Shown in pieces: positions 1 through 64,000 of a stretch of DNA of 64,000 nucleotides. A program made the translations under genes and the position numbers. The DNA lies in NCBI RefSeq assembly GCF_020640915.1, contig NZ_JADWDC010000006.1, positions 1 through 64,000 on the forward strand. Reading direction: 5' to 3'. The number at the start of each line of letters is the position of its first letter. The stretch's first letter is position 1. Source of the stretch: Waterburya agarophytonicola KI4 (lineage in GTDB: Bacteria; Cyanobacteriota; Cyanobacteriia; Cyanobacteriales; Xenococcaceae). Below the pieces are notes generated by a model that worked only from the letters and a program-made list of their open reading frames with translations, was not told the DNA's origin and ran no database searches.

Positions 1-750
1 CTTACCTTGTTGTCCTACTGATTGTCCATTACCTTCAGGGATATTTACTGGTGCGTAATTATTGTTTGTATTATTGACGGTTGGTGGAATTTTTCCTTCT
101 GATACTGATACAGAATCGTCAAAGCTAGGAACTATAGCTTGTTTTCCGTTGTCTTGAACGATAAAGATCGGCTTGATAGATTGTCCTTTATTCAGGTCTA
201 CCTGATCGTTTTGACCGTTGATAGTGTAGCTACCGTCGCCATTATTGATTAAATCTACGCCATAAGATTCGCTGATTTCGTAGGGCAGTTCAAAATCTAA
301 CGTCCATGCTTGGGCTTTTGATTGGGCGGTAATATCTAGTTCTATTTTGTATCCACCATCCCAATCTTCCGCAATCAAACTACTAGTATCTAACTTATAA
401 TTCATAGAATCAGAATTTGTCGAATCGGCAAAAACAAATGTAGGTTTGATCGGATTTTGATTACGACTATTACCTTCATCAACAATTAAAACAATCTCGG
501 TCTTATCTCCTGAATCTAGAGATTTATTCCAATTTGCTCCTGAAAGATAAGTTTTGCCTCCTTCTTCAATTAATTCAGCACCATAAATCTCTTTGATTTC
601 ATAATCATTGGGTAGAGAAAATTCCATTTTCCAGTTTTCGGCTGTCGATTTAGCTTCTAGGTCGATAGCTACTCTATGACGGTTACCCCAATCATCAGTA
701 ATTGTCGATTTAAGATTAAAAGTTTTTTGATTAACTAGCATTTTATTCAT
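1..750 (-). CDS. Protein with two tandem CBM2-like domains (C-terminus outside window)
   Basis: The frame is open from an ATG at 750 to the window edge (250 residues), so the gene continues to the left. Residues about 10-92 and 118-200 are two copies of one beta-rich unit, with a W-G/D-x-x-[HY]-[RK] opening, an N/A-W-x-[ML]-[ED]-F strand, and a [IS]-Y-G-[AV] turn before the last strands. This layout resembles the bacterial cellulose-binding CBM2 family. The second domain is followed by a linker rich in Asn, Pro and Gly. There is no Sec signal peptide at the visible N-terminus. In cyanobacteria such proteins often carry C-terminal RTX/calcium-binding or catalytic parts and leave by type I secretion; that is inference, because the C-terminus is not visible. 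A second ATG lies at codon 4. Family assignment is moderate. Confidence 0.6.
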   Translation of the reverse strand, partial: MNKMLVNQKTFNLKSTITDDWGNRHRVAIDLEAKSTAENWKMEFSLPNDYEIKEIYGAELIEEGGKTYLSGANWNKSLDSGDKTEIVLIVDEGNSRNQNPIKPTFVFADSTNSDSMNYKLDTSSLIAEDWDGGYKIELDITAQSKAQAWTLDFELPYEISESYGVDLINNGDGSYTINGQNDQVDLNKGQSIKPIFIVQDNGKQAIVPSFDDSVSVSEGKIPPTVNNTNNNYAPVNIPEGNGQSVGQQGK

Positions 751-1031
751 GGAAAATTTTGTCTTTATAAGAAATTCAATATTCAATCTGATTTTTCAAC
801 TAAGCTTTACTTGTACTTATTTCTTTATCAGTTCTTTGTTTACCAACAAATTAACTTTATCTTTTCTTGATAATAGGTAGTAGTGATATGAAACGTTGCA
901 TATTTAGGATCTCGATCGCAAACTAGTAACTAGGTAATGTTGGGAGTAAGTTATAAGAAATTACTAATTTGTGTCGTGTTGCCCAATTAGCCTAGAATTA
1001 GGGACAATCATATTACAGAAATTTATTTAAA

Positions 1032-2519
1032 GTGGCGATCGCAAATAAGTCTAGTTATCGATATTTTGGTTTATTCTTAGGCGGCATTTTTTTAATAATC
1101 GCGATCAAACCAGCCATGGCTCAAGTAGCTGTTATTACTGAGTCCGAACAATTAAAAACCTTGTGGCTAGTGGTGGCGGGAAGTTTGATCTTCTTTATGA
1201 ATGCGGGTTTTGCCATGCTGGAGACTGGTTTGTGTCAAGTCCGCAATTCTACCAACGTCTTAGCCAAAAATCTGATTGTCTTCTGTGTTTCTATCTTGGC
1301 TTTTTGGATTTTGGGTTTTGGTTTGATGTTCGGTAATGGTAATGGTTGGCTGGGAAATACGGGGTTATTCTTTCAGGCTTTCGATCCACCATTGCAAAAT
1401 GGATTTGGCGGTGGTTTTGATAGTTTGCAGATACTTTATCCCAATCAACCTTGGATGGTGGTATTTTTCTTTCAGTTGGTTTTTGCAGGTACTACCGCCA
1501 CGATTGTTTCTGGTGCAATGGCGGAGAGGGTAAAATTTTGGGCTTTTTTTAGCTTTAGTTTTTGTTTGGTTGCGATCGCTTATCCCATAACTGGTCGTTG
1601 GGTATGGCATCCTAATGGTTGGCTGACGACTAATTTTAATTTTTTAGATTTTGCTGGTTCGACAGTAGTACATTCTGTTGGGGGAATGGCTGGATTGGTA
1701 GGTACGATTTTGATCGGTCCTCGCAGGGGCTGGCAGGGCTATAATCCCGATGCAACAAAGGGTCATAGGTTTAACGATTCTCCTCAAAATTTTGGCTATA
1801 ACAATCTTTCTTTTGCTACTTTAGGTTGTCTGATTCTATGGTTGGGTTGGTTGGGGTTTAATGGAGGATCGGCTCGATCGATCGCTCATATTCCCCATAT
1901 CATTGCTACTACGATGTTGGCTGGGGCATCTGGGGGAGTGTTTGTTTTATTGCTGCGGGGATTGCGGAGTCACAAACCTGCTTTGTCTCTAGTAATTAAC
2001 GGAATTTTGGGAGGATTGGTTAGTATTACTGCCTCTTCTGTCTATGTAAGTTTGGCAGCTGCAATTATTATTGGTGCGGTTAGTAGTATTTGGATTATTC
2101 TGTTGGAGAAATTATTAGAGCAGTTAAAAATTGACGATCCTGTAGGAGCGATTCCCGTTCATTTGGGATGCGGTATTTGGGGAACACTTGCTGCGGGTTT
2201 GTTTGCTAATCAACTCCCCCCTTATATTAATTATCCTGTGATTAGGATAGAACAGATATTTGCTCAAGCGATCGGAATTATAGCTATTAATCTGGCTACG
2301 ATAATTTTTAGTTTAATTTTTTGGTTATTAATTGGGTTGATAATTTACCTACTGGAATCTATCAACAATACTTTTAAATCTTCTACAAATAGGTCTTATT
2401 CTCTAGGGGATAGAGAGTTAAATCAAAATCATTTTTATCGATATCTCCACTTTGCTCGCAAAGCCCTGAGAGTATCTAAAGAAGAAGAAAGAGAAGGAAG
2501 TGATGGCACTTTTTCATGA
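1032..2519 (+). CDS. amt: Ammonium transporter (Amt/MEP/Rh family)
   Basis: This 495-residue protein carries ammonium across the plasma membrane. A signal peptide spans residues 1-30, with a likely cut after Ala-Met-Ala-30, as in other Amt proteins. The family segment MNAGFAMLETG lies at 56-66, and DFAGSTVVHSVGG at 206-218 matches the ammonium transporter signature. The two pore histidines are visible as His214 (VVHSVGG) and His377 (PVHLGCG). About eleven membrane segments are expected. Translation starts at a GTG whose next codons form a HIP1 site (GTGGCGATCGCA); the ribosome site is weak. The C-terminal tail, from about residue 445, is long and charged. I looked for an NtcA box (GTA-N8-TAC) in the 280 bp upstream and saw no exact match. 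No glnB-type gene is adjacent. Confidence 0.96.
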   Translation: MAIANKSSYRYFGLFLGGIFLIIAIKPAMAQVAVITESEQLKTLWLVVAGSLIFFMNAGFAMLETGLCQVRNSTNVLAKNLIVFCVSILAFWILGFGLMFGNGNGWLGNTGLFFQAFDPPLQNGFGGGFDSLQILYPNQPWMVVFFFQLVFAGTTATIVSGAMAERVKFWAFFSFSFCLVAIAYPITGRWVWHPNGWLTTNFNFLDFAGSTVVHSVGGMAGLVGTILIGPRRGWQGYNPDATKGHRFNDSPQNFGYNNLSFATLGCLILWLGWLGFNGGSARSIAHIPHIIATTMLAGASGGVFVLLLRGLRSHKPALSLVINGILGGLVSITASSVYVSLAAAIIIGAVSSIWIILLEKLLEQLKIDDPVGAIPVHLGCGIWGTLAAGLFANQLPPYINYPVIRIEQIFAQAIGIIAINLATIIFSLIFWLLIGLIIYLLESINNTFKSSTNRSYSLGDRELNQNHFYRYLHFARKALRVSKEEEREGSDGTFS

Positions 2520-2677
2520 AGTGATATCTACTCTCAACTAACAATTAATTGGGAATGGGCATAATAACTCTAGTTCAAAGTGACAAGTTTTTGACGATGC
2601 CCTAAAAAATTATATCAAGCAGATGTTTAAAGCGATCGCATCATTGATCTAAAAGGAAAGCTACATGTTAAGAAACA

Positions 2678-4786
2678 CTATATATTAGCAAATTGTTGAT
2701 ATAAATCTTCAATTTTGTTGGTTTCTTTTGCCACATTTTCTTCTAGCTTTTGCAATCTTGCTATTTCTGCTCCTTGGTTAATTTCGACCCTTTGTTTTTG
2801 TTCGACTAAGTTATCTAATTCTGCTTTGCGCGAGGTAATATCTTCGTTCATGCGATCGCTGATTTCTCGTTCGTAAGCTGTAAAGCATTCTGTAATTGCT
2901 TCTGCTACTTTGGGTGATTGTTCTTGAGCTACTTTGGGCAAGTATTTAACTAGCTCTTTACGGGCTGCTTTTACCAACTCTTTGCGAGCCTGATCGGCTT
3001 GAAATACCCCTATGCCCAAACCTAATAAAGCAAAGCCAATCGGCCCTAATACGACTCCTGTAATGGCAGTAATGATAGTACCGACACCGTATACGGTAAT
3101 AAAATTGAGCATGATATTTTTCCAATCAAATCCTGCTCCAGCCATTGCTACACCAGCTAAATTCCCCCTGGCTAAAGAGAAGATACCTGCTGCCCATTTT
3201 GCCCAACTAGGAGAATTATCTTCTGGGTTGACTTTTCCCACACGGGGTATTTTTTGCCCTGTAAGTTTTTCGGTAATTTTGTTGGTAACTTCGGTGTAAT
3301 TTACGCCATAGCTAGTCGCGATCGAAGATAGTTGAGCGAATGCTGATTCCATATCTTTTTCTGCACCGCGACTCCATTCGGCTAGCTTGTCATTAACATA
3401 GCGTTCAAAGGCATTAGTTAGTTCTCTTTCAAATGTTTCTCTTTTACCTGAAGATAGGAAGTCTAAAAAGTTTAAACTGGGTTGGTAGCGAATAAAGTCT
3501 GTCTCAAAAGTATTACCTAAATCAATTATAAAATTAGCAAAAGATTGGGCGATCGCTGTAGATTTTTCATCGCCTATTTTTCTGATTTCTTGTTTGAAGT
3601 CTTCACAAATTTCATTTAATAATTGAAACTCTGGGGCAACAGAAGCAATCTTTTCTTTTAATTCATTTATATCTGATTCTAATAAGGGAATTCTTCGATT
3701 GACTGCTTCTTTAACGTGGGTATAAGTTTGTTTAGTTAATATTCTAGTTTGGCGTAATTCCGCGATCGCTCTTTCTTGGGTTAAAAATTTATTTAGCGAA
3801 CCTAAAAAATTAGGAAAACCCGTACCCGATAAATCTGCATTGGTATCTTTAATTCTTTTTCGTAATGCCATCAAAGAGCAAAGGGTAAATACTCTTTCTT
3901 CGTATAGATCTTCTTCATCTCGATAACAATATTCTGCTAAATTTGCTTTAAATACTCGTTTCAGCTTAAATTCGGCTTCTTCTAATTCTTCTGGATCGTC
4001 AGGATCGATTAAACTTTCTTTAACTTGATCCCAAGCATTGATCAAGAAAAAGACTGTTAAACCTCGATCTTTAAGATAGTTTTCTAAATATCTACGTTCT
4101 CCTAAAGTACAAGGTTGAGTTGCTCTTAAAACAAATAAAATTGCATGACAGTTATTAATATATCCCAAAGATAATTCATTGCGGGCTTCTGTATCATTCA
4201 ACCCAGGGCTATCGACAATTTCTACTCCTTTTTCTAACAAAGCTAAAGGATATTCAACGATCGCATGACTTACCGTCGGAAAAGCTAATTTCTTTTCTTG
4301 TTCTAAACGTTTGGCTTCGGCGGGATCGATAGTATAGCGATGTTTAAATATTTTAAAGTCTACTTCTTCTGGTTCGGTTTTATCATTAAAATAAACTGTA
4401 ACCTTCTTATGTTCTCCATAACGCAATACCGTTAAAATCGCAGTACAAGGATTAACATCACTGGGTAATATATTCTCTCCAATTAGAGCATTAAGAAACG
4501 TACTTTTGCCCCGCTTCATATCACCTAATACTAACAAGCGAAACACACCTTCTCGTAAGTTAGTACCTGCTTTTTTCAGATCGTCGATATCTCTTTCTAA
4601 CTCTAATTTTCCTGATTTGGTTTGATTTATTTTTTCGGCATCTTCAATAGAGTGGGCAATTACTGCCATTGAATTAGCGATATCAATTCTAGCGCGGGCA
4701 ACTTTACTAAGATCATTCAGGAAGCTTTGAGTTTCGATTTTCATTTTGAAATTGTTGTTGAGAGAGATATTTGTTATTTCTTTCAT
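2678..4786 (-). CDS. Bacterial dynamin-like GTPase (BDLP)
   Basis: A 702-residue large GTPase, close to the length of the characterised Nostoc dynamin-like protein. GTPase motifs are in order: P-loop GDMKRGKST at 88-96, switch Thr115, DSPG at 192-195 and NAWD at 250-253. Helical, coiled-coil-prone sequence flanks the GTPase domain. A hydrophobic segment rich in Gly, Ile and Val at about 565-605 resembles the membrane-inserting paddle of BDLP. It probably binds and remodels membranes; the precise cellular role is unknown. It reads alone, with no second dynamin-like gene beside it. The ATG at 4786 is used; another Met at codon 15 is possible. A minus-strand terminator and a pheT fragment lie just upstream of the start. 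Confidence 0.9.
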   Translation of the reverse strand: MKEITNISLNNNFKMKIETQSFLNDLSKVARARIDIANSMAVIAHSIEDAEKINQTKSGKLELERDIDDLKKAGTNLREGVFRLLVLGDMKRGKSTFLNALIGENILPSDVNPCTAILTVLRYGEHKKVTVYFNDKTEPEEVDFKIFKHRYTIDPAEAKRLEQEKKLAFPTVSHAIVEYPLALLEKGVEIVDSPGLNDTEARNELSLGYINNCHAILFVLRATQPCTLGERRYLENYLKDRGLTVFFLINAWDQVKESLIDPDDPEELEEAEFKLKRVFKANLAEYCYRDEEDLYEERVFTLCSLMALRKRIKDTNADLSGTGFPNFLGSLNKFLTQERAIAELRQTRILTKQTYTHVKEAVNRRIPLLESDINELKEKIASVAPEFQLLNEICEDFKQEIRKIGDEKSTAIAQSFANFIIDLGNTFETDFIRYQPSLNFLDFLSSGKRETFERELTNAFERYVNDKLAEWSRGAEKDMESAFAQLSSIATSYGVNYTEVTNKITEKLTGQKIPRVGKVNPEDNSPSWAKWAAGIFSLARGNLAGVAMAGAGFDWKNIMLNFITVYGVGTIITAITGVVLGPIGFALLGLGIGVFQADQARKELVKAARKELVKYLPKVAQEQSPKVAEAITECFTAYEREISDRMNEDITSRKAELDNLVEQKQRVEINQGAEIARLQKLEENVAKETNKIEDLYQQFANI

Positions 4787-4823
4787 ATCACAATAAATCT
4801 AATATAGTCATTTATTTCAACAC

Positions 4824-4853
4824 AAAAAAAGCCTAACCGAAGTTCAGTTAAGC
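4824..4853 (-). terminator. Intrinsic terminator upstream of the dynamin-like gene
   Basis: Read on the minus strand, 4853-4831 folds as GCTTAACT / GGTTAGGC arms (with G-T wobbles) around a short loop and is followed by seven T residues (4830-4824). The pairing is perfect only on the minus strand. It points toward the dynamin-like gene start at 4786, so it either stops transcripts arriving from the pheT side or is the original pheT terminator left behind with the pheT fragment next to it. Confidence 0.65.
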
Positions 4854-4862
4854 GTTGTATTA

Positions 4863-4954
4863 TAGTCACATCAAACTTCTTGATGTAAGGGATCGAGATC
4901 CTTATTGGTTAAAGTGCGATCGCCTACTTGATAAAATAAAGACGATCTCTGATC
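4863..4954 (-). pseudogene. Degraded copy of the 3' end of pheT
   Basis: The minus strand reads YQVGDRTLTNKDLDPLHQEV before a stop at 4871-4873, against [20 protein letters not shown] near the C-terminus of PheT. At DNA level 4863-4935 aligns with 5671-5766 inside pheT. By hand count there are 12 mismatches in 73 aligned bases and one 23-bp deletion. In pheT the missing 23 bp lie between two near-identical 10-mers (AACTTCTTGA and AACTTTTTGA), as expected for slippage. The deletion shifts the frame. The homology fades upstream of about 4954. It is too short to encode anything on its own and is a displaced or duplicated gene end. Confidence 0.85.
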
Positions 4955-5019
4955 TCTAATATGTAAGATTAGCTAGTTTTTATTTAGGAATATAAAGATT
5001 AGGAAAAAGTCTAAACAAT

Positions 5020-5535
5020 ATGCTTTATGGAATGGAATTATCTTTTGCAAAAGAAGAAATTATTCGTAAATATTTTCCAACTCTCAAAAGATATGGAGTC
5101 TATTTTGACCAGGAAATTTGCGATTTAATTGAGAACTGTAGTAATAATTTAGAAAGTAGAATTCAAGCTTTTATTGGATGGTTTCTTAGTCTAGAATATC
5201 GTGCTTCGATGGAAAATAAAAAACTAATTCTTCCAGATGCCAACGAAACTTTTATACAAGCTCTAGAAAAAGGATGGTATCCTACTGCTTTTCAAAAAGA
5301 AAGGTTAATGGAAGCTGGGTTGTTTCCTTTTGATATTGCGATGAGAGATAAATTAGCAGAGATTAATTTCTTTAGAACGATCTCCGTCGATATTCCCAGA
5401 AACTCAAACAGAATTAAGTTCTTTTATCGTGGTGAAATTATTTGGGAAGAACAGATATCAGATCTTCTAAAAGTTTCCAACCGAGGATTAATTGAAATGT
5501 ACAAGTTTAAGGTTTATCGATTTAACGATAATTAA
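5020..5535 (+). CDS. Hypothetical protein, orphan between the two pheT ends
   Basis: I do not recognise this 171-residue protein. It is soluble by appearance, with no signal peptide or membrane segment, and is rich in Lys, Glu, Ile, Phe and Tyr. The first two thirds look alpha-helical and the last third (from about 125) beta-rich. The coding sequence is strongly AT-rich and contains no HIP1 octamer, unlike most neighbours. It stands alone on the plus strand, facing pheT, and is bracketed by the intact pheT end and the pheT fragment at 4863-4954, which makes acquired cargo a reasonable reading. The ATG at 5020 is chosen; a second ATG at codon 5 is equally possible. Confidence 0.65.
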   Translation: MLYGMELSFAKEEIIRKYFPTLKRYGVYFDQEICDLIENCSNNLESRIQAFIGWFLSLEYRASMENKKLILPDANETFIQALEKGWYPTAFQKERLMEAGLFPFDIAMRDKLAEINFFRTISVDIPRNSNRIKFFYRGEIIWEEQISDLLKVSNRGLIEMYKFKVYRFNDN

Positions 5536-5586
5536 AAACATTATTTATTTATTTCAAAAATTTTACATGTAACTTGTTATTACTCT

Positions 5587-5624
5587 AAAAATTTTATACA
5601 AGAGAGGAATAAACCCCTCTTGTA
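5587..5624 (-). terminator. Intrinsic terminator of pheT
   Basis: On the minus strand an 11-bp stem (TACAAGAGGGG at 5624-5614 with CCTCTCTTGTA at 5607-5597, one mismatch) with a 6-base loop is followed by the A/T run TAAAATTTTT. It lies 36 bp past the pheT stop codon. It could also act weakly on transcripts of the plus-strand gene ending at 5535. Confidence 0.7.
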
Positions 5625-5659
5625 AAGGCTAATAGTCAATAGCTAGAAGCTTTAAAAAA

Positions 5660-8095
5660 TTAACTTCTTAAAGTCACATAAAACTTCTTGACTAAAGTAT
5701 CGCGAACTTTTTGATGAACGGGATCGACATCTTTGTCAGTTAAAGTGCGATCGCTTGCCTGATAAACTAAATTGAAAGCTAAACTCCGTTGCCCTTCAGG
5801 AACGTTTTTGCCTTTGTATTCATCAAACACTTCGACTTTTTGGAGTAACTTACCACCTGTTTTATTCATTACCTTTTCAATAGCAGTAACTGATATATCT
5901 AAAGGTGCAAAGAAAGCCAAGTCTCTAGCCGAACCTGGATAGGTAGAATAGGTTTTAAACTTAGGAGTGGTGATGGAATCTCGATTTAAGACAGTGAGTA
6001 ACAAGCTGAAATCTAATTCAAAAAGATATACTTCGTTAGGTAAATCTCTCTCTTGGGCTAATTGGGGATGAATTTGCCCGAATAAACCCAAATTTCTGCC
6101 TTGCAGCCACAGTGCAGCAGTACGCCCTGGGTGAAGTCTATCTTGAATGTTTTCTGGGCGATATTCGACGCTGATACCTAGATTGCTAAAAATATTTTCT
6201 AATACTCCTTTAGCATCGTACCAACTCATGGGCGTACCCTTGCCACCATTAACCCACAAGCCTTCGGAGGTAATATTTCCCCCCATAATTCCTGCAAGGG
6301 AATCTTTTTCTTTTAATTCTTCCCCTTCCTGCCAAAATACCCGTTCGATTTCAAACGCATTTAACGCGCCGTTACCCTGTGCCAAATTATAAGCAAAGGA
6401 ATCTAACAAACCAGAAAACAGTTCGCCTCGCAATGCCGAATATTCGGCAAACAAAGGATTATCGAGAGTTACCTCAATACCTGTAGGTTTTACTAGAGAA
6501 TACTGCACTACTTCTGTTAAACCCACCCCTCTTAATACAGCACGGAGTTTATTCTTGATCGCATATTCCGGAGACAATTGCCCAGATTCGGTTTTAGCAG
6601 GGAGAGTATCGCAAAAGCGATCGTAACCATAAAGACGAGCAACTTCTTCTATGAGGTCAATTTCTCGCTCTAAGTCGCGATAGCGGTAAGGAGGGACTTT
6701 AACCAACCAAGTGTTATCCTTTCCTGCTACTAGCTCTAAATTACAACCTAAAGCACCTAAAATTGATTCCACATCTCCCGCTTCAATGTAACCGATACCG
6801 TTTGCTTTATTTACCGCACCCAAAAGATGATTAATTCTACTCAAACGCAACTCGATCGCGGGTAAACTAGAGAAATCTATACGACTATCGGCAATAGATT
6901 GAGCTTTGGGAGTACCACCAGCAAGTTTTTGTAATAATGCGATCGCTCTTTTGCCAGCAGATTCTAATTCTACTTGGTTTACTCCCCGTTCGTAACGAGT
7001 AGAAGCTTCGCTACGCATACCTTGAGCGCGGGATGAGCGACGTATTGCTACAGGATCGAACAAGGCTGCTTCTAAAACAATATTGTTAGTATTATCGTCA
7101 ACTTCCGTCTCTTCGCCTCCCATAACTCCCCCTAATGCCACGGGTTTATCGTTAGCGGTAATCAATAAGTTCTGGGTGGTTAATTCTCTTTCCTGTTCGT
7201 CGAGAGTCTTTAACTTCTCTCCCTCTTTAGCAAAGCGAACCCCTAAAGTTAAATTGTTATTTCCTGCAACCTCTTGAAGTTTCTCGCGATCAAAAGCGTG
7301 TAGTGGTTGTCCCCATTCGAGCAAAACATAATTAGTAATATCTACCACATTATTAATCGGGCGAGTACCTGCTGCTTCCAGTCGCCACTTTAACCAGTCG
7401 GGAGAAGGTTCAACTTTTACTCCCTCAATTACCGTACCGATATATGCCATACAAGCATCGGTTTCCTTAACGTCTACATTTAAAGAACTATCTGCCGCAA
7501 TATCCTGTGACTTAACTTCGGGTAATCTCACCTTTGCGCCAGTTAAAGCTGCAACTTCCCGCGCAATACCCACCATGCTTAAAGCATCGGCGCGGTTAGC
7601 AGTAGTAGCCAAATCTAGAATTACATCATCTAAACCCAAAAGAGGGCGCACGTCATCCCCAGGCTTGATATTATTTTCCTCGAAGATATGTATCCCGTCA
7701 GAATCTTTTTCCAAACCCAACTCCGTCAAAGAACAAATCATCCCCGCCGAAGGTTCGCCCCGCAGTTTGGTAGGCTTGAGTTTCAAATCTATTGCTGGTA
7801 AATATGTCCCCACCGTAGCTACAGGAACAAAAATATCCGCCCGCACGTTAGACGCACCACAAACTATATTTAAAGGTTCGTTTGCACCGATATCAACTTT
7901 ACACACACTTAGCTTATCAGCATTAGGATGTTGCGATCGCTCTACTACTTTTCCTACTACTACCCCATCTGCATTTTTCCGCAGATCGATTAATTCTTCT
8001 AGTTCAAATCCTGCAATAGTCAGCACTCTCCCCAATTCTTCGGGAGACATATGTATATCGACAAATTCTTTTAGCCAGTTTAGAGAGACGCGCAT
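5660..8095 (-). CDS. pheT: Phenylalanine--tRNA ligase beta subunit
   Basis: PheT pairs with PheS to charge tRNA-Phe in the cytoplasm. At 811 residues it is full length for bacterial PheT. The N-terminal motif [13 protein letters not shown], the tRNA-binding OB domain (about 40-150, including [17 protein letters not shown]), the B3/B4 domain (about 210-400), the B5 domain (about 415-490, entering the [20 protein letters not shown] stretch) and the C-terminal ferredoxin-fold anticodon-binding domain (about 715-811) are all present. The ATG at 8095 fits the family start. pheS is not adjacent, as is common in cyanobacteria. Its last roughly 100 bp recur in damaged form at 4863-4954. A hairpin terminator follows at 5587-5624. 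Confidence 0.97.
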
Positions 8096-8207
8096 TTCTG
8101 CCCTTAATTTATGATTTATTTATAATTCTGCAAAGAGTATTTTAGCGTTAAATCGTTGAGGGTTTAAAGGTAGTCAGGAGGTAGGGCGATCGCAATTCCT
8201 TACAGTT

Positions 8208-8471
8208 TTACTGAATTTTTTCGATAAACTTCTTCAAATCCTCTTGATCAATAAGATTATTTGCTAGACCATGCATAATTGCATAAGGTTGCATCATTGG
8301 GTTGATAAATCTAAATCTATAACTTCTTTCACTACCTTTTTTGCATAAAACACTACCTTTTTTATCTTCACAAAAATCTTTTAAATGGCGAGCAAATCCT
8401 GGTGTTTTATATGTTTTATTCATAATTAAAGACATCGGTTGAACCACATCAGGAGGAGCAAAAAACCCCAT
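8208..8471 (-). CDS. Short ORF, probable C-terminal fragment of a larger protein
   Basis: The 87-residue frame from the first ATG reads like the inside and end of a larger protein. The open frame continues upstream of the ATG for 14 more codons (including LACALAKKDN) to a TAA, and that TAA is the stop codon of the phosphate permease gene. A run of nine A residues lies at this junction. The end contains the pattern YRFRFINPMMQPYAIMHGL. I cannot name the family with confidence; the style recalls the winged-helix tail of some AAA-type ATPases. No ribosome site is convincing. Best read as the 3' remnant of a gene that was cut off by a rearrangement behind the permease gene, although a small functional protein cannot be excluded. 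Confidence 0.45.
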   Translation of the reverse strand: MGFFAPPDVVQPMSLIMNKTYKTPGFARHLKDFCEDKKGSVLCKKGSERSYRFRFINPMMQPYAIMHGLANNLIDQEDLKKFIEKIQ

Positions 8472-8513
8472 ATTATCTTTTTTAGCTAATGCACAAGCTA
8501 AAGATCTTTTTTT

Positions 8514-9773
8514 TTAACCAAACCAAGGCAAGAGGGAGAGCAAAGAAAAAATAACCGCGCCCAAAATAGCTGCCACAGGAAGGGTTACTACCCAAGCTAA
8601 TATTACTGATTTAATTGTCGACCAACGTACTTTTTGATTGGCAGACATCAACCCAATACCAATTACACTACCCACTAAGGCATGGGAAGTAGAGACGGGC
8701 AAACCAATGCGAGAGGCTAACAAAATAGTCGTGGCGGTAGCAATTTCGGCACAAAAACCCGTACTGGGTACGATGGTAATAATATTTTCGCCTACAGTAG
8801 CAATGACATTTTTTCCTTGTACTGCCAACCCTGCAACTATACCCATACCTCCTAAGACTAAAATCCAAGTAGAAATATCGAGTTCGTTTATCGGTACGGC
8901 ATTGGTATTGATAATATAAACGATCGCAGCAAGGGGAGCGATCGCATTTCCTACATCGTTCGATCCGTGGGCAAAAGCGACAAAACAGGCACTCATCACC
9001 TGAAATTTGCCCATAATCTTTTCTAAAATAGAAGTCTGGATTTTTTGTCGTTGATAAGCTTCTAAACGATTCCAGCCGTATAAAGTAATGCCAATTACGG
9101 CAGTTAAACCAATACCCAAACTAATAGTTTGTTCTGGTAATAACAAATAATTAAACAAGGGTAACTGCACGATAGTCGGCAAAACAATAATGCCAAAGAT
9201 GCTGATTAAAGCCGAACTCAACCAGGGTATCCATTCCTTTAATTGCTCTAGATTATCTTCTCGCTCAAATAACCAATAGCGCAACAAACTATACAAACTC
9301 CCTGCTACGATCGCACTAACCAAAGGAGTTACCACCCAACCCAAACAAATAAAACCAATATTCTTCCAGGCGATCGCTTCTTTACCAATAGCTACCCAAC
9401 TGAAACCCGCGATCGCACCTACCACCGCATGAGACGAAGCCACGGGTAAGCCTTTGCTGGTAGCTATCTGCAACCAGATGCCACAGGAAAGCAATACGGC
9501 AATCATGCCCACCATAAAAGTTTCAGGGCGATCAACAAACAAACTTGGGTTCGCGATTTTTGTCGCCAGGGTAGCAGACACTTGATGACCAAAAATTACT
9601 GCACCAGTAAATTCTAATATCCCTGCAATTACAATTGCTTGAGTTAGGGTAATTGCTTTCGATCCGACAGATGTACCCATAGAATTGGCGACATCGTTTG
9701 CCCCCAAATTCCAGGCGACATACATAGCCAGCAGGGAGATCAATACTAGAGAGAAGATTGTAGTTGTAAACAA
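8514..9773 (-). CDS. pit: Inorganic phosphate transporter, PiT family
   Basis: A 419-residue membrane protein that takes up phosphate by cation symport. The duplicated PiT signature is clear: GANDVANS at 24-31 and AHGSNDVGNAIAP at 268-280, each opening one half of the inverted repeat. Around ten membrane segments flank a short charged loop near 168-182. The start is a TTG at 9773, since the next Met (codon 17) would remove the first helix. No PhoU-like partner gene lies beside it. The stop codon is followed immediately by nine A residues and an in-frame open stretch leading into the 87-residue fragment. Confidence 0.94.
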   Translation of the reverse strand: MFTTTIFSLVLISLLAMYVAWNLGANDVANSMGTSVGSKAITLTQAIVIAGILEFTGAVIFGHQVSATLATKIANPSLFVDRPETFMVGMIAVLLSCGIWLQIATSKGLPVASSHAVVGAIAGFSWVAIGKEAIAWKNIGFICLGWVVTPLVSAIVAGSLYSLLRYWLFEREDNLEQLKEWIPWLSSALISIFGIIVLPTIVQLPLFNYLLLPEQTISLGIGLTAVIGITLYGWNRLEAYQRQKIQTSILEKIMGKFQVMSACFVAFAHGSNDVGNAIAPLAAIVYIINTNAVPINELDISTWILVLGGMGIVAGLAVQGKNVIATVGENIITIVPSTGFCAEIATATTILLASRIGLPVSTSHALVGSVIGIGLMSANQKVRWSTIKSVILAWVVTLPVAAILGAVIFSLLSLLPWFG

Positions 9774-9996
9774 AATTAATTACTGATTAGGGCTTGGAGT
9801 TTTCTGGTGGAATAGCAATAGAAGTACAAGTAAAGTTCGTTAACAAAAAAGCAATCGCCAGAATTCAAATAGCAATACCCACTAGATATTTTTGCTTGAC
9901 TTTCATCTTTATTTTGAAATTCAGTCTGAAAGTAGAGGCTTTTTGTGAGAAAGATTGCGTATCATTAACTATAGTTATAAAACTTTAATAAAATAC

Positions 9997-11445
9997 ATGA
10001 TTGCTAATTCCTTTGAATTCAAAGGCTTTAAAAAATTTATTCAAGAAAAAATTCTATTTGGTAACGAACCGACTCCTGAGTTGTTTGGCATCCTCACAGT
10101 ATATTTTGTTCAAGGAATACTAGGACTTGCTCGTTTGGCAGTCAGTTTTTTCCTTAAAGATGATTTAGGTTTAACCCCTGCTGAAGTTGCAGCACTAACG
10201 GGTATTTCTTCCTTACCCTGGATTATTAAACCATTATTTGGCTTTATATCCGATGGTTTGCCTATTTTTGGCTATCGCCGTCGACCATATCTCATCCTAT
10301 CAGGATTTCTCGGAACTATATCCTGGTTGGCTCTAGCGACTTTAGTCAACAGTGCTTGGACTGCAACATTGGTAATTCTCCTAACTTCTCTTTCTGTTGC
10401 GGTTAGCGATGTAATTGTTGATTCTTTAATCGTGGAAAGAGCTAGAGAAGAATCTCTCTCTCAGTCAGGCTCGCTACAGTCATTATCTTGGGGATGTTCT
10501 GCTTTAGGAGGATTGATTACAGCTTATTTTAGTGGTTTATTATTACAACATTTAAGCAGCAGTCAAGTATTTGAAATTACCGCTACTTTTCCTCTAATTG
10601 TTTCGGCGGTTGCTTGGTTGATTGCCGAGGAAAAAATTGATTCGAGCAATTCCAAATCAAAAATTTCTCCCGTGAAAGGACAAATAAAACAATTATGGGG
10701 TGCGCTAAAACAAAAACAGGTTTGGTTGCCTATTGCCTTTTTATTCGTCTGGCAAGCTACTCCTACGGCTGATTCAGCATTCTTTTTCTTTAGCACCAAT
10801 GAATTAGGATTCGAACCAGAATTTCTCGGCAGAGTTCGTTTAGTAACCAGTTTTGCTTCTTTGATTGGTATCTTTTTATTCCAACGCTATCTTAAAACCG
10901 TTCCTTTTCGTAAAATTCTGGGTTGGAGTACGGTGATTGCAGCAGTCTTAGGAATGACAACTCTACTATTAGTTACTCATGCTAACCGTGCTTTGGGTAT
11001 TGACGATCGCTGGTTTAGCTTGGGCGATAGTTTAATCTTAACTGTTGTCGGACAAATTACCTGGATGCCCGTACTAGTCTTATCCGCTCGTCTATGTCCT
11101 AAAGGGGTCGAAGCAACATTATTTGCCCTATTGATGTCTATTTGGAATCTATCGGGGTTGTTATCCCATGAATTAGGGGCATTGCTCACTTCTTGGCTGG
11201 GGGTAACGGAGAGTAATTTTGATCAGTTGTGGCTGTTGGTAACTATTACCAATCTTTCTACCCTGTTACCTCTACCGTTTTTAAGTTGGCTACCATCAGG
11301 AGATCCTGGTGCAGCAAACACCAATAACTTTGCCCCTGGTGAAGCACCCATACATAGTGCGGGGGGATTGGTTGAATCGAATATCGCCCCTAACTTAGTG
11401 CCAGAATTCGTAGTCAATACAGTTTCTGGAAATAAGCAAGATTAA
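9997..11445 (+). CDS. Folate-biopterin transporter (BT1 family, MFS fold)
   Basis: This 482-residue membrane protein with about twelve segments matches the cyanobacterial and plastid BT1 family, whose Synechocystis and Arabidopsis members carry folates. Visible features are FVQGILGLARLAVSFFLKDD in the first helix region, GISSLPWIIKPLFGFISDG and the cytoplasmic GYRRRPYL loop. I chose the ATG at 9997; an upstream TTG at 9955 is in frame but adds an unlikely leader. The hydrophilic tail after about 435 is Asn/Gly/Pro-rich. The last bases overlap the convergent regulator gene by four (11442-11445), so both stop codons share sequence. The substrate is inferred from the family. Confidence 0.88.
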   Translation: MIANSFEFKGFKKFIQEKILFGNEPTPELFGILTVYFVQGILGLARLAVSFFLKDDLGLTPAEVAALTGISSLPWIIKPLFGFISDGLPIFGYRRRPYLILSGFLGTISWLALATLVNSAWTATLVILLTSLSVAVSDVIVDSLIVERAREESLSQSGSLQSLSWGCSALGGLITAYFSGLLLQHLSSSQVFEITATFPLIVSAVAWLIAEEKIDSSNSKSKISPVKGQIKQLWGALKQKQVWLPIAFLFVWQATPTADSAFFFFSTNELGFEPEFLGRVRLVTSFASLIGIFLFQRYLKTVPFRKILGWSTVIAAVLGMTTLLLVTHANRALGIDDRWFSLGDSLILTVVGQITWMPVLVLSARLCPKGVEATLFALLMSIWNLSGLLSHELGALLTSWLGVTESNFDQLWLLVTITNLSTLLPLPFLSWLPSGDPGAANTNNFAPGEAPIHSAGGLVESNIAPNLVPEFVVNTVSGNKQD

Positions 11446-13325
11446 ATTGTTTTGAGATCGTGAATATTGTCAGTGGACCAAAGTAAAAACTTTTCGACTG
11501 ATTCTGGTTTTAACAATTTAGAAATAAAATAACCTTGTCCACGATCGCATCCTAAATTTTTGAGTAAATTGAGCTGATAGCTATTTTCTATACCCGTAGC
11601 AGAGACCAACATATTCATCTGATGAGCAATATTAATTATCTGCTCTAGTAAGAGGGTGGCATATTTTTCATTTTCCAGATTGAGGTTGGCTTGAGCAATA
11701 TTGGCAATAACCGAACGATCTATTTTGATTTCATCAAAAGGAAACTGGTGCAAACAAGTTAGGGAAGAATAACCAGAACCAAAATTATCCAAACACAGTC
11801 TAATTTGGCGTTTTTTAAGCTGTTGTAAAACCTGTAGAGTCATTTTAGGGTTTTCTAGGGCAACTGTTTCAGAAATATCAAATTTAATATGTCGTCCTTG
11901 AATTTTGATTTTCCGTAGAATCATATCTACTTTGGGAATCAAACTCTGATGAAAAAGCTGTTTAGCTGATAAATTAATACAAATGCTCAAATCATTCCAA
12001 TCTTGGTGATTCTGATGCCACTTTTGGAGATCCTGGCATGCTTGTTTTAAAACTAAATTACCGATGGCATTCATTAAGCCCATTGCTTCGGCTCGATCGA
12101 TAAAATCCACAGGTAAAACTATACCTTTTTTGGGACTGTGCCAACGAACTAACGCCTCTAACTCCACTGCACTATGGTCTTTTAAAGAAATACTCGGCAA
12201 ATAATGATTGACAAATTCCTGACGCTTTATTGCTTGTTTTAAAGCAATTTCGTGTTTTGACGACTCCACATCTTCTTGGAGTTGAATATACATATCTGGT
12301 TGAAATACCAATATACGATCGCCATCTTGTTCTTTGGCTTGTTGCATGGCAATATCGGCATCATTAAATAGACGATCGGGATCTCGATAGTCTTGATTGC
12401 CAATCACAATTCCTGCATTGATATTGACTAAAATTTTACATTGTTTAATTATTAAAGGCTGGTTAAACTTCTCTTGAATTGCTCTAACCATAGCAACAAC
12501 ATCTTTAACATCAGAAATAGAATCGAGAAAGATACCAAACTCTTCTCCTTCCAAGCGACTGAGTAAAGCAGTTTCGGGCAAGCAAGAGTCTATTGTATGG
12601 GCAATTGCCATCAGAAGTTGATTACTATCAATATGGCTTAAGGTTCGTTTGATATTTCTAAAGCGATCGCACTCTAAGAGAATTACGGCAAAAAAGTAAC
12701 TGGGTATTACCTCTGTATCTCTTAAAGCCTTTTTAAGCCGACTAATAAACGAATTGCGGTTAGCATATCCCGTAATAGGATCGTTGAGAGCCATTTTGAG
12801 CAGTCTGTCTTGAGCTTGTTGACGACGGTTAATCTCGTCTTTCAATTGCTGATTGCTTTTTTCTAAGTCAGCAGTACGCTCTTGTACCTTTTGTTCTAGC
12901 TGATTATTCAGCTCGACTATTTGACGTTTACTTTTGGCGATCGCTATTTGATTGGCAACTCGGACTACAACTTCCTTGATTTCAAAAGGCTTGTTGATAT
13001 AGTCGATGCCCCCAACTTTAAAAGCTTTTTTCTTATCAGTAAAGTTATTTAAAGCACTGATAAAAATAACGGGAATTTCTTTGGTCAGCGCGTCCGCTTT
13101 TAGTTGTTGGCAAACTTCATATCCATCCATTTCTGGCATCTGAATATCTAACAAGATCAATTCAGCCCATTGCGATTGAGCAACTTCAATTGCCTCTGCA
13201 CCATTGTCAACACACTGAGTCTGATACCCCCTTTTTTTGAGAATAGCAGCCAGTAGATCCAGATTATCTGGAGTATCATCAACAATGAGAATATTTCCCT
13301 GGGATTTTTCCACTTGAGTATTCAA
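11442..13325 (-). CDS. Response regulator with degenerate GGDEF and EAL domains
   Basis: A 627-residue cytoplasmic protein of the c-di-GMP family. Order: receiver domain (10-125, phospho-acceptor Asp60, conserved Lys112), coiled coil (about 135-175), GGDEF-type domain (about 180-340) and EAL domain (about 350-610). The GGDEF motif reads EGEEF (259-263), so cyclase activity is doubtful. The EAL motif (390-392), Asn451, Glu486 and Lys534 are kept. However the second Asp of DDFG is Asn514, and the Glu of the AEGVE motif is Thr577; both are metal or catalytic positions in active phosphodiesterases. It may therefore act as a phospho-controlled c-di-GMP sensor or scaffold rather than an enzyme. The start is a TTG at 13325, with a GTG four codons later also possible. 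No histidine kinase is adjacent. Confidence 0.9.
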   Translation of the reverse strand: MNTQVEKSQGNILIVDDTPDNLDLLAAILKKRGYQTQCVDNGAEAIEVAQSQWAELILLDIQMPEMDGYEVCQQLKADALTKEIPVIFISALNNFTDKKKAFKVGGIDYINKPFEIKEVVVRVANQIAIAKSKRQIVELNNQLEQKVQERTADLEKSNQQLKDEINRRQQAQDRLLKMALNDPITGYANRNSFISRLKKALRDTEVIPSYFFAVILLECDRFRNIKRTLSHIDSNQLLMAIAHTIDSCLPETALLSRLEGEEFGIFLDSISDVKDVVAMVRAIQEKFNQPLIIKQCKILVNINAGIVIGNQDYRDPDRLFNDADIAMQQAKEQDGDRILVFQPDMYIQLQEDVESSKHEIALKQAIKRQEFVNHYLPSISLKDHSAVELEALVRWHSPKKGIVLPVDFIDRAEAMGLMNAIGNLVLKQACQDLQKWHQNHQDWNDLSICINLSAKQLFHQSLIPKVDMILRKIKIQGRHIKFDISETVALENPKMTLQVLQQLKKRQIRLCLDNFGSGYSSLTCLHQFPFDEIKIDRSVIANIAQANLNLENEKYATLLLEQIINIAHQMNMLVSATGIENSYQLNLLKNLGCDRGQGYFISKLLKPESVEKFLLWSTDNIHDLKTI

Positions 13326-13387
13326 AAAACCAAATTCTAAAAACTTATATCTATAGGTTTATAGTTCCCAAAACTAGGAAATTGGTA

Positions 13388-13624
13388 TCAAAGTTGAGTA
13401 TTTAATTCGTCTTTTTGAGCCTCTAAGTATTCAGCAAAAGCTTTGGGGTAAATAATCAAAAAGTAAATCCACCACAAGGCAATAGCCCCAGCTACACCAA
13501 TAGTAATCCAGGTTGTATGCAAAACCAGCCAGCTTGCAAAAGTAATGCTCGCTCCTGTTAAGATAATCGACCAAGGTTGACACCAGGAGGGTTTATAATC
13601 CCAGATATTTGTAGATTCATTCAT
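13388..13624 (-). CDS. Small two-helix membrane protein (DUF6737-like)
   Basis: A 78-residue protein opening with IWDYKPSWCQPWSI, a phrase I associate with a small conserved cyanobacterial family (DUF6737), followed by two membrane segments (about 18-40 and 43-62) and a charged C-terminal tail. No catalytic residues are apparent and the function is unknown. It starts 10 bp downstream of the murJ stop codon, so co-transcription with murJ is likely. The family name is from memory and should be taken as tentative; that it is a real gene is better supported by the membrane layout and spacing. Confidence 0.7.
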   Translation of the reverse strand: MNESTNIWDYKPSWCQPWSIILTGASITFASWLVLHTTWITIGVAGAIALWWIYFLIIYPKAFAEYLEAQKDELNTQL

Positions 13625-13634
13625 GATTTTTTCT

Positions 13635-15242
13635 TTATCTACCTAATTTTTGCTTAATTCTGCCCGTTAGCATATCTAATTCTGGCAATTTTAGCTGCAT
13701 GGCTACTAAACCAAAGATAATAATTGCTATGGCACTAGATATACTCAATTCAATTAACAGCAATAGTAAATTACTATTTCCCATGGTATTTTCTAGACCT
13801 TGACTGACACCATAACTAGCTAATCCCGATAATATTGTCGCGATAACTAAACCCCCAATACCTTTGCTCCACTGCACCAAAGGTAAACCATTGAGACGAC
13901 GGTGCAAAATCCAAATAAAGACTGATGTAGAAACAATATTCACGCCGATAGTTGCTGCTAGTAACCCTGGCGCGCCAAAATTGAAAACTTCAATTAAGAC
14001 ATAATCTAAAGCTGCATTCAACAAAATATTAACGATGCTGACTTTGAAAGGTGTTTTGCCATCTCCCAAGGCATAAAATACTCGAACTAAGATATCTCTA
14101 GAAATATAGAAAATCATGCCAAATCCATAAACTACCAGCAGAGAAGCTACGAATTGAGAATCTTCTATGGTAAATTGTCCCCGCTCGAATGCCAATTTAA
14201 CAATAGGTAAAGCCAAAGACATAAAAATTGCGGTTAGAGGAAATAGACTTAACGCACCCAAAAATAGTCCCTGACGAATTTTGACTTTTAATTCTCGCCA
14301 GTTTTCAGGGGCCGCCAAACGAGAAAATACAGGTAAAAATGGGACTAAAATTATGTTGGAAATCAATCCTACGGGAGTCAACATGATAAAATTAGCGGTG
14401 GTGATGGCAAAAGCAGCCCCCGCGATACCAGAGACAAATAATAAATCTACAGTCAGATTGACATAAGACATTCCCGAAGAAATTACCGCAGGGGTCATAA
14501 TTCTAAAGACATCCATCACTCCTGGGATACGCCAATCAAAGCGCAAGCGTAGAGTTCCCATTCCTGCTTTCCACTGCACAATTAATTGCGCCAACCACTG
14601 TAAAACTGCTCCTCCTAGAGTACCCCCCGCTAAAACAATTGCCCCAATCTGAAAATACTCAGGAGAGCCTAATTGCTCCCCAAATTTCCATAAAATACAG
14701 ACTACGCCAAAGGTAAGAGTGACGCTAGATAATAGGGGACTAATACTGGGAAGTAAATAACTATCTACCGCGCTTAAAGTGCCAAACCCTATTCCAATCA
14801 AACCTGCTAGCAAGGCTAAAGGGGCCATGATTCGCAATTGCAATACGGCTAATTCTTTTGTCTCGATCGATAGTTGCGCTCCCGACAGATCGATAATTGT
14901 TGGAGCAAAGATAATAATTGTTACGGTAACTAGGGACAAAACGAGGCTGACTAGAGTTGTAACTGTTTCGACAATGGGTGCAGCTTCGGCTCGATCTTTT
15001 TTGGCTAACACGCTCACCAAAGCACTGTGAAAAGGGCCATTTATTCCCCCTAACATGACTAAGAAAAAGCTAGGAAGAATATTATAGGCATAGGTGTAAG
15101 CATTTGTTACCGCACTAATGCCAAAAGCGGTGGCGATTACTTGCTGACGAATCAAACCAAACAGCTTACTTACTAATGTTGCGATCGCGACAATTTTGGC
15201 GATACTACCTACCGATGGAGATGTTTTTTTATTTGCAGTCAC
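13635..15242 (-). CDS. murJ: Lipid II flippase MurJ (MviN)
   Basis: A 535-residue polytopic protein (about 14 membrane segments) of the MurJ/MviN family, which moves lipid-linked peptidoglycan precursor across the plasma membrane. Family features include the N-terminal SKLFGLIRQQVIATAFG stretch, the YNILPSFFLVMLGG segment and the ISRDILVRVFYALGDGKTP loop near 385-405. Length matches the family. Translation begins at a GTG (15242), in a frame with no better start. A small membrane gene follows 10 bp downstream. Other envelope genes in this window are mltA, an LCP protein and a RodZ-like gene, but they are not in one operon. Confidence 0.95.
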   Translation of the reverse strand: MTANKKTSPSVGSIAKIVAIATLVSKLFGLIRQQVIATAFGISAVTNAYTYAYNILPSFFLVMLGGINGPFHSALVSVLAKKDRAEAAPIVETVTTLVSLVLSLVTVTIIIFAPTIIDLSGAQLSIETKELAVLQLRIMAPLALLAGLIGIGFGTLSAVDSYLLPSISPLLSSVTLTFGVVCILWKFGEQLGSPEYFQIGAIVLAGGTLGGAVLQWLAQLIVQWKAGMGTLRLRFDWRIPGVMDVFRIMTPAVISSGMSYVNLTVDLLFVSGIAGAAFAITTANFIMLTPVGLISNIILVPFLPVFSRLAAPENWRELKVKIRQGLFLGALSLFPLTAIFMSLALPIVKLAFERGQFTIEDSQFVASLLVVYGFGMIFYISRDILVRVFYALGDGKTPFKVSIVNILLNAALDYVLIEVFNFGAPGLLAATIGVNIVSTSVFIWILHRRLNGLPLVQWSKGIGGLVIATILSGLASYGVSQGLENTMGNSNLLLLLIELSISSAIAIIIFGLVAMQLKLPELDMLTGRIKQKLGR

Positions 15243-15326
15243 AATATACAGATATTAGGAACGGAGTTCGATATATTATACGGTTGTGGGCATAAGCTTA
15301 TTTTTTGTAGTCTCTAAAATCTCCTC

Positions 15327-16616
15327 ATGAGTAAATTAGAACATTCTTATCTTGAATTAATTGACGTTATCTTAAACAACCCCCGAGAGCAAGAAATCAA
15401 TATTCTCAACGCTAATAAAAAATTAGTTAATCAAGAGTTTATTAGTTGCTTGATGTCTGTGGGGGAAAAGTTAAGAAGATCGGGAGAACTTGCTCCTGCG
15501 GAGCGTTTGATTAACTTGGCAGAAAAGCTACTACAGCTACAAAAAACTAATACCTCTAATACTCGACGCAAAGAATATTTCGAGTTTTTAATGAATTTGT
15601 TGCAGCAAATATCTAATAAAGTAGAACCCAGCAAGATCTATGACTTTATTCGGCAAAATCAAGACAAATTAGACCAAAATTTGACTAATATTCTCAAATA
15701 TTGGGCAAATGAAACTATTTTATCCGTAGATTCTCAACAGCAAAGAGCGATCGCCAACGATCTGGTCAATTTTGGAAATCTGATTGTTAGTTATCCCGCA
15801 GGAGATAAATCTAACAACGTTGAAATGGCCATTGTCAGCTATGGAGCAGCTTTGCAAGCTTATAAGCCGATTAATTTTCCTAAAGATTGGGCGATGATTC
15901 AGTCTAATTTGGGCAATGCCTATCGCGATCGCGTTTTGGGTAGTCGTCAAGAAAATATCCAAACGTCTATTGCTACCTACCATCTAGCTTTAGAAGTAAT
16001 TACTCAAGAGAAATATCCCTACTTGTGGGGCAATACTCAGCGCAATTTGGGTATCGCTTATACTTACAGGATAGAGGGCGATCGCGCTAAAAATATCGAA
16101 CAAGCTATTATTTGTTACAATCGCGCTTTATCCGTCCATACTTTAGAAGACTATCCTAATGACTGGGCAGCAAGTCAGAATAACCTGGGAGATATTTATC
16201 CCAACCGCTTGGTAGGAGATAAAGCAGAAAACATCGAAACGGCGATCGATCGTCTTGAATTGGCTTTAGAAGTATTTACCTTGAGTAATAACCCCCATCG
16301 TTGGGCGATGTTGCAGAATAATTTAGGCAACGCTTTCCAATCTCGCATTAATGGCGATAAAAGCAGCAATATCGAACGCTCTATCTCCCACTATCAAAAT
16401 GCTCTATCGATTCATACTTTGGAAAAATTTCCTTATAACTGGGCAATGCTCAACAATAATTTAGGTGGTGCTTATCGTCATCGAGTCAAAGGAGAAAAAG
16501 CAGCTAATAAACGTCAGGCGATCGCTTTTTTGAATAAAGCTTTATTGGTTTATACCCAGGATAAATTTCCCCGTCAATGGTCGGAAATTCAACATAACAT
16601 TAGGAATATTGGTTGA
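15327..16616 (+). CDS. Tetratricopeptide-repeat protein
   Basis: A 429-residue soluble protein. From about residue 165 to the end it consists of roughly five 50-residue repeats with the pattern W-x-x-x-Q-x-N-L-G-x-A-[YF]-x-x-R-x-x-G-[DE]-[RK]-x-x-N-I-E-x-[AS]-I. This is the extended TPR type common in cyanobacteria, often fused there to CHAT protease domains. No such domain is present here. The N-terminal 160 residues are helical without clear repeats. A scaffold role in protein-protein contacts is the family expectation; no partner can be read from the context. It lies divergent from murJ and convergent with the pentapeptide gene. Confidence 0.88.
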   Translation: MSKLEHSYLELIDVILNNPREQEINILNANKKLVNQEFISCLMSVGEKLRRSGELAPAERLINLAEKLLQLQKTNTSNTRRKEYFEFLMNLLQQISNKVEPSKIYDFIRQNQDKLDQNLTNILKYWANETILSVDSQQQRAIANDLVNFGNLIVSYPAGDKSNNVEMAIVSYGAALQAYKPINFPKDWAMIQSNLGNAYRDRVLGSRQENIQTSIATYHLALEVITQEKYPYLWGNTQRNLGIAYTYRIEGDRAKNIEQAIICYNRALSVHTLEDYPNDWAASQNNLGDIYPNRLVGDKAENIETAIDRLELALEVFTLSNNPHRWAMLQNNLGNAFQSRINGDKSSNIERSISHYQNALSIHTLEKFPYNWAMLNNNLGGAYRHRVKGEKAANKRQAIAFLNKALLVYTQDKFPRQWSEIQHNIRNIG

Positions 16617-16639
16617 TTGTCATTTGTCACTGATTATTT

Positions 16640-17155
16640 TTAATCTCGACATCCCAAACTATATCTAGTCTCAACTCCCGTTACGGGATTAGTACCTTCG
16701 GCTCTTTTGCACATCTGATATATTTGATAGCGATCTAGAATAGCATCGGTAAAGTCTGCACCTGTAATGGTTGCTCCTTCAAAAATCGTGCTAGTTGCTA
16801 CTGCATCGCGAAAAATTGCGTTAGTCAAATCGGAATTTTCAAAAGATACTCGATCCATCAACGAGCTAGTAAAATTGGCATCTTTGAGATTGGTTTTGAT
16901 AAAAATTCCCTTAGTTAAAATCGAATTACTAACATCTGAACCTTCAAAATTAGAGCCTCTAGCATCTGCAGCAGCAAAGACACCACCAACTAAATTTTTA
17001 TGAGAAAAGTCTTGTTCGCGAATTTCACTATAAGTATAGTTAACCGCACTTTCTTGAGCGATCGCAACACGAGCATCGAGCAAAACCGCGATCGAGGCGA
17101 GGGTAATAACAACTAGGATATTGAATAAACGCCGTTTAAATTTAGATAAAATCAC
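16640..17155 (-). CDS. Exported pentapeptide-repeat protein, probably lumenal or periplasmic
   Basis: A 171-residue protein with a signal peptide (1-33, ending Ala-Ile-Ala before Gln-Glu). Pentapeptide A[D/N]LxX-type repeats span about 45-145 (for example ANFTSS, SDLTNAIF, ADFTDAIL), folding as a right-handed beta helix. Two cysteines (in QMCKRA and SLGCRD) near the C-terminus could form a disulfide. The layout resembles the TL15/TL17 thylakoid-lumen pentapeptide proteins of cyanobacteria and plants, whose function is poorly defined. The start is a GTG at 17155 with no clear ribosome site. Confidence 0.85.
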   Translation of the reverse strand: MILSKFKRRLFNILVVITLASIAVLLDARVAIAQESAVNYTYSEIREQDFSHKNLVGGVFAAADARGSNFEGSDVSNSILTKGIFIKTNLKDANFTSSLMDRVSFENSDLTNAIFRDAVATSTIFEGATITGADFTDAILDRYQIYQMCKRAEGTNPVTGVETRYSLGCRD

Positions 17156-17194
17156 AATACTAAAAATAATTTAATTATGTTGTCTGAGAAAAAG

Positions 17195-18556
17195 TTAATA
17201 ATTACGATTATCTAAAGGTAAATAGTGAGCATCCTCTCCGATCTGAATAGTTATTGGTTGTTGTTTGGCATCAGGTTTTGGCTCTAAACTACCCAAACCA
17301 ATAATATTTTGGAGATGCTTGGCTCTAGATAACTGGCTTTGATTGATAATAATTCTCGTCTTATCTAATTTTAGCGGTATATGCTCCACTAAATAAACAT
17401 CTTGAAAACTTTGACGGCGTAAATAAGTGACGAAACGCATTCCTAATTCGGGACTATCGGTAGTATTCTGTATTGCTATGGGATGATGTTGTAAAGAGCT
17501 TTTATTGTTTGATAAATAATTATTATCTTGTGTCGAAAGAGGTTTAATTAATTTGGCTTGATCGCCTGTTAATTGAGATTTTGCCAGGCGATCGTTAATA
17601 TTAATGGTTTTACCAGCTTCATAACCCGAAACTAAGTTTACAGTAATCCCATCTGATTCTAATTCTTTAACAAAATTAGCGATGGACATAGCTTCTGCTA
17701 GAGAAAGATTAGTATCTAGCCCAGCTTTGGTTTGATTTAAAGTAGTTTTAAAACTTCTTAAATAGCCAGGAATATTAAGCCGCTGACGAATTGTTTCTGC
17801 TGCTGTTTCCTGGCGCAAAATTTGCTCGTCAAGATCGGCACAATTCCTTAGGTTATCATTGCAATTATCGAGGGTAATTTTGCCACTAGCAATTAGTTTT
17901 TGAAATATATCAGGGGTTGCTCTGATGTATCGATCTATGGTTAATCCATCCATTAACTGTACGACCATTTGAGACACCAAAGTTGTACCTCCATATCTAT
18001 TTGCATCTGCTATAGTTCCCCAACCGAAATCAGGTATCTTTACTCGACTATTAGTAGGAATATTAATTATCCTGGTGATATTAGATTGGGGTTCAAATTG
18101 TAACAACAAAATTGTCTTACTATCACCGACCAATTCTGGGGATAATTTAGTTATTTGGCTAGAGCTGGGCTTAACTTCTAGTACCAATATATTAACTGGA
18201 CGAGTTAGACTCTTGGAAGTAGTAGCTTGGGTAGATATAGAATTGCGATCAATCGTTCTGACAATAATTTTTTCTACCCGATCTATTTTTGTCAAAGCAA
18301 CACCACAACTAGCAGATAAAATAGCCGTAAAACCAACAATTACCCCCCAAAAAAGACCTCTAGTAAAATAGAACCAATAAGACTGTTTTGAGTCCCTCTC
18401 AAAATCTTCTTCAAGTAGGTTAATCTGATGCTTAACTGGATGTCGATCTACCATAGGAATGGATTCTAATTTTTGAGTATCTTCGTGGAAAAACGTAATC
18501 TCATTTTCCCAATTGGCTGAAGCTTTTTCTCTTCCATGCGATCGCTCCTGATTCAT
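17195..18556 (-). CDS. LytR-CpsA-Psr (LCP) family protein with LytR_C domain
   Basis: A 453-residue protein with a long cytoplasmic N-terminus, one membrane anchor (about 66-88) and an outer region. Residues about 115-265 carry LCP features (LQFEPQSNITRIINIPTNSRV and the GGTTLVSQMV stretch). The C-terminal part (about 370-445, from LGMRFVTYLRRQSF) fits the LytR_C domain. LCP proteins attach glycopolymers to peptidoglycan or related acceptors; the cyanobacterial substrate is not established. Some arginines that bind the lipid pyrophosphate in well-studied LCP enzymes are hard to place, so activity is not certain. The mannose-1-phosphate guanylyltransferase gene diverges from it about 330 bp away, suggesting a shared polysaccharide theme (inference). 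Confidence 0.82.
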   Translation of the reverse strand: MNQERSHGREKASANWENEITFFHEDTQKLESIPMVDRHPVKHQINLLEEDFERDSKQSYWFYFTRGLFWGVIVGFTAILSASCGVALTKIDRVEKIIVRTIDRNSISTQATTSKSLTRPVNILVLEVKPSSSQITKLSPELVGDSKTILLLQFEPQSNITRIINIPTNSRVKIPDFGWGTIADANRYGGTTLVSQMVVQLMDGLTIDRYIRATPDIFQKLIASGKITLDNCNDNLRNCADLDEQILRQETAAETIRQRLNIPGYLRSFKTTLNQTKAGLDTNLSLAEAMSIANFVKELESDGITVNLVSGYEAGKTININDRLAKSQLTGDQAKLIKPLSTQDNNYLSNNKSSLQHHPIAIQNTTDSPELGMRFVTYLRRQSFQDVYLVEHIPLKLDKTRIIINQSQLSRAKHLQNIIGLGSLEPKPDAKQQPITIQIGEDAHYLPLDNRNY

Positions 18557-18890
18557 GTGAAATATTATAGCTTGATGAATAATTTGATATTATGTTTGAT
18601 GTTAATTAATTTGATTAATATAGATTCAATTTAATTAAAGGAAAAATCTTTTATTTGGACAAACCAATACAGATTTTATATTGTTACATATTTAAACTAC
18701 ACAAATAATAAAATAGGGAAAGTAAAAAGAGTAAAAGAACTATTTAGTTACATAATCACCACTTTCCTAATGACAGTTTGCCATACCATGTTATTTTCCG
18801 TGGCATAGACAAGGATAAATGGATAAATGGATAAATGAATAAATGAAATCTGCCAATCAATATAATGACTATACTATAGAGGAAGAATCA
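18557..18890. other. Divergent intergenic region, LCP gene / guanylyltransferase
   Basis: About 330 bp without a gene, very AT-rich, holding the promoters of two diverging genes. The only structures I see are an octamer tandem repeat at its right end (18813-18844) and a loose inverted pair TGCCATACCATG / CGTGGCA near 18778-18806 that is too imperfect to call. Confidence 0.5.
18813..18844 (+). repeat. Octamer tandem repeat GGATAAAT x4 at the guanylyltransferase 5' end
   Basis: Three perfect copies of GGATAAAT are followed by a fourth with one change (GAATAAAT). Each junction creates an ATG (18819, 18827, 18835, 18843). The last lies in frame with the downstream enzyme; the first opens a seven-codon peptide that stops directly before the last ATG. 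Confidence 0.9.
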
Positions 18891-19958
18891 ATGATCGCGA
18901 ACCTAATTCCCATTATTTTGGCTGGCGGAAAAGGAGAACGTTTTTGGCCAGTAAGTCGCCTCAAAAGACCAAAACAATTTTTATGTTTAGATGGTAGCGG
19001 AAAAAGTTTACTACAAGCCACTGCCGATCGTCTTTTGAATTTAGCAGGAAGTTGGTCTAATCTTTGGGTAATTACATCAGCAATGATTGCCGATGGAGTC
19101 AAAGAGCAATTGCCTGATTTACCCGAATCTAACATCTTAATCGAACCCCAAGGCAGAGATACAGCACCAGCAGTTACCTGGGCTACTTTAGAAATAGCTA
19201 AAAAGTATGGCAAAGACGCAATTGTCGGTTTTTTTCCCGCCGATCATTGGATTGGAGATACTCAAGCTTACGAAAAAACTCTAGAAGTTGCTGCCAAACA
19301 AGCTGCAACCGAGCCATCAATTGTAACTTTGGGTATTACGCCCGATCGCCCAGCCACAGGCTATGGATATATCGAACAAGGGGTAGTTCAAGAGAATTGT
19401 AATTGCCCTGACTTGCCGATTTATAAGGTAACTCGCTTTACTGAAAAACCAAATAAAGAAACGGCTCAATCTTTTATCGATACGGGTAAGTTTAGCTGGA
19501 ATAGTGGGATCTTTATCTTCCAAGCAGGAGTGGTTTTAGGCGAACTCAAAAAATATGCCCCTGACTTATTAGATCTACTTTCAGAAAAGGGAAAAGATGC
19601 CTATGCAGAATTACCCAAAAAAAGTATCGATTATGCCTTGATGGAGAAAACCCAATTAGCTTGCGTACTTCGCGCTAATTTTGGTTGGGACGATCTGGGG
19701 GATTGGAATGGTGTCGAACGTCTATTAAAAGGCGATCTCGATAACGTAGAATTGGGTACTCACATTAGTCATAACACTAAAGATATAGTAGTCTATAGCA
19801 GCGATCGCGACGAGGTAGTGGTAACTATTGGTCTAAAAGATGTAGTCATTGTTCGCGATGGTAATGTAACTCTAGTGGTTGATAAAAGTAAGACCCAAGA
19901 TATCAAACGTGTAGTTAAATTTCTCCACGGGCGATCAGATTTAAAGCATCTTTTATAA
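18891..19958 (+). CDS. manC: Mannose-1-phosphate guanylyltransferase
   Basis: Makes GDP-mannose from mannose-1-phosphate and GTP, a precursor of exopolysaccharide, O-antigen and GDP-fucose. The nucleotidyltransferase signature is complete near the N-terminus: ILAGGKGERFWPVSR followed by PKQF. The PADHW metal/substrate motif and the EKP and NSGIF motifs follow. At 355 residues it has only the guanylyltransferase and its beta-helical tail, without the fused isomerase of long ManC proteins. I prefer the ATG at 18891, which has GAGGAAG at a good distance and gives the family N-terminus. An upstream in-frame ATG at 18843 sits inside an octamer repeat and would add 16 residues. Confidence 0.92.
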   Translation: MIANLIPIILAGGKGERFWPVSRLKRPKQFLCLDGSGKSLLQATADRLLNLAGSWSNLWVITSAMIADGVKEQLPDLPESNILIEPQGRDTAPAVTWATLEIAKKYGKDAIVGFFPADHWIGDTQAYEKTLEVAAKQAATEPSIVTLGITPDRPATGYGYIEQGVVQENCNCPDLPIYKVTRFTEKPNKETAQSFIDTGKFSWNSGIFIFQAGVVLGELKKYAPDLLDLLSEKGKDAYAELPKKSIDYALMEKTQLACVLRANFGWDDLGDWNGVERLLKGDLDNVELGTHISHNTKDIVVYSSDRDEVVVTIGLKDVVIVRDGNVTLVVDKSKTQDIKRVVKFLHGRSDLKHLL

Positions 19959-20088
19959 ATCTATAAAGAAGAGGAGTGTTGAGGGGGAAGTTAGAGTGTA
20001 GCGGAGTTTTTATCTTATTACTCCATCTCCCTCATCTCTTCTTTCTCCTCTACTTACTTTAATTTATAATCAAAAATTGAGCTAAATT

Positions 20089-20415
20089 CTAGCTTGGTGA
20101 TACTGCTGATTCCGAACTAGATCCAGTCGATCCCGAACTTCTGCGTACCTTACGACTAAGCAACTCTTCTTCCATTGGGACAAACTCAATTCTATTTAAA
20201 AGAGTTGTGACAAAGGCAAATAATAAAAAAGGCAAAGATAATACTAAAACAATTCCGACTGTTGCTAAAGCATATATTTGTCTGGTACTACTCCATAATG
20301 CCAAAGTAGTTGCCAAACTAATAAAAATTACGATCAACCAAATAATTATCTGACCGTAAATATCACCAAATTTCAAAGTACAAATCATCTTATATTTATG
20401 TAGCTCGTTATCCAT
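20089..20415 (-). CDS. Small membrane protein of unknown function
   Basis: A 108-residue protein with two membrane segments (about 20-42 and 48-72), a short cytoplasmic head and a Ser/Gly-rich tail after an acidic-basic patch (EEELLSRKVRR). I do not recognise a family with confidence. The ATG at 20415 is well supported by AGGAGA seven bases upstream. It diverges from the VWA gene across about 270 bp containing a perfect 14-bp palindrome. Confidence 0.7.
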   Translation of the reverse strand: MDNELHKYKMICTLKFGDIYGQIIIWLIVIFISLATTLALWSSTRQIYALATVGIVLVLSLPFLLFAFVTTLLNRIEFVPMEEELLSRKVRRSSGSTGSSSESAVSPS

Positions 20416-20502
20416 TAGAAATCTCCTAGAAAATAGTGTCTAAAAATGTTGCGATAACTTAAATTATCGCGGAGGTTTCCCTAATCGGTGTCAGATCCAA
20501 AG

Positions 20503-20516
20503 AATATTGCAATATT
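20503..20516. repeat. Perfect 14-bp palindrome with a nearby half copy
   Basis: AATATTGCAATATT is self-complementary. The core TTGCAATAT recurs at 20528-20536 in the same divergent promoter region. Such an arrangement could be an operator for a dimeric regulator; there is no direct evidence. Confidence 0.4.
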
Positions 20517-20685
20517 TTCCCTACTAGTTGCAATATCTGTTTACAATTATCCCAACCGAACTAAGTATTAATACTCAAAGTCTTTTATTAAACAAATCTG
20601 TGAAAATTTTTGATTTTTGACAGTTAACTTCAACCTTGTAATAGGCTGTAATGGAGAAAACCCGAACATAAAATATCGAGACATC

Positions 20686-21306
20686 ATGACCGATCGCTCT
20701 ATCGTCGAAGACCGCGATTACACACTGATTATTGACAAAAGTGGCAGTATGTCAATCAACGATCGCCCAGGGGGAAAAACTCGCTGGGAATCCGCTCAAG
20801 AATCTACCTTGGCTTTGGCCCAAGAGTGTGAAAAAATTGACCCCGATGGCATCACAGTTTATTTGTTCTCTGGTCGTTTTCGTCGTTACGACAATGTTAC
20901 TGCTAATAAGGTAGCAAAAATCTATGCGGAAAACGATCCGATGGGACGTACCGATCTCGCTAGTGTCTTAGCGGATGCCGTTAATAATTATTTTGACCGC
21001 AAAGCAGTTGGAGAAGCTAAAGTTAACGGAGAAACCATTGTAGTTGTTACCGATGGCGAACCTGATGACTATAAAGCAGTCATGAGAGTAATTATTGAAG
21101 CCTCCCGTCAAATCGATCGCGATGAGGAATTAGGTATTTCTTTAATTCAAGTCGGTAACGACCGCAAAGCTACTCAATTTTTGAAAGCCTTAGACGATCA
21201 GTTAGAGTCTGCTGGAGCTAAATTTGATATCGTTGATACGATCACCATTGACGATATGCAAGGCTTAACTTTGGTTGAAGTTTTGTTGAATGCTGTCACA
21301 GGATAA
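20686..21306 (+). CDS. VWA-domain protein
   Basis: A 206-residue, single-domain von Willebrand factor A protein. The MIDAS metal site is intact: DKSGS at 17-21, the Thr in GRTDLAS, and the Asp in VVTDGEPDD. There is no signal peptide or membrane anchor, so it should be cytoplasmic, as in TerY-like and chelatase-associated VWA proteins. The ATG at 20686 is chosen because the preceding in-frame TTG at 20617 would add a 23-residue leader without domain homology. No AAA ATPase or Ter-family gene sits beside it, so the partner is unknown. Confidence 0.88.
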   Translation: MTDRSIVEDRDYTLIIDKSGSMSINDRPGGKTRWESAQESTLALAQECEKIDPDGITVYLFSGRFRRYDNVTANKVAKIYAENDPMGRTDLASVLADAVNNYFDRKAVGEAKVNGETIVVVTDGEPDDYKAVMRVIIEASRQIDRDEELGISLIQVGNDRKATQFLKALDDQLESAGAKFDIVDTITIDDMQGLTLVEVLLNAVTG

Positions 21307-21430
21307 TTACTAATTGTCTGAGTTGTTTTTTGTAGTGTAAATGTGATTCAATATTTAAGGATAGTTAAATCAACTATCCAATAATCCACAAACCTAGCAC
21401 TAACAGCCGACAAACTATTAGGATGTAAGA

Positions 21431-22591
21431 GTGATTCAATCCGATCCCTTACATTCACTCTTGAAGGGTAGCTGGTTCAAGTTGATTTGTGGAGCTAGCT
21501 ATCAACACCTTCCTGCGGTTCGCAGTTTGGCATTGGCATATAGTTTGGCTGGTGCTGACTGTATTGACGTTGCTGCCGATCCTGCCGTAATTGCTGCTGC
21601 TAGAGAAGGAATCAGAGTTGCACGAAAACTACAACAACACACAGAGCTATTAACAGCTTCTAAGAATTATGATTGTCAAACATTTTCCTCTCAACCCCAA
21701 AATTTAAACTATTCTCCACCCTGGTTGATGGTCAGTATCAACGATGGAGAAGACCCTCATTTTCGCAAAGCAAAATTTGACGTCACCAGATGTCCGAAAA
21801 ATTGTCCTCAGCCTTGCGTGCAAGTATGTCCTGCCGATGCCATTGACCTCAGTACTCTTGGAGTGGTGGCAAATCTCTGTTATGGGTGTGGTCGTTGCGA
21901 GCCTATATGTCCCCAAGGACTAATTACAAATCATTCTCATATATCGAGTCCCAAAGCGATCGCCTCTCTAATCGAATCGATGGCAGTAGACGCGGTCGAG
22001 ATTCATACACAAATAGGACACTATGATAATTTTCAGCTTTTATGGCAAGACCTCAAGCCGATAGTCGGGCAATTACAACTCCTAGCAATTAGCTGCACTG
22101 ATGATGAAAATGTTATCGATTATTTGCGATCGCTTTACAAATCGATCGAACCTTTACCTTGTCCCCTAATTTGGCAGACTGACGGGCGTTCGATGAGTGG
22201 AGATATTGGCAAGGGGACTACCCATGCTGCCATCTCTTTCGCCAACAAAGTTTTACAGGCAGATTTACCAGGATATATTCAACTAGCAGGAGGAACAAAC
22301 GACCATACAGTAAAGAAACTGAAGCATTTACAAATGCTACGACCACAAGATAGATTCTTGGAGGCGCGATTTGTTTCGGGGGTAGCTTATGGCAGTTATG
22401 CCCGCACTATTTTGTCGCCAATCTTAAACCAGTTAGAAACAACTGAACTGCAAAATATTCAACCCAATTTAATCAAAAGCCAACCCATGAATCAGCTTAA
22501 TTTGAAGCTAGAACAAGACCAAGACTTACTAGAACAAGCTGTCTCCACTGCTAAAAAACTAGTCAGTCAAATCAAACAAGCTAGCAATTAG
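21431..22591 (+). CDS. ldpA: LdpA, light-dependent period iron-sulfur protein
   Basis: LdpA senses redox state and feeds light information into the cyanobacterial circadian clock; it binds two 4Fe-4S clusters. In this 386-residue protein two four-cysteine motifs are clear: Cys121, 125, 129 and 133 (CPKNCPQPCVQVCP) and Cys150, 153, 156 and 160 (CYGCGRCEPICP). The N-terminal half (LICGASYQHLPAVRSLALAY) and the C-terminal domain (QLAGGTNDHTV) match the family. Translation begins at a GTG with GGATGTAAGA just upstream. The R3H/AAA ATPase gene follows after 50 bp on the same strand, so the two may be co-transcribed. Confidence 0.93.
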   Translation: MIQSDPLHSLLKGSWFKLICGASYQHLPAVRSLALAYSLAGADCIDVAADPAVIAAAREGIRVARKLQQHTELLTASKNYDCQTFSSQPQNLNYSPPWLMVSINDGEDPHFRKAKFDVTRCPKNCPQPCVQVCPADAIDLSTLGVVANLCYGCGRCEPICPQGLITNHSHISSPKAIASLIESMAVDAVEIHTQIGHYDNFQLLWQDLKPIVGQLQLLAISCTDDENVIDYLRSLYKSIEPLPCPLIWQTDGRSMSGDIGKGTTHAAISFANKVLQADLPGYIQLAGGTNDHTVKKLKHLQMLRPQDRFLEARFVSGVAYGSYARTILSPILNQLETTELQNIQPNLIKSQPMNQLNLKLEQDQDLLEQAVSTAKKLVSQIKQASN

Positions 22592-22641
22592 CAGCTAGCT
22601 TTCTCTTGCGATCGATCAAATATTACAGTCAACTTTTTTAA

Positions 22642-24396
22642 ATGCAGTCAGAAATACCTTCTCATCGGATGCAAGTCACCGATAATTTAGATAAATTACT
22701 TACCATTTTTCCCGATTCAATTCGTCTTAAGTTAGATGAATACCTTAAAACCGATAGCGATAAACTAATTGAAGTAGTCTTAGACTTAGGCAGACTGCCA
22801 GAAGCTCGTTTTAGCGATAATGTAACCTATCTACGAGACGAACCCGTAACCAAAGAAGAACTTCAATACTGTATCGAGCGTGTTGGAATATTTAGCAGCG
22901 ATAATCGTGCGGGAATTGAACGCACGCTACATCGTATCAGTGCTATCCGTAACCGCACTGGAGATATTATTGGCTTAACTTGTCGTATTGGTCGAGCAAT
23001 CTTCGGTACGATTGTAATGATTCGCGATTTGATAGAAACAGGGCAGTCAATTTTGCTGTTAGGTCGCCCTGGGGTGGGAAAAACCACCGCATTACGGGAA
23101 ATTGCTAGGGTTTTAGCCGACGATCTTAAAAAACGAGTGGTGATCGTCGATACTTCTAACGAAATTGCGGGAGATGGAGATATTCCTCACCCTGCTATCG
23201 GTCGCGCCCGTCGGATGCAGGTAGCTCGCCCTGAGTTACAGCATCAAGTCATGATCGAAGCAGTCGAAAATCACACTCCCGAAGTTATTGTCATCGATGA
23301 AATCGGGACGGAATTAGAAGCATTAGCAGCTAGAACCATTGCCGAGCGAGGCGTACAGCTTGTGGGAACGGCTCACGGTAATACCGTAGAAAACCTGATT
23401 AAAAACCCAACTCTATCGGATTTAGTGGGTGGTATCCAAAGCGTTACCTTGGGAGACGACGAAGCCCGTCGCAGGAGGACTCAGAAGACCATTTTAGAAC
23501 GGAAAGCTCCTCCCACATTCGCGATCGCAGTAGAGATGCTAGAACGGCAACGTTGGGTGGTTCACGACGATGTTTCGGCTACCATTGATACTTTATTGCG
23601 GGGTATCGAGCCAGCAGCCCAAGTTAGGACGGTAGATGATAGTGGGGAGGTGACGATTATTCACGAAGAATCTTCTTCTCCTTTTAAACCTCTACCTTCG
23701 AGAAATACTGCTACAGTTACTCCTTTGCATCCCCAAGGTTTGCGAGCATCGGGCAAGATGACTCCAGTATCTTTTGGTGCAACTAAACCTAGAGGGGGCG
23801 GGACAGAATTTGATCGCCTGCTGGATCGATCTTGGCAGACTAAAGAGCCTAATAGTAAAAAAATTCGTACTCCTGGTCCCAATGGAGAAGATTGGCCCGT
23901 TTATATCTATGCCTATGGTATCGGTCGGTCGCAATTAGATCGGGTCATAGAAGTGCTGGATTTGCCTATTATGCTAACCAAAGATTTAGATGAAGCAGAT
24001 GCGGTAGTGGCGTTGCGATCGCAAATTAAACATCATTCTAAATTGCGTAATATTGCTAAAGATCGTCAGATCCCGATTTATACGGTTAAGTCTAATACTA
24101 TCCCTCAAATTACTCGTACTTTTCGTCAGATATTAAATCTAGATGACCCTAATATTCCCGAACCAACAGATCTGCGACTGTTTAGTAAAGCGGGAAGCGA
24201 TGACGAAATTGAGGCACTAGAAGAAGCTAGGTTGGCTGTAGAGCAAATAGTAATTCCCCAAGGACAACCTGTCGAATTATTACCGAGATCGGCAAAAGTC
24301 AGGAAAATGCAGCACGAATTGATCGAACACTATCGTTTGCAGTCTGATAGTTTTGGAGATGAGCCAAATCGCCGTCTGAGGATTTATCCTGCCTAA
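22642..24396 (+). CDS. AAA ATPase with C-terminal R3H domain (Ycf45 family)
   Basis: A 584-residue protein conserved in cyanobacteria and encoded by some algal plastids as ycf45. The ATPase has Walker A GRPGVGKTT at 141-149 and Walker B VIVIDEIG near 213-220, plus the TAHGN sensor-like segment. It resembles the SpoIIIAA-type ATPases. A low-complexity linker (about 335-400) leads to a second domain and an R3H single-stranded nucleic acid binding region at about 515-575. The biological role is not established. It follows ldpA by 50 bp and ends at a HIP1-based terminator. Confidence 0.92.
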   Translation: MQSEIPSHRMQVTDNLDKLLTIFPDSIRLKLDEYLKTDSDKLIEVVLDLGRLPEARFSDNVTYLRDEPVTKEELQYCIERVGIFSSDNRAGIERTLHRISAIRNRTGDIIGLTCRIGRAIFGTIVMIRDLIETGQSILLLGRPGVGKTTALREIARVLADDLKKRVVIVDTSNEIAGDGDIPHPAIGRARRMQVARPELQHQVMIEAVENHTPEVIVIDEIGTELEALAARTIAERGVQLVGTAHGNTVENLIKNPTLSDLVGGIQSVTLGDDEARRRRTQKTILERKAPPTFAIAVEMLERQRWVVHDDVSATIDTLLRGIEPAAQVRTVDDSGEVTIIHEESSSPFKPLPSRNTATVTPLHPQGLRASGKMTPVSFGATKPRGGGTEFDRLLDRSWQTKEPNSKKIRTPGPNGEDWPVYIYAYGIGRSQLDRVIEVLDLPIMLTKDLDEADAVVALRSQIKHHSKLRNIAKDRQIPIYTVKSNTIPQITRTFRQILNLDDPNIPEPTDLRLFSKAGSDDEIEALEEARLAVEQIVIPQGQPVELLPRSAKVRKMQHELIEHYRLQSDSFGDEPNRRLRIYPA

Positions 24397-24404
24397 AATA
24401 TCAG

Positions 24405-24441
24405 AAAAAAGCGATCGCTTTATCTAAGGCGATCGCTTTTT
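24405..24441. terminator. Bidirectional terminator with HIP1 stem
   Basis: AAAAAGCGATCGC (24406-24418) pairs with GCGATCGCTTTTT (24429-24441) around a 10-base loop. Each strand ends in a T run, so it serves both the R3H gene and the convergent radical-SAM gene. Each arm contains a full HIP1 octamer. Confidence 0.8.
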
Positions 24442-24464
24442 GCGTAATTTCAATAATTTTATTG

Positions 24465-26018
24465 CTAACTAGCAACTTTTTCGGCTTCGGGTTTAGAAGC
24501 AATGTAATTAGCCAACTGAGTGTTAATTTGTTCGCGGACAATAAAACGATATTCAGTAAAATGTTCTAAGTAAGCACATAGAGTCATATAACTTTCTAAT
24601 TGACGAGGTTTCTCAATCAAAACTCGAATCAAATTACGCCAAAATAGCCAGCGAGTTTGAGCGATGATACCCTGTTTCCATAACAACAAACCAAGAGCGC
24701 GAATCGTTTTCCAGCTTGGTCTGAGGGATTTAGAGTTTTTGACAGATCCCAACTTCATATAATATTTAAAAATACGATCTAGATATGCAGCAGGATCGTA
24801 TAATTGCCAAAAAGCATTGACGTATTCCGTGGCAATTTCTTCAATATCTCTAGTGGGAACAAAGTTCATCAAAGTTGTCTGATTGATATTGGCACTAGAG
24901 TTGAGCAATCTACCTTCTTTTTCCAATCTATCCCACAACGCCGTGCTGGGCAAAGCTTGTAGCATACTAAACATTGCCAGAGGAATATTAGTTTGATTGA
25001 CGAATTGAACAATACGTTCTCCTGCGCGGGGTTTTTCCCCATCAAAGCCAATTATAAACCCTGCCATTACTTGCATTCCCGCCCTAGTAATCTTATCAAT
25101 AGATTCCGTTAGAGGATCGCGAGTATTTTGAAATTTGCTAGTTAAAGCCAAACTATCTTGGTCGGGAGTTTCAATACCCAAGAAGACTTTTTTAAAGTTA
25201 CATTCCACCATCAACTTCATCAACTCATCATCTTGAGCTAGATCGACGGAAGCTTCTGTAGTTAAGCCAAAAGGATATTCCTTTTCTGCCATCCAAACTT
25301 TTAATTCTTTAAGTAATAGTTTTACGTTACGCTTATTACCAATAAAATTATCATCCACCATAAATACTGCACCGCGCCAGCCAAGGTTGTAAATACACTC
25401 TAATTCTGCTAGCAGTTGTTGGGGTTCTTTTGTGCGGGGTTTGCGTCCATAAAGCACGATAATGTCGCAAAATTCACATTGGAAAGGACAACCACGGGAA
25501 AATTGCACCGACATATTATCGTATGCCGTCAAGTCTAATAAGTCGTAACGGGGTATAGGTGTTTCTGTTACCGCAGGTTTTTCCGCAGATCTAAAGATAC
25601 CAGAGCGATCGCCTTTTTCAATCGCTTCAACAAACATGGGTAAGGTTATTTCTCCCTCATCGAGGATCAAAAAATCTACTTCAGCATCCGATACTTCATG
25701 GGGAGAAGTAGTTGCATAAGGACCGCCTACTGCTACTGGGATGTTTCTTCGTTTGGCTTCTCTTACCTGAGCTAACATATCATTTTTCTGGACGATCATT
25801 CCCGAAAGAATGACTAATTCTGCCCAATCCCAGTCTGATTCGGTTATTTCTTCGATATTATGGTCTACGAGTCGAAATTCCCACTCTTGAGGTAGGATAG
25901 CAGCTACTGTAATTAGACCTAATGGTGGCATTAGAGCCTTACAGTCTACCAAAGCTAAGGTTTTCTCAAATGACCAGAAACTTTTGGGAAATAGGGGGTA
26001 TATCAATAAAGCCCTCAT
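24465..26018 (-). CDS. B12-binding radical SAM protein (DUF4070 type)
   Basis: A 517-residue class B radical SAM enzyme. A cobalamin-binding domain occupies about 1-135 (MPPLGLITVAAILP and GGPYATTSPHEV). The radical SAM core follows, with the iron-sulfur motif at Cys177, Cys181 and Cys184 in SRGCPFQCEFCD. The C-terminal 200 residues fit the DUF4070 extension. The opening MRALLIYPLFPKSFWSFEKT is shared with the group that includes the hopanoid methylase HpnP, but this group has several members of unknown substrate and no hopanoid gene is nearby, so I do not assign HpnP. It is monocistronic, ending at the HIP1 terminator. The ATG at 26018 fits the family. Confidence 0.88.
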   Translation of the reverse strand: MRALLIYPLFPKSFWSFEKTLALVDCKALMPPLGLITVAAILPQEWEFRLVDHNIEEITESDWDWAELVILSGMIVQKNDMLAQVREAKRRNIPVAVGGPYATTSPHEVSDAEVDFLILDEGEITLPMFVEAIEKGDRSGIFRSAEKPAVTETPIPRYDLLDLTAYDNMSVQFSRGCPFQCEFCDIIVLYGRKPRTKEPQQLLAELECIYNLGWRGAVFMVDDNFIGNKRNVKLLLKELKVWMAEKEYPFGLTTEASVDLAQDDELMKLMVECNFKKVFLGIETPDQDSLALTSKFQNTRDPLTESIDKITRAGMQVMAGFIIGFDGEKPRAGERIVQFVNQTNIPLAMFSMLQALPSTALWDRLEKEGRLLNSSANINQTTLMNFVPTRDIEEIATEYVNAFWQLYDPAAYLDRIFKYYMKLGSVKNSKSLRPSWKTIRALGLLLWKQGIIAQTRWLFWRNLIRVLIEKPRQLESYMTLCAYLEHFTEYRFIVREQINTQLANYIASKPEAEKVAS

Positions 26019-26715
26019 ATGTAATGCCTCACACTAAGAATTTGGAATAACCTAAGCTTATCCCTTTCGACCAATAATTTGGCATTAAACGTTTATTTAA
26101 TTCTGAAAAATCGATATTTATCAGTGGATTTAGTTGAATTCTAGGGCAAATTATGATTAATAAATTTTCAACTTCTTGAGTTTGTAAAATATAAAAATAA
26201 TCTTAAGATTATCAATTTATATTCCTCGAAGAAAAAAGATTGCTTTCAGGAAAAAAGCATCGGGAACTACCAATAACTCAATATATTTGAGATTATTTAA
26301 TCAATATTTTTATTTTCATGAAGATAGTGTAAAAATCCACTTAGGGATCGGTATATTCCCCGTTGTTTTTCAGTGAGTGAATTTACATAATAAGAGTTAT
26401 ACTAGATTTTCTCAATCAATATTTGAAATAAGATTCATTTAAAAAAAACAGCTTATAGGCTCTATCTAAGCTTAGTGTAAGTAAATCTTTTAAAAAAGCA
26501 AAATCTACCAAGGATTTAGCCTAATTGATTTGCAGACCATTAGGGATCGAGGTTAAAGCCAATTAAAACGAATAAAAATGACCAGAAAGACCCGAAAATA
26601 CCAACTATATTTAGTCATTTTGACAAGTGAGTGTAAATTGTCAGACTAATTACAAAAACTCGCAAAATATTACCCACATTCCTCTTACACAATATTTACA
26701 GCCAAAATCTAAAAA
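26019..26715. other. Long AT-rich intergenic region
   Basis: Nearly 700 bp between two divergent genes with no convincing ORF and no full HIP1 octamer. I see a weak hairpin near 26344-26360 (GGGATCGGTATATTCCCC, followed by GTTGTTTTT) that could terminate a short plus-strand transcript, but its arms are short. No tRNA or known RNA motif was recognised. Confidence 0.4.
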
Positions 26716-26988
26716 ATGCTATCCACTTTAAAAAATCCTACTCAAAAGCTTGCTATCTGTTGTTATGTTAATACTTCTACTCATGTAGAAATTGCTCGTA
26801 TTACCAACATTCCCCATTGGTCTTTTGAAAGAGTTATTTTTCCAGGACAACGCTTGATTTTTGAAGCTCCAGTTATAGCTAAATTAGAGATTCATACTGG
26901 TACGGCAATTAGCTCTATTCTGTCGGAAACTATAGATTGCCAAAAATTACAGTTAACTTCTTCTGTTCCTGGTTATTCTGCTAGCTAG
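26716..26988 (+). CDS. DUF1830 family protein
   Basis: A 90-residue protein of the cyanobacterial DUF1830 family, recognised by CCYVNTSTHVEIARI, the NIPHWSFERVIFPGQRLIFEA stretch (about 31-51) and the central pattern of beta strands. The family function is unknown. It has no signal or membrane segment. An AT-only palindrome and a HIP1 hairpin terminator follow its stop codon. Confidence 0.8.
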   Translation: MLSTLKNPTQKLAICCYVNTSTHVEIARITNIPHWSFERVIFPGQRLIFEAPVIAKLEIHTGTAISSILSETIDCQKLQLTSSVPGYSAS

Positions 26989-26999
26989 CTAGAAAGCAA

Positions 27000-27033
27000 A
27001 AATTTTAAAATATTTAAAAATATTTTAAAATTT
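27000..27033. repeat. Perfect AT-only inverted repeat
   Basis: 16-bp arms (27000-27015 and 27018-27033) made only of A and T are exact reverse complements separated by AA. It sits between the DUF1830 stop codon and a HIP1 hairpin, so the 3' end holds two stacked inverted repeats. Confidence 0.85.
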
Positions 27034-27077
27034 AAAAAGTGATCGCTATATCTACATGAGATTGGCGATCGCTTTTT
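27034..27077. terminator. Terminator with HIP1-derived stem
   Basis: AAAAAGTGATCGC (27034-27046) pairs with GCGATCGCTTTTT (27065-27077), with one G-T wobble on the plus strand, around an 18-base loop. It follows DUF1830 on the plus strand and faces the convergent rhomboid gene (stop at 27101). Confidence 0.7.
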
Positions 27078-27100
27078 CGTGAGATAAATTAAGAATTGCA

Positions 27101-27775
27101 CTAGTCATTCATCAAACCCAATATCGGTGCTAAAACAGCCCCAAAGATAAAACCTCCTGCGTGAGCCCAATAGGCGACTCCCCCAGCTTCAGGCATTCCT
27201 AGAGAAGCGACGCTACTAATTGCTTGCTGTATGAACCAAAAACCCAAAAAATAGACAGCAGGAATGCGTACTGTCGTCCAAATAATGAATAGAGGGAGGA
27301 GAGTGACAATTTTTGCTTTGGGATATTTAATTATATAAGCTCCCATTACTCCTGCGATCGCTCCGCTAGCTCCCACCGTAGGAACACCAGACTGCATACC
27401 AAAGAACCAGTGAGTAAGTCCTGCTAAAACGCCACAAAATAAATAAAAGAAGAGAAACTTGACGTGTCCGAGGTCGTGTTCGATATTATCGCCAAAAGTC
27501 CAGAGAAACAGCATATTTCCGCCGATGTGCATCAAGCCACCGTGAAGAAACTGGGAGGTTATCAGGGTCAAAAGTTCTGGTACTGGCTGATTTATAGCAA
27601 CTCCATTAAAACTCGCGCTTAATTCTCGGGGAATAACAGCATAAAGCTGAAAAAAACCTGCCATTCCCGCGCCCAAAGTCATTTGATGGAGAAAAACCAC
27701 CACATTAATTGCAATTAGGGCATAAACTACAATCGGAGTACTAGGAGTGGGATTTTCGTCATTAATGGGAATCAT
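27101..27775 (-). CDS. Rhomboid family intramembrane serine protease
   Basis: A 224-residue protein with about six membrane segments. The catalytic Ser137 lies in GASG and the catalytic His205 in AHAGGF. Asn87 in the HIGGNMLFLW helix fits the oxyanion position. The N-terminus MIPINDENPTPSTPIV is typical of bacterial rhomboids. It cleaves membrane-spanning substrates inside the plasma or thylakoid membrane; the substrate is unknown. A DUF751-type gene lies upstream on the same strand about 60 bp away, so the two may be co-transcribed. Confidence 0.93.
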   Translation of the reverse strand: MIPINDENPTPSTPIVVYALIAINVVVFLHQMTLGAGMAGFFQLYAVIPRELSASFNGVAINQPVPELLTLITSQFLHGGLMHIGGNMLFLWTFGDNIEHDLGHVKFLFFYLFCGVLAGLTHWFFGMQSGVPTVGASGAIAGVMGAYIIKYPKAKIVTLLPLFIIWTTVRIPAVYFLGFWFIQQAISSVASLGMPEAGGVAYWAHAGGFIFGAVLAPILGLMND

Positions 27776-27812
27776 TAATCGTTATGGTTGCTTATGCTTC
27801 GTTGTTATTCTG

Positions 27813-27839
27813 AATAAACTAAATAAACTAAATAAACTA
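27813..27839. repeat. Nonamer tandem repeat AATAAACTA x3
   Basis: Three perfect copies; the last one supplies the stop codon (TAG on the minus strand, 27839-27837) of the DUF751-type gene. Confidence 0.85.
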
Positions 27840-28034
27840 ATTAATTCCTAGCATCGCTTCTAGGGTTAGATATAGCATAACGAAGCCACCACCTAATAAT
27901 CCAAATACAGCGATCGCCGTTACGGGATTTTTGAGGAATGGCTTGAGTTGTTCGAGGAAAAACCAAAATATTCCAGCGATTAAACTAATCATGTAGCGAG
28001 GGTAGCGGGAAACGTTTTGAAAAAAGTCTTGCAT
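27837..28034 (-). CDS. DUF751 family small membrane protein (Ycf33-like)
   Basis: A 65-residue protein with an amphipathic head (FFQNVSRYPRYMISLIAG) and one or two membrane segments (about 14-32 and 39-60). The RYPR motif and size fit the DUF751/Ycf33 group found in cyanobacteria and plastids. Function is unknown; a photosynthesis-related membrane role is often assumed. Its stop codon lies within a nonamer tandem repeat. Confidence 0.75.
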   Translation of the reverse strand: MQDFFQNVSRYPRYMISLIAGIFWFFLEQLKPFLKNPVTAIAVFGLLGGGFVMLYLTLEAMLGIN

Positions 28035-28123
28035 TATCTAGAAAATTTTAAAAATTTTAAAATGTGGATCTCAATCTTTATTTATTATTCAACATCAGAC
28101 GATCGACATTCAACACTTTGTAA

Positions 28124-29512
28124 ATGAACTTACTATTTCAATCTACTCGTCGCCGTTTAGCTTTGTGGTATACCTCGGTAACTGCGGTATTGTTATTACT
28201 GTTTGCCATCGGCGTATATTGTTATGTCCGCACCACCTTAGTCGATCGCATTGACGATACTTTAAAGCACGTGGTGGAGGTAGTTGATCGCTCGTTGGTA
28301 ATTCAACCCCTAGCAGAAACCAAAGGGCGATATGGGGTTAATGTGGATGCCAGTTTTAATCAGAATGTTAATGGTTTAGAAGACGACCATATAGATTTAG
28401 AATGGTTTAACCCTCAACAGGAATTATTATGGTCTACCTTCGAGCAACCGATTGATTATCCCTTTCATTTCCATCGTAGTGGAGAAACAGTCTATCTGAG
28501 TCGCGATCGCATTGTTCGCCAGATAGTGCAGAAGGTGGAATTAGAACATCGGGTGTTGGGTTATCTACGGGTTAGTCATCCTTGGTTTGAAGTTACCAAA
28601 CCGATCGAACAGTTGACCAGAGATCTAATTATTGGTATCAGTCTTATGATTCTTTCGGTGGGTGGTATTGGTTGGTTTCTTTCGGGAATTGCGATCGAAC
28701 CGATCCAGGTTTCTTATTCTAGTTTGAAGCAATTTACTGCCGATGCTTCCCACGAGTTGCGTAACCCCATTGCGACAATTCAAACTAACGTACAGATGGC
28801 TTTGGCATATCCCGAAGCGGAACCTCAATTGCAAAAAAGGCAATTACAGATAATCGAACGCTTAACTCAGAAGTTGGGACGTTTGGTCAACGATCTATTG
28901 TTTCTCGCTCGTGCTGATAGTGGTATTGTACAGCAAGAATGGCAACCCGTACCGTTAGATGCTTTATTAATTGATGTAATTGAAGAACAACGTATTGCTG
29001 CTACTCAAAAGGATTTATTTCTCTCTTTACATATTGTCGAACCCGAATTAGAGGGAAAAGATTTTAAGGAAGAGGATATTTTTACCATTCAAGGAGATTG
29101 GGATCGGCTATCTCGTTTATTTACTAACTTGATTGCTAATGCGATCGAACATACCGATAACCCAACAAAATCTGAGGATGCTTCGGTAGAAATAGAATTA
29201 GAAATTATTAAATCTATCACCAAAACTATTCGCGTGCGGGAAACAAGCCCCCAATACGAACTGCAAGTTACAGTCAAAGATAATGGTGATGGTATTCCCG
29301 AATCTGCTTTACCCTATATCTTCGATCGCTTTTATCGCGGAGATCCCTCTCGTACTTCTCAACGAGAAATCAATACACCTACAGGTGCGGGGTTGGGATT
29401 GGCAATTGTCAAAGCAATTGTAGAAAGCCACCAGGGGCAAATTTCTGTAGAAAGCACTTTAGGAGAAGGTACTACTTTTAAAATCTTATTTCCTCACAGT
29501 AAAGAAGAGTAA
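28124..29512 (+). CDS. Two-component sensor histidine kinase (orphan)
   Basis: A 462-residue membrane kinase. Two membrane segments (about 15-36 and 168-190) enclose an extracytoplasmic sensor region of about 130 residues, without a PAS domain. The phospho-acceptor is His210 in FTADASHELRNPI. The ATP-binding domain shows the N box (NLIANAIEHT), G1 (DNGDGIP), F box and G2 (GAGLGLAI). No response regulator gene adjoins it: upstream is the divergent DUF751 gene and downstream the convergent sulfurtransferase gene. The cognate regulator and the signal are therefore unknown; the architecture resembles cyanobacterial metal or redox sensors of the RppB/NrsS type only in outline. Confidence 0.93.
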   Translation: MNLLFQSTRRRLALWYTSVTAVLLLLFAIGVYCYVRTTLVDRIDDTLKHVVEVVDRSLVIQPLAETKGRYGVNVDASFNQNVNGLEDDHIDLEWFNPQQELLWSTFEQPIDYPFHFHRSGETVYLSRDRIVRQIVQKVELEHRVLGYLRVSHPWFEVTKPIEQLTRDLIIGISLMILSVGGIGWFLSGIAIEPIQVSYSSLKQFTADASHELRNPIATIQTNVQMALAYPEAEPQLQKRQLQIIERLTQKLGRLVNDLLFLARADSGIVQQEWQPVPLDALLIDVIEEQRIAATQKDLFLSLHIVEPELEGKDFKEEDIFTIQGDWDRLSRLFTNLIANAIEHTDNPTKSEDASVEIELEIIKSITKTIRVRETSPQYELQVTVKDNGDGIPESALPYIFDRFYRGDPSRTSQREINTPTGAGLGLAIVKAIVESHQGQISVESTLGEGTTFKILFPHSKEE

Positions 29513-29526
29513 AAGCATCAATTATT

Positions 29527-30351
29527 TCAATTCAAATAGGAACACCAATCACTCCAACCCCCAGCATACAATTTAGTATTTTGTACTCCAGCCAAGGCGA
29601 GAGAAAACAAATTAACACAAGCCGTTACCCCAGATCCACAATAGACAATAATCTCTTCTGCTGATCGATAATCTTGCCATAATTGCTGCTGAATTTCTAA
29701 AGGCTGGAGATAGCCCAATTCATTACTTACCTGCTTCCAGGGAGAATTAACCGCCCCTGCAATACTTCCTGCAATGGGATCTATGGGTTCGGTTAATCCC
29801 AAATAGCGATCGCGATCGCGGGAATCTATAATAGTTACCCTCTCTTTACTCTGAGATGCTTTAACCATATTTATATCCGCCAGCCAATCTCCATGGGGTT
29901 GAGGAGAAAAATTCCCCGATTTAGCTTCAGGAATAGCATTATTAACAGGGTAATTACGCTTTAGCCAATCCTGCCAACCTCCATCCAACAAAACCACGCG
30001 ATCGTGTCCCAAATAGCGCAATAACCACCACAAGCGAGCTGCAAAAGCAAAGCGAGAATCATCATAAGCCACAACCAGGGTTTCCTGCTGAATAATCCCC
30101 AGACTGGCAAACTTGTGTGTCAACACATCCATATTTGGTAAGGGGTGTCTTCCGCCATGAAGTTGTACTTCACTGGATAAATCTCGATCTAAATTAAGAT
30201 AATACGCACCTTGGATATGGGAAGCGCGATATTGCGATCTTCCCCAATTAGGATCGGCTAACTGAAAGCGACAGTCTACTATAACTACCTGGGGATTATC
30301 TAGATTTTGTTCTAGCCATTCACTATCAACAAGATATTTTGTATGTCTCAT
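29527..30351 (-). CDS. Sulfurtransferase with two rhodanese domains
   Basis: A 274-residue thiosulfate/3-mercaptopyruvate sulfurtransferase type enzyme. Two rhodanese domains (about 5-135 and 155-272) are joined by a short linker. Only the second has the active Cys, Cys238 in the CGSGVTA loop. In enzymes of this family CGSGV-type loops tend to go with mercaptopyruvate preference, but the substrate is not settled by sequence. The first domain has the usual catalytically dead Asp position (YDDSRF). It is likely cytoplasmic. The stop lies 14 bp from the stop of the convergent histidine kinase gene. Confidence 0.92.
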   Translation of the reverse strand: MRHTKYLVDSEWLEQNLDNPQVVIVDCRFQLADPNWGRSQYRASHIQGAYYLNLDRDLSSEVQLHGGRHPLPNMDVLTHKFASLGIIQQETLVVAYDDSRFAFAARLWWLLRYLGHDRVVLLDGGWQDWLKRNYPVNNAIPEAKSGNFSPQPHGDWLADINMVKASQSKERVTIIDSRDRDRYLGLTEPIDPIAGSIAGAVNSPWKQVSNELGYLQPLEIQQQLWQDYRSAEEIIVYCGSGVTACVNLFSLALAGVQNTKLYAGGWSDWCSYLN

Positions 30352-30459
30352 AGTTAACTATAAGGCGCGATCGCTTTTCTTGATATTAATAAATTTTTTT
30401 ACCCCTTCCCCAGTCTTAACCAGGAAATTAAATTAAATGTAGATAAAGGAGATACGGTT

Positions 30460-30501
30460 ATGGGGCGCAAGAAACTATACAATAAAACGCTAGCAGTATA
30501 A
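30460..30501 (+). CDS. 13-codon upstream ORF in the carB leader
   Basis: ATG to TAA encodes MGRKKLYNKTLAV, preceded by an excellent ribosome site (AAAGGAG, about eight bases before the ATG). It lies 23 bp ahead of carB. The peptide resembles the first residues of small ribbon-helix-helix proteins, so it may be a truncated gene, or a translated leader that affects carB. Expression is not shown. Confidence 0.35.
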   Translation: MGRKKLYNKTLAV

Positions 30502-30524
30502 GTTAGGCAAAAGACAGAGTAATT

Positions 30525-33500
30525 ATGCCCCGTCGCAACGATCTCCACAAAATTTTACTTCTTGGTTCGGGTCCCATCGTAATTGGGCAAGCTTGTGAAT
30601 TTGACTATTCGGGAACACAAGCTTGCAAAGCATTGCGGGAAGAAGGGTATGAAGTAGTTCTGGTTAATTCCAATCCTGCTTCGATTATGACCGATCCTGA
30701 GATGGCAAATCGTACCTATATCGAACCGTTAACCCCCGAGATAGTGGAAAAAGTGATTGCCAAAGAAAAGCCAGATGCTTTGTTACCTACAATGGGAGGA
30801 CAAACGGCATTGAATATTGCCGTGTCCCTGGCTAAGAGTGGCGTGTTGGATAAATATGGCGTAGAACTAATTGGGGCAAAATTACCAGCCATTGAAAAGG
30901 CGGAAGATCGCCTGTTATTTAAAGAAGCCATGGAAAAAATTGGCGTACCGATGTGTCCGAATGGTATTGCCAATAATTTAGAAGAAGCCAGAGAAATTGC
31001 CAAAGAAATTGGTAGCTATCCCTTGATTATTCGTCCTGCTTTTACTCTAGGGGGTACTGGAGGCGGTATTGCCTACAACCAAGAAGAATACGAGCAAATT
31101 TCGGCATCGGGGATTGATGCCTCCCCTGTAAATCAGATTTTAGTCGATAAGTCCCTTTTGGGTTGGAAGGAATACGAACTAGAAGTAATGCGAGATTTGG
31201 CAGATAATGTAGTGATTATCTGTTCCATTGAAAACATCGACCCTATGGGGGTACATACGGGAGATTCTATTACTGTAGCTCCCGCCCAAACTCTGACAGA
31301 TAAAGAATATCAGCGTTTGAGAGATTATTCTTTAGCGATTATTCGTGAAATTGGGGTAGAAACAGGAGGATCTAATATTCAATTTGCGATTAACCCCCTT
31401 AACGGGGAAGTAATTGTGATTGAGATGAATCCCCGGGTATCGAGGTCTTCGGCATTAGCTTCTAAGGCGACGGGTTTTCCTATTGCCAAATTTGCTGCTA
31501 AATTGGCTGTGGGCTATACCTTAGACGAAATATCGAACGATATTACCCAAAAAACTCCCGCATCTTTTGAGCCTACTATTGATTATGTAGTTACTAAAAT
31601 TCCTCGCTTTGCTTTTGAGAAATTCCCAGGAACAAAACCCATCTTAACGACTCAAATGAAGTCGGTGGGGGAAGCAATGGCGATCGGTAGGACTTTTAAT
31701 GAATCCTTCCAAAAAGCTCTGAGATCTTTAGAAATTGGTCGTTATGGCTTTGGTTGCGATCGCGGAGAAACCCTGCCCTCCATTCCTCAAATACGCTCTA
31801 GTCTGCGGACTCCCAACCCCGATCGCATCTTTAGTGTTTATCAAGGGATGAGACTGGGAATGACTCCCGAAGAAATTCATCAATTGACAGCAATCGATCT
31901 CTGGTTTTTGGATAAGATGCAGGAATTGTTGGCAACAGAGAAGTTTCTCATTCGTACTTCTTTGAGCAAAATTTCGTCACAACAAATGCGTTATGTCAAA
32001 CAACAAGGATTTAGCGATCGCCAAATTGCTTTTGCGACTAAGACCACCGAAGATGAGGTACGTACCCATCGCAAAGAATTGGGGATAATACCTGTATATA
32101 AATTGGTCGATACCTGCGCTGCTGAATTTGAAGCTTTCACGCCCTATTATTACTCTACCTATGAAGAAGGGGAGTCAGAAATTACTCCTTCGGATAAATC
32201 GAAAGTAATGATTCTTGGAGGAGGCCCAAACCGCATCGGACAGGGAATTGAGTTTGATTACTGTTGCTGTCATGCAGCCTTTGCTCTTTCGGATGCGGGA
32301 TATGAAACCATTATGGTGAATTCTAATCCCGAAACCGTATCTACCGACTACGATACCAGCGATCGCCTTTATTTTGAACCTTTAACTAAAGAAGATGTTC
32401 TAAATATCATTGAGGCAGAAAACCCCGCAGGTATTATCGTTCAGTTTGGCGGACAAACTCCCCTGAAATTAGCCATCCCATTACAGGAATATTTAGAAGT
32501 AGCGAACAGCCATTCTCCCTTACAGACTAAGATTTGGGGAACATCTCCAGATTCCATTGATGCAGCAGAAGATCGGGAGAGATTCGAGCAAATATTACGG
32601 GAATTAGATATTAAGCAACCGCCTAATGGTCTTGCTCGTAGTTATGAAGAATCTCTCAAAATTGCTAACCGCATCTCCTATCCCGTAGTAGTTCGTCCTT
32701 CCTATGTATTGGGTGGGAGAGCGATGGAAATTGTCTATTCCGATGCAGATTTGAAACACTACATGACCTATGCAGTACAAGTCGAACCAGACCATCCTAT
32801 TCTGATTGATAAGTTCTTGGAAAATGCGATCGAGGTGGATGTAGATGCTCTTTGCGACACTACTGGTAAAGTCGTCATTGGAGGCATTATGGAACACATC
32901 GAACAGGCAGGGATACATTCAGGAGATTCAGCTTGTTCGATTCCTTATAACTCATTACCTGAAAGTGCGATCGCAACTATTCGCGATTGGACGGATAAAT
33001 TAGCCAAGGCGTTAAAAGTAGTCGGGTTAATGAATATTCAATATGCAGTGCAAGGAGAACAGGTATATATTATCGAAGCCAATCCCCGCGCTTCTCGTAC
33101 CGTTCCTTTTGTTTCTAAGGCTACAGGGGTTCAGTTAGCAAAAGTCGCATCTTTGGTAATGTCGGGCAAAAGTTTAGAATCTTTGGGAATAGAGAAAGAA
33201 ATCATTCCCAAACATATCGCTGTCAAAGAAGCCGTACTACCGTTCAATAAATTCCCCAGTACGGATACCTTACTAGGCCCTGAAATGCGCTCAACGGGGG
33301 AAGTAATGGGTATAGACACAGACTTTGGTAAAGCTTTTGCTAAAGCGGAAATAGGTGCGGGAGTAGACTTAGCCTTAACAGGTACGGTATTTGTCTCGAT
33401 GAACGAACGAGATAAAAAAGCGATCGTTCCTGTTATTCAAGACTTCATCAATCTAGGCTTTAAAATTGTGGCTACCACAGGAACGCAAAAGGCACTGCAA

Positions 33501-33776
33501 GCAGATGGAGTTAAAGACGTAGATTTAATTCTAAAACTTCACGAGGGTCGTCCTAATATCGAAGATTCGATTAAAAATAATCAAATTCAACTGATTATTA
33601 ATACTCCCACAGGAGAAGAATCTCAAACTGACGCTCAATTAATTAGAAGAATGGCATTAGATTATAAATTGCCTATTATTACTACCATTGCAGGGGCTAA
33701 AGCAACTGTAGCAGCAATTCGTTCTTTGCAATCCGAGCCTTTGGAGGTTAAGGCATTACAAGAATATCTCAGTTAA
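30525..33776 (+). CDS. carB: Carbamoyl-phosphate synthase large subunit
   Basis: A 1083-residue full-length CarB that, with CarA, makes carbamoyl phosphate from bicarbonate, ammonia and two ATP for arginine and pyrimidine synthesis. The two homologous synthetase halves are plain: [20 protein letters not shown] near the start and [18 protein letters not shown] at about 562, each followed by an ATP-grasp domain ([26 protein letters not shown]). The oligomerisation domain lies between them and the MGS-like allosteric domain covers the last 130 residues (ATTGTQKAL). carA is not adjacent, as is usual in cyanobacteria. A short leader ORF with a strong ribosome site lies upstream. Confidence 0.98.
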
Positions 33777-33799
33777 TGATTGACAGTTAGTTAATCCTA

Positions 33800-33867
33800 G
33801 GTGGGCAAAAAAATCAATCGGTTTACTTTAAATAAAATTGTATAGTTTGCTGTATAGTTTGCCCGCC
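33800..33867. repeat. Inverted repeat with internal tandem 12-mer after carB
   Basis: GGTGGGCAAA (33800-33809) pairs with TTTGCCCGCC (33858-33867), one wobble, 48 bases apart. Inside, TGTATAGTTTGC is repeated twice in tandem (33839-33850 and 33851-33862). It occupies the gap between two convergent genes and could be a folded 3' end or a small repeat relic. Confidence 0.5.
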
Positions 33868-33877
33868 ACAATAGTAA

Positions 33878-35101
33878 TCAAGCAATTACTGAATCCAATA
33901 ATACCCGTTCGTATTTCTGTCCTATCTTGTCCCAAGTATATTCAGCTTCAACAAGCGATCGCGCGTTTTGTGATAGTTTTTCCCGTAATTTGGCTTCAGA
34001 GAATAAACGTCCAATGGCATAAATATATTCCTCTAAAGTATTGGCTCGCATCGCCCGAAGAGAAACAGTCGAACCATCAACTTTAAACTCGGCTAAAGCG
34101 CGATCGCTTCCTACGACAGGTACGCCTGATGCCATGGCTTCTAAGGTACGATTTCTCAAGCCATATCCTTGACGAATAGGAATTACACATACTGTTGCCC
34201 AATGGAGATATTCTAAGACGTTTTTTACTTTTCCTGTAACTACAATACCTGGTAAATCATCTAATTCTAAAATTTCTGGGGTAGGTTTGGCACCGACTAA
34301 TTCTAAAACTGCTTCGGGATAGCGATCGCAAATTGCGGGAAATACTTCTAGGGCTAAAAATCGAGCAGCATCAATATTCATGGCTCGATCCATGTTACCG
34401 ACAAATACGATTCTTTGTCCCCCCTGGTTGGTAATACGACGAGAAAACTTGCTTAGATCTACCCCATTGGGAATGACAGTAACTTCGCTTTCTGGTTCTA
34501 ATTCCTTGATGATACTCTTATCCTTACTAGTGACGGTGATAATTGAGCCAAATTTCTCTAAGTAATTTTGTTCGTATCGTTTGCGCAATCCTAAATTAAT
34601 CTGATCTTTTAGTTCGTTTTCCGAATTTCCTGTTGCCAACTGCTGCTTGTATTTAGCGTATTCAGAATAGTGTAAGTTTAATACTACACCTAGCTGTTTG
34701 TGCCAGACGCGATCAATATAAATCTCGTCGGAATTATCCTCACAAGCAAGCACGTCAAATCTACCCTCCTTAACGGCTTGTGCTATCCATTCTGCCATTT
34801 CAGGGCAATAGCTATCTAATACATCTGGTGGGGTTTTTTGCCGAACAAATGTTCCCAAACGTTTTGCTTTATCGATCAATCCCCCAGGTTCGCTATTCAA
34901 GTCTAAATCAAAAATAACTAACTCTTCCACTTGTTCTTCAAGTGCCTCAACTTCTGCATCGCTAATCGTGCGATCGCGACGAGTAATTAAAGTAACTTGA
35001 TGGTGAGTATTGAGATATTCGAGCAGATGAAATGTTCTAAGTTCTTTTCTGCCTTTGGTTGGGGGATAGGGAAAAGTAGAGCAGAGAATGAGGATTTTCA
35101 T
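33878..35101 (-). CDS. Glycosyltransferase family 4 protein
   Basis: A 407-residue GT-B glycosyltransferase. The N-terminal Rossmann half opens with MKILILCSTFPYPPTKGRKE. The C-terminal nucleotide-sugar half has IVFVGNMD, the GKVKNVLEYLHWATVCVIP segment and the retaining-enzyme motif LRNRTLEAMASGVPVVGS (the E of the E-x7-E type site). The Gly- and Lys-containing opening resembles transferases that act in exopolysaccharide or glycan assembly. There is no membrane segment, so it works at the cytoplasmic face. The sugar is unknown. The neighbouring mltA gene lies upstream on the same strand, 62 bp away, giving a loose cell-envelope pairing. Confidence 0.9.
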   Translation of the reverse strand: MKILILCSTFPYPPTKGRKELRTFHLLEYLNTHHQVTLITRRDRTISDAEVEALEEQVEELVIFDLDLNSEPGGLIDKAKRLGTFVRQKTPPDVLDSYCPEMAEWIAQAVKEGRFDVLACEDNSDEIYIDRVWHKQLGVVLNLHYSEYAKYKQQLATGNSENELKDQINLGLRKRYEQNYLEKFGSIITVTSKDKSIIKELEPESEVTVIPNGVDLSKFSRRITNQGGQRIVFVGNMDRAMNIDAARFLALEVFPAICDRYPEAVLELVGAKPTPEILELDDLPGIVVTGKVKNVLEYLHWATVCVIPIRQGYGLRNRTLEAMASGVPVVGSDRALAEFKVDGSTVSLRAMRANTLEEYIYAIGRLFSEAKLREKLSQNARSLVEAEYTWDKIGQKYERVLLDSVIA

Positions 35102-35163
35102 TTATTCATTGATTATGTTGGAGACAAGGTACGCCTCGTCTATACAGTTTATTGGTTAATAAA

Positions 35164-36411
35164 TTACTTGAGCAGCAAATAAAATAAATTGCCACTACCG
35201 TTTAGTCTACCTGCTCTTTCTCCTGCGGTTTCTCCACTACCCAAGAAAATATCAACTCTTCCCGCACCTTTAATGGCACTACCCGTATCTTGATCTAAGA
35301 CATAGCGACTGACTACTCTAGTTTCAATTTCTCCTGTTGACTCTAGATCGGGAATGGGTGCAACAATAAGGGCTAACGCACCAGGGGGCATTAAAGATTT
35401 ATCGGTGGCAATAGAGCGATCGCCCGTAACAGGTACGCCCAAATTACCTGTAGGGGCTTTGCCGTTAGTTTCGCGGAAGAAGATAAAACGATTGTTACGG
35501 GGAATATATTCGTCTAGCTTTTGCGGATTTTGTGCAAAATATGCCAATAACTTGGGTAGAGTTAATTCGTCTTTGCCAAATACCCCATCTTTAACCAATT
35601 CTCCACCAACACTAACGTAATGATAATTAGTCGTGCCGTTATAGCCTACTGTCATAGTAGTACCATCTGTCATTTTCAGTTTTGCCGATCCTTGTACCTG
35701 GACGAGAAAGGCTTCTAGGCGATCGCTCAACCAAACTAGCTCGTGACCTCGTAAAAGGCTTTTTCCCTGGGCTAAACCGTCTTTTCCTTCTAACTGAGCG
35801 CGGGTAGGATGGGGACGGGACCAACGTTTAAAATTGGGGGGTTGACGATAGAGAGGATAGGGATATTCGGCAGTACGAACTCGGCTAGCGGTATAAGTTG
35901 GTTCAAAATAGCCTGTAAATTCTACTTTTCCCCGTTTATCCTTGCCTACAGACTGATAAAACGCAAATTCTTCCTTGACTGCCTTTTCTAAAGCTTGAGG
36001 AGAATCAGTAGTGAGTAATAATTCTTTAAAGCGTAAAAGCGATCGCCTAGTATGGGCTAAGTTAAATTTAGTCTTGGTATATTTGCGATAAGTGCGGGCT
36101 GCTTTGGGGGTGCTTAAATAATAAAGGCTATGGTCGATCGCTTTCTCTAAAGCCTGGCGTTGGGATTTATTCCAAGTAGACGTTTCCTTGGCTTTGGGTT
36201 TAGCAGCAGGACAACTAGGATTAGTATTCCAGCGATAAACAGCACGTTTATCAGAATCAGGCTGGCTATTGCCTAATTTATCATCTAGACCAACATATTT
36301 GATTCTTTCGGTTGATACTTGTCGCAATACCTGGGCATTAGCAACTTGTCCTAAAGAGCTGACGGCGACGATACTCAAACCCAAACAAAAACTAGAAACC
36401 GATCTAATCAT
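35164..36411 (-). CDS. mltA: Membrane-bound lytic murein transglycosylase A
   Basis: A 415-residue exported enzyme that cleaves the glycan strands of peptidoglycan. A signal peptide covers about 1-26 (ending Val-Ala-Asn-Ala). No lipobox Cys follows, unlike E. coli MltA. The MltA domain covers about 140-300 (KVEFTGYFEPTY and LVWLSDRLEAFLVQVQGSA). The C-terminal 3D domain ends with the catalytic Asp in GRVDIFLGSG. Length is typical. It is transcribed toward a GT4 gene. Confidence 0.93.
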   Translation of the reverse strand: MIRSVSSFCLGLSIVAVSSLGQVANAQVLRQVSTERIKYVGLDDKLGNSQPDSDKRAVYRWNTNPSCPAAKPKAKETSTWNKSQRQALEKAIDHSLYYLSTPKAARTYRKYTKTKFNLAHTRRSLLRFKELLLTTDSPQALEKAVKEEFAFYQSVGKDKRGKVEFTGYFEPTYTASRVRTAEYPYPLYRQPPNFKRWSRPHPTRAQLEGKDGLAQGKSLLRGHELVWLSDRLEAFLVQVQGSAKLKMTDGTTMTVGYNGTTNYHYVSVGGELVKDGVFGKDELTLPKLLAYFAQNPQKLDEYIPRNNRFIFFRETNGKAPTGNLGVPVTGDRSIATDKSLMPPGALALIVAPIPDLESTGEIETRVVSRYVLDQDTGSAIKGAGRVDIFLGSGETAGERAGRLNGSGNLFYLLLK

Positions 36412-36606
36412 TGCAGCAACGCATTACATAGTTAACTCCCTCAGGGTAGACTATTTTTTTTTCAATGGACAATAACTAATAACTAATAAGTAGATGGACA
36501 CAATAGATTAAAGTAATTGAGAAGTGCTAAGCCCGAGAGAAAAGTTAGACAAACTTAAGACAGTCTGGAAAAAAGACCACATTTTCAGTTTAATTATCAA
36601 TTACTA

Positions 36607-37491
36607 ATGCAAATAAGAAGAAGAAATCCCAATCCTAAAATCAATTCAGGGGAAGTAGAATATCAGTCGGATATTCCTAATTGCGAGCCAAATAATATTT
36701 TGGAAGAAATTGTTTGGTATAAAGAAGTAGAAGTATCAAGAATGCGAGATCGCTTGTCTCTATTGGAATTGCGCCAACAGGTACAAGATGCACCCCCTAC
36801 CAAAGATTTTTTGGCTGCATTACGCCAAGGTAAAACCAATCCAGCATTAATTGCTGAAGTTAAAAAAGCCTCTCCCTCAAAGGGAGTAATTAAAGCTGAT
36901 TTCGATCCTGTGGCGATCTCGCTTGCTTACGAAAAAGGTGGTGCTAGTTGTCTATCTGTCTTAACCGATGAAAAATTTTTTCAGGGAGGTTTTGATAATC
37001 TGAGTTTAGTCAGACAGCAAGTAGATTTACCCCTACTGTGCAAAGAATTTATTATTTATCCCTATCAAATGTATCTCGCTCGTGCCAAAGGCGCAGATGC
37101 AGTCTTATTAATTGCTGCAATTTTATCAGATAAAGACTTAAATTATTTCGTTAAAATTGTTAAAGCTTTGGGTATGACTCCTTTAATTGAAGTACATACT
37201 TTAGAAGAATTGGATCGAGTATTGGCAATTGATGGTGTGGAATTAATTGGAATTAATAACCGCAATCTAGAAGATTTTTCGGTTAGTTTGACAACTACCG
37301 CCGATCTCTTTGCTGCAAGAAAAGATATTCTAGAACAACGGAATATTTTAGTCGTAAGTGAATCTGGTTTGCATACTTTAAAAGATTTGCAAACTGTTCG
37401 ACAAGCAGGAGCAAAAGCAGTTTTAATTGGCGAATCTTTAGTCAAGCAAGAGAATATAGAACAAGCAGTTTTTGATTTGTTTTCTGTTTGA
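36607..37491 (+). CDS. trpC: Indole-3-glycerol phosphate synthase
   Basis: The fourth step of tryptophan synthesis, closing the indole ring from CdRP. It is a 294-residue TIM barrel with the usual cyanobacterial N-terminal extension. Catalytic motifs are visible: [21 protein letters not shown], the [11 protein letters not shown] strand, GINNRNL and VVSESGL. It stands alone, not in a trp operon. Its stop codon is 8 bp from the stop codon of the convergent DNA methyltransferase gene, so the restriction-modification island abuts trpC directly. Confidence 0.97.
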
Positions 37492-37499
37492 TAGCTCGT

Positions 37500-38516
37500 T
37501 CAAGAAATTGATTTGTTTGATTTAAGTCCTCCAGTGGGGGACTTTATATCTGTTTTTATTGCTTTTGCAAGGATCTTGGCTAAATTAACAGGTACAGCAT
37601 TCCCAATCATTTTATAACCGTGGTTTATATACTGATATTTTAAGATAAAGCGATCGGGAAAAGTTTGTATCCTTGCACATTCCCTAACCGATAATCTGCG
37701 ATAAGGCTTAGGAGAATTAGGATCGAATATTCTTGTATCTTTTTCAACAAAAATCATTTTGTTAGCTTGCGGATGAATTGGTGCGTGTCTTCCTCCAGCT
37801 TGAATGGTAAAAGAAGGCTCATTCCACATTCTCACGCGATTTCTTGACATATAAATACTAGAATAACTAGCATCTAAATATTCATGGTTTGCTATTTTAT
37901 GATATTTATCATTTAGTTTATCTTTGACTTTATTTGGTTCAATTGAACTTAAATCGTATATCGCATCTTTTAAAGTCAATCTTCTATTAATAGCTTGAGG
38001 AAATTGAAAATAACGATTTATTGTCTCCTGATAGCCAACAATTATCACTCTTTTTCTATCTTGAGGAACATCAAAACTATTAGCATTTAGTAATTGATAA
38101 GAAACATTATAACCAATTTCTCTAAACTGATTGAGTATATTTGTAAAAGCTTGAATATTTCTATTAGCTAAAATACCTCGAACATTTTCAGCTAAAAAAA
38201 ATAATGGTTGTTTATCTCGAACAATTCTGATGTATTCATAGAATAATTGTCCCCTATTATCATCAATCCCTCTTCCTGCACCTGCTTCACTCCAACTTTG
38301 ACAAGGAGGACCACCTATAATGCCAATACAATCAGGAATATCATTCGATGAAATATTTCTGATATCTCGTTTATCTAATTTTGTTTGAGGATGATTGAGT
38401 TCATAAGTCTCCCATATAGAGCGATCGTATTCATTAGCAAAAATAACATTAAATCCAGCTTGATAGAAACCTAAATCTAATCCTCCACAGCCAGAAAATA
38501 GAGATACAATATTCAT
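37500..38516 (-). CDS. DNA (cytosine-5) methyltransferase, probable GGCC specificity
   Basis: A 338-residue type II C5 methyltransferase. Motifs are in order: FSGCGGLDLGF (I, 7-17), GGPPCQSWSEAG with catalytic Cys72 (IV), AENVRG with Glu110 (VI), QDRKRV (VIII), the target recognition region (about 185-265, with SSIYMSRNRVRMWNEPSFT) and the final YKMIGNAVPVNLA (X). The recognition region and motif IV surroundings are very like M.HaeIII and M.NgoPII, which modify GGCC. It protects the genome from the endonuclease encoded 25 bp upstream. The sequence is AT-rich and lacks HIP1 octamers. Confidence 0.94.
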   Translation of the reverse strand: MNIVSLFSGCGGLDLGFYQAGFNVIFANEYDRSIWETYELNHPQTKLDKRDIRNISSNDIPDCIGIIGGPPCQSWSEAGAGRGIDDNRGQLFYEYIRIVRDKQPLFFLAENVRGILANRNIQAFTNILNQFREIGYNVSYQLLNANSFDVPQDRKRVIIVGYQETINRYFQFPQAINRRLTLKDAIYDLSSIEPNKVKDKLNDKYHKIANHEYLDASYSSIYMSRNRVRMWNEPSFTIQAGGRHAPIHPQANKMIFVEKDTRIFDPNSPKPYRRLSVRECARIQTFPDRFILKYQYINHGYKMIGNAVPVNLAKILAKAIKTDIKSPTGGLKSNKSIS

Positions 38517-38541
38517 TTAATTACTGATTTTTCTTGTTTAT

Positions 38542-39405
38542 TTATTTCACGTGGCTTATTATCCTAACATCTGTCATCTGTGCTGGATTATTAGGAGATT
38601 TTATACTGGACTTGCTTACTTGTAAGTTACCGCTTTTAATAGATTGGAGTGTGTTGGAATTTTGGCTTATAAGTGATAAGTATTTGTCTTCAGGAATAAT
38701 TGATGTTAATTGAAAACAACTATCATTTTTTTTACGGTCGAGGTCGAGATTCAAGTAGTCATAAACATTCATTGGATTATCTATGCCCCACATTCCTCTA
38801 ATTCTCAAATAAGTTATTCCTAAAGGATCTACTTTATTTACTCTTCCTAACTCTTTAGTTTCAGAAAATTCAACTTCTTGTATTTCTTTGATTCCATCTT
38901 TAATTTTGTTTTTAATTCTAGTGTAGTAATCAGAGTTTGCTGCATAGCAATTTCCATAAATCATCCAGAGTAAGTTTAATTTATGCTTTTTAAATACTCC
39001 TATAATATAAATGATATCTTTTTCTTTCCAGTCTTCACAATTTCGACAATCGCTCACCAGCATTGGATCGCTAGACAATAATTTGTTTTTAGGATAAGAA
39101 CTATTTAATGCAATTTGAGATTTTAATGATGTTATTTTCTTAACTTCTATAGCATCCCCATTTTTGAGAATCATGTCTGGTGGATTATTTTGATTTCCAA
39201 GCCAAGAAAAAGTTTGGCTGTGTTTATCCGCTCTGATCCTTAAATCATCTTCATTAATGGTATCAGCAAAAGCATCTTTTATATATTCTTCTAAAGCATC
39301 CCCAACTGCATTAATTCTATTATTACTGATTGCTTGATAGTGATTTAAGATATCTGGCACTGGGTTAGTAATTATATTAGAGATCGCTTTTAAAATGTCA
39401 GTCAT
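38542..39405 (-). CDS. Type II restriction endonuclease, NgoPII family (GGCC)
   Basis: A 287-residue endonuclease of the NgoPII type. Recognisable stretches are GDALEEYIKDAFAD, NQNNPPDMILKNGDAIEVKK (71-90), the EKDIIYIIGV segment, and RVNKVDPLGITYLRIRGMWG. The PD-(D/E)xK nuclease residues fit Asp77 and Glu87-Val-Lys89. NgoPII cuts GGCC, in accord with the methyltransferase next to it. The endonuclease gene comes first in the pair on the minus strand, so both are likely read from one promoter to the right. The coding sequence is AT-rich and lacks HIP1 octamers, consistent with horizontal gain. Confidence 0.9.
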   Translation of the reverse strand: MTDILKAISNIITNPVPDILNHYQAISNNRINAVGDALEEYIKDAFADTINEDDLRIRADKHSQTFSWLGNQNNPPDMILKNGDAIEVKKITSLKSQIALNSSYPKNKLLSSDPMLVSDCRNCEDWKEKDIIYIIGVFKKHKLNLLWMIYGNCYAANSDYYTRIKNKIKDGIKEIQEVEFSETKELGRVNKVDPLGITYLRIRGMWGIDNPMNVYDYLNLDLDRKKNDSCFQLTSIIPEDKYLSLISQNSNTLQSIKSGNLQVSKSSIKSPNNPAQMTDVRIISHVK

Positions 39406-39461
39406 TTCAAATGTTAATTAATTCCTAATTTATTGTGCTATATATTAGTCTGTTTTTTCTA

Positions 39462-41126
39462 TCAAGAAGATTCAAGGATAGGTTGAATTTTCCCTTGATA
39501 GGTTTTCCAATCTAATAAAGCTTTGCTATTAGAATCAACACCTTGGCGTAACAAGATTACTCCATCAGAAAAATCGACTATGCCATATTCTTTTTTATCC
39601 GTAACAGATGTAATTAAATTATTAGCAGTCTGCAACCAGTTACGATCTTCGCCAAAAGCAACCTGATATTGTTCCATTTGCCAGAGATCGGCAATGATAT
39701 ATTCCGCTCGAACAACTTGTTGGTTATCATTTTTAAATTCCAACCCTGGTATGCGGATAATTTCTCTTCTACCTGAAAGATGAGGAATTATATAAGTAGA
39801 GGCAGAAACGCTAGCATCGGGAGGAATTTGAGCTAAAAGAGCGCGAATATGAGGTACATGCTGCCATTGCTTCAAAGGAGAGATATACACTCTAGGGCTA
39901 ATCGAATCGGGAATAATAAAAGATAAAGTTCGACTGGGATTAGAAGTAATCGTAAAAAAGATTGACAGACAGATACAGAATATCCAGAAACGGCGGAATT
40001 TAGGACGTAATTTTCGTGGTTGGCATTCAGCTAAAGATTTATTGATATTGCCGAAACCTTGCCCCGCCCACCAGAGAATTGCCCCATAAAACAAACCAGG
40101 AGTGACGCTCATGGCGTAGCGAATCGAGATTACTAAGACAGTTTCTCCCTTGCCTAATAGTAGCTTTAATAGGGGAAAAGTTGCGATCGCCCACGATGCT
40201 GGTGCAACAACAGGAATAAACGCTAAAGGCAGCCATTGCCCCAATAAATATTTTAAGGTAGCGAAAAAAGGCGTAAATAACTCAACCAGCAACAACCCAG
40301 GGCTAGTGAGCATATTTTTAAGAATCTCCAGGGTAGAAGCCTCGTCACCATCGGCATATTGTCCAAATCTCTCCAGCATAAATCGTTTGGAAATATCATC
40401 AGAAAACATCGGCATAATTAGATTAGTTAATGCCACCATGTAGAGAAAACTCACGCTACATACCCCCAAACCAATACGAGGAAATCGGCGGGAAAGAATC
40501 ATATACATCCCAATACCAAACAAAGTAATACCGCTATCTTCTCGCACCGCTAAAACACAAATCGCTAAAATTACAAATAGCCACCAGCGTCGCTTTTCCA
40601 TTGCCCAAAGTAAACTAAAGACAAATAGAGGTATTTGGGAAATATCATGAAAATTTGCCAGAGTAGGGCCAAATACCGCATTTGCACCATAAAAACTAAA
40701 AGTAATTAAAATTGCGATCGCCGATTCTAAATAAATTTTCCCTAATTGATACAGTACTAATCCTGCTGCGGTAACAAAAATTGCTTGCAAAACAGTTAAA
40801 GTTGCGGGATAGGGAAACACATAATAAATGGGCAACCACAATAGTAAAGCAGGGGTAAAATGCTGTCCCAGACGATGGTAGCCGACATAAGCCACTTCAT
40901 TACTATGAACCACGTTGGTCGATAGTTGGGAAGATAGGGTACTCTGAAAAAAATTACCGTGGGTACCATTCCAAAAAACTTGATTAAAAATTCCCTGATC
41001 GTAAGAAGAATAAAATGAGAAATGACGATGGAGAGTTAAAGATAGGGTGCAGACAAAAAAAGCGATCGCTCCTACAATTAAGATTTTTCTCTCTGGATCG
41101 GTATTTAATTTAGATAGCATTTTCAT
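39462..41126 (-). CDS. DUF2079 family membrane protein
   Basis: A 554-residue polytopic membrane protein (about 10-12 segments) with a C-terminal outer domain. The SYDQGIFNQVFW motif after the first helix and the RREIIRIPG and EYIIADLW segments near the end match DUF2079, which is related in layout to GT-C type glycosyltransferases. The exact activity is unknown. The ATG at 41126 is chosen over an upstream in-frame TTG (41150). It is transcribed away from Yfr1 and trxA, and sits upstream of the restriction-modification pair on the same strand. Confidence 0.85.
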   Translation of the reverse strand: MKMLSKLNTDPERKILIVGAIAFFVCTLSLTLHRHFSFYSSYDQGIFNQVFWNGTHGNFFQSTLSSQLSTNVVHSNEVAYVGYHRLGQHFTPALLLWLPIYYVFPYPATLTVLQAIFVTAAGLVLYQLGKIYLESAIAILITFSFYGANAVFGPTLANFHDISQIPLFVFSLLWAMEKRRWWLFVILAICVLAVREDSGITLFGIGMYMILSRRFPRIGLGVCSVSFLYMVALTNLIMPMFSDDISKRFMLERFGQYADGDEASTLEILKNMLTSPGLLLVELFTPFFATLKYLLGQWLPLAFIPVVAPASWAIATFPLLKLLLGKGETVLVISIRYAMSVTPGLFYGAILWWAGQGFGNINKSLAECQPRKLRPKFRRFWIFCICLSIFFTITSNPSRTLSFIIPDSISPRVYISPLKQWQHVPHIRALLAQIPPDASVSASTYIIPHLSGRREIIRIPGLEFKNDNQQVVRAEYIIADLWQMEQYQVAFGEDRNWLQTANNLITSVTDKKEYGIVDFSDGVILLRQGVDSNSKALLDWKTYQGKIQPILESS

Positions 41127-41282
41127 GATTAAGAATTGCTCAAAACGCAATTAAATATATCTCAGAAAAAAAACAAAATATTTTGCATTCAGAACATCTT
41201 ACTGATTTCGACTAACTTTTGTATCAAATCTAAAAAGAATCTAAACAAAATCTATGGTTATGCAGGTAAAAACCAGAAAGTT

Positions 41283-41311
41283 CTGGCAATTTTAAAGTTC
41301 TATTTTAGAAT
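41283..41311 (+). promoter_or_regulatory. Promoter of Yfr1
   Basis: A -35 like CTGGCA (41283-41288) and a -10 TAGAAT (41306-41311) are separated by exactly 17 bp. This places the start near 41318-41320, just before the first Yfr1 stem. Confidence 0.6.
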
Positions 41312-41318
41312 GGAGATG

Positions 41319-41388
41319 TGCGGAGACAAAAGTTTCCGTTCACTCCTCACACCACACTCCGCTCGAAAATTTATCGGGCGGTTTTCTA
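41319..41388 (+). ncRNA. yfr1: Yfr1 small regulatory RNA
   Basis: All parts of the cyanobacterial Yfr1 sRNA are present. The 5' hairpin is CGGAGAC / GTTTCCG with loop AAAA (41321-41338). The unpaired stretch contains the conserved ACTCCTCACAC motif (41342-41352). The terminator hairpin is CCGCTCGA / TCGGGCGG (41359-41366 with 41374-41381), followed by TTTTCTATTTTT. Location just upstream of trxA also matches the known synteny. Yfr1 pairs through its unpaired motif with leaders of outer-membrane protein mRNAs and affects stress growth in cyanobacteria (literature knowledge). The exact 5' end is inferred from the promoter. Confidence 0.93.
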
Positions 41389-41519
41389 TTTTTACTATTT
41401 CTCACACTTTAGATATATAAAGATGTAAAGTCTGTTTGCTTAATGCGGTGTTAATCGTTGACTATGATAAAATTCTGTATTATTGAACAGGATTTCTGGT
41501 AAATAAGGACTTAATAAGT

Positions 41520-41846
41520 ATGTCATCATCAGCCGCGCCAGTAACGGATGCGAGTTTTCCAACAGAAGTTTTAGAAAGCTCTGTCCCCGTACTAGTAGAT
41601 TTTTGGGCCCCTTGGTGTGGTCCTTGTCGTATGGTTGCTCCCGTAGTAGACGAAATTGCCGAACAGTACGAAGGACAAATTAAAGTAGTCAAGTTAAATA
41701 CAGACGAAAACCCCCAAGTAGCTAGTCAATATGGTATTCGCAGTATTCCTACCTTAATGATTTTTAAGGACGGGCAGCGAGTAGATATGGTTGTAGGAGC
41801 AGTTCCCAAAACTACTTTGGCAAATACATTGGAAAAATATCTCTAA
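41520..41846 (+). CDS. trxA: Thioredoxin
   Basis: A 108-residue thioredoxin with the WCGPC redox site (Cys33 and Cys36), the cis-Pro loop SIPTLMIF and the standard fold along its whole length. It reduces disulfides in the cytoplasm, receiving electrons from ferredoxin or NADPH thioredoxin reductase. It belongs to the major m-type/TrxA group. The Yfr1 gene with its own terminator sits about 130 bp upstream. A GT2 gene converges from the right. Confidence 0.97.
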
Positions 41847-41923
41847 TTTTTCTAATTATTTTTTTACAAACAGCTTCAGCAGATCTTTTTATAAGATTAA
41901 GCTGAGGCTCAATTATAGTCTTG

Positions 41924-42886
41924 TCAGAGTGAGCTTAGGGAATCAAAACCATATTTTTCTCTAATTAAATATAATGGTCTACCTTTTACTTCTTCATATA
42001 CTCGACCCAGATATTCACCCAATACTCCCAAAGTAATTAATTGAACCCCCCCTAAGAATAGAATTGCTACCATTAAAGAAGCATATCCAGGTACATCAAC
42101 ACCAAAAGCTAGAGTACGAATCACTAAAAATAAGGCGTAAAATAAAGAAACTAAGGAAATACTCACTCCAACGTAGCTCCAAACTTTAAGAGGTAAAAAA
42201 CTGAAAGAAATAATACCATCTAAAGCAAAATTCCAGAGCTTCCAATAGTTCCAATTACTATTACCAGAATAACGAGGTTCACGATCGAATAATACTGAAG
42301 TTTGTTTGTATCCCACCCAAGCAAATAGACCCTTCATAAATCGAGTACGTTCGGGTAGTTTTTTAATCGCTTCTACTACTTTGCGATCTAACAAGCGGAA
42401 GTCTCCAGTATTAGCAGGAATCGCAACAGGACTCATCTTACTAATAGTTTGATAAAAGGCTTTTGCAGTGGCTTGTTTGAGCCAAGTTTCACCGCGACGC
42501 GATCGCCTGGTAGCATAAACTACATCATAACCTTCTCGCCATTTTTCGATTAGTTGCCCGATCAATTCTGGGGGATCTTGTAAATCTGCATCAATCGGAA
42601 TAATTGCTGCACCGCTAGCATGATCTATCCCTGCTGTCAGGGCAATTTCTTTACCAAAATTACGAGATAAACTAATTACTTTGATTGTAGAATTTTGTTG
42701 GTTGAATTGAATTAATTGGTCTAAAGTATTGTCTTTACTACCATCATTAATACAGATTATTTCATAAGTAATTTTGAGTTGGTCTAAAACTGAAGTTAAT
42801 CTAGTAAATAAATTTTCGATATTTTCCGATTCATTGTATAAAGGAACTACTACCGATATTTCGATTGAATCTAAATTAAGAGACAT
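41924..42886 (-). CDS. Family 2 glycosyltransferase with two C-terminal membrane helices
   Basis: A 320-residue GtrB/CsbB-like enzyme, probably moving a sugar to polyprenyl phosphate. The GT2 core has ISVVVPLYNESENI, the DGSKDNT motif, a DADLQDPPEL metal motif, and the GDFRLLDRKV and ERTRFMKG segments. Two membrane helices follow (about 230-255 and 265-290). The ATG at 42886 is preferred to a GTG two codons earlier. It diverges from ureF across 66 bp, so the two promoters must overlap or lie within coding ends. Confidence 0.92.
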   Translation of the reverse strand: MSLNLDSIEISVVVPLYNESENIENLFTRLTSVLDQLKITYEIICINDGSKDNTLDQLIQFNQQNSTIKVISLSRNFGKEIALTAGIDHASGAAIIPIDADLQDPPELIGQLIEKWREGYDVVYATRRSRRGETWLKQATAKAFYQTISKMSPVAIPANTGDFRLLDRKVVEAIKKLPERTRFMKGLFAWVGYKQTSVLFDREPRYSGNSNWNYWKLWNFALDGIISFSFLPLKVWSYVGVSISLVSLFYALFLVIRTLAFGVDVPGYASLMVAILFLGGVQLITLGVLGEYLGRVYEEVKGRPLYLIREKYGFDSLSSL

Positions 42887-42952
42887 TAGCACTCCAGCTA
42901 AATTAACGACACATATTATAAGTTGATTATTGAAACAGAATTAAACGCACCT

Positions 42953-43663
42953 ATGGCAACGAACGATCTAAAATCGACAATTAAACAAAAGCTGACTTTG
43001 ATGCAATTATCAGATTCTTTTTTTCCTTCTGGATCTTATACCCTCTCTCATGGTTTAGAATCTTTAGTGCAACAAGATCGAATTCAGCAGCCCGAAGATT
43101 TGATTGCTTTTTTACGGATACTATTACACAACAAAATTGGCAGTTGCGATTTAATTGCTCTAATTCATAGTTACAAAGGCAGTGCAGCTAACGATTTAGC
43201 GAGAGTAAGACAAGTAGATGCACGACTATTTGCTCAAAATGCGATCGCCATCAATCGTCAAACTCAACGTCAAAGCGGACGAGCTTTATTGATGGTTGCG
43301 CGATCGACATGGCACAATGAGCAATTAGAAAACCTCTCAAGGGATCTAATTTACGATAATTTTAATTGCTTGCACCCGATTGTTTTTGGTGTGGTAGGAA
43401 ATATTGCTGATCTGAGTTTGATGGATACGGCGTTGGCTTTTTTACATGGTTTTATTACGGGTTTACTAGGGGCAGCAATTCGCTTGGGGATCTTAGGACA
43501 TTTGCAAGCCCAACAAATATCTTTGGAGTTAGCAGACGATATTGAAGCAGTTTTAGAAAAATCATCTTCTCTTGATTTAGATCGAATGTGGTCTTGTACT
43601 CCTACAATCGATCTAGCTCAAATGGTTCACTCTCAACTAAATACTAGGTTGTTTGCCAGCTAA
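42953..43663 (+). CDS. ureF: Urease accessory protein UreF
   Basis: A 236-residue helical accessory protein that, with UreD/H and UreG, helps load nickel into urease. LMQLSDSFFPSGSYTLSHGLE near the start is the family signature (residues about 17-37), and the C-terminal region with LGHLQAQ fits. An in-frame TTG at 42923 is less likely than the ATG at 42953. No other ure gene is in the window, so the urease genes are dispersed, as in many cyanobacteria. It converges with the RodZ-like gene, stop codons two bases apart. Confidence 0.93.
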   Translation: MATNDLKSTIKQKLTLMQLSDSFFPSGSYTLSHGLESLVQQDRIQQPEDLIAFLRILLHNKIGSCDLIALIHSYKGSAANDLARVRQVDARLFAQNAIAINRQTQRQSGRALLMVARSTWHNEQLENLSRDLIYDNFNCLHPIVFGVVGNIADLSLMDTALAFLHGFITGLLGAAIRLGILGHLQAQQISLELADDIEAVLEKSSSLDLDRMWSCTPTIDLAQMVHSQLNTRLFAS

Positions 43664-43665
43664 CA

Positions 43666-44442
43666 TTAATTAACCGTATAAGTTATTTCTTCCACTTCTC
43701 CTGGTGCGCCCAAGACTTTTTTCTGTTCGTTGTTGAAGCTGATGACAACGCCTCCTGCATTTCCCGCCCTTATTGTTACTTGCTTGTCTCCACTCCAAGA
43801 TCTTTGTGTACCTTTAGGTAAAATACCTTCAAAAGCGACGTTACCATCTACCATAACCTTAAGCCAACAACGTTCCTGAAGATTTATGCCTACGGTAACT
43901 GATTCTGAGTTGCTCGATTGAGAAACAAACTGAGGGACAGATTCAGGAGTAGTATTTGCTTGTGAGACTTCTGTTTGAGCTACTTTTGAGTCGATAGCTG
44001 GTTTTTCTAGTGGTATTTCCTCGATCGCGATGGGGCGTTCGACCACAAGAGTTATTCCTTTGACAGAAAGAATCACCAGTAAAATATATAACAAATAGAG
44101 ATGGAGCGATCTCAACTGGAAATTAAGCCAATATTTACGACGAATGCTAGTTGCCCTCGGAGATGGCGTTACTTCCGTATCAGCTATAGAACTAACTTCA
44201 AATTGAATTTGTTTGGCATCTATTTCTTGGGCAAACTTGCCTACCAAAGCTTTAATATAAAAAGGCTCTGGTAATTCTGCAAAATCTCCTGTTTCAATTG
44301 CTTCTAACAACCTTTTGGAGATTAGTGTATTGGCTGCAATAGAATCTAAGGAAATTGATTTAGCCAAACGAATACGTTGTAAATCAGAACCGATCTCGAT
44401 GAGTTTTTTTTGTTGCTCGGGGGTTAAGTTATTTTTTGTCAT
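43666..44442 (-). CDS. RodZ-like membrane protein (HTH domain + DUF4115)
   Basis: A 258-residue protein. An N-terminal helix-turn-helix (about 15-75, LQRIRLAKSISLDSIAANT and RLLEAIETGDF) is followed by one membrane segment (about 108-130), an acidic linker and a C-terminal DUF4115 domain (about 180-256, CWLKVMVDG and FEGILPKGTQRSW). This is the RodZ architecture, which links the membrane to MreB and cell shape in rods; in coccoid cyanobacteria the role is less clear. The ATG at 44442 is used rather than the TTG at 44469. It starts 30 bp after the pseudouridine synthase stop codon, so the pair likely forms an operon. Confidence 0.87.
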   Translation of the reverse strand: MTKNNLTPEQQKKLIEIGSDLQRIRLAKSISLDSIAANTLISKRLLEAIETGDFAELPEPFYIKALVGKFAQEIDAKQIQFEVSSIADTEVTPSPRATSIRRKYWLNFQLRSLHLYLLYILLVILSVKGITLVVERPIAIEEIPLEKPAIDSKVAQTEVSQANTTPESVPQFVSQSSNSESVTVGINLQERCWLKVMVDGNVAFEGILPKGTQRSWSGDKQVTIRAGNAGGVVISFNNEQKKVLGAPGEVEEITYTVN

Positions 44443-44472
44443 ATACTGCGCTCCCAGGTTGAGCAGCAACTT

Positions 44473-45228
44473 TTAAAGTTTGGTATTAAAAGAATTTTTC
44501 AGAAAATTAATTTCAGTAGATTGAAGATGTCTGTATTTACCCAGGGGAAGTTGATCTAGACTAAAAGAATTCAAGCAAATTGAACCAATTTTAGTACGAT
44601 GTAGTTTGTTCACTTGATAGCCAAGTTTTTCGGCTACACGACGTATTTGTCGATTTCTACCCTCAGTTAAGATTATCTCAATGGTTTTTCCAGACTTATT
44701 CGATTCAATTAGTTTTACTTTTGCGGGGAGGGTTTTTCTCCCTTCTAAGATTATCCCTTGTCGCCACACTGTCAAATCTTTTTTAGAAATAAAACGATCT
44801 AACTCCACAAGATAGGTTTTAGGTAAATGGTAGCGAGGATGAGTCAAGCCAAGAGTTAGGTTGCCATCGTTAGTTAAAATTAAAGCACCACTAGAAGCAA
44901 AATCTAGTCTCCCGACAGGATGAATTCCCGTTCCTTGCTTGAGATCTTGTGGTAACAAATCAATGACAGTAGAACGATTTTGAGGATCCCAGCAAGTAGA
45001 TACCACTCCTGGGGGTTTGTTGAGCAATAAGTAAATAAATTGAGGACGATCTGATAGTTTGATTGGTTTGCCATCTACATGGAGAATATCTACCGTTAGA
45101 TCGACTTTATCTCCCAAACTAACTGTTTGACCATTAATCTGAATCCTTCCCGCTAAAATCATTTTTTCTGCTTTGCGTCGCGAGGCTATACCCCACTGAG
45201 ACAAAACTTTTTGAACTCTTTCAGACAT
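44473..45228 (-). CDS. Pseudouridine synthase of the RsuA/RluB/RluE/RluF family
   Basis: A 251-residue RNA-modifying enzyme. An S4 RNA-binding domain (about 2-60, VQKVLSQWGIASRRKAEKMI) leads to the catalytic core with the active Asp in VGRLDFASSGALILTNDG, and the KTYLVEL and GRNRQIRRV motifs. The usual Thr in GRLDxxTxG is Ser here, a conservative change. It probably makes pseudouridine in 23S or 16S rRNA; RluB is the likeliest, but the exact target cannot be told. It is co-transcribed with the RodZ-like gene downstream. Confidence 0.92.
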   Translation of the reverse strand: MSERVQKVLSQWGIASRRKAEKMILAGRIQINGQTVSLGDKVDLTVDILHVDGKPIKLSDRPQFIYLLLNKPPGVVSTCWDPQNRSTVIDLLPQDLKQGTGIHPVGRLDFASSGALILTNDGNLTLGLTHPRYHLPKTYLVELDRFISKKDLTVWRQGIILEGRKTLPAKVKLIESNKSGKTIEIILTEGRNRQIRRVAEKLGYQVNKLHRTKIGSICLNSFSLDQLPLGKYRHLQSTEINFLKNSFNTKL

Positions 45229-45357
45229 TGAGAGATTTTCCTATTGGCAATGTAATTTTTAATTTTACAATGTAGTATCCCTTCCACAATCAGTGAGCTA
45301 GTAATATATTTCCCAAAAAGAGTGATAAAGTATCAATCAATTTAACCAGTACTGGAA

Positions 45358-46053
45358 TTGATTACCAAATTATTATCTACCGCCATTAAATTTTATTTGC
45401 GATCGCAAGTTAGTCATGTAGAAGATTTACAAGTAAAGATCGGCGGCAAAAATCGCCAAATTCTCCAGGGTTACATTCCTGAAGTTTTTTTAAGCTGTCA
45501 GAAGGTTGTTTATCAAGGGTTGTATTTACAACAGGTGAAACTACATGGTACTGATATTGCTTTCAATTTACCAGAAGTATTGAAAAAGAAACCATTAAGA
45601 CTCCAGGAAGCAATAATTGTTCGAGTTGAATTGGTTTTGGATGCTAGAGATCTTTCGGCTTCAATTGATTCTAGTTTGTTACAAAGTGGCTTAACAGATT
45701 TGTGGAAAATTGTTTTAGCAGCAGATAAACCAGCCTCGAAGAATTTGGGATTAACTAATTCTAATCTTAAATGGAATAATATCGCGATCGCAGATCGAGA
45801 ACTCAATTTCTCAGGGGTATATCAAGATAACATGGGTAACGAGCATAAATTTAACTTAGCTACGGGAGTAAGTTTAGCTAACAGTCATACTCTCTGTTTA
45901 TCTCCTTTAAGAATTAGTAATGACTCAGATGTTGGTAACGAACTAATAGAGAAGCTAGAAATTGATTTGGGTAACGATGTCAAGATTGAAGAATTGATTA
46001 TTCAATCCCAGCAAATATTATGTTGGGGACATATAACAGTTAATAATGGATAA
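45358..46053 (+). CDS. DUF2993 family protein
   Basis: A 231-residue protein with the cyanobacterial DUF2993 pattern: an amphipathic start, long alternating beta strands with EVFLSCQKVVYQGLYLQQV, and a repeated QEAIIVRVEL type strand. DUF2993 proteins (LmeA-related) are thought to bind lipids. No signal peptide is visible at the chosen N-terminus. The start is a TTG at 45358 because no ATG precedes the conserved part, and it is uncertain. It lies alone between the divergent pseudouridine synthase gene and the convergent carbonic anhydrase gene. Confidence 0.72.
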   Translation: MITKLLSTAIKFYLRSQVSHVEDLQVKIGGKNRQILQGYIPEVFLSCQKVVYQGLYLQQVKLHGTDIAFNLPEVLKKKPLRLQEAIIVRVELVLDARDLSASIDSSLLQSGLTDLWKIVLAADKPASKNLGLTNSNLKWNNIAIADRELNFSGVYQDNMGNEHKFNLATGVSLANSHTLCLSPLRISNDSDVGNELIEKLEIDLGNDVKIEELIIQSQQILCWGHITVNNG

Positions 46054-46091
46054 TTGTCCATTATTAAGTACTAGTAACTAGATCGATCACC

Positions 46092-46880
46092 CTAATTGCC
46101 TTCATGGATTTCAATTATACGACCATTTAACGGTTGAAGAGGTCTAGCATTATAAGGATGGATACTTTCAAAATTTTCTATTTGTTCGAGGGATAATTCT
46201 ATTGGCTCTAAGAAAAGTTTCCACCTTACTTCTTCAGTACAGGGAGGAATCGTTAACGATCCATCATAAGTAATAAATGTTCTATCGTCTGGTAACAAGT
46301 CAGCAATATTAATAGTAATACTATTACCTTGGGTTGCTTCAGTATTTTTGGGTATGGCATCCCAAATACTAGCAATTACACTATTCTCTTCTCCTGGATC
46401 CATCAATACTCCCACTACAGCCAGTTTTCCTGCTTCATTTCGATGAACAAGATGAAGTTCCATAGCTGAAGTTCTATTTTCGACTCCATGCTCGCTGGGA
46501 GTATGAAAATGAAACTGTATTAACTCAAAAACTTCCTTATCAACACGAAGAAAGTTGCCTGGCTCATAAAGTGCTTCAATAGTATGACCATTATCTATGA
46601 CTTGAGCTTTACTGGGCTGATAGTCAAATTCAATCTCAATTGGTTCGGCTTCTTCAACAATACTCACATCAACAGGAGACTGATTTCGCCCCAATTCACA
46701 GGATTGAAATTCCTCTGAAAGCTCTCCCCATTGTGTAGGATTAGCGGCACCTCCATATCCCCAGTGAGGTTCATTTTCTTCTGTTAAAGAGATACGAGGA
46801 TTGAAAGTAATTGCTGAGAAAACAGCTAAAAAAACAGAACTTATTATAAACTGATATCGCCACAGTCTGCTATTTTTCAT
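46092..46880 (-). CDS. Alpha-type carbonic anhydrase, exported
   Basis: A 262-residue zinc enzyme interconverting CO2 and bicarbonate. A signal peptide spans about 1-26. The zinc ligands are His124 and His126 (QFHFHTPSEHG) and His143 (ELHLVH). The HWGYGG start, NQSPVDV and the SLTIPPCTEEV segments are typical. Cys61 and the Cys in PPCTE likely form the family disulfide, which agrees with periplasmic location, as for cyanobacterial EcaA. It belongs to carbon acquisition. It is monocistronic. Confidence 0.95.
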   Translation of the reverse strand: MKNSRLWRYQFIISSVFLAVFSAITFNPRISLTEENEPHWGYGGAANPTQWGELSEEFQSCELGRNQSPVDVSIVEEAEPIEIEFDYQPSKAQVIDNGHTIEALYEPGNFLRVDKEVFELIQFHFHTPSEHGVENRTSAMELHLVHRNEAGKLAVVGVLMDPGEENSVIASIWDAIPKNTEATQGNSITINIADLLPDDRTFITYDGSLTIPPCTEEVRWKLFLEPIELSLEQIENFESIHPYNARPLQPLNGRIIEIHEGN

Positions 46881-46947
46881 TGATTTATCTACTCGATATA
46901 TAATAGGTGAATTAACTCTACTATTTAATATGTCTCAAATAGATATT

Positions 46948-48168
46948 TTATGTATTTATATGTAAGAGGAATAAGGCAAAATCTAACGCTTCCTGGGGAG
47001 TGGATATTTTAGATTCTATTTGTGCTATTTGAATTTCGGTTAATAGAGTGCCAATCATAGGAGAAGGCTTAAGATTTAGTTTCCCGATTAAATCGTTTCC
47101 TGTTACTAAAGATTGGGGATGTGCCACTAGATCTTCTGGGTTGAGATAGCGTTCAATCAAAGGATTTAGTAAATCTAAAGATACCCCTGTTGCGATCGCT
47201 CTTACCATCAAGATGGGAAAGATATCCTTAACATCTAAAAACCAGAAATATTGCTCCCGCAAACTTATCTGGTTAGTCATTATTTGCAAGCAAGGCAAGT
47301 GCTTAACTGTTTTAGCTACGGCTTTGATTTCACTACGAGAATATTTTAGTCGAGCGACTTCTGCTTCTGCTGCAACTTCGTCTGTAGATACCAAGGTAGC
47401 TAGTTTACTTAAAATCGATAATTCGGGCTGATTTAAACCTAAATTAGAACAAACCTCGATCGCATTTTCTACCCGATCTAATTGTTTGATTTTATCAGTA
47501 TCTATATTAGGCAACCAAAACTGCAATAAACCATCTTCTTGTGCCGCTGCCAGCCATTTATTCCCTTGAGAAGTAGTAAAGATATAATTTAATTCTGCCT
47601 GCACTCTTTCTGGTGCAATAGTTGATAACAGATTCGCGCGATCGCAAATAGCTTTTCGGGTATTTGATTCAATATTAAAATCTAGTTGTGCTGCCTGACG
47701 ATACGCTCTTAATAACCTTAAAGGATCGTCTTCTAAATTAGTAGGAGAAATCATCCTCAAAACTCTTTGTTCGAGATCTGCTACACCATCAAAAGGATCG
47801 ATTAACTGTTGGGATGAAACATTATAAGCGATCGCATTAATCGTAAAATCTCTTCGCTTGAGATCGGTTACTAAACTATCTCCTTCCTGTCGAGCAAAAT
47901 CCAAAGTACCTTGAGGAAAAACCACCCGCGCAATTTCTCTTTCTTTATCTAAAATAACAAACCCTACACCATAAAAATTCGCAATATCTTTCGCTGTAGA
48001 AATTGTATTTTCTGGCAAGACAAAATCAAGATCTAACGGTGTCTTATAGCGTTGTAATAAAGCATCCCTTACCGATCCGCCAACTAAATAAGCCGAGGTA
48101 GGTAATTGATTCATATCCCAAGGAAAATCAAGGGATGATAAATATAACTTTATTTGTTCGACGCTCAT
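46948..48168 (-). CDS. CCA tRNA nucleotidyltransferase / poly(A) polymerase family
   Basis: A 406-residue class II nucleotidyltransferase. The head domain shows LVGGSVRDALL, the catalytic DLDFVL motif (the two Asp), RRDFTINAIAYN and DPLRLLRAYR. It adds CCA or part of it to tRNA 3' ends. Cyanobacteria can split CC- and A-adding activity between two proteins, and sequence alone does not settle which this is. Length and the C-terminal helical body fit the bacterial A-adding or CCA-adding type. ycf34 diverges 58 bp away. Confidence 0.92.
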   Translation of the reverse strand: MSVEQIKLYLSSLDFPWDMNQLPTSAYLVGGSVRDALLQRYKTPLDLDFVLPENTISTAKDIANFYGVGFVILDKEREIARVVFPQGTLDFARQEGDSLVTDLKRRDFTINAIAYNVSSQQLIDPFDGVADLEQRVLRMISPTNLEDDPLRLLRAYRQAAQLDFNIESNTRKAICDRANLLSTIAPERVQAELNYIFTTSQGNKWLAAAQEDGLLQFWLPNIDTDKIKQLDRVENAIEVCSNLGLNQPELSILSKLATLVSTDEVAAEAEVARLKYSRSEIKAVAKTVKHLPCLQIMTNQISLREQYFWFLDVKDIFPILMVRAIATGVSLDLLNPLIERYLNPEDLVAHPQSLVTGNDLIGKLNLKPSPMIGTLLTEIQIAQIESKISTPQEALDFALFLLHINT

Positions 48169-48226
48169 ATACTTTGGAGTCTTTGTTAAATTAATAATTA
48201 AAGCACGAAGCCACAGTTGAAAAATT

Positions 48227-48475
48227 ATGTGTATTTGTATTAACTGCCAATATGTCGATCGCTGTCAAACTTATAATGCAGTAGAAACTCAGCACCAACA
48301 ACCCCACCTAACGGAAGATCCTACCTTTGAACCAGTCGAACCTACGATTAACGTCAACATTCGCACAGAGAGCGAAACAATAGAAATGGAGTGGGATGTA
48401 GTAGGCTGCAATAGTTTTGTTGAAGAAACTGGAAAATGGGCTAAATTACGTCCAGGAATGGCTATACCTACGTGA
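48227..48475 (+). CDS. ycf34: Ycf34 family iron-sulfur protein
   Basis: An 82-residue protein that opens with MCICINCQYVDRCQTY. Cys2, Cys4, Cys7 and Cys13 and a further Cys near 61 are the conserved Ycf34 residues, reported to bind an iron-sulfur cluster in Synechocystis and to affect photosynthetic electron transport. The middle is a variable acidic stretch and the end carries EMEWDVVGCNSFVEETGKW. It is monocistronic, diverging from the CCA nucleotidyltransferase gene. Confidence 0.93.
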   Translation: MCICINCQYVDRCQTYNAVETQHQQPHLTEDPTFEPVEPTINVNIRTESETIEMEWDVVGCNSFVEETGKWAKLRPGMAIPT

Positions 48476-48609
48476 TTAAGGATAGAAGATAAAAAAGAAA
48501 TCCAGATTAAGTATTAAGTAGGTGTATTGCAGCTTACTTCTAGCAATTGACAGTTCTGATTGCTTTACGTCAAGATAATAAGGAAAGTTAATCTTTGTTA
48601 AGACGTTGA

Positions 48610-49230
48610 ATGTCATTAGAATTTTTTAGTTTAGATACTCTGCAAGAAATTGCACGTCTTTATGGTTATTGGACTGTTTTTGGCGGAATTGCTCTAGAAA
48701 ACATGGGTATTCCTCTCCCTGGGGAAACCATTGTCATTGTGGGTGGTTTTTTGGCGGGTAGTGGTGAATTAAACTACTGGCTAGTATTGGGTAGTGCGAT
48801 CGCTGGCGCAGTATTGGGGGATAATTTTGGTTATTGGGTTGGTAGAGTCGGCGGTTGGCAACTTTTAGTTAAAGTTGGTAGTATTTTTCGCATCCAAGAA
48901 CAACAATTAGAACAAGCAAAAGATCGCTACAGTCAGAATGCTGCTCAAGCTGTATTTTGGGGACGCTTTGTAACTATTTTAAGAATTTTTGCAGGACCTT
49001 TAGCAGGTATTACAAAGATGCCCTATAAGCAATTTTTATTATATAATTTTGGCGGTGCTGCGGTGTGGTCTACTACTATCGTTAGTCTGGCTTATTTTTT
49101 AGGTAAAGTTGTTACTTTAGAAGAGATTGTCGGCTGGGTAACTCGATTTGGTATAGTTGCTCTACTAATTATTATCGTCGGTTTTGTCGCTTGGGAATAC
49201 AGACAAAAGAAATTATTTTCTAAAGAATAA
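48610..49230 (+). CDS. DedA family membrane protein
   Basis: A 206-residue DedA/VTT-domain protein with about four to five membrane parts. Family motifs include ENMGIPLPGETIVIVGG with the conserved acidic residue, GAVLGDNFGYWVGR, and FWGRFVTILRIFAGPLAGI with its conserved Arg pair. DedA proteins act as lipid (undecaprenyl phosphate or phospholipid) transporters in other bacteria; the cyanobacterial substrate is not known. It faces truB. Confidence 0.94.
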   Translation: MSLEFFSLDTLQEIARLYGYWTVFGGIALENMGIPLPGETIVIVGGFLAGSGELNYWLVLGSAIAGAVLGDNFGYWVGRVGGWQLLVKVGSIFRIQEQQLEQAKDRYSQNAAQAVFWGRFVTILRIFAGPLAGITKMPYKQFLLYNFGGAAVWSTTIVSLAYFLGKVVTLEEIVGWVTRFGIVALLIIIVGFVAWEYRQKKLFSKE

Positions 49231-49244
49231 TTCAAACAAAATAT

Positions 49245-50159
49245 TTAACTAGCGCAGACAATTTTTGGTTTGATTTTTAGAATATCATTGCGTTCAAACA
49301 AAATACTAATACCCAGAAAAGTTCTATCTTCACCGTAAACAACAATATAATCTCCCTCATTTAAAGTAGATATTCGATCTGTAGCAATAGCTTCTGATAA
49401 ATCTACTAATTGACCCTGACACCAAAGTTTAACTGATTCTTGAGTCAAGGTTGCACTGCCTAGGTGATGGAGAATATGACTGGGTTCAATCAAACTAAAA
49501 TTTTTTTCTGCTAACTGGCGTTCAATGTCGTCAAAAGTGATGCTGTTGTTGAGATGCATTCCACAACTTTCGGTACGAATCAAACTCGCCAAAGTTCCAC
49601 CAACTCCCAACATTTTTCCCAGATCGCGAGCGATCGCTCTAATATAAGTACCAGGACTACATTCAATATCCACTTCTAGTTCATAAAATTCTGAACAGTC
49701 GATATTGATTAATTCAATTTTAGTAATAGTTATAGTTCTGGGTTCGACAACAACTTCTTCCCCTTTTCTCGCCAATTGATAGAGTTTTTTACCATTTTTT
49801 TTAATAGCACTATAGATTGGTGGAATTTGCTCGATTGTGCCAACAAACCTATCCAAGCTATTGACAATTAGAGTTGAGTCCAAATCGACTCGATCTACAC
49901 TTTCAATTACCTCTCCTTCTAGATCGTCGGTAGTAGTAGTTAATCCTAAGCGAATACAAGCACGATACGCTTTGGGTTCGGGCAGAAATTGTAGCAATCT
50001 TGTTGCTTTGCCAACTGCTATGGGCAATACTCCTGTAGCAGCAGGATCTAAAGTACCTCCGTGTCCAATTTTTCTGGTATTTAATAATTTTCGTAATTTG
50101 GCAATGCAATCGTGGGATGTAAACCCCGCAGGTTTATTCAAATTTATTAAGCCAAACAT
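49245..50159 (-). CDS. truB: tRNA pseudouridine(55) synthase TruB
   Basis: A 304-residue enzyme that forms pseudouridine 55 in the T loop of tRNAs. The N-terminal GLINLNKPAGFTSHD and the catalytic Asp38 in GHGGTLDPAATG are clear; YSAIKKNGKKLYQLARKG and CSPGTYIRAIARDLG follow. The last 60 residues are a PUA-like extension. Length is usual. It faces the DedA gene; the anti-sigma gene diverges 300 bp to the right. Confidence 0.96.
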   Translation of the reverse strand: MFGLINLNKPAGFTSHDCIAKLRKLLNTRKIGHGGTLDPAATGVLPIAVGKATRLLQFLPEPKAYRACIRLGLTTTTDDLEGEVIESVDRVDLDSTLIVNSLDRFVGTIEQIPPIYSAIKKNGKKLYQLARKGEEVVVEPRTITITKIELINIDCSEFYELEVDIECSPGTYIRAIARDLGKMLGVGGTLASLIRTESCGMHLNNSITFDDIERQLAEKNFSLIEPSHILHHLGSATLTQESVKLWCQGQLVDLSEAIATDRISTLNEGDYIVVYGEDRTFLGISILFERNDILKIKPKIVCAS

Positions 50160-50334
50160 TTAATTAACGATCCTTAAAATGATTACCTGATTATGATTAG
50201 ATAGGGCAATCCTGTCTGAATATTTTATTTTATAGTCATCCCGTAACATTTTTTGATTAATGAGAAATGTAAAAAAATATACTTTATCTGTTAATAAATT
50301 ATGTGAAGTGAGCTAACATTGATCGTATCAAGTT

Positions 50335-50367
50335 CAAGTAAAGTTTGAGTAAAGTTGGAGTAAAGTA
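50335..50367. promoter_or_regulatory. Three phased 11-bp direct repeats (OmpR/PhoB-type box candidate)
   Basis: In the 300-bp gap between truB and the anti-sigma gene, CAAGTAAAGTT, TGAGTAAAGTT and GGAGTAAAGTA stand head to tail with an 11-bp period (core AGTAAAGT). A fourth looser copy begins at 50376 (CAAGTAAAGAT). The complement reads CTTTACTC with 3-bp spacers, the geometry of cyanobacterial Pho boxes, though one core base differs from the consensus. They lie about 95-125 bp upstream of the anti-sigma start codon. The rest of the gap shows nothing else. Confidence 0.5.
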
Positions 50368-50459
50368 ACCTACCTCAAGTAAAGATTTTGGCGATCTCTA
50401 TGAGAAGTTTGTAGGTAAATTTTTTCCTAATTCCATTGATTTAAAGCTACCAGTGTTGA

Positions 50460-50903
50460 ATGAAAACCAACTCCCAATTCAAGCAATATCACCTACAAGT
50501 TAATACAGAATTAGAAGCTCTCAAAGAAGTATTGCAATGGTTTGAAGGTCTAGTTTTCCCCCTTGTTCCCCAGAAAATGGGCTGGCAATGTGAGGTTGCA
50601 CTAGTGGAAGCATTTACTAATGCAGTCCGTCACGCTCATTGTAATTTACCCCAGAGTACTCCTATCGATCTTGAAGTGGAACTGTTGCCAAATTTCTTAG
50701 AAATGAGAATTTGGGATCGAGGGCGATCTTTTGACCTTGATGCGAAGCTCCTCAAAGGAGAACAAGAAGCTGGTTCTATGGATAAAGAGGGTGGTAGAGG
50801 ATTGCAATTTATCAAGAAACTAACTGATGAACTACAATACCTCAACCTACCCAACCATCGTAACTGCTTGGTGATGCGTAAAAAATACGCTAGCAGCATC
50901 TAA
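50460..50903 (+). CDS. RsbW-like anti-sigma regulatory factor (HATPase_c)
   Basis: A 147-residue single-domain GHKL kinase of the RsbW/SpoIIAB type. The N box (EVALVEAFTNAVRHAH), G1 box (WDRGRSFD) and G2 box (GGRGLQFIKKLTDEL) are present. Such proteins hold a sigma factor and phosphorylate an anti-anti-sigma partner; no partner or sigma gene is adjacent. It overlaps the convergent 50900-51790 gene by four bases at their stops. The upstream gap holds phased direct repeats that may control it. Confidence 0.9.
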   Translation: MKTNSQFKQYHLQVNTELEALKEVLQWFEGLVFPLVPQKMGWQCEVALVEAFTNAVRHAHCNLPQSTPIDLEVELLPNFLEMRIWDRGRSFDLDAKLLKGEQEAGSMDKEGGRGLQFIKKLTDELQYLNLPNHRNCLVMRKKYASSI

Positions 50904-51790
50904 ATTTCATCAAAGGCTCGTTCGATCAATCGCCTGGCTAAGGTTTGGGTGCCTGTATGTTCGTAGTAATTAGTAGACATATCAATGAACGCTGCAACAT
51001 AGTCTAATTTATTATCAGAAAATTCTAAAAAGCCCTGTAGATTATTCATGACTTTTTGAGGATCTAAATTTTTACTAGCTACAAAGTCCGACATCCAGCC
51101 TTTAACCGAATCAAAGCTTTCGCCGATAAAGTCAAGTTTACCTTTGGTATTGCCCCCTGGTATTGACTCCTCTACCTCTTTAAAAGTCGAGTTCGATTCT
51201 AAGTCTTTGGGGCCAATTCCACTCAGGGTTGACTGTGCCTTGAGTAGAAAATCAGGACCTAAAGGAATCAAACCATCGACACAGACTAGTGCAGCCATCC
51301 GCATTAAAGATTCTCCACTATAGTCGCTTAACGCGCCTACGAAATCACCAATACTGTCTCCAGGAATGCCGTTAATTTGGCAAAATGCTACTAGCTCTAC
51401 AACTAGTTTAATGGAAAGATCCAAAGCCTGAGCTTTATCGGGATTAGGTGTCACCCTAGTAAGCAAACCTCCGACTAAAGGAATCTTATTACCTACCTTA
51501 TTTGCCAATGCAGCCGTGCCTAAAGCCTTGTCGGTGCGATCTACGGTTTGATAGAGCCACATTGCACGACGATATCCTTGAGACTTATCGTTATATAACC
51601 ATACTGCTCGATCGCCGATCTGCTGGATCAAATCTTCGTCATCCTCTCCTGTCACCTTCCGAATTGTATTCACAAACCCGACGGTGTTTTCCCACTCACC
51701 AGGGACAATATTGTCCAGGGAATTTAGCATCATCGTGGTGAGGTTTTTTTCTGGCAGATTATCTACCAATTCAAAAATAGAGTCACTCAC
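50900..51790 (-). CDS. Conserved cyanobacterial protein of unknown function
   Basis: A 296-residue mostly helical soluble protein that I cannot assign to a named family. It contains a Gly-rich central part (NKVGNKIPLVGGLLT) and an acidic C-terminal half. The start is a GTG at 51790 supported by a strong ribosome site (AAGGAG six bases before it). The next gene upstream on the strand, a lipoprotein, ends 50 bp earlier. Function is unknown. Confidence 0.75.
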   Translation of the reverse strand: MSDSIFELVDNLPEKNLTTMMLNSLDNIVPGEWENTVGFVNTIRKVTGEDDEDLIQQIGDRAVWLYNDKSQGYRRAMWLYQTVDRTDKALGTAALANKVGNKIPLVGGLLTRVTPNPDKAQALDLSIKLVVELVAFCQINGIPGDSIGDFVGALSDYSGESLMRMAALVCVDGLIPLGPDFLLKAQSTLSGIGPKDLESNSTFKEVEESIPGGNTKGKLDFIGESFDSVKGWMSDFVASKNLDPQKVMNNLQGFLEFSDNKLDYVAAFIDMSTNYYEHTGTQTLARRLIERAFDEI

Positions 51791-51840
51791 TGCTTGCTCC
51801 TTAAATTTTAAATTTATGATTTTTTAGTTGACTGAAGATT

Positions 51841-52344
51841 TTATTTCAGTTTAGATAATCCTCGCAGATCGAATTTACCAAGCCATTCCTCGCGATCGCT
51901 TTCGGAAAAGCTAGAATCTTTAGAGCGAATTTTAACTTGATAGCGATCTCCTACTAGTACCGCGGTTGCAGTACTTCCTTGGGCTACTGCGGGAAAGCCG
52001 TTAATTTTATCGGTACTACTTTGGTATTTATCGACAGTAATAGTATTATTCAATACGTCTGAAATAGATAATATAGCGATTTCTTGGCCATCTTTTTTTA
52101 ATTTAGCCTGGGCAAAACCTTTTTTCTCTTGAGAATAAATGCGATCGTAACCGTTGCCACTATCGGGAAAATAGCGATTAAAACTCCCCCCAGACTGGGA
52201 GTTGTCTACTACCGCAGTTGCCCCTTTGCTAGTGCTTTCTTGTTGCGCTCCGTCAAAACGAGAAGGAGCTTGTTGCGCGCAGGATGTTAATAGTAAGCAG
52301 CTGGTTAAAAAAAAAGCTACTAAGAATTTACGTAAACCAATCAT
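51841..52344 (-). CDS. Hypothetical lipoprotein
   Basis: A 167-residue exported protein. The signal peptide ends in the lipobox LLTSC, so Cys22 is probably lipidated. After a Ser/Gln-rich linker, the body (about 55-165) is a single alpha/beta domain of unknown type with GYDRIYSQEKKGFAQAKLKK. It could be attached to the plasma, thylakoid or outer membrane. It resembles other cyanobacterial small lipoproteins without a known role. Confidence 0.78.
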   Translation of the reverse strand: MIGLRKFLVAFFLTSCLLLTSCAQQAPSRFDGAQQESTSKGATAVVDNSQSGGSFNRYFPDSGNGYDRIYSQEKKGFAQAKLKKDGQEIAILSISDVLNNTITVDKYQSSTDKINGFPAVAQGSTATAVLVGDRYQVKIRSKDSSFSESDREEWLGKFDLRGLSKLK

Positions 52345-52411
52345 GTTTAGTTCGTTGACATAAGTTACCTAGTTTTATTGTCGGACGTTATCCCAACAAA
52401 ACTGACGAAAT

Positions 52412-53377
52412 TTAGTAAATCTTTTTATCCTCTTTCCTTGTGCCTTGTTTAAACGCCATCATTTGTCCCAAAAAAGGCAGCCCAACTACAGCAGGCATAA
52501 AGTAACGAGAAGTGCATAAAAAACCTAAAGCTGCACCAGTTGCTTCATTAAAGTAGTCTTGATAAAAATAAATAATGGCTGCATCCCGCGTGCCAATTCC
52601 CGCAAAAGTGAGGGGTAACAATCCTGCCAGGATGGATAGGGGAGACAAAGCCAAGCTAACAATTAAAGGGACAACAGCTTTTAGGGCTAAAATAAAGAGC
52701 CAAATTTGTAATAGATGCAAAAACCAAATAAAAACTGAAGTGATAGTAACTAGCAATAAATTTTGTTTGTTATGCCAAAATAACCCGTGCATTTCTGCCC
52801 AAGCAGATTGCATTTTTTCTAGTTTGGTTTTAATTGATTTAGGGGCAAATTTTGTAGCGGAGTTGAAAAATAGATTGGCAAATCTTTGAGAGCTTAATAA
52901 TAAGATACCTAAAACCAATCCACTAGCTATGCCAACAGTCATGATCCAAAATAAACTATCTTTAGCTGGATATAAAATCAAACCGAAAACACACCACAAT
53001 AATAGAGAGAGCAAATCGCAAGCCTTTTCAAAAATAGAAATTGCGATCGCTAAACTAAGACTGAGATCAGAACCCTCTGCCATAAAGTAAGCCTTGGCAA
53101 GATCTCCCATTTTCGAGGGTAAAACCATATTCAAGACACTCGCACCCAAAATTAAACGATTTGCTTCCCATAAACTCAAACTATCCCTGGGTACTAGCTG
53201 TTGTAGTCGCCAAGCAGTAGTTATTGTGATGGGAATCACCATCAATAAAGCGATCGCCAAGATCCCAAGATCACAGTTTCTCCAGACTGCCATCAGATTG
53301 ACGAGATCGATTTTTGCATAAATAAAGAATAAGATTGCAACGCTAACAACTAGAGAAATAAACCGTTTTAAATTCAT
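52412..53377 (-). CDS. Lysylphosphatidylglycerol synthase TM-region / UPF0104 family membrane protein
   Basis: A 321-residue protein with about eight membrane segments. It matches the AglD/MprF flippase-like TM family through NRLILGASVLNMVLPSKMGD, FEKACDLLSLLLW and LPLTFAGIGTRDAAI. It lacks the aminoacyl-transfer domain of full MprF. Family members move or modify membrane lipids or act with polyprenyl-linked sugars. The substrate is unknown here. It diverges from the 53486-54166 gene. Confidence 0.87.
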   Translation of the reverse strand: MNLKRFISLVVSVAILFFIYAKIDLVNLMAVWRNCDLGILAIALLMVIPITITTAWRLQQLVPRDSLSLWEANRLILGASVLNMVLPSKMGDLAKAYFMAEGSDLSLSLAIAISIFEKACDLLSLLLWCVFGLILYPAKDSLFWIMTVGIASGLVLGILLLSSQRFANLFFNSATKFAPKSIKTKLEKMQSAWAEMHGLFWHNKQNLLLVTITSVFIWFLHLLQIWLFILALKAVVPLIVSLALSPLSILAGLLPLTFAGIGTRDAAIIYFYQDYFNEATGAALGFLCTSRYFMPAVVGLPFLGQMMAFKQGTRKEDKKIY

Positions 53378-53485
53378 AAAGAGCGATCGCCTTAATATAT
53401 TGCTACTTTTGACTTTTAGGTAGTATGGAGGATAATCTCAATTTTCTTGTTGAAATTTATAAAACTACAAATTGCTACCAAACTA

Positions 53486-54166
53486 ATGAGAGAAAAATAT
53501 ACAGCCTTGCCTATGTTTAAATCCTGGCTTGATAAGGGAAAACAGCATTTTAATCGTATCCCAATTTTAATTTGGTTAAATGCTATTACTGTTGTATTCC
53601 TCAGCATATTGAGCCTTTATGCTCGAATTAGAAGCAAGGGGGCAGGGATTGAAAGTCTGTTTAGCGATCCTTTTTATATTGGTATCTTCTATTTAGGCTG
53701 GTTTACCAGCATCTCGGAAATAATGTGGTGTTCGTCGATCGCTATTTGTATTTTTTCTGGGATCTTACTTCCTTCATCCAACCGTCAATTTAAGATCTTT
53801 TTATTTGGCAGTAGTTTGGTGATGTTGCTACTTTTTTTTGATGATCGCTTTCGCTCGACTTTGATCTTGTGCGCTTTTTTTGGTACTTGTAAAGTAGTCA
53901 AATTAGGCGTATATTCCTTCTATGGTTTAATAATCATTTTCTATGCCTGGTTATTCCGCCATACTATTCGCCAAACTCCCTATATTCCTCTGTTAGTATC
54001 CTTTTGTTTGTTTGGTTTCTCTAGTGCGATCGACATTACTCCCATTAGCAGTCGCGGTATTCATGCCATGTTAGAAGATGGGACAAAATTAATCGGCTTA
54101 ATCAATCTCACTATTTATTTTTGGTGGATCTGTCACCAAGAAATTAGCAAGAATTTAAGAAAATAA
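53486..54166 (+). CDS. Hypothetical multi-pass membrane protein
   Basis: About 226 residues with six or seven predicted membrane segments separated by very short loops (for example LIWLNAITVVFLSILSLYA and the SLVMLLLFFDDRFRS region). No family motif is recognised. The ATG at 53486 is preferred to an in-frame TTG at 53447, but the start is uncertain. It sits divergent from the flippase-like gene and convergent with rsmI. Confidence 0.65.
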   Translation: MREKYTALPMFKSWLDKGKQHFNRIPILIWLNAITVVFLSILSLYARIRSKGAGIESLFSDPFYIGIFYLGWFTSISEIMWCSSIAICIFSGILLPSSNRQFKIFLFGSSLVMLLLFFDDRFRSTLILCAFFGTCKVVKLGVYSFYGLIIIFYAWLFRHTIRQTPYIPLLVSFCLFGFSSAIDITPISSRGIHAMLEDGTKLIGLINLTIYFWWICHQEISKNLRK

Positions 54167-54210
54167 TTTTATCTTTTAACTCCCACACCTTATTTTCGCT
54201 CGCCCGAGTG

Positions 54211-55047
54211 TCAACATAAATCCAATTGATAGATTTCTCGTCGCGATAGGTTGGTGGATTTAGCTAATTGACGACTGGCTTGCGATCGCGTCATGCCACT
54301 CTCTAGCAACTGTTGTAATTCTACTTTAAGCTCTTCTTCTGACATAATTAGATTACTCTCTTTTGCACCTTGAAGCACTAAGGTATATTCTCCTTTTGGT
54401 TGGCGTTGAGCATATAAAGCGATCGCAAGTTGCAGATTTCCCCGCCAAAACTCTTCGTGCATTTTGGTTAATTCCCGCGCTAAAACAATTTCTCGTTCTT
54501 CTCCTACTGCGGTAGCCAAATCTGTTAAGGTTTTAATTAGACGATGGGGTGCTTCGTATAAAACCACGGTTCGAGTTTCACTCCGTAACAATGCCAATCT
54601 TGCTTGACGCTCTTGTTCTTTTGTAGGTAGAAACCCTTCAAAAATAAATTTATCCGTTGGCAAGCCCGATGCAGCCAAGGCACTGATAACAGCTGTACCC
54701 CCAGGAATAGGAATAACAGGTATGGATAAAGCGATCGCAGCAGAAACTAATTTAACCCCAGGATCGGAAATACTAGGCATTCCTGCATCTGTCACGAGAG
54801 CTATATTGTGTCCTTGTTGCAATTTATTCGTCAACTCTTCAATGCGAGAATGGGGACTATGTTCGTGATAGCTAATTTGGGGAGTACTAATTTGGAGATG
54901 CTTTAACAATTTACCCGTGTGACGGGTATCTTCGGCAGCAATCAGATCGACTTCTGTTAGAATGCGAATAGCTCTGAGGGTAATATCTTCAAGATTACCA
55001 ATGGGCGTACCGACTAAATAGAGCTTGCCTAATTCCAAAGTCATCAT
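54211..55047 (-). CDS. rsmI: 16S rRNA (cytidine(1402)-2'-O)-methyltransferase
   Basis: A 278-residue SAM-dependent enzyme that methylates C1402 in the decoding centre. The LYLVGTPIGNLEDITLRA start, AEDTRHTGKLL, VTDAGMPSISDPG and IPGGTAVISALAASGLP motifs are all present, and the length is standard. A helical RsmI C-terminal tail ends the protein. It follows the ExbD gene by 27 bp on the same strand, so joint transcription is possible without functional link. Confidence 0.96.
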   Translation of the reverse strand: MMTLELGKLYLVGTPIGNLEDITLRAIRILTEVDLIAAEDTRHTGKLLKHLQISTPQISYHEHSPHSRIEELTNKLQQGHNIALVTDAGMPSISDPGVKLVSAAIALSIPVIPIPGGTAVISALAASGLPTDKFIFEGFLPTKEQERQARLALLRSETRTVVLYEAPHRLIKTLTDLATAVGEEREIVLARELTKMHEEFWRGNLQLAIALYAQRQPKGEYTLVLQGAKESNLIMSEEELKVELQQLLESGMTRSQASRQLAKSTNLSRREIYQLDLC

Positions 55048-55074
55048 AGTTTACTGTTTACTTCTTGCGATCGA

Positions 55075-55479
55075 TCAATCTGGCTTTTTTGCGGCGATCG
55101 CAAGTTGAATTTTGGGTATTTGTCTAATGCGATCGATCGCATCTACTACTAAACCATGTTCTACGGTTTTATCAGCATTAATAACTACAGTGGTTGTATC
55201 GCCACTTTGGATTAATTTCTCTATTTCCGTCTTTAGTTGTGATATTTGAGTTGCCTTACTGTCGATACTTAACTTACCCTCACTATCCAAACTAACGGTT
55301 ATTTGTTTGGTTTTTTGTACTTCTGTAGTGCTGGCGCGGGGCAAATTGACGGGTAAACCTTCAGAACGAGTTAGATAAAGACTGGAGACAATAAAAAACA
55401 CCAAAATTGCAAAGATCACATCGATCATTGGCAAAATATTGATTGTGGGTGGTAGATCGGGTTCTTCTAATAAACGCAT
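55075..55479 (-). CDS. ExbD/TolR family protein
   Basis: A 134-residue protein with one N-terminal membrane segment (about 18-40) in which the functional Asp (PMIDVIFAILVFF, Asp20) is kept, and a periplasmic domain. It would serve as the ExbD half of a proton-driven ExbB-ExbD motor that energises TonB transport or related work. No ExbB/TolQ gene is adjacent in the window. rsmI lies downstream. Confidence 0.9.
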   Translation of the reverse strand: MRLLEEPDLPPTINILPMIDVIFAILVFFIVSSLYLTRSEGLPVNLPRASTTEVQKTKQITVSLDSEGKLSIDSKATQISQLKTEIEKLIQSGDTTTVVINADKTVEHGLVVDAIDRIRQIPKIQLAIAAKKPD

Positions 55480-55574
55480 AGCGATCGATTATCATTTATG
55501 TTGGCGAATTTTTTGTTATTCTAACCCTAATAAGAGATAAGGAATTTTGTTGGATTTTTTAGATTAATTTACTG

Positions 55575-55631
55575 TTTTGAATTCTCGGCAAGCTGATGAT
55601 TCTATTTTGAACTTGTGGCAAGATTATGATT
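55575..55631. repeat. Imperfect 27-bp direct repeat
   Basis: 55575-55601 and 55605-55631 match at 21 of 27 positions, sharing TTTTGAA, GGCAAG and ATGATT. They lie between the exbD and 67-residue genes. Confidence 0.5.
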
Positions 55632-55651
55632 AAAGTCACAAGTTAGACCGA

Positions 55652-55855
55652 TTAAATCTCTCTACTAGCTGCTAATAATTCTCTTGATTCTTGTTTGACC
55701 ATACCCACCATAGCTGCCTGTTGCAAATCGATAAACGCTTCTAAATCTTCTAGTTCGTATTTGTCTTTTAACATATGACGCAGTTTTTCTTCTGCTTCTA
55801 AGGTCAAATACCCTGTATTTATAGCTTGTTTTACTATTTCACGTATAAGTTTCAT
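55652..55855 (-). CDS. Small conserved cyanobacterial protein
   Basis: A 67-residue helical protein (KLIREIVKQAINTGYLTLEAE at the start, then an acidic region EDLEAFIDLQQAA). Closely similar short proteins with this EAEEKLRHML pattern are common in cyanobacteria, but I know of no function. No membrane segment. Confidence 0.65.
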   Translation of the reverse strand: MKLIREIVKQAINTGYLTLEAEEKLRHMLKDKYELEDLEAFIDLQQAAMVGMVKQESRELLAASREI

Positions 55856-56470
55856 AATTAATTATTAACTCCTGATTACTATATTCTTTTTGATAAAATC
55901 ACTCTAGGCATATATAAATAAAATTAAATAAATTAAAAAAGTGAGCCAAGAACTTTAAAATGCTCTCCTATCGATCGATACGTTTATCTAATTATCATTA
56001 AAGTTTAATAAAAATTGAGTATTTTTCCTGTAACTTCGATCGCTCTACTGACAGTGCTAAGCTCACAAAGATAATTAATTCGTAAAGTAGTCGACAATTA
56101 TCAGACGAGATGGTCAAACTTTAGTTTTACCTGTTGATCGGCTTGACTAGGATGACAAACTGTTTTTAAGCTACTTTTATAAAGTAATTTTAAGAAACAT
56201 CAAGATCCCTTGAAAATACGTATAAACGCAAATTAGTTTATATAAACCTCAGTCTTACCCGTAATTTTACTTACTATTATGCCTTGTACTTCATAAAATC
56301 GGGAAATAAATACATATAAAGATATTAAGCAACTATTAATTTTTAAGAGAAAAACCCCCATCATTCATGACAGGGGCATTTTAAGTAAGATTGACATATT
56401 CCCAAGACAGGTGCAGAATATGGGATTCCCAAAAAAATAATGGACAAATTACTTCAAGATCTTGTCAAAT
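55856..56470. other. AT-rich intergenic region between hemL and the 67-residue gene
   Basis: About 615 bp with no convincing ORF and no HIP1 octamer. It holds the hemL terminator (56345-56376) and otherwise nothing I can name; a promoter of the 67-residue gene should lie at its left end. It is long enough to hide an unannotated small RNA. Confidence 0.45.
56345..56376 (-). terminator. Intrinsic terminator of hemL
   Basis: On the minus strand CCCC (56376-56373) and TCAT pair with ATGA and GGGG (56358-56355), interrupted by a small internal loop, and are followed by a T run (TTTTTCTC). It lies about 95 bp after the hemL stop codon. Confidence 0.6.
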
Positions 56471-57772
56471 CTAGATTTCAGCCAAAACTTCTTTCGCTAC
56501 GGCGATAGTGCGGTCGATATCTTCGTCAGTATGAGCTAGAGAAGTAAAGCCAGCCTCAAATTGAGAAGGAGCGAGATAAACACCTCTTTCCAACATACCG
56601 CGATGAAAACGAGCAAATTTCTTCATATCTGAGGTTTGAGCATCATCATAGTTATGAACTTCATGACCAGTGAAAAACATACCAAACATGGCACTAATAC
56701 TACCACCAGTCACTTCATGACCCGCTTCTTTGGCTGCGTTCAACAAGCCTTGAGATAGTTTTTTCGTAACGCGGTCTAATTGCTCGTAAGTACCAGGCTT
56801 ACTCAACAATTCTAGGGTTTTAATTCCCGCAGTCATTGCTAAAGGATTTCCAGACAAAGTACCAGCTTGATACATAGGTCCTGCTGGGGCAACCATAGAC
56901 ATAATATCTGCACGCCCGCCATAAGCACCTACAGGCAAACCACCGCCGATGACTTTACCCAAAGTAGTCAAGTCTGGAGTTACGCCAAATCTTTCTTGCG
57001 CGCCACCGTAAGCAATGCGGAAACCAGTCATAACCTCATCAAAAATGAGCAACGCGCCATGTTCTTTCGTAATCTCGCGCAAGCCTTCAAGGAAACCCGC
57101 ATCGGGGGTAACAAATCCAGAATTCCCGACTACTGGTTCTAAAATAACCCCTGCAATTTCGTCGGAGTTTTCAGCAAATAACTTTTTAACTGTTTCTAGG
57201 TCGTTATAGGGTGCTGTTAAAGTGTTGGCAGTAGTAGATTTAGGTACTCCAGGAGAATCAGGTAGACCGAGGGTTGCTACACCAGAACCAGCTTTCACGA
57301 GGAACATATCTGCATGACCGTGATAGCAGCCTTCAAATTTGAGGATTTTATCTCTGCCAGTAAATGCTCGCATCAAGCGCAAAACCGACATACAAGCTTC
57401 TGTACCAGAGTTGACGAAGCGCACTACATCAATACTGGGAACGGCATCGATTACCATTTCCGCTAAGACGTTCTCTAAAGCACAGGGCGCGCCAAAGCTA
57501 GTGCCTTTCTCTAAAGCTGCGTGTAAAGCCTCAATTACCACGGGGTTGGCATGACCGCAGATTGCAGGACCCCACGTACCGACATAATCTATATATTGGT
57601 TGCCATCGACATCCCAAATATAAGCACCTTTTACACGGTCAAATACAATAGGTTGACCGCCAACCGATTTAAAAGCTCTTACTGGCGAACTAACGCCACC
57701 AGGCATTAATTTTTGAGCGGCACTAAAAATTTCTTCTGATTTAGCTGTTTTAAAGGAAGTTGTAGAAACCAA
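56471..57772 (-). CDS. hemL: Glutamate-1-semialdehyde 2,1-aminomutase
   Basis: A 433-residue PLP enzyme making 5-aminolevulinate, the precursor of chlorophyll, haem, bilins and cobalamin. Family motifs: [48 protein letters not shown], the DEVMTGFR Asp and the Schiff-base Lys in [18 protein letters not shown]. The gene begins with TTG at 57772, supported by AAAGGAG six bases ahead and by the family N-terminus; no ATG is in a suitable place. It is monocistronic with its own terminator. Confidence 0.97.
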
Positions 57773-57995
57773 TATGTTCTCCTTTAATTAAAGTGAGTGT
57801 GTAAGTTAAAGTATCTTTAAAATAAAGATCTAAGTTTTAGTAAAGACGTATAAAGTCAATGACCTTTTATTATCCTACGGATGTTGAATCATAAATAGGT
57901 CACAATATGAAGATTTTTTAATTATTCGGTAGGGACGTTCTTACCAATGACTAATGACAAGCTAAACTGATCGATTTGCGATCGAGCAAGTTAAA

Positions 57996-58592
57996 TTAAG
58001 CAGTTTGCCAGTTTACGTAAGGTAGTTTGGTAGCGGTGACTTTGACACTTTCGGCATTATTAACAAGCTGTCCGCAATTATCCCATGTGCCGTTGAGGAA
58101 CATTTGGCGCGAACCTTCGTTCATTTGAACTGGAATAGAAAAGTTTTCGCTGGTTACTTCCATGTTGGATAAATCGACGGTAATTTCAGTTTGGGGATTT
58201 TCGTCAATTAAGGCTTGTAATTGTTTTACTTCTTCGGGGGAAGCAATGACACAAGGAACGCCAATAGCCACGCAATTACCAAAAAAGATCTCAGCAAAAC
58301 TTTGACCGATAACTGCCTTTATTCCCCACTTAGATAGTGCTTGAGGGGCGTGTTCTCGGGATGAACCGCAGCCAAAATTGTTATTAGTAACTAAAATACT
58401 TGCACCCTGGCGATCGGGATTATCAAAAGGGTGTTCTCCATTGGATTGAATGCGATCGTCGGCAAAGGCGTGTTCTCCTAAACCGTCAAAAGTTACACAG
58501 CGTAAATAACGGGCGGGAATAATGCGATCTGTGTCGATATCATCTCCCATAACTGCGATCGCTTTTCCTGATAATGCTTTAACTTCACTCAT
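57996..58592 (-). CDS. leuD: 3-isopropylmalate dehydratase small subunit
   Basis: The small subunit joins LeuC in the isomerisation of 2- to 3-isopropylmalate in leucine synthesis. In this 198-residue protein, [15 protein letters not shown] and [16 protein letters not shown] are the swivel-domain signatures. leuC is not in the window. It begins 19 bp after the stop codon of the DUF-type membrane protein upstream, so they are probably transcribed together. Confidence 0.95.
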
Positions 58593-58611
58593 AATTATAT
58601 TAATTACTAAT

Positions 58612-59928
58612 TTATGAATCTGATTCTAATCTTTGTTGCCACTCGCGATCGATTTTATCTCGATCTCTCAGATTTTGATCCAATAAATCGTCTTCGGTAG
58701 TGTAGGTAATATCTTTCTGTCCAATTATTTTTTGTCGAGCAAACTGACTGGCATAGGATATTTTTTGTTGTAGAGATTGACTGGGTTTTTTTAAAGCGAT
58801 CGCTCTTTGTTCTCTAGCCTCATTGCGATTTGCTATTTTGGGGTTACGCCCTTTAATCCAAAAATAGCGCACTAAAGGAATTGAGAGATATAAAATTCCA
58901 TAACTCAAGAGTAGCCAGAAAATTGATGCAGTAAACATTACCAGTGATTCGCCACTTTGTCCTGACATAATCTCCGCGATCGCACCATTTTGTAATAAAG
59001 ATTGCAAAACAAAAGCGACAATAATATTTAATACTCCCAATCCCGCAGCCATAGTAATTTGATTACCGTTGGCTTGACTAAAAAGCCAGGGTTTTTCTTG
59101 CAAATAACCCATAGAAGAAATAGACTGAGTTCCTCTTTGGCTAGCCATCACTTGAAGTTCGGGGAAATAATAAACTATTTGACCTTGAGGAGATACTTCA
59201 GGATAGCCATTAAAGCGACTCAACACAGGAATCATGTAGTCTTCATCTTCATCTGCTTTGTCTACATAGGGGGCAATTTGCTCTCCTACCACTGCTCCTT
59301 TATGCGCGCGAATTACCGAACCAATAGCGGAATAACGGTTTTCTTCTAAATCTGCATTAGGATCGCCATCTCCAAAGAGAAAAGAAAACACTGATTCGAG
59401 AAAATTCATTTGGTAGTTACCCGATGTCTCTCTTCTGCGTTGAAGACGACGGCGATTGTAACCAGGATCGAACCACCAGAAAATATCGCCAATCCAGAAG
59501 CGAGGCATAAAGAAACCTCCCCCACCATAGCTGCGCCCTCTGCCACCTTCTCTTTCGTCATTACTAGAATTCATGGCAATGACAATGGCAATAATAGCAA
59601 CCATCATCAATGCTATGGATGCTATTAAAACAATACCAAAAGAAATCCGAATAATGTAAAACAAGACTTTCCAGATTTTTGCCCAAGTTTGTTGCCAACG
59701 CAATTGCCAGTATTTATTGCGTAAAATCGACCTAAAATTCTTGGGAAATAAATAAACCACATCTCCTGAATCTGCTACCTGGAGATGCCCTCCAGCTTCG
59801 CTAGCCAAAGCCAACAACCCTTCTTGAGCAAAGTTAAGTTCTAGCCCTGCTTGCGCTGCTACGTCGCCTACCGTAACTCGATAGTCTAGCTTTTCAATGG
59901 ACTTGAGAATTTTCGGGTTGGGGATCAT
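58612..59928 (-). CDS. Conserved cyanobacterial membrane protein of unknown function
   Basis: A 438-residue protein. The N-terminal 70 residues look like a small winged-helix domain ([20 protein letters not shown], then a VVYLFP strand). A membrane segment (about 85-118) is followed by a Gly/Arg-rich linker ([10 protein letters not shown]), a second soluble part with a repeat of the winged-helix type strand ([10 protein letters not shown]), and two more membrane segments (about 295-355). Related proteins occur in cyanobacteria and plastid-bearing eukaryotes; no function is known to me. leuD follows 19 bp downstream. Confidence 0.8.
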
Positions 59929-60196
59929 TTCCGATTGAGGGGAAGGGTAATATTTACTTACATCCTATTCTATCTTTTCTTCATTGGAGATAGCATGAAG
60001 GGGTAGAGTCTTAGAAATTTTTTGGAGTAGGAATGGATGTTCTTACTTTTCAGTCTTTGCCTTCTCAATAGAATTTAATTCACACTAGACTTTATCTAAT
60101 AAAAATCACTTGATTGCGATCGCTTAAAACATATTTGTTAGCTTTAAAGTTACGTTATCTTAGTAGATAAGCCAATAAAATTATCAATCATTAGCT

Positions 60197-61960
60197 ATGA
60201 AAAAACTAGTGCTACTGTGCTTGTTTGTTTTGGGACTGGGGTTTTCTCTATTAAGTTTCAAAGGGTTAGCACAACAAGGAGAATTTAATTCCATTATTTT
60301 AGATTTTAAAGAAGAAGTCCCCATCGCTACAATTAGCGACGAAATTAAAGGGCTTTCTGATAAATATAATCAACAGGTTAATTTAAACAGCGTTTTTTCC
60401 ATCAGCGATCGCATTTATATAGTAGAAGGAGATAAAAAAACTCTTAAAGAATTAAAGAAATCCCCTTTAAATAAAGATACAGAATATATAGAAGCCAACT
60501 ATTTATATCATGCCCTAGAAGTTCCCAACGATCCTGAATACAGCAAACAGTGGAATTTCCGCAATATTAATCTTGAAAAAGCTTGGGATGAAACCAAAGG
60601 AGGAGGTATTACCGTTGCAGTAATTGACACGGGAGTAAGTAAAGTACCCGATCTCAAATTAACCAAGTTTGTTAAAGGTTATGACTTTGTCAATGATAAA
60701 GATGATGCTGGTGACGACCAAGGACACGGTACTCATGTAGCGGGGACAATTGCCCAATCTACCAATAATGGCTATGGTGTAGCGGGAATTGCCTACGAAT
60801 CCAATATCATGCCCCTCAAAGTTCTTGCTGCTAGTGGTGGCGGGACGATTGCAGACATTGCCGAAGCGATCAAATTTGCCGCCGATAATGGTGCGGATGT
60901 GATCAACATGAGTTTAGGTGGTGGTGGTGCTAGTAGCATGATGGAAGAAGCAATTAAATACGCCCATAATAAAGGGGTGGTAATTGTGGCTGCTGCGGGT
61001 AATGAAAATCGTAACGCCTCTTCCTATCCCGCTCGCTATCCTGATGTTATCAGCGTTTCCGCGATCGACTCAGCAGGAGCAAAAGCCCCCTATTCTAACT
61101 TTGGTGCAGCTGTTGATATATCTGCCCCTGGAGGGAGTGAAACAGGCAAAATCATTCAAAATACCGTCGATCCTCGCACTGGGGAATCTGTGTTTGTCGG
61201 TTTCCAAGGTACTAGCATGGCAGCACCTCACGTTGCGGGTGTAGCAGCCTTAATTCGGGCGACGGGAATAGATAGCCCCGATCAAGTGCGAGATATCTTA
61301 AAACAATCTTCACGTAAAGTACAAGAAGATAGCCTCAACCATTTTGGTTCGGGATATCTTGATGCAGGTGCAGCAGTAGAATTAGCCCTCAAAGGCAAAA
61401 TTACCTTCAATGATTTCTTCCGTTGGCTGCGTAAGAGTGGCTATCTCAACCTTGGTTTTTGGATCGATGGCGGTGCGGTAGCGTTATTACCCAAACTAGG
61501 AATGGTAATTGGTTCTTATTTACTAGCTTGGTTTTTACGCAACTATTTACCTTTTACACTGGGTTTAAATGGCGGTTTGATTTTTGGTAGTTCGGGTTTA
61601 TTCTTCCTCCAAGGTTTATACTGGTTTGACCTCCCACAATGGCCCATGCGCCTAGCTGGTAGCTCTATTCCTGAATTAGGTAATGTAGTTTTGGGTAATA
61701 GTAGTCTCAATCCTTTATTTGCCAGTGTCTTGATTCCCTTGGGTTTAATTATCCTCCTCATTGGTAATCCTCGCCTTAAATGGTTTGCCATCGGCTCTAG
61801 TATTGGAGTAGCTGCTTGTTTGGCAGTTACAGCCTTCACCGAGCCAAATTTGTGGCTCTTTGGTACGGGATTATTTGCACAAGGATATTTGCTAATTAAT
61901 GCTTGTCTCTGTGTTGGTTTGGCATATATAGCCAGCCAAAAGGAAACACAACGAGCATAA
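60197..61960 (+). CDS. Subtilisin-like (S8) protease with C-terminal membrane domain
   Basis: A 587-residue exported protease. Signal peptide 1-25, a pro-domain (about 30-108) and the peptidase S8 domain (about 112-395) with catalytic Asp144 (VIDTG), His177 (GHGTHVAG) and Ser340 (GTSMAAPHVAG). The last 160 residues contain about five hydrophobic segments (from about 430), an unusual end for a subtilase. The catalytic part should face the periplasm or lumen. It is likely co-transcribed with the 74-residue gene 55 bp downstream, ahead of a terminator. Confidence 0.93.
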   Translation: MKKLVLLCLFVLGLGFSLLSFKGLAQQGEFNSIILDFKEEVPIATISDEIKGLSDKYNQQVNLNSVFSISDRIYIVEGDKKTLKELKKSPLNKDTEYIEANYLYHALEVPNDPEYSKQWNFRNINLEKAWDETKGGGITVAVIDTGVSKVPDLKLTKFVKGYDFVNDKDDAGDDQGHGTHVAGTIAQSTNNGYGVAGIAYESNIMPLKVLAASGGGTIADIAEAIKFAADNGADVINMSLGGGGASSMMEEAIKYAHNKGVVIVAAAGNENRNASSYPARYPDVISVSAIDSAGAKAPYSNFGAAVDISAPGGSETGKIIQNTVDPRTGESVFVGFQGTSMAAPHVAGVAALIRATGIDSPDQVRDILKQSSRKVQEDSLNHFGSGYLDAGAAVELALKGKITFNDFFRWLRKSGYLNLGFWIDGGAVALLPKLGMVIGSYLLAWFLRNYLPFTLGLNGGLIFGSSGLFFLQGLYWFDLPQWPMRLAGSSIPELGNVVLGNSSLNPLFASVLIPLGLIILLIGNPRLKWFAIGSSIGVAACLAVTAFTEPNLWLFGTGLFAQGYLLINACLCVGLAYIASQKETQRA

Positions 61961-62015
61961 TCATAAGATTGTGGGGCGTTTGGCGAAACGTCCCTAAAAG
62001 GTTCATATAAATAAA

Positions 62016-62240
62016 ATGATCAAGATGAAAGTTATAGGCAAAATAGAAAAGAAGGGTTTTGGTTTTGGTGTTTGGACATTAGTCACAGATGACAATACAA
62101 CCTACGAGTTAAAAGACTGCCCCCCAGAATTAGAACAAGAAGGAATCAAGGTAGAAATAGAAGGCAAAATCCGCGAAGATGTCATGACAATGGCAATGAT
62201 TGGCAAGGTTTTAGAAGTTCAATCCCATGAAATTTTATAA
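62016..62240 (+). CDS. Small OB-fold-like protein (DUF5818-like)
   Basis: A 74-residue protein with a five-strand pattern (KVIGKIEKKGFGFGVWTLVT, TYELKDCPPEL, VEIEGKIREDV, VLEVQ), like small beta-barrel domains of the DUF5818 group. No export signal. It lies behind the S8 protease in the same transcription unit; the function is unknown. Confidence 0.65.
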   Translation: MIKMKVIGKIEKKGFGFGVWTLVTDDNTTYELKDCPPELEQEGIKVEIEGKIREDVMTMAMIGKVLEVQSHEIL

Positions 62241-62356
62241 AGATTAATTTTGTCTATGGAAAGGAAATTAGAAATAGAGCGAGAAAGCTCAACCTTGCTT
62301 CATGCCATTTTTAGATAAGGCTTTAAGGTTTGACGGAGCAAGTTAATATTATTCAT

Positions 62357-62402
62357 AGGGTTTCTCTGAAAGTTTGGTTACTTTTCATGAAACCCTTTTT
62401 TT
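62357..62402 (+). terminator. Intrinsic terminator of the S8 protease unit
   Basis: AGGGTTTC (62357-62364) pairs with GAAACCCT (62389-62396), extended by an inner TGAAAG / CTTTTCA arm, and is followed by seven T (62396-62402). Confidence 0.85.
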
Positions 62403-62436
62403 GTAACCTCTTTCAAGTTTTGTCCTGTACTTAGGG

Positions 62437-63801
62437 TTATTTATCCAAAAGTCTCAACTGATGATTGATTCTGCTTTGAATTATCTGTAATTCTCTAAGA
62501 TTAGTAAATTCAGCCAAATCAAAGCAAGCTTGAATTCTTCTGAGAGTTTTCTCCAATTGTTTTGCCAGATATAAAGCCTGCTCGCTTACTTTATCCATCT
62601 GCTGTTGTTCGTAGACTGCCAAATTCTTACCTCTAAAAATTTGCACGGTGACTATTTCCTTTTGGTTTTCTACAGAGAAAGCTAGACGGAGTAAAATTCT
62701 TTCTTGCTGATAAAACCTTTCTAGAACAACTTTTTTAGGATGATTAGACATATCCAAGGGAATCTTTGCCATACGCTTGATTTCGTCAATCAAAGAGCAA
62801 AAAATTGGCAAAGGAACTTGTTTGAGAGAGGATTGGGGCGAATTTTTTTGTTGCGCCACAACACTACCGTAACTACTATGGCGAGTTAAATTAATTTCTT
62901 CGGTGTGATATTCAAAAGCTTGTTCTAATAGTTTTTGCCAAGATAGATTCGATTTTAATTCGTCTAAAAAATCAACTGATTGAAGCTCTTCTTTTTCCAC
63001 TATTTGAGGAGAAACTTCTGCAATCAAATCGGAAATTTGTGCTTGAGCCAAGGCAATTTCTGATTCACTCTGAGAAATTTTGGAGGCTAATAATTCCGTA
63101 GTATTTTCAGCAATAATTGTCTGTTTGGTATCTAAATTGTTTGACTGCTGCTGATTTAAGAACTCTGGAGGAATTTCATAAAGGGTTGCTGTTTTATCTA
63201 CTTCGGGTCTAGAAGGCTTAGATTTTTCTGAGGGAGATAGATCCAAATCTCTGAGAAAATCCAAGTCTGGGGGTAAATCTTCTAAACCTTGAAAACTATT
63301 ATTTTCTGTGGAAGATAATTGTTCGTCAGATGGAGAAATAACTGTTGGTGCAGAATCAGCTAGTTTTCTGCTCGAAGCATTATTGATGGCAGAGTGTTTG
63401 CTAGGATCGAAAGCTTGATCGATAACTGTGGCATCGATTACGGTTTTTTGTCGATCGCCATTGCCATTTTGTCTGACTGGCTGGTTGGAATGTTGGGGAT
63501 AGCTGGCAAGTATTATTTGAAGAGTTTGTGCATCAATTAGTCTCAGTTGTAAATTATATTTAAAGACCTTGGCAATAGAGTTGACAAACTTTAATGATTC
63601 TTCGTTACTGGGATCTAACATTCCCAGAACTAAATTATTGCTTTCTAAATTTAAAGGAAGAACTTGATAATGCCGACAAGAATCTACAGGAAAAACTGCA
63701 TCAATTAGCTCGAGAATTTCTTTACTATTAGCAAGACAGTCAGCGAACATTGCTGCTGGAATATCGTCAGAATAGTGAGAGCTATTATTAAATTGAGACA
63801 T
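62437..63801 (-). CDS. Protein with N-terminal MshEN (PilB/GspE N-domain) and no ATPase
   Basis: A 454-residue cytoplasmic protein. Residues about 33-115 (FPVDSCRHYQVLPLNLESNN, VLGMLDPSNEESLKFV) match the MshEN domain that begins PilB and GspE type ATPases and binds c-di-GMP in some of them. A long low-complexity middle (about 120-290) is rich in Ser, Gln and Asp. The C-terminal 160 residues (about 290-454) are a helical domain without Walker motifs. It is therefore not a pilus motor itself; it may act as a regulator or adaptor. It stands alone at the window edge. Confidence 0.75.
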   Translation of the reverse strand: MSQFNNSSHYSDDIPAAMFADCLANSKEILELIDAVFPVDSCRHYQVLPLNLESNNLVLGMLDPSNEESLKFVNSIAKVFKYNLQLRLIDAQTLQIILASYPQHSNQPVRQNGNGDRQKTVIDATVIDQAFDPSKHSAINNASSRKLADSAPTVISPSDEQLSSTENNSFQGLEDLPPDLDFLRDLDLSPSEKSKPSRPEVDKTATLYEIPPEFLNQQQSNNLDTKQTIIAENTTELLASKISQSESEIALAQAQISDLIAEVSPQIVEKEELQSVDFLDELKSNLSWQKLLEQAFEYHTEEINLTRHSSYGSVVAQQKNSPQSSLKQVPLPIFCSLIDEIKRMAKIPLDMSNHPKKVVLERFYQQERILLRLAFSVENQKEIVTVQIFRGKNLAVYEQQQMDKVSEQALYLAKQLEKTLRRIQACFDLAEFTNLRELQIIQSRINHQLRLLDK

Positions 63802-64000
63802 TGTGCCGATTAAAAAAATAAATAATATTTAGTTGAAAACTTACGCTTTAAAATTTCTGATAGAAAATACTCATAACTACCACCGATAGTGCGGGACAAT
63901 CTTAATTTACCCAAATCAAAGCAAAAGATTAGCAAATATATAAATATGGTTTGCTTTTTATTTTCTAGTTCTCGACAGGGTTAGTAGTTCTCGATTCGAT

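Follow-up and report, generated by a model that had tools for sequence, protein, structure and literature searches.

A displaced pheT 3' end in Waterburya agarophytonicola KI4 as a candidate scar of one-sided recombination at a gene end

The stretch of Waterburya agarophytonicola KI4 DNA analysed here (64,000 nucleotides, the window; genome G000) carries an intact pheT and, beyond a small gene, a second, damaged pheT 3' end with a terminator of its own. From sequence comparison we think it probable that such layouts were produced by homologous recombination on one side, within a gene end, combined with illegitimate joining at the far side, frequently at the octamer HIP1. Incoming DNA from a diverged relative would have brought a pheT 3' end of its own, followed by a small gene. 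On one side it would have paired by homology with the resident pheT, which would thereby gain the 3' end, terminator and cargo of the relative. On the other side, where homology was lacking, illegitimate joining would have taken place immediately upstream of the resident pheT end. That end and its terminator would then be stranded on the far side, later to decay. We infer both the donor and the route of entry (natural transformation or another uptake), and HIP1 may have taken part either as a microhomology patch of 8-11 nt or as a break site. In these cyanobacteria a relative's version, arriving with a small gene that is often of toxin-antitoxin type, appears to have replaced the end of pheT, an essential gene, on several occasions.

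The two pheT ends of the window

The intact pheT, encoding the beta subunit of phenylalanine-tRNA ligase, occupies 5660..8095 on the minus strand (ORF of 811 aa; TIGR00472, 796.8 bits). The displaced end lies at 4860..4940, also on the minus strand, and 720 nt separate its near edge (4940) from the real pheT stop (5660). The first-pass annotation had counted 12 mismatches in 73 bases and one 23-bp deletion; the deletion stands, and the gapped alignment gives 13 mismatches in 81 aligned nt. A repeat search returned two pheT-end pieces, 67 nt at 82% (offset 831) and 24 nt at 92% (offset 808), whose offsets differ by 23, the size of the slippage deletion. The displaced end was also recovered by blastn against the downstream stretch (E = 6.5e-15), by an nhmmer profile of the pheT end over 17 downstream stretches (E = 3.5e-13) and by a whole-genome search (E = 2.3e-11). 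It is not a chance similarity, and the repeat search, blastn, nhmmer and gapped alignment all bear out the annotation's claim of a damaged second pheT 3' end beyond a small gene. The HIP1 octamer GCGATCGC lies within the real pheT 3' end at 5747..5754 (read in the sequence and compared with relatives), the position where the extra pheT ends of several relatives start. Another HIP1 octamer lies in the displaced end at 4916..4923 (read in the sequence and in the alignment), where pheT similarity extends 17 nt upstream of HIP1, up to 4940.

The two ends carry different terminators. Attached to the displaced end is a type A terminator (4824..4853, minus strand), which the annotation had taken for the old pheT terminator. 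This is supported by the recurrence of the pattern behind pheT elsewhere: in 2.05 Mb searched on both strands, together with two further pheT stretches, its sole other match was behind the real pheT of G008, and a type A-like terminator was read from the sequence behind pheT of G011. Behind the real pheT end is a terminator-like inverted repeat of type B (5598..5623, minus strand; sequence reading and pattern search), and its strict pattern had no match elsewhere in the stretches surveyed. On the far side lies a dynamin-like gene (2678..4786, minus strand; PF21808 and PF00350), with a relative at E <= 1e-80 in 5 of 26 genomes, its own included.

As the annotation described, a single AT-rich gene without HIP1 lies between the ends. 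It encodes 171 aa (5020..5535, plus strand, convergent with pheT) and is the only ORF of at least 60 aa there; its GC content is 31% vs 38% for the window, and HIP1 does not occur in 4941-5659. Its description as an orphan has to be given up: it belongs to an unnamed cyanobacterial protein family with a match at E <= 0.001 in 19 of the 60 genomes (counting the window's own), and has one record in the plasmid collection, from Chondrocystis sp. NIES-4102. Searches of Pfam, PADLOC and PDB (single sequence or 13-member alignment) and of NCBIfam and PHROGs (single sequence) gave no usable match. We rejected the gene as a toxin-antitoxin module, since it is single and matches no toxin or antitoxin family.

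Extra gene ends and their cargo in relatives

The pheT-end profile found extra pheT ends in 7 of 27 genomes of the family, representing at least five histories, and one weak example outside it. Five of the seven genomes have the extra end on pheT's own contig, one of these five being weak. The exceptions are G003 and G006, where it lies on another contig, which counts against replacement of the pheT end. The weak copy, that of G007, spans 32 nt and scores 18.5 bits, which is genome-wide noise level, and it was absent from a further search; its inclusion in the count rests on its position 745 nt behind pheT (E = 4.4e-5, downstream-stretch profile) and on its running, by eye, past a gap to a stop codon. 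A decayed pheT end suspected by eye before purH in G012 fell below the profile thresholds and was left out of the count.

The cargo beside these ends is small and varied: the 171-aa gene in the window's genome, PIN_2 in G002, a HepT-like gene with a nucleotidyltransferase gene in G003, VapB-like and PemK in G006, DUF2281 (below cut-off) and PemK in G007, and a gene of 73-75 aa in G013 and G020. Many of these cargo genes are of toxin-antitoxin type, and such genes are hard to lose, which is probably why the cargo has been retained. The pairing of pheT fragment and 171-aa gene is not constant, and both of the patterns that the annotation had named as refuting its reading were found. In G012 the 171-aa gene lies behind pheT with no pheT fragment detected; it is likewise behind pheT in G005 (two overlapping contigs). 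Fragments with other cargo follow pheT in G002, G007, G013 and G020, and others are found on the separate contigs of G003 and G006.

The extra ends of G003, G006, G007 and G068 start at model positions 25-27, the HIP1 octamer. That of G002 starts there by eye and with the downstream-stretch profile, its genome-wide match starting at position 14. The smallest insert is about 0.4 kb. At the far joint similarity is lost abruptly and there is no long homology. Counted outward from a point 2 nt before the HIP1 joint, G003 and G006 are 93.4% alike over 502 nt; the 600 nt that precede the joint show no likeness, and neither do the stretches downstream of their real pheT genes.

Similar scars occur at other genes: uvrB (cargo DUF433 and DUF5615), a methyltransferase-like gene (DUF433 and PIN_10) and a prolyl aminopeptidase gene. 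A GntR-like gene has a mirrored scar, at its 5' part, with HicB-like cargo. The uvrB cargo has a relative in 7 of 13 genomes and adjoins uvrB only in G007; in the others gene and cargo relative are on different contigs of broken assemblies, so that the two may yet lie near each other.

Origin of the displaced end

When G002, G003 and G006 are pooled, 31 of the 40 differences between real and extra end fall at third codon positions (p = 1.3e-8 vs 1/3 and 3.4e-4 vs 1/2; not different from the 82% found between species), G003 and G006 entering this test with extra ends of shared ancestry. The bias argues that in these three genomes both ends diverged as working gene ends, as expected of a diverged orthologous copy at the homologous joint. 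Gene relationships point the same way. PheT of the window's genome is nearest that of G001 (89.9%; G009 84.9%), which has behind its pheT a similar terminator and a remnant of the 171-aa gene; the carB-like gene, 25 kb away, is nearest G009 (94%; others <= 93% at lower score), as is the dynamin-like gene (93%). This pheT is not cleanly split: its 3' quarter groups with G009 and the rest with G001, whereas a short replaced 3' end should give the reverse pattern. PheT of G006 is nearest G002 (94.5%; G003 91.3%) and its trpA-like gene nearest G003 (96%; G002 92%); a G003+G006 grouping was rejected by pheT (AU p = 0.013), with clades chosen after the trees had been seen. The first yardstick, a 998-aa gene, encodes a CyRepA1-family plasmid replication protein and its tree may therefore not equal the species tree; the carB-like and trpA-like genes agree with replacement. 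No genome closely matching the window's real pheT end and cargo was found as donor.

The annotation had read the layout as the scar of a small element integrating at a gene 3' end, with plain tandem duplication as the main alternative. What survives of this is the displaced end as an apparent former pheT end, stranded with its terminator beyond incoming DNA; the element itself we consider unlikely. Such an element, carrying a copy of the pheT 3' end and with its recombinase lost or supplied in trans, would have rebuilt pheT and displaced the old end. The rebuilt gene end with the old one on the far side, the recurrence at pheT and the start of the extra ends at HIP1 all fit, and for plasmid recombination in Synechococcus PCC 7002 the reported site is a HIP1-like core (cited in PMC4390886). 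Against it, no recombinase gene turned up when the ORFs of the small inserts were read (a set without the IS-bearing insert of G003 and the incomplete one of G006), the 171-aa gene had no PHROGs match, and by eye the roughly 25 nt on the cargo side of the joints held no sequence shared across loci that might serve as common att arms, G003 and G006 being unlike over 600 nt. The joints vary between genes from 0 to ~29 nt upstream of HIP1, and the occurrence of like scars at uvrB and further unrelated genes, in one case mirrored at a 5' part, also speaks against it.

Slightly less probable still is a rearrangement in which fragment, terminator and dynamin-like gene were joined behind a resident pheT and its 171-aa gene, making the displaced end the newcomer. 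The order of pheT and 171-aa gene recurs in G005 and G012 and may thus be ancient, most of the genomes read differ in the far flank, and the 3' quarter of the window's pheT groups with G009 like other genes of this genome. The odd one out is PheT as a whole, however, and the dynamin-like gene sides with G009 as the carB-like gene does; in G003 and G006 too it is PheT, not the far flank, that stands out. Very improbable, in our judgement, is duplication of the pheT end in place, after which a gene would have been captured between the two copies and the outer copy would have decayed. Copies made in this way should remain similar across the 3' flank and to the same degree at each codon position. 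True cases exist at trmFO of G013 (120 nt, 99%, joint 5 nt from HIP1) and at a 102-aa ORF of G008 (172 nt, 98%), and at a MocR-like 483-aa gene and a 119-aa DUF433 gene the copy extends ~112 and ~62 nt beyond the stop codon, as in-place duplication would give, these last two agreeing as far as the flank is concerned. At pheT the third-position bias in three relatives and the differing terminators in the window's genome argue against it, and in uvrB, in pheT of G003 and in the prolyl aminopeptidase gene the similarity goes no further than the stop codon.

HIP1 joints and comparison with known systems

A search for near direct repeats found 103, of which 63 were dropped as multi-copy or overlapping and 40 kept, giving 80 boundaries. 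HIP1 lay within 28 nt of the boundary in both copies at nine of the 80 (1.7 expected), a count to which HIP1 itself may contribute by helping short repeat matches. Without pheT the figure is 8/78, and 5/46 in a stricter set (p = 0.003). Only four of the nine are gene-end joints (pheT, uvrB, GntR-like, trmFO); at the prolyl aminopeptidase gene HIP1 is at the stop-codon end and not at the joint, and the others fall within or between other genes. Each of the five palindromic octamers ranking next in abundance scored 0/80, a weak control since each is at least five times rarer. HIP1 is absent from the joint in three of the six gene 3' ends displaced beyond cargo. Counting joints only, with a limit of 29 nt chosen after the cases had been seen, HIP1 is present in 2/5 of such ends other than pheT (p = 0.009), in 3/6 with the mirrored GntR-like case and in 4/8 with the two tandem duplications added. 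The HIP1 link thus rests on few and partly post hoc counts. We offer only tentatively the idea that in HIP1-rich cyanobacteria HIP1 is a general joint in the replacement of gene ends, a break site or microhomology available about once per kilobase at which a relative's gene end and toxin-antitoxin cargo could be captured without a mobile element. If true, HIP1 would gain a role in gene flow, and a concrete test becomes possible for this abundant cyanobacterial palindrome.

Genomic islands in gene 3' ends are recombinase-borne elements that rebuild the gene end and displace the old one. The pheT scars resemble them in the rebuilt end and the old end on the far side, and differ in that no recombinase and no shared arms were seen, that an insert can be as small as ~0.4 kb, and that similar scars occur at genes without common sequence. 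Closer is homology-facilitated illegitimate recombination, described in the naturally competent Acinetobacter, Pseudomonas stutzeri and Streptococcus pneumoniae and proposed for variable segments of E. coli (PMC2884548): as reported there, RecA-type homology acts on one side and illegitimate joining on the other, leaving a foreign segment beside the homologous stretch. What sets the present cases apart from that account is that they appear to be natural scars, that the old end has been kept, and that they recur at one gene, are joined at HIP1 and bring toxin-antitoxin cargo. HIP1-associated recombination (Akiyama 1998 and Robinson 1997, as cited in PMC4390886) concerned plasmid recombination and illegitimate recombination between cloned sequences; rearrangement joints at GCGATCGC are common to both, whereas here HIP1 sits at one joint of a gene-end replacement. 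In the merodiploids of S. pneumoniae transformation likewise leads to repeated chromosomal sequence, but those described in PMC3784515 are tandem duplications of ~100 to 900 kb between existing repeats, without foreign cargo behind a gene end. Our data would thus add natural scars of a route described mainly from laboratory transformation, and suggest how toxin-antitoxin genes might become established at the ends of essential genes with no mobile element involved. The recombination route as such is already known, and what appears to be new is that it recurs at a single gene end, with toxin-antitoxin cargo and with joints at HIP1.

Displaced pheT ends and their cargo

In W. agarophytonicola KI4 (G000), intact pheT (5660-8095, minus strand) is followed by a terminator-like repeat just beyond its end and by a 171-aa gene (5020-5535) convergent with it; next come a damaged copy of the pheT 3' end (4860-4940), a second terminator (4824-4853) and, on the far side, a dynamin-like gene. 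Aligned with the real one, the displaced end shows 13 mismatches in 81 columns and one 23-nt gap. This match is far above chance level and confirms the second end reported in the first-pass annotation. The claim that a pheT terminator is still attached to it was also borne out: a search of 2.05 Mb (both strands) and two further pheT stretches for the 4824-4853 pattern gave a sole other match, behind the real pheT of the family genome G008, and reading the sequence identified a like terminator 3' of pheT in G011. Judged by sequence, then, the terminator on the displaced end is of pheT origin. The terminator of the real G000 pheT differs from it and is similar to the one behind pheT in G001; the first 71 nt 3' of the stop are 76% alike in these two genomes.

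A profile built from 17 pheT ends located extra ends 3' of pheT in G000, G002, G007 (a weak match) and G013. A second profile, applied to 27 family genomes, added G003, G006 and G020 (7/27 in total); in G017, G024 and G026 it found no convincing real pheT end either. The G003 and G006 extra ends sit on contigs other than that of pheT (G003:C88, G006:C110). From transposase pieces and a common short flank at the G003 contig ends we infer that the former follows pheT; for G006 this is only a guess. The histories number at least five, because a single event accounts for G013 and G020, and G003 and G006 have the extra end and its far flank in common. An order-wide scan (139 genomes, stricter filters, G003 and G006 outside the set) recovered the extra ends of G000, G002, G013 and G020, missed that of G007, and gave one outside the family, in G068, 2.9 kb behind pheT (E = 4.7e-5).

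The cargo beside the extra end is the 171-aa gene in G000, a PIN_2 protein and its 74-aa partner in G002, HepT-like and nucleotidyltransferase genes in G003, VapB-like and PemK in G006, DUF2281 (below cut-off) and PemK in G007, and a 73-75 aa gene without family match in G013 and G020. Among genomes with no detected extra end, G004 has HicA and HicB-like genes between pheT and purH, G010 a ParE-type toxin gene, and G012 and G005 (the latter via two overlapping contigs) the 171-aa gene. In G001 a 171-aa gene remnant follows pheT. This relative is broken (contigs G001:C225 and G001:C326), and an 89-aa ORF region occurs in both contigs in opposite orientations, which suggests an inversion or insertion inside the gene. 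The G007 relative (G007:C1:1389880-1395209) is interrupted by an insertion of about 4.7 kb and is convergent with a helicase-like gene (by eye); 3' of it lies a 19-nt match to the genome's own pheT around HIP1, the octamer GCGATCGC (E = 0.12 genome-wide). Upstream of purH in G011 (C87:18296-20939) we recognized by eye a row of small modules: a 171-aa gene remnant, a MazEF-like pair with HIP1 on either side, a sulfotransferase-like gene that resembles one behind pheT of G006, HicBA-like genes and another remnant.

Origin of the two ends

The first-pass annotation proposed a small element integrating into the pheT 3' end, with tandem duplication as the alternative. The extra ends of G002, G003 and G006 are ungapped, and of the 40 differences from the real ends in these genomes 31 fall at the third codon position (p = 1.3e-8 against 1/3; 3.4e-4 against 1/2), although two of these three share extra-end ancestry; the ends of G000, G007, G013 and G020 were too broken to be included. 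The third-position share between species is comparable (82%). An in-place duplication whose copy has been dead since then should not show such a bias, and we read the real and extra ends as orthologues. Duplication fits better at two other genes with displaced ends, MocR-like and DUF433, because there the copies extend beyond the stop codon (by about 112 and 62 nt). The integrating-element reading is supported in part only: the displaced end and its terminator stand, and the sequences suggest gene-end replacement, a variant of a known recombination route, as the best reading of the scar.

The direction of the proposed replacement was approached by comparing pheT with other genes of the same genomes. 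The carB-like (named by eye) and dynamin-like genes of G000 are closest to G009 (94%, 2295 bits, next 2250; and 93%), but its PheT is closest to G001 (89.9%; G009, 84.9%). By parts, the 5' and middle stretches of G000 pheT group with G001 and the 3' quarter with G009 (97/94), which counts against a G001-like origin. G003 and G006 are 93.4% identical over the 502 nt that run outward from a point 2 nt ahead of the HIP1 octamer marking the extra-end start, with no likeness in 600 nt on the cargo side of this joint or between the stretches downstream of real pheT. For G006, the best match of the trpA-like gene (by eye) is in G003 (96%; G002, 92%), but that of PheT is in G002 (94.5%; G003 third, 91.3%). 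AU tests on pheT, for clades named only once trees had been seen, rejected G003+G006 (p = 0.013) and G000+G009 (p = 0.028). Both pairs are sisters in the tree of a 998-aa gene beside the extra end, a poor yardstick because its product is a plasmid replication protein of the CyRepA1 family. This is the gene that lies beside the extra ends of G003 and G006 (G006:C110:1238-4231 and relatives); most genus genomes have one close relative of it plus several distant ones. The pheT genes of G002 (C31:81195-83702) and G001 (C225:724-3231) each give a two-piece match to the query, owing to an extra in-frame stretch near residues 584-593.

Other genes and HIP1 at the joints

A search for displaced ends by protein comparison, run on 1628 genes of at least 100 aa (2.05 Mb, six genomes), gave 130 matches, 43 of which remained after removal of 87 inside another same-strand gene. 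Six of these were judged by eye to be 3' ends that lie displaced beyond cargo. They belong to pheT of G000, to uvrB (beyond DUF433 and DUF5615), a methyltransferase-like gene (beyond DUF433 and PIN_10) and the MocR-like gene of G007, to the DUF433 gene of G002, and to a prolyl aminopeptidase gene of G010, where the cargo is a lactamase-fold gene. The GntR-like gene of G007 bears what appears by eye to be a mirror-image scar, its 5' part lying beyond a HicB-like gene. Two matches reflect simple tandem duplication, in trmFO of G013 (3' end, G013:C1:187182-187421, 120 nt, 99%) and in a 102-aa ORF of G008; the rest were judged mostly paralogues, repeats or IS-like. At 7/27 genomes against about 6/1628 genes, in searches of differing sensitivity, pheT appears to be a hotspot.

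In G002, G003, G006 and G007 the extra pheT ends start at or within 2 nt of GCGATCGC, as does, judged by model position, that of G068. In G000 the similarity extends 17 nt upstream beyond HIP1, and in G013 and G020 decay is too great for the joint to be read. Elsewhere HIP1 lies 0 nt (GntR-like), 5 nt (trmFO, absent from the other end), 11 nt (uvrB) or about 29 nt (methyltransferase-like) inside the joint; the joints of the other three cargo genes and of the G008 duplication lack it. Counts of non-pheT joints with HIP1 are 2/5, 3/6 or 4/8, depending on inclusion, where 3% is expected of each, under a distance limit chosen once the cases had been seen. Among 40 two-copy near repeats, HIP1 lay within 28 nt in both copies at 9 of 80 boundaries (1.7 expected), only four of the nine being gene-end joints; for strong repeats with pheT excluded the count is 5/46 (p = 0.003). 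The link is suggestive and is not proof.

Relation to known recombination routes

On one side, homology would allow a gene end to be replaced by that of a relative; on the other, the joining would be illegitimate. In literature on HIP1 and recombination, pheT attB, and gene ends with toxin-antitoxin genes, subscription journals being mostly uncovered, none of the titles and abstracts listed told of displaced gene ends with HIP1 joints. The variant seen here seems new, with a possible HIP1 connection; one review places GCGATCGC alongside Chi sites (PMC5101192). Our data fit homology-facilitated illegitimate recombination, described in PMC2884548 for naturally competent bacteria, in which one side joins by homology and the other illegitimately.
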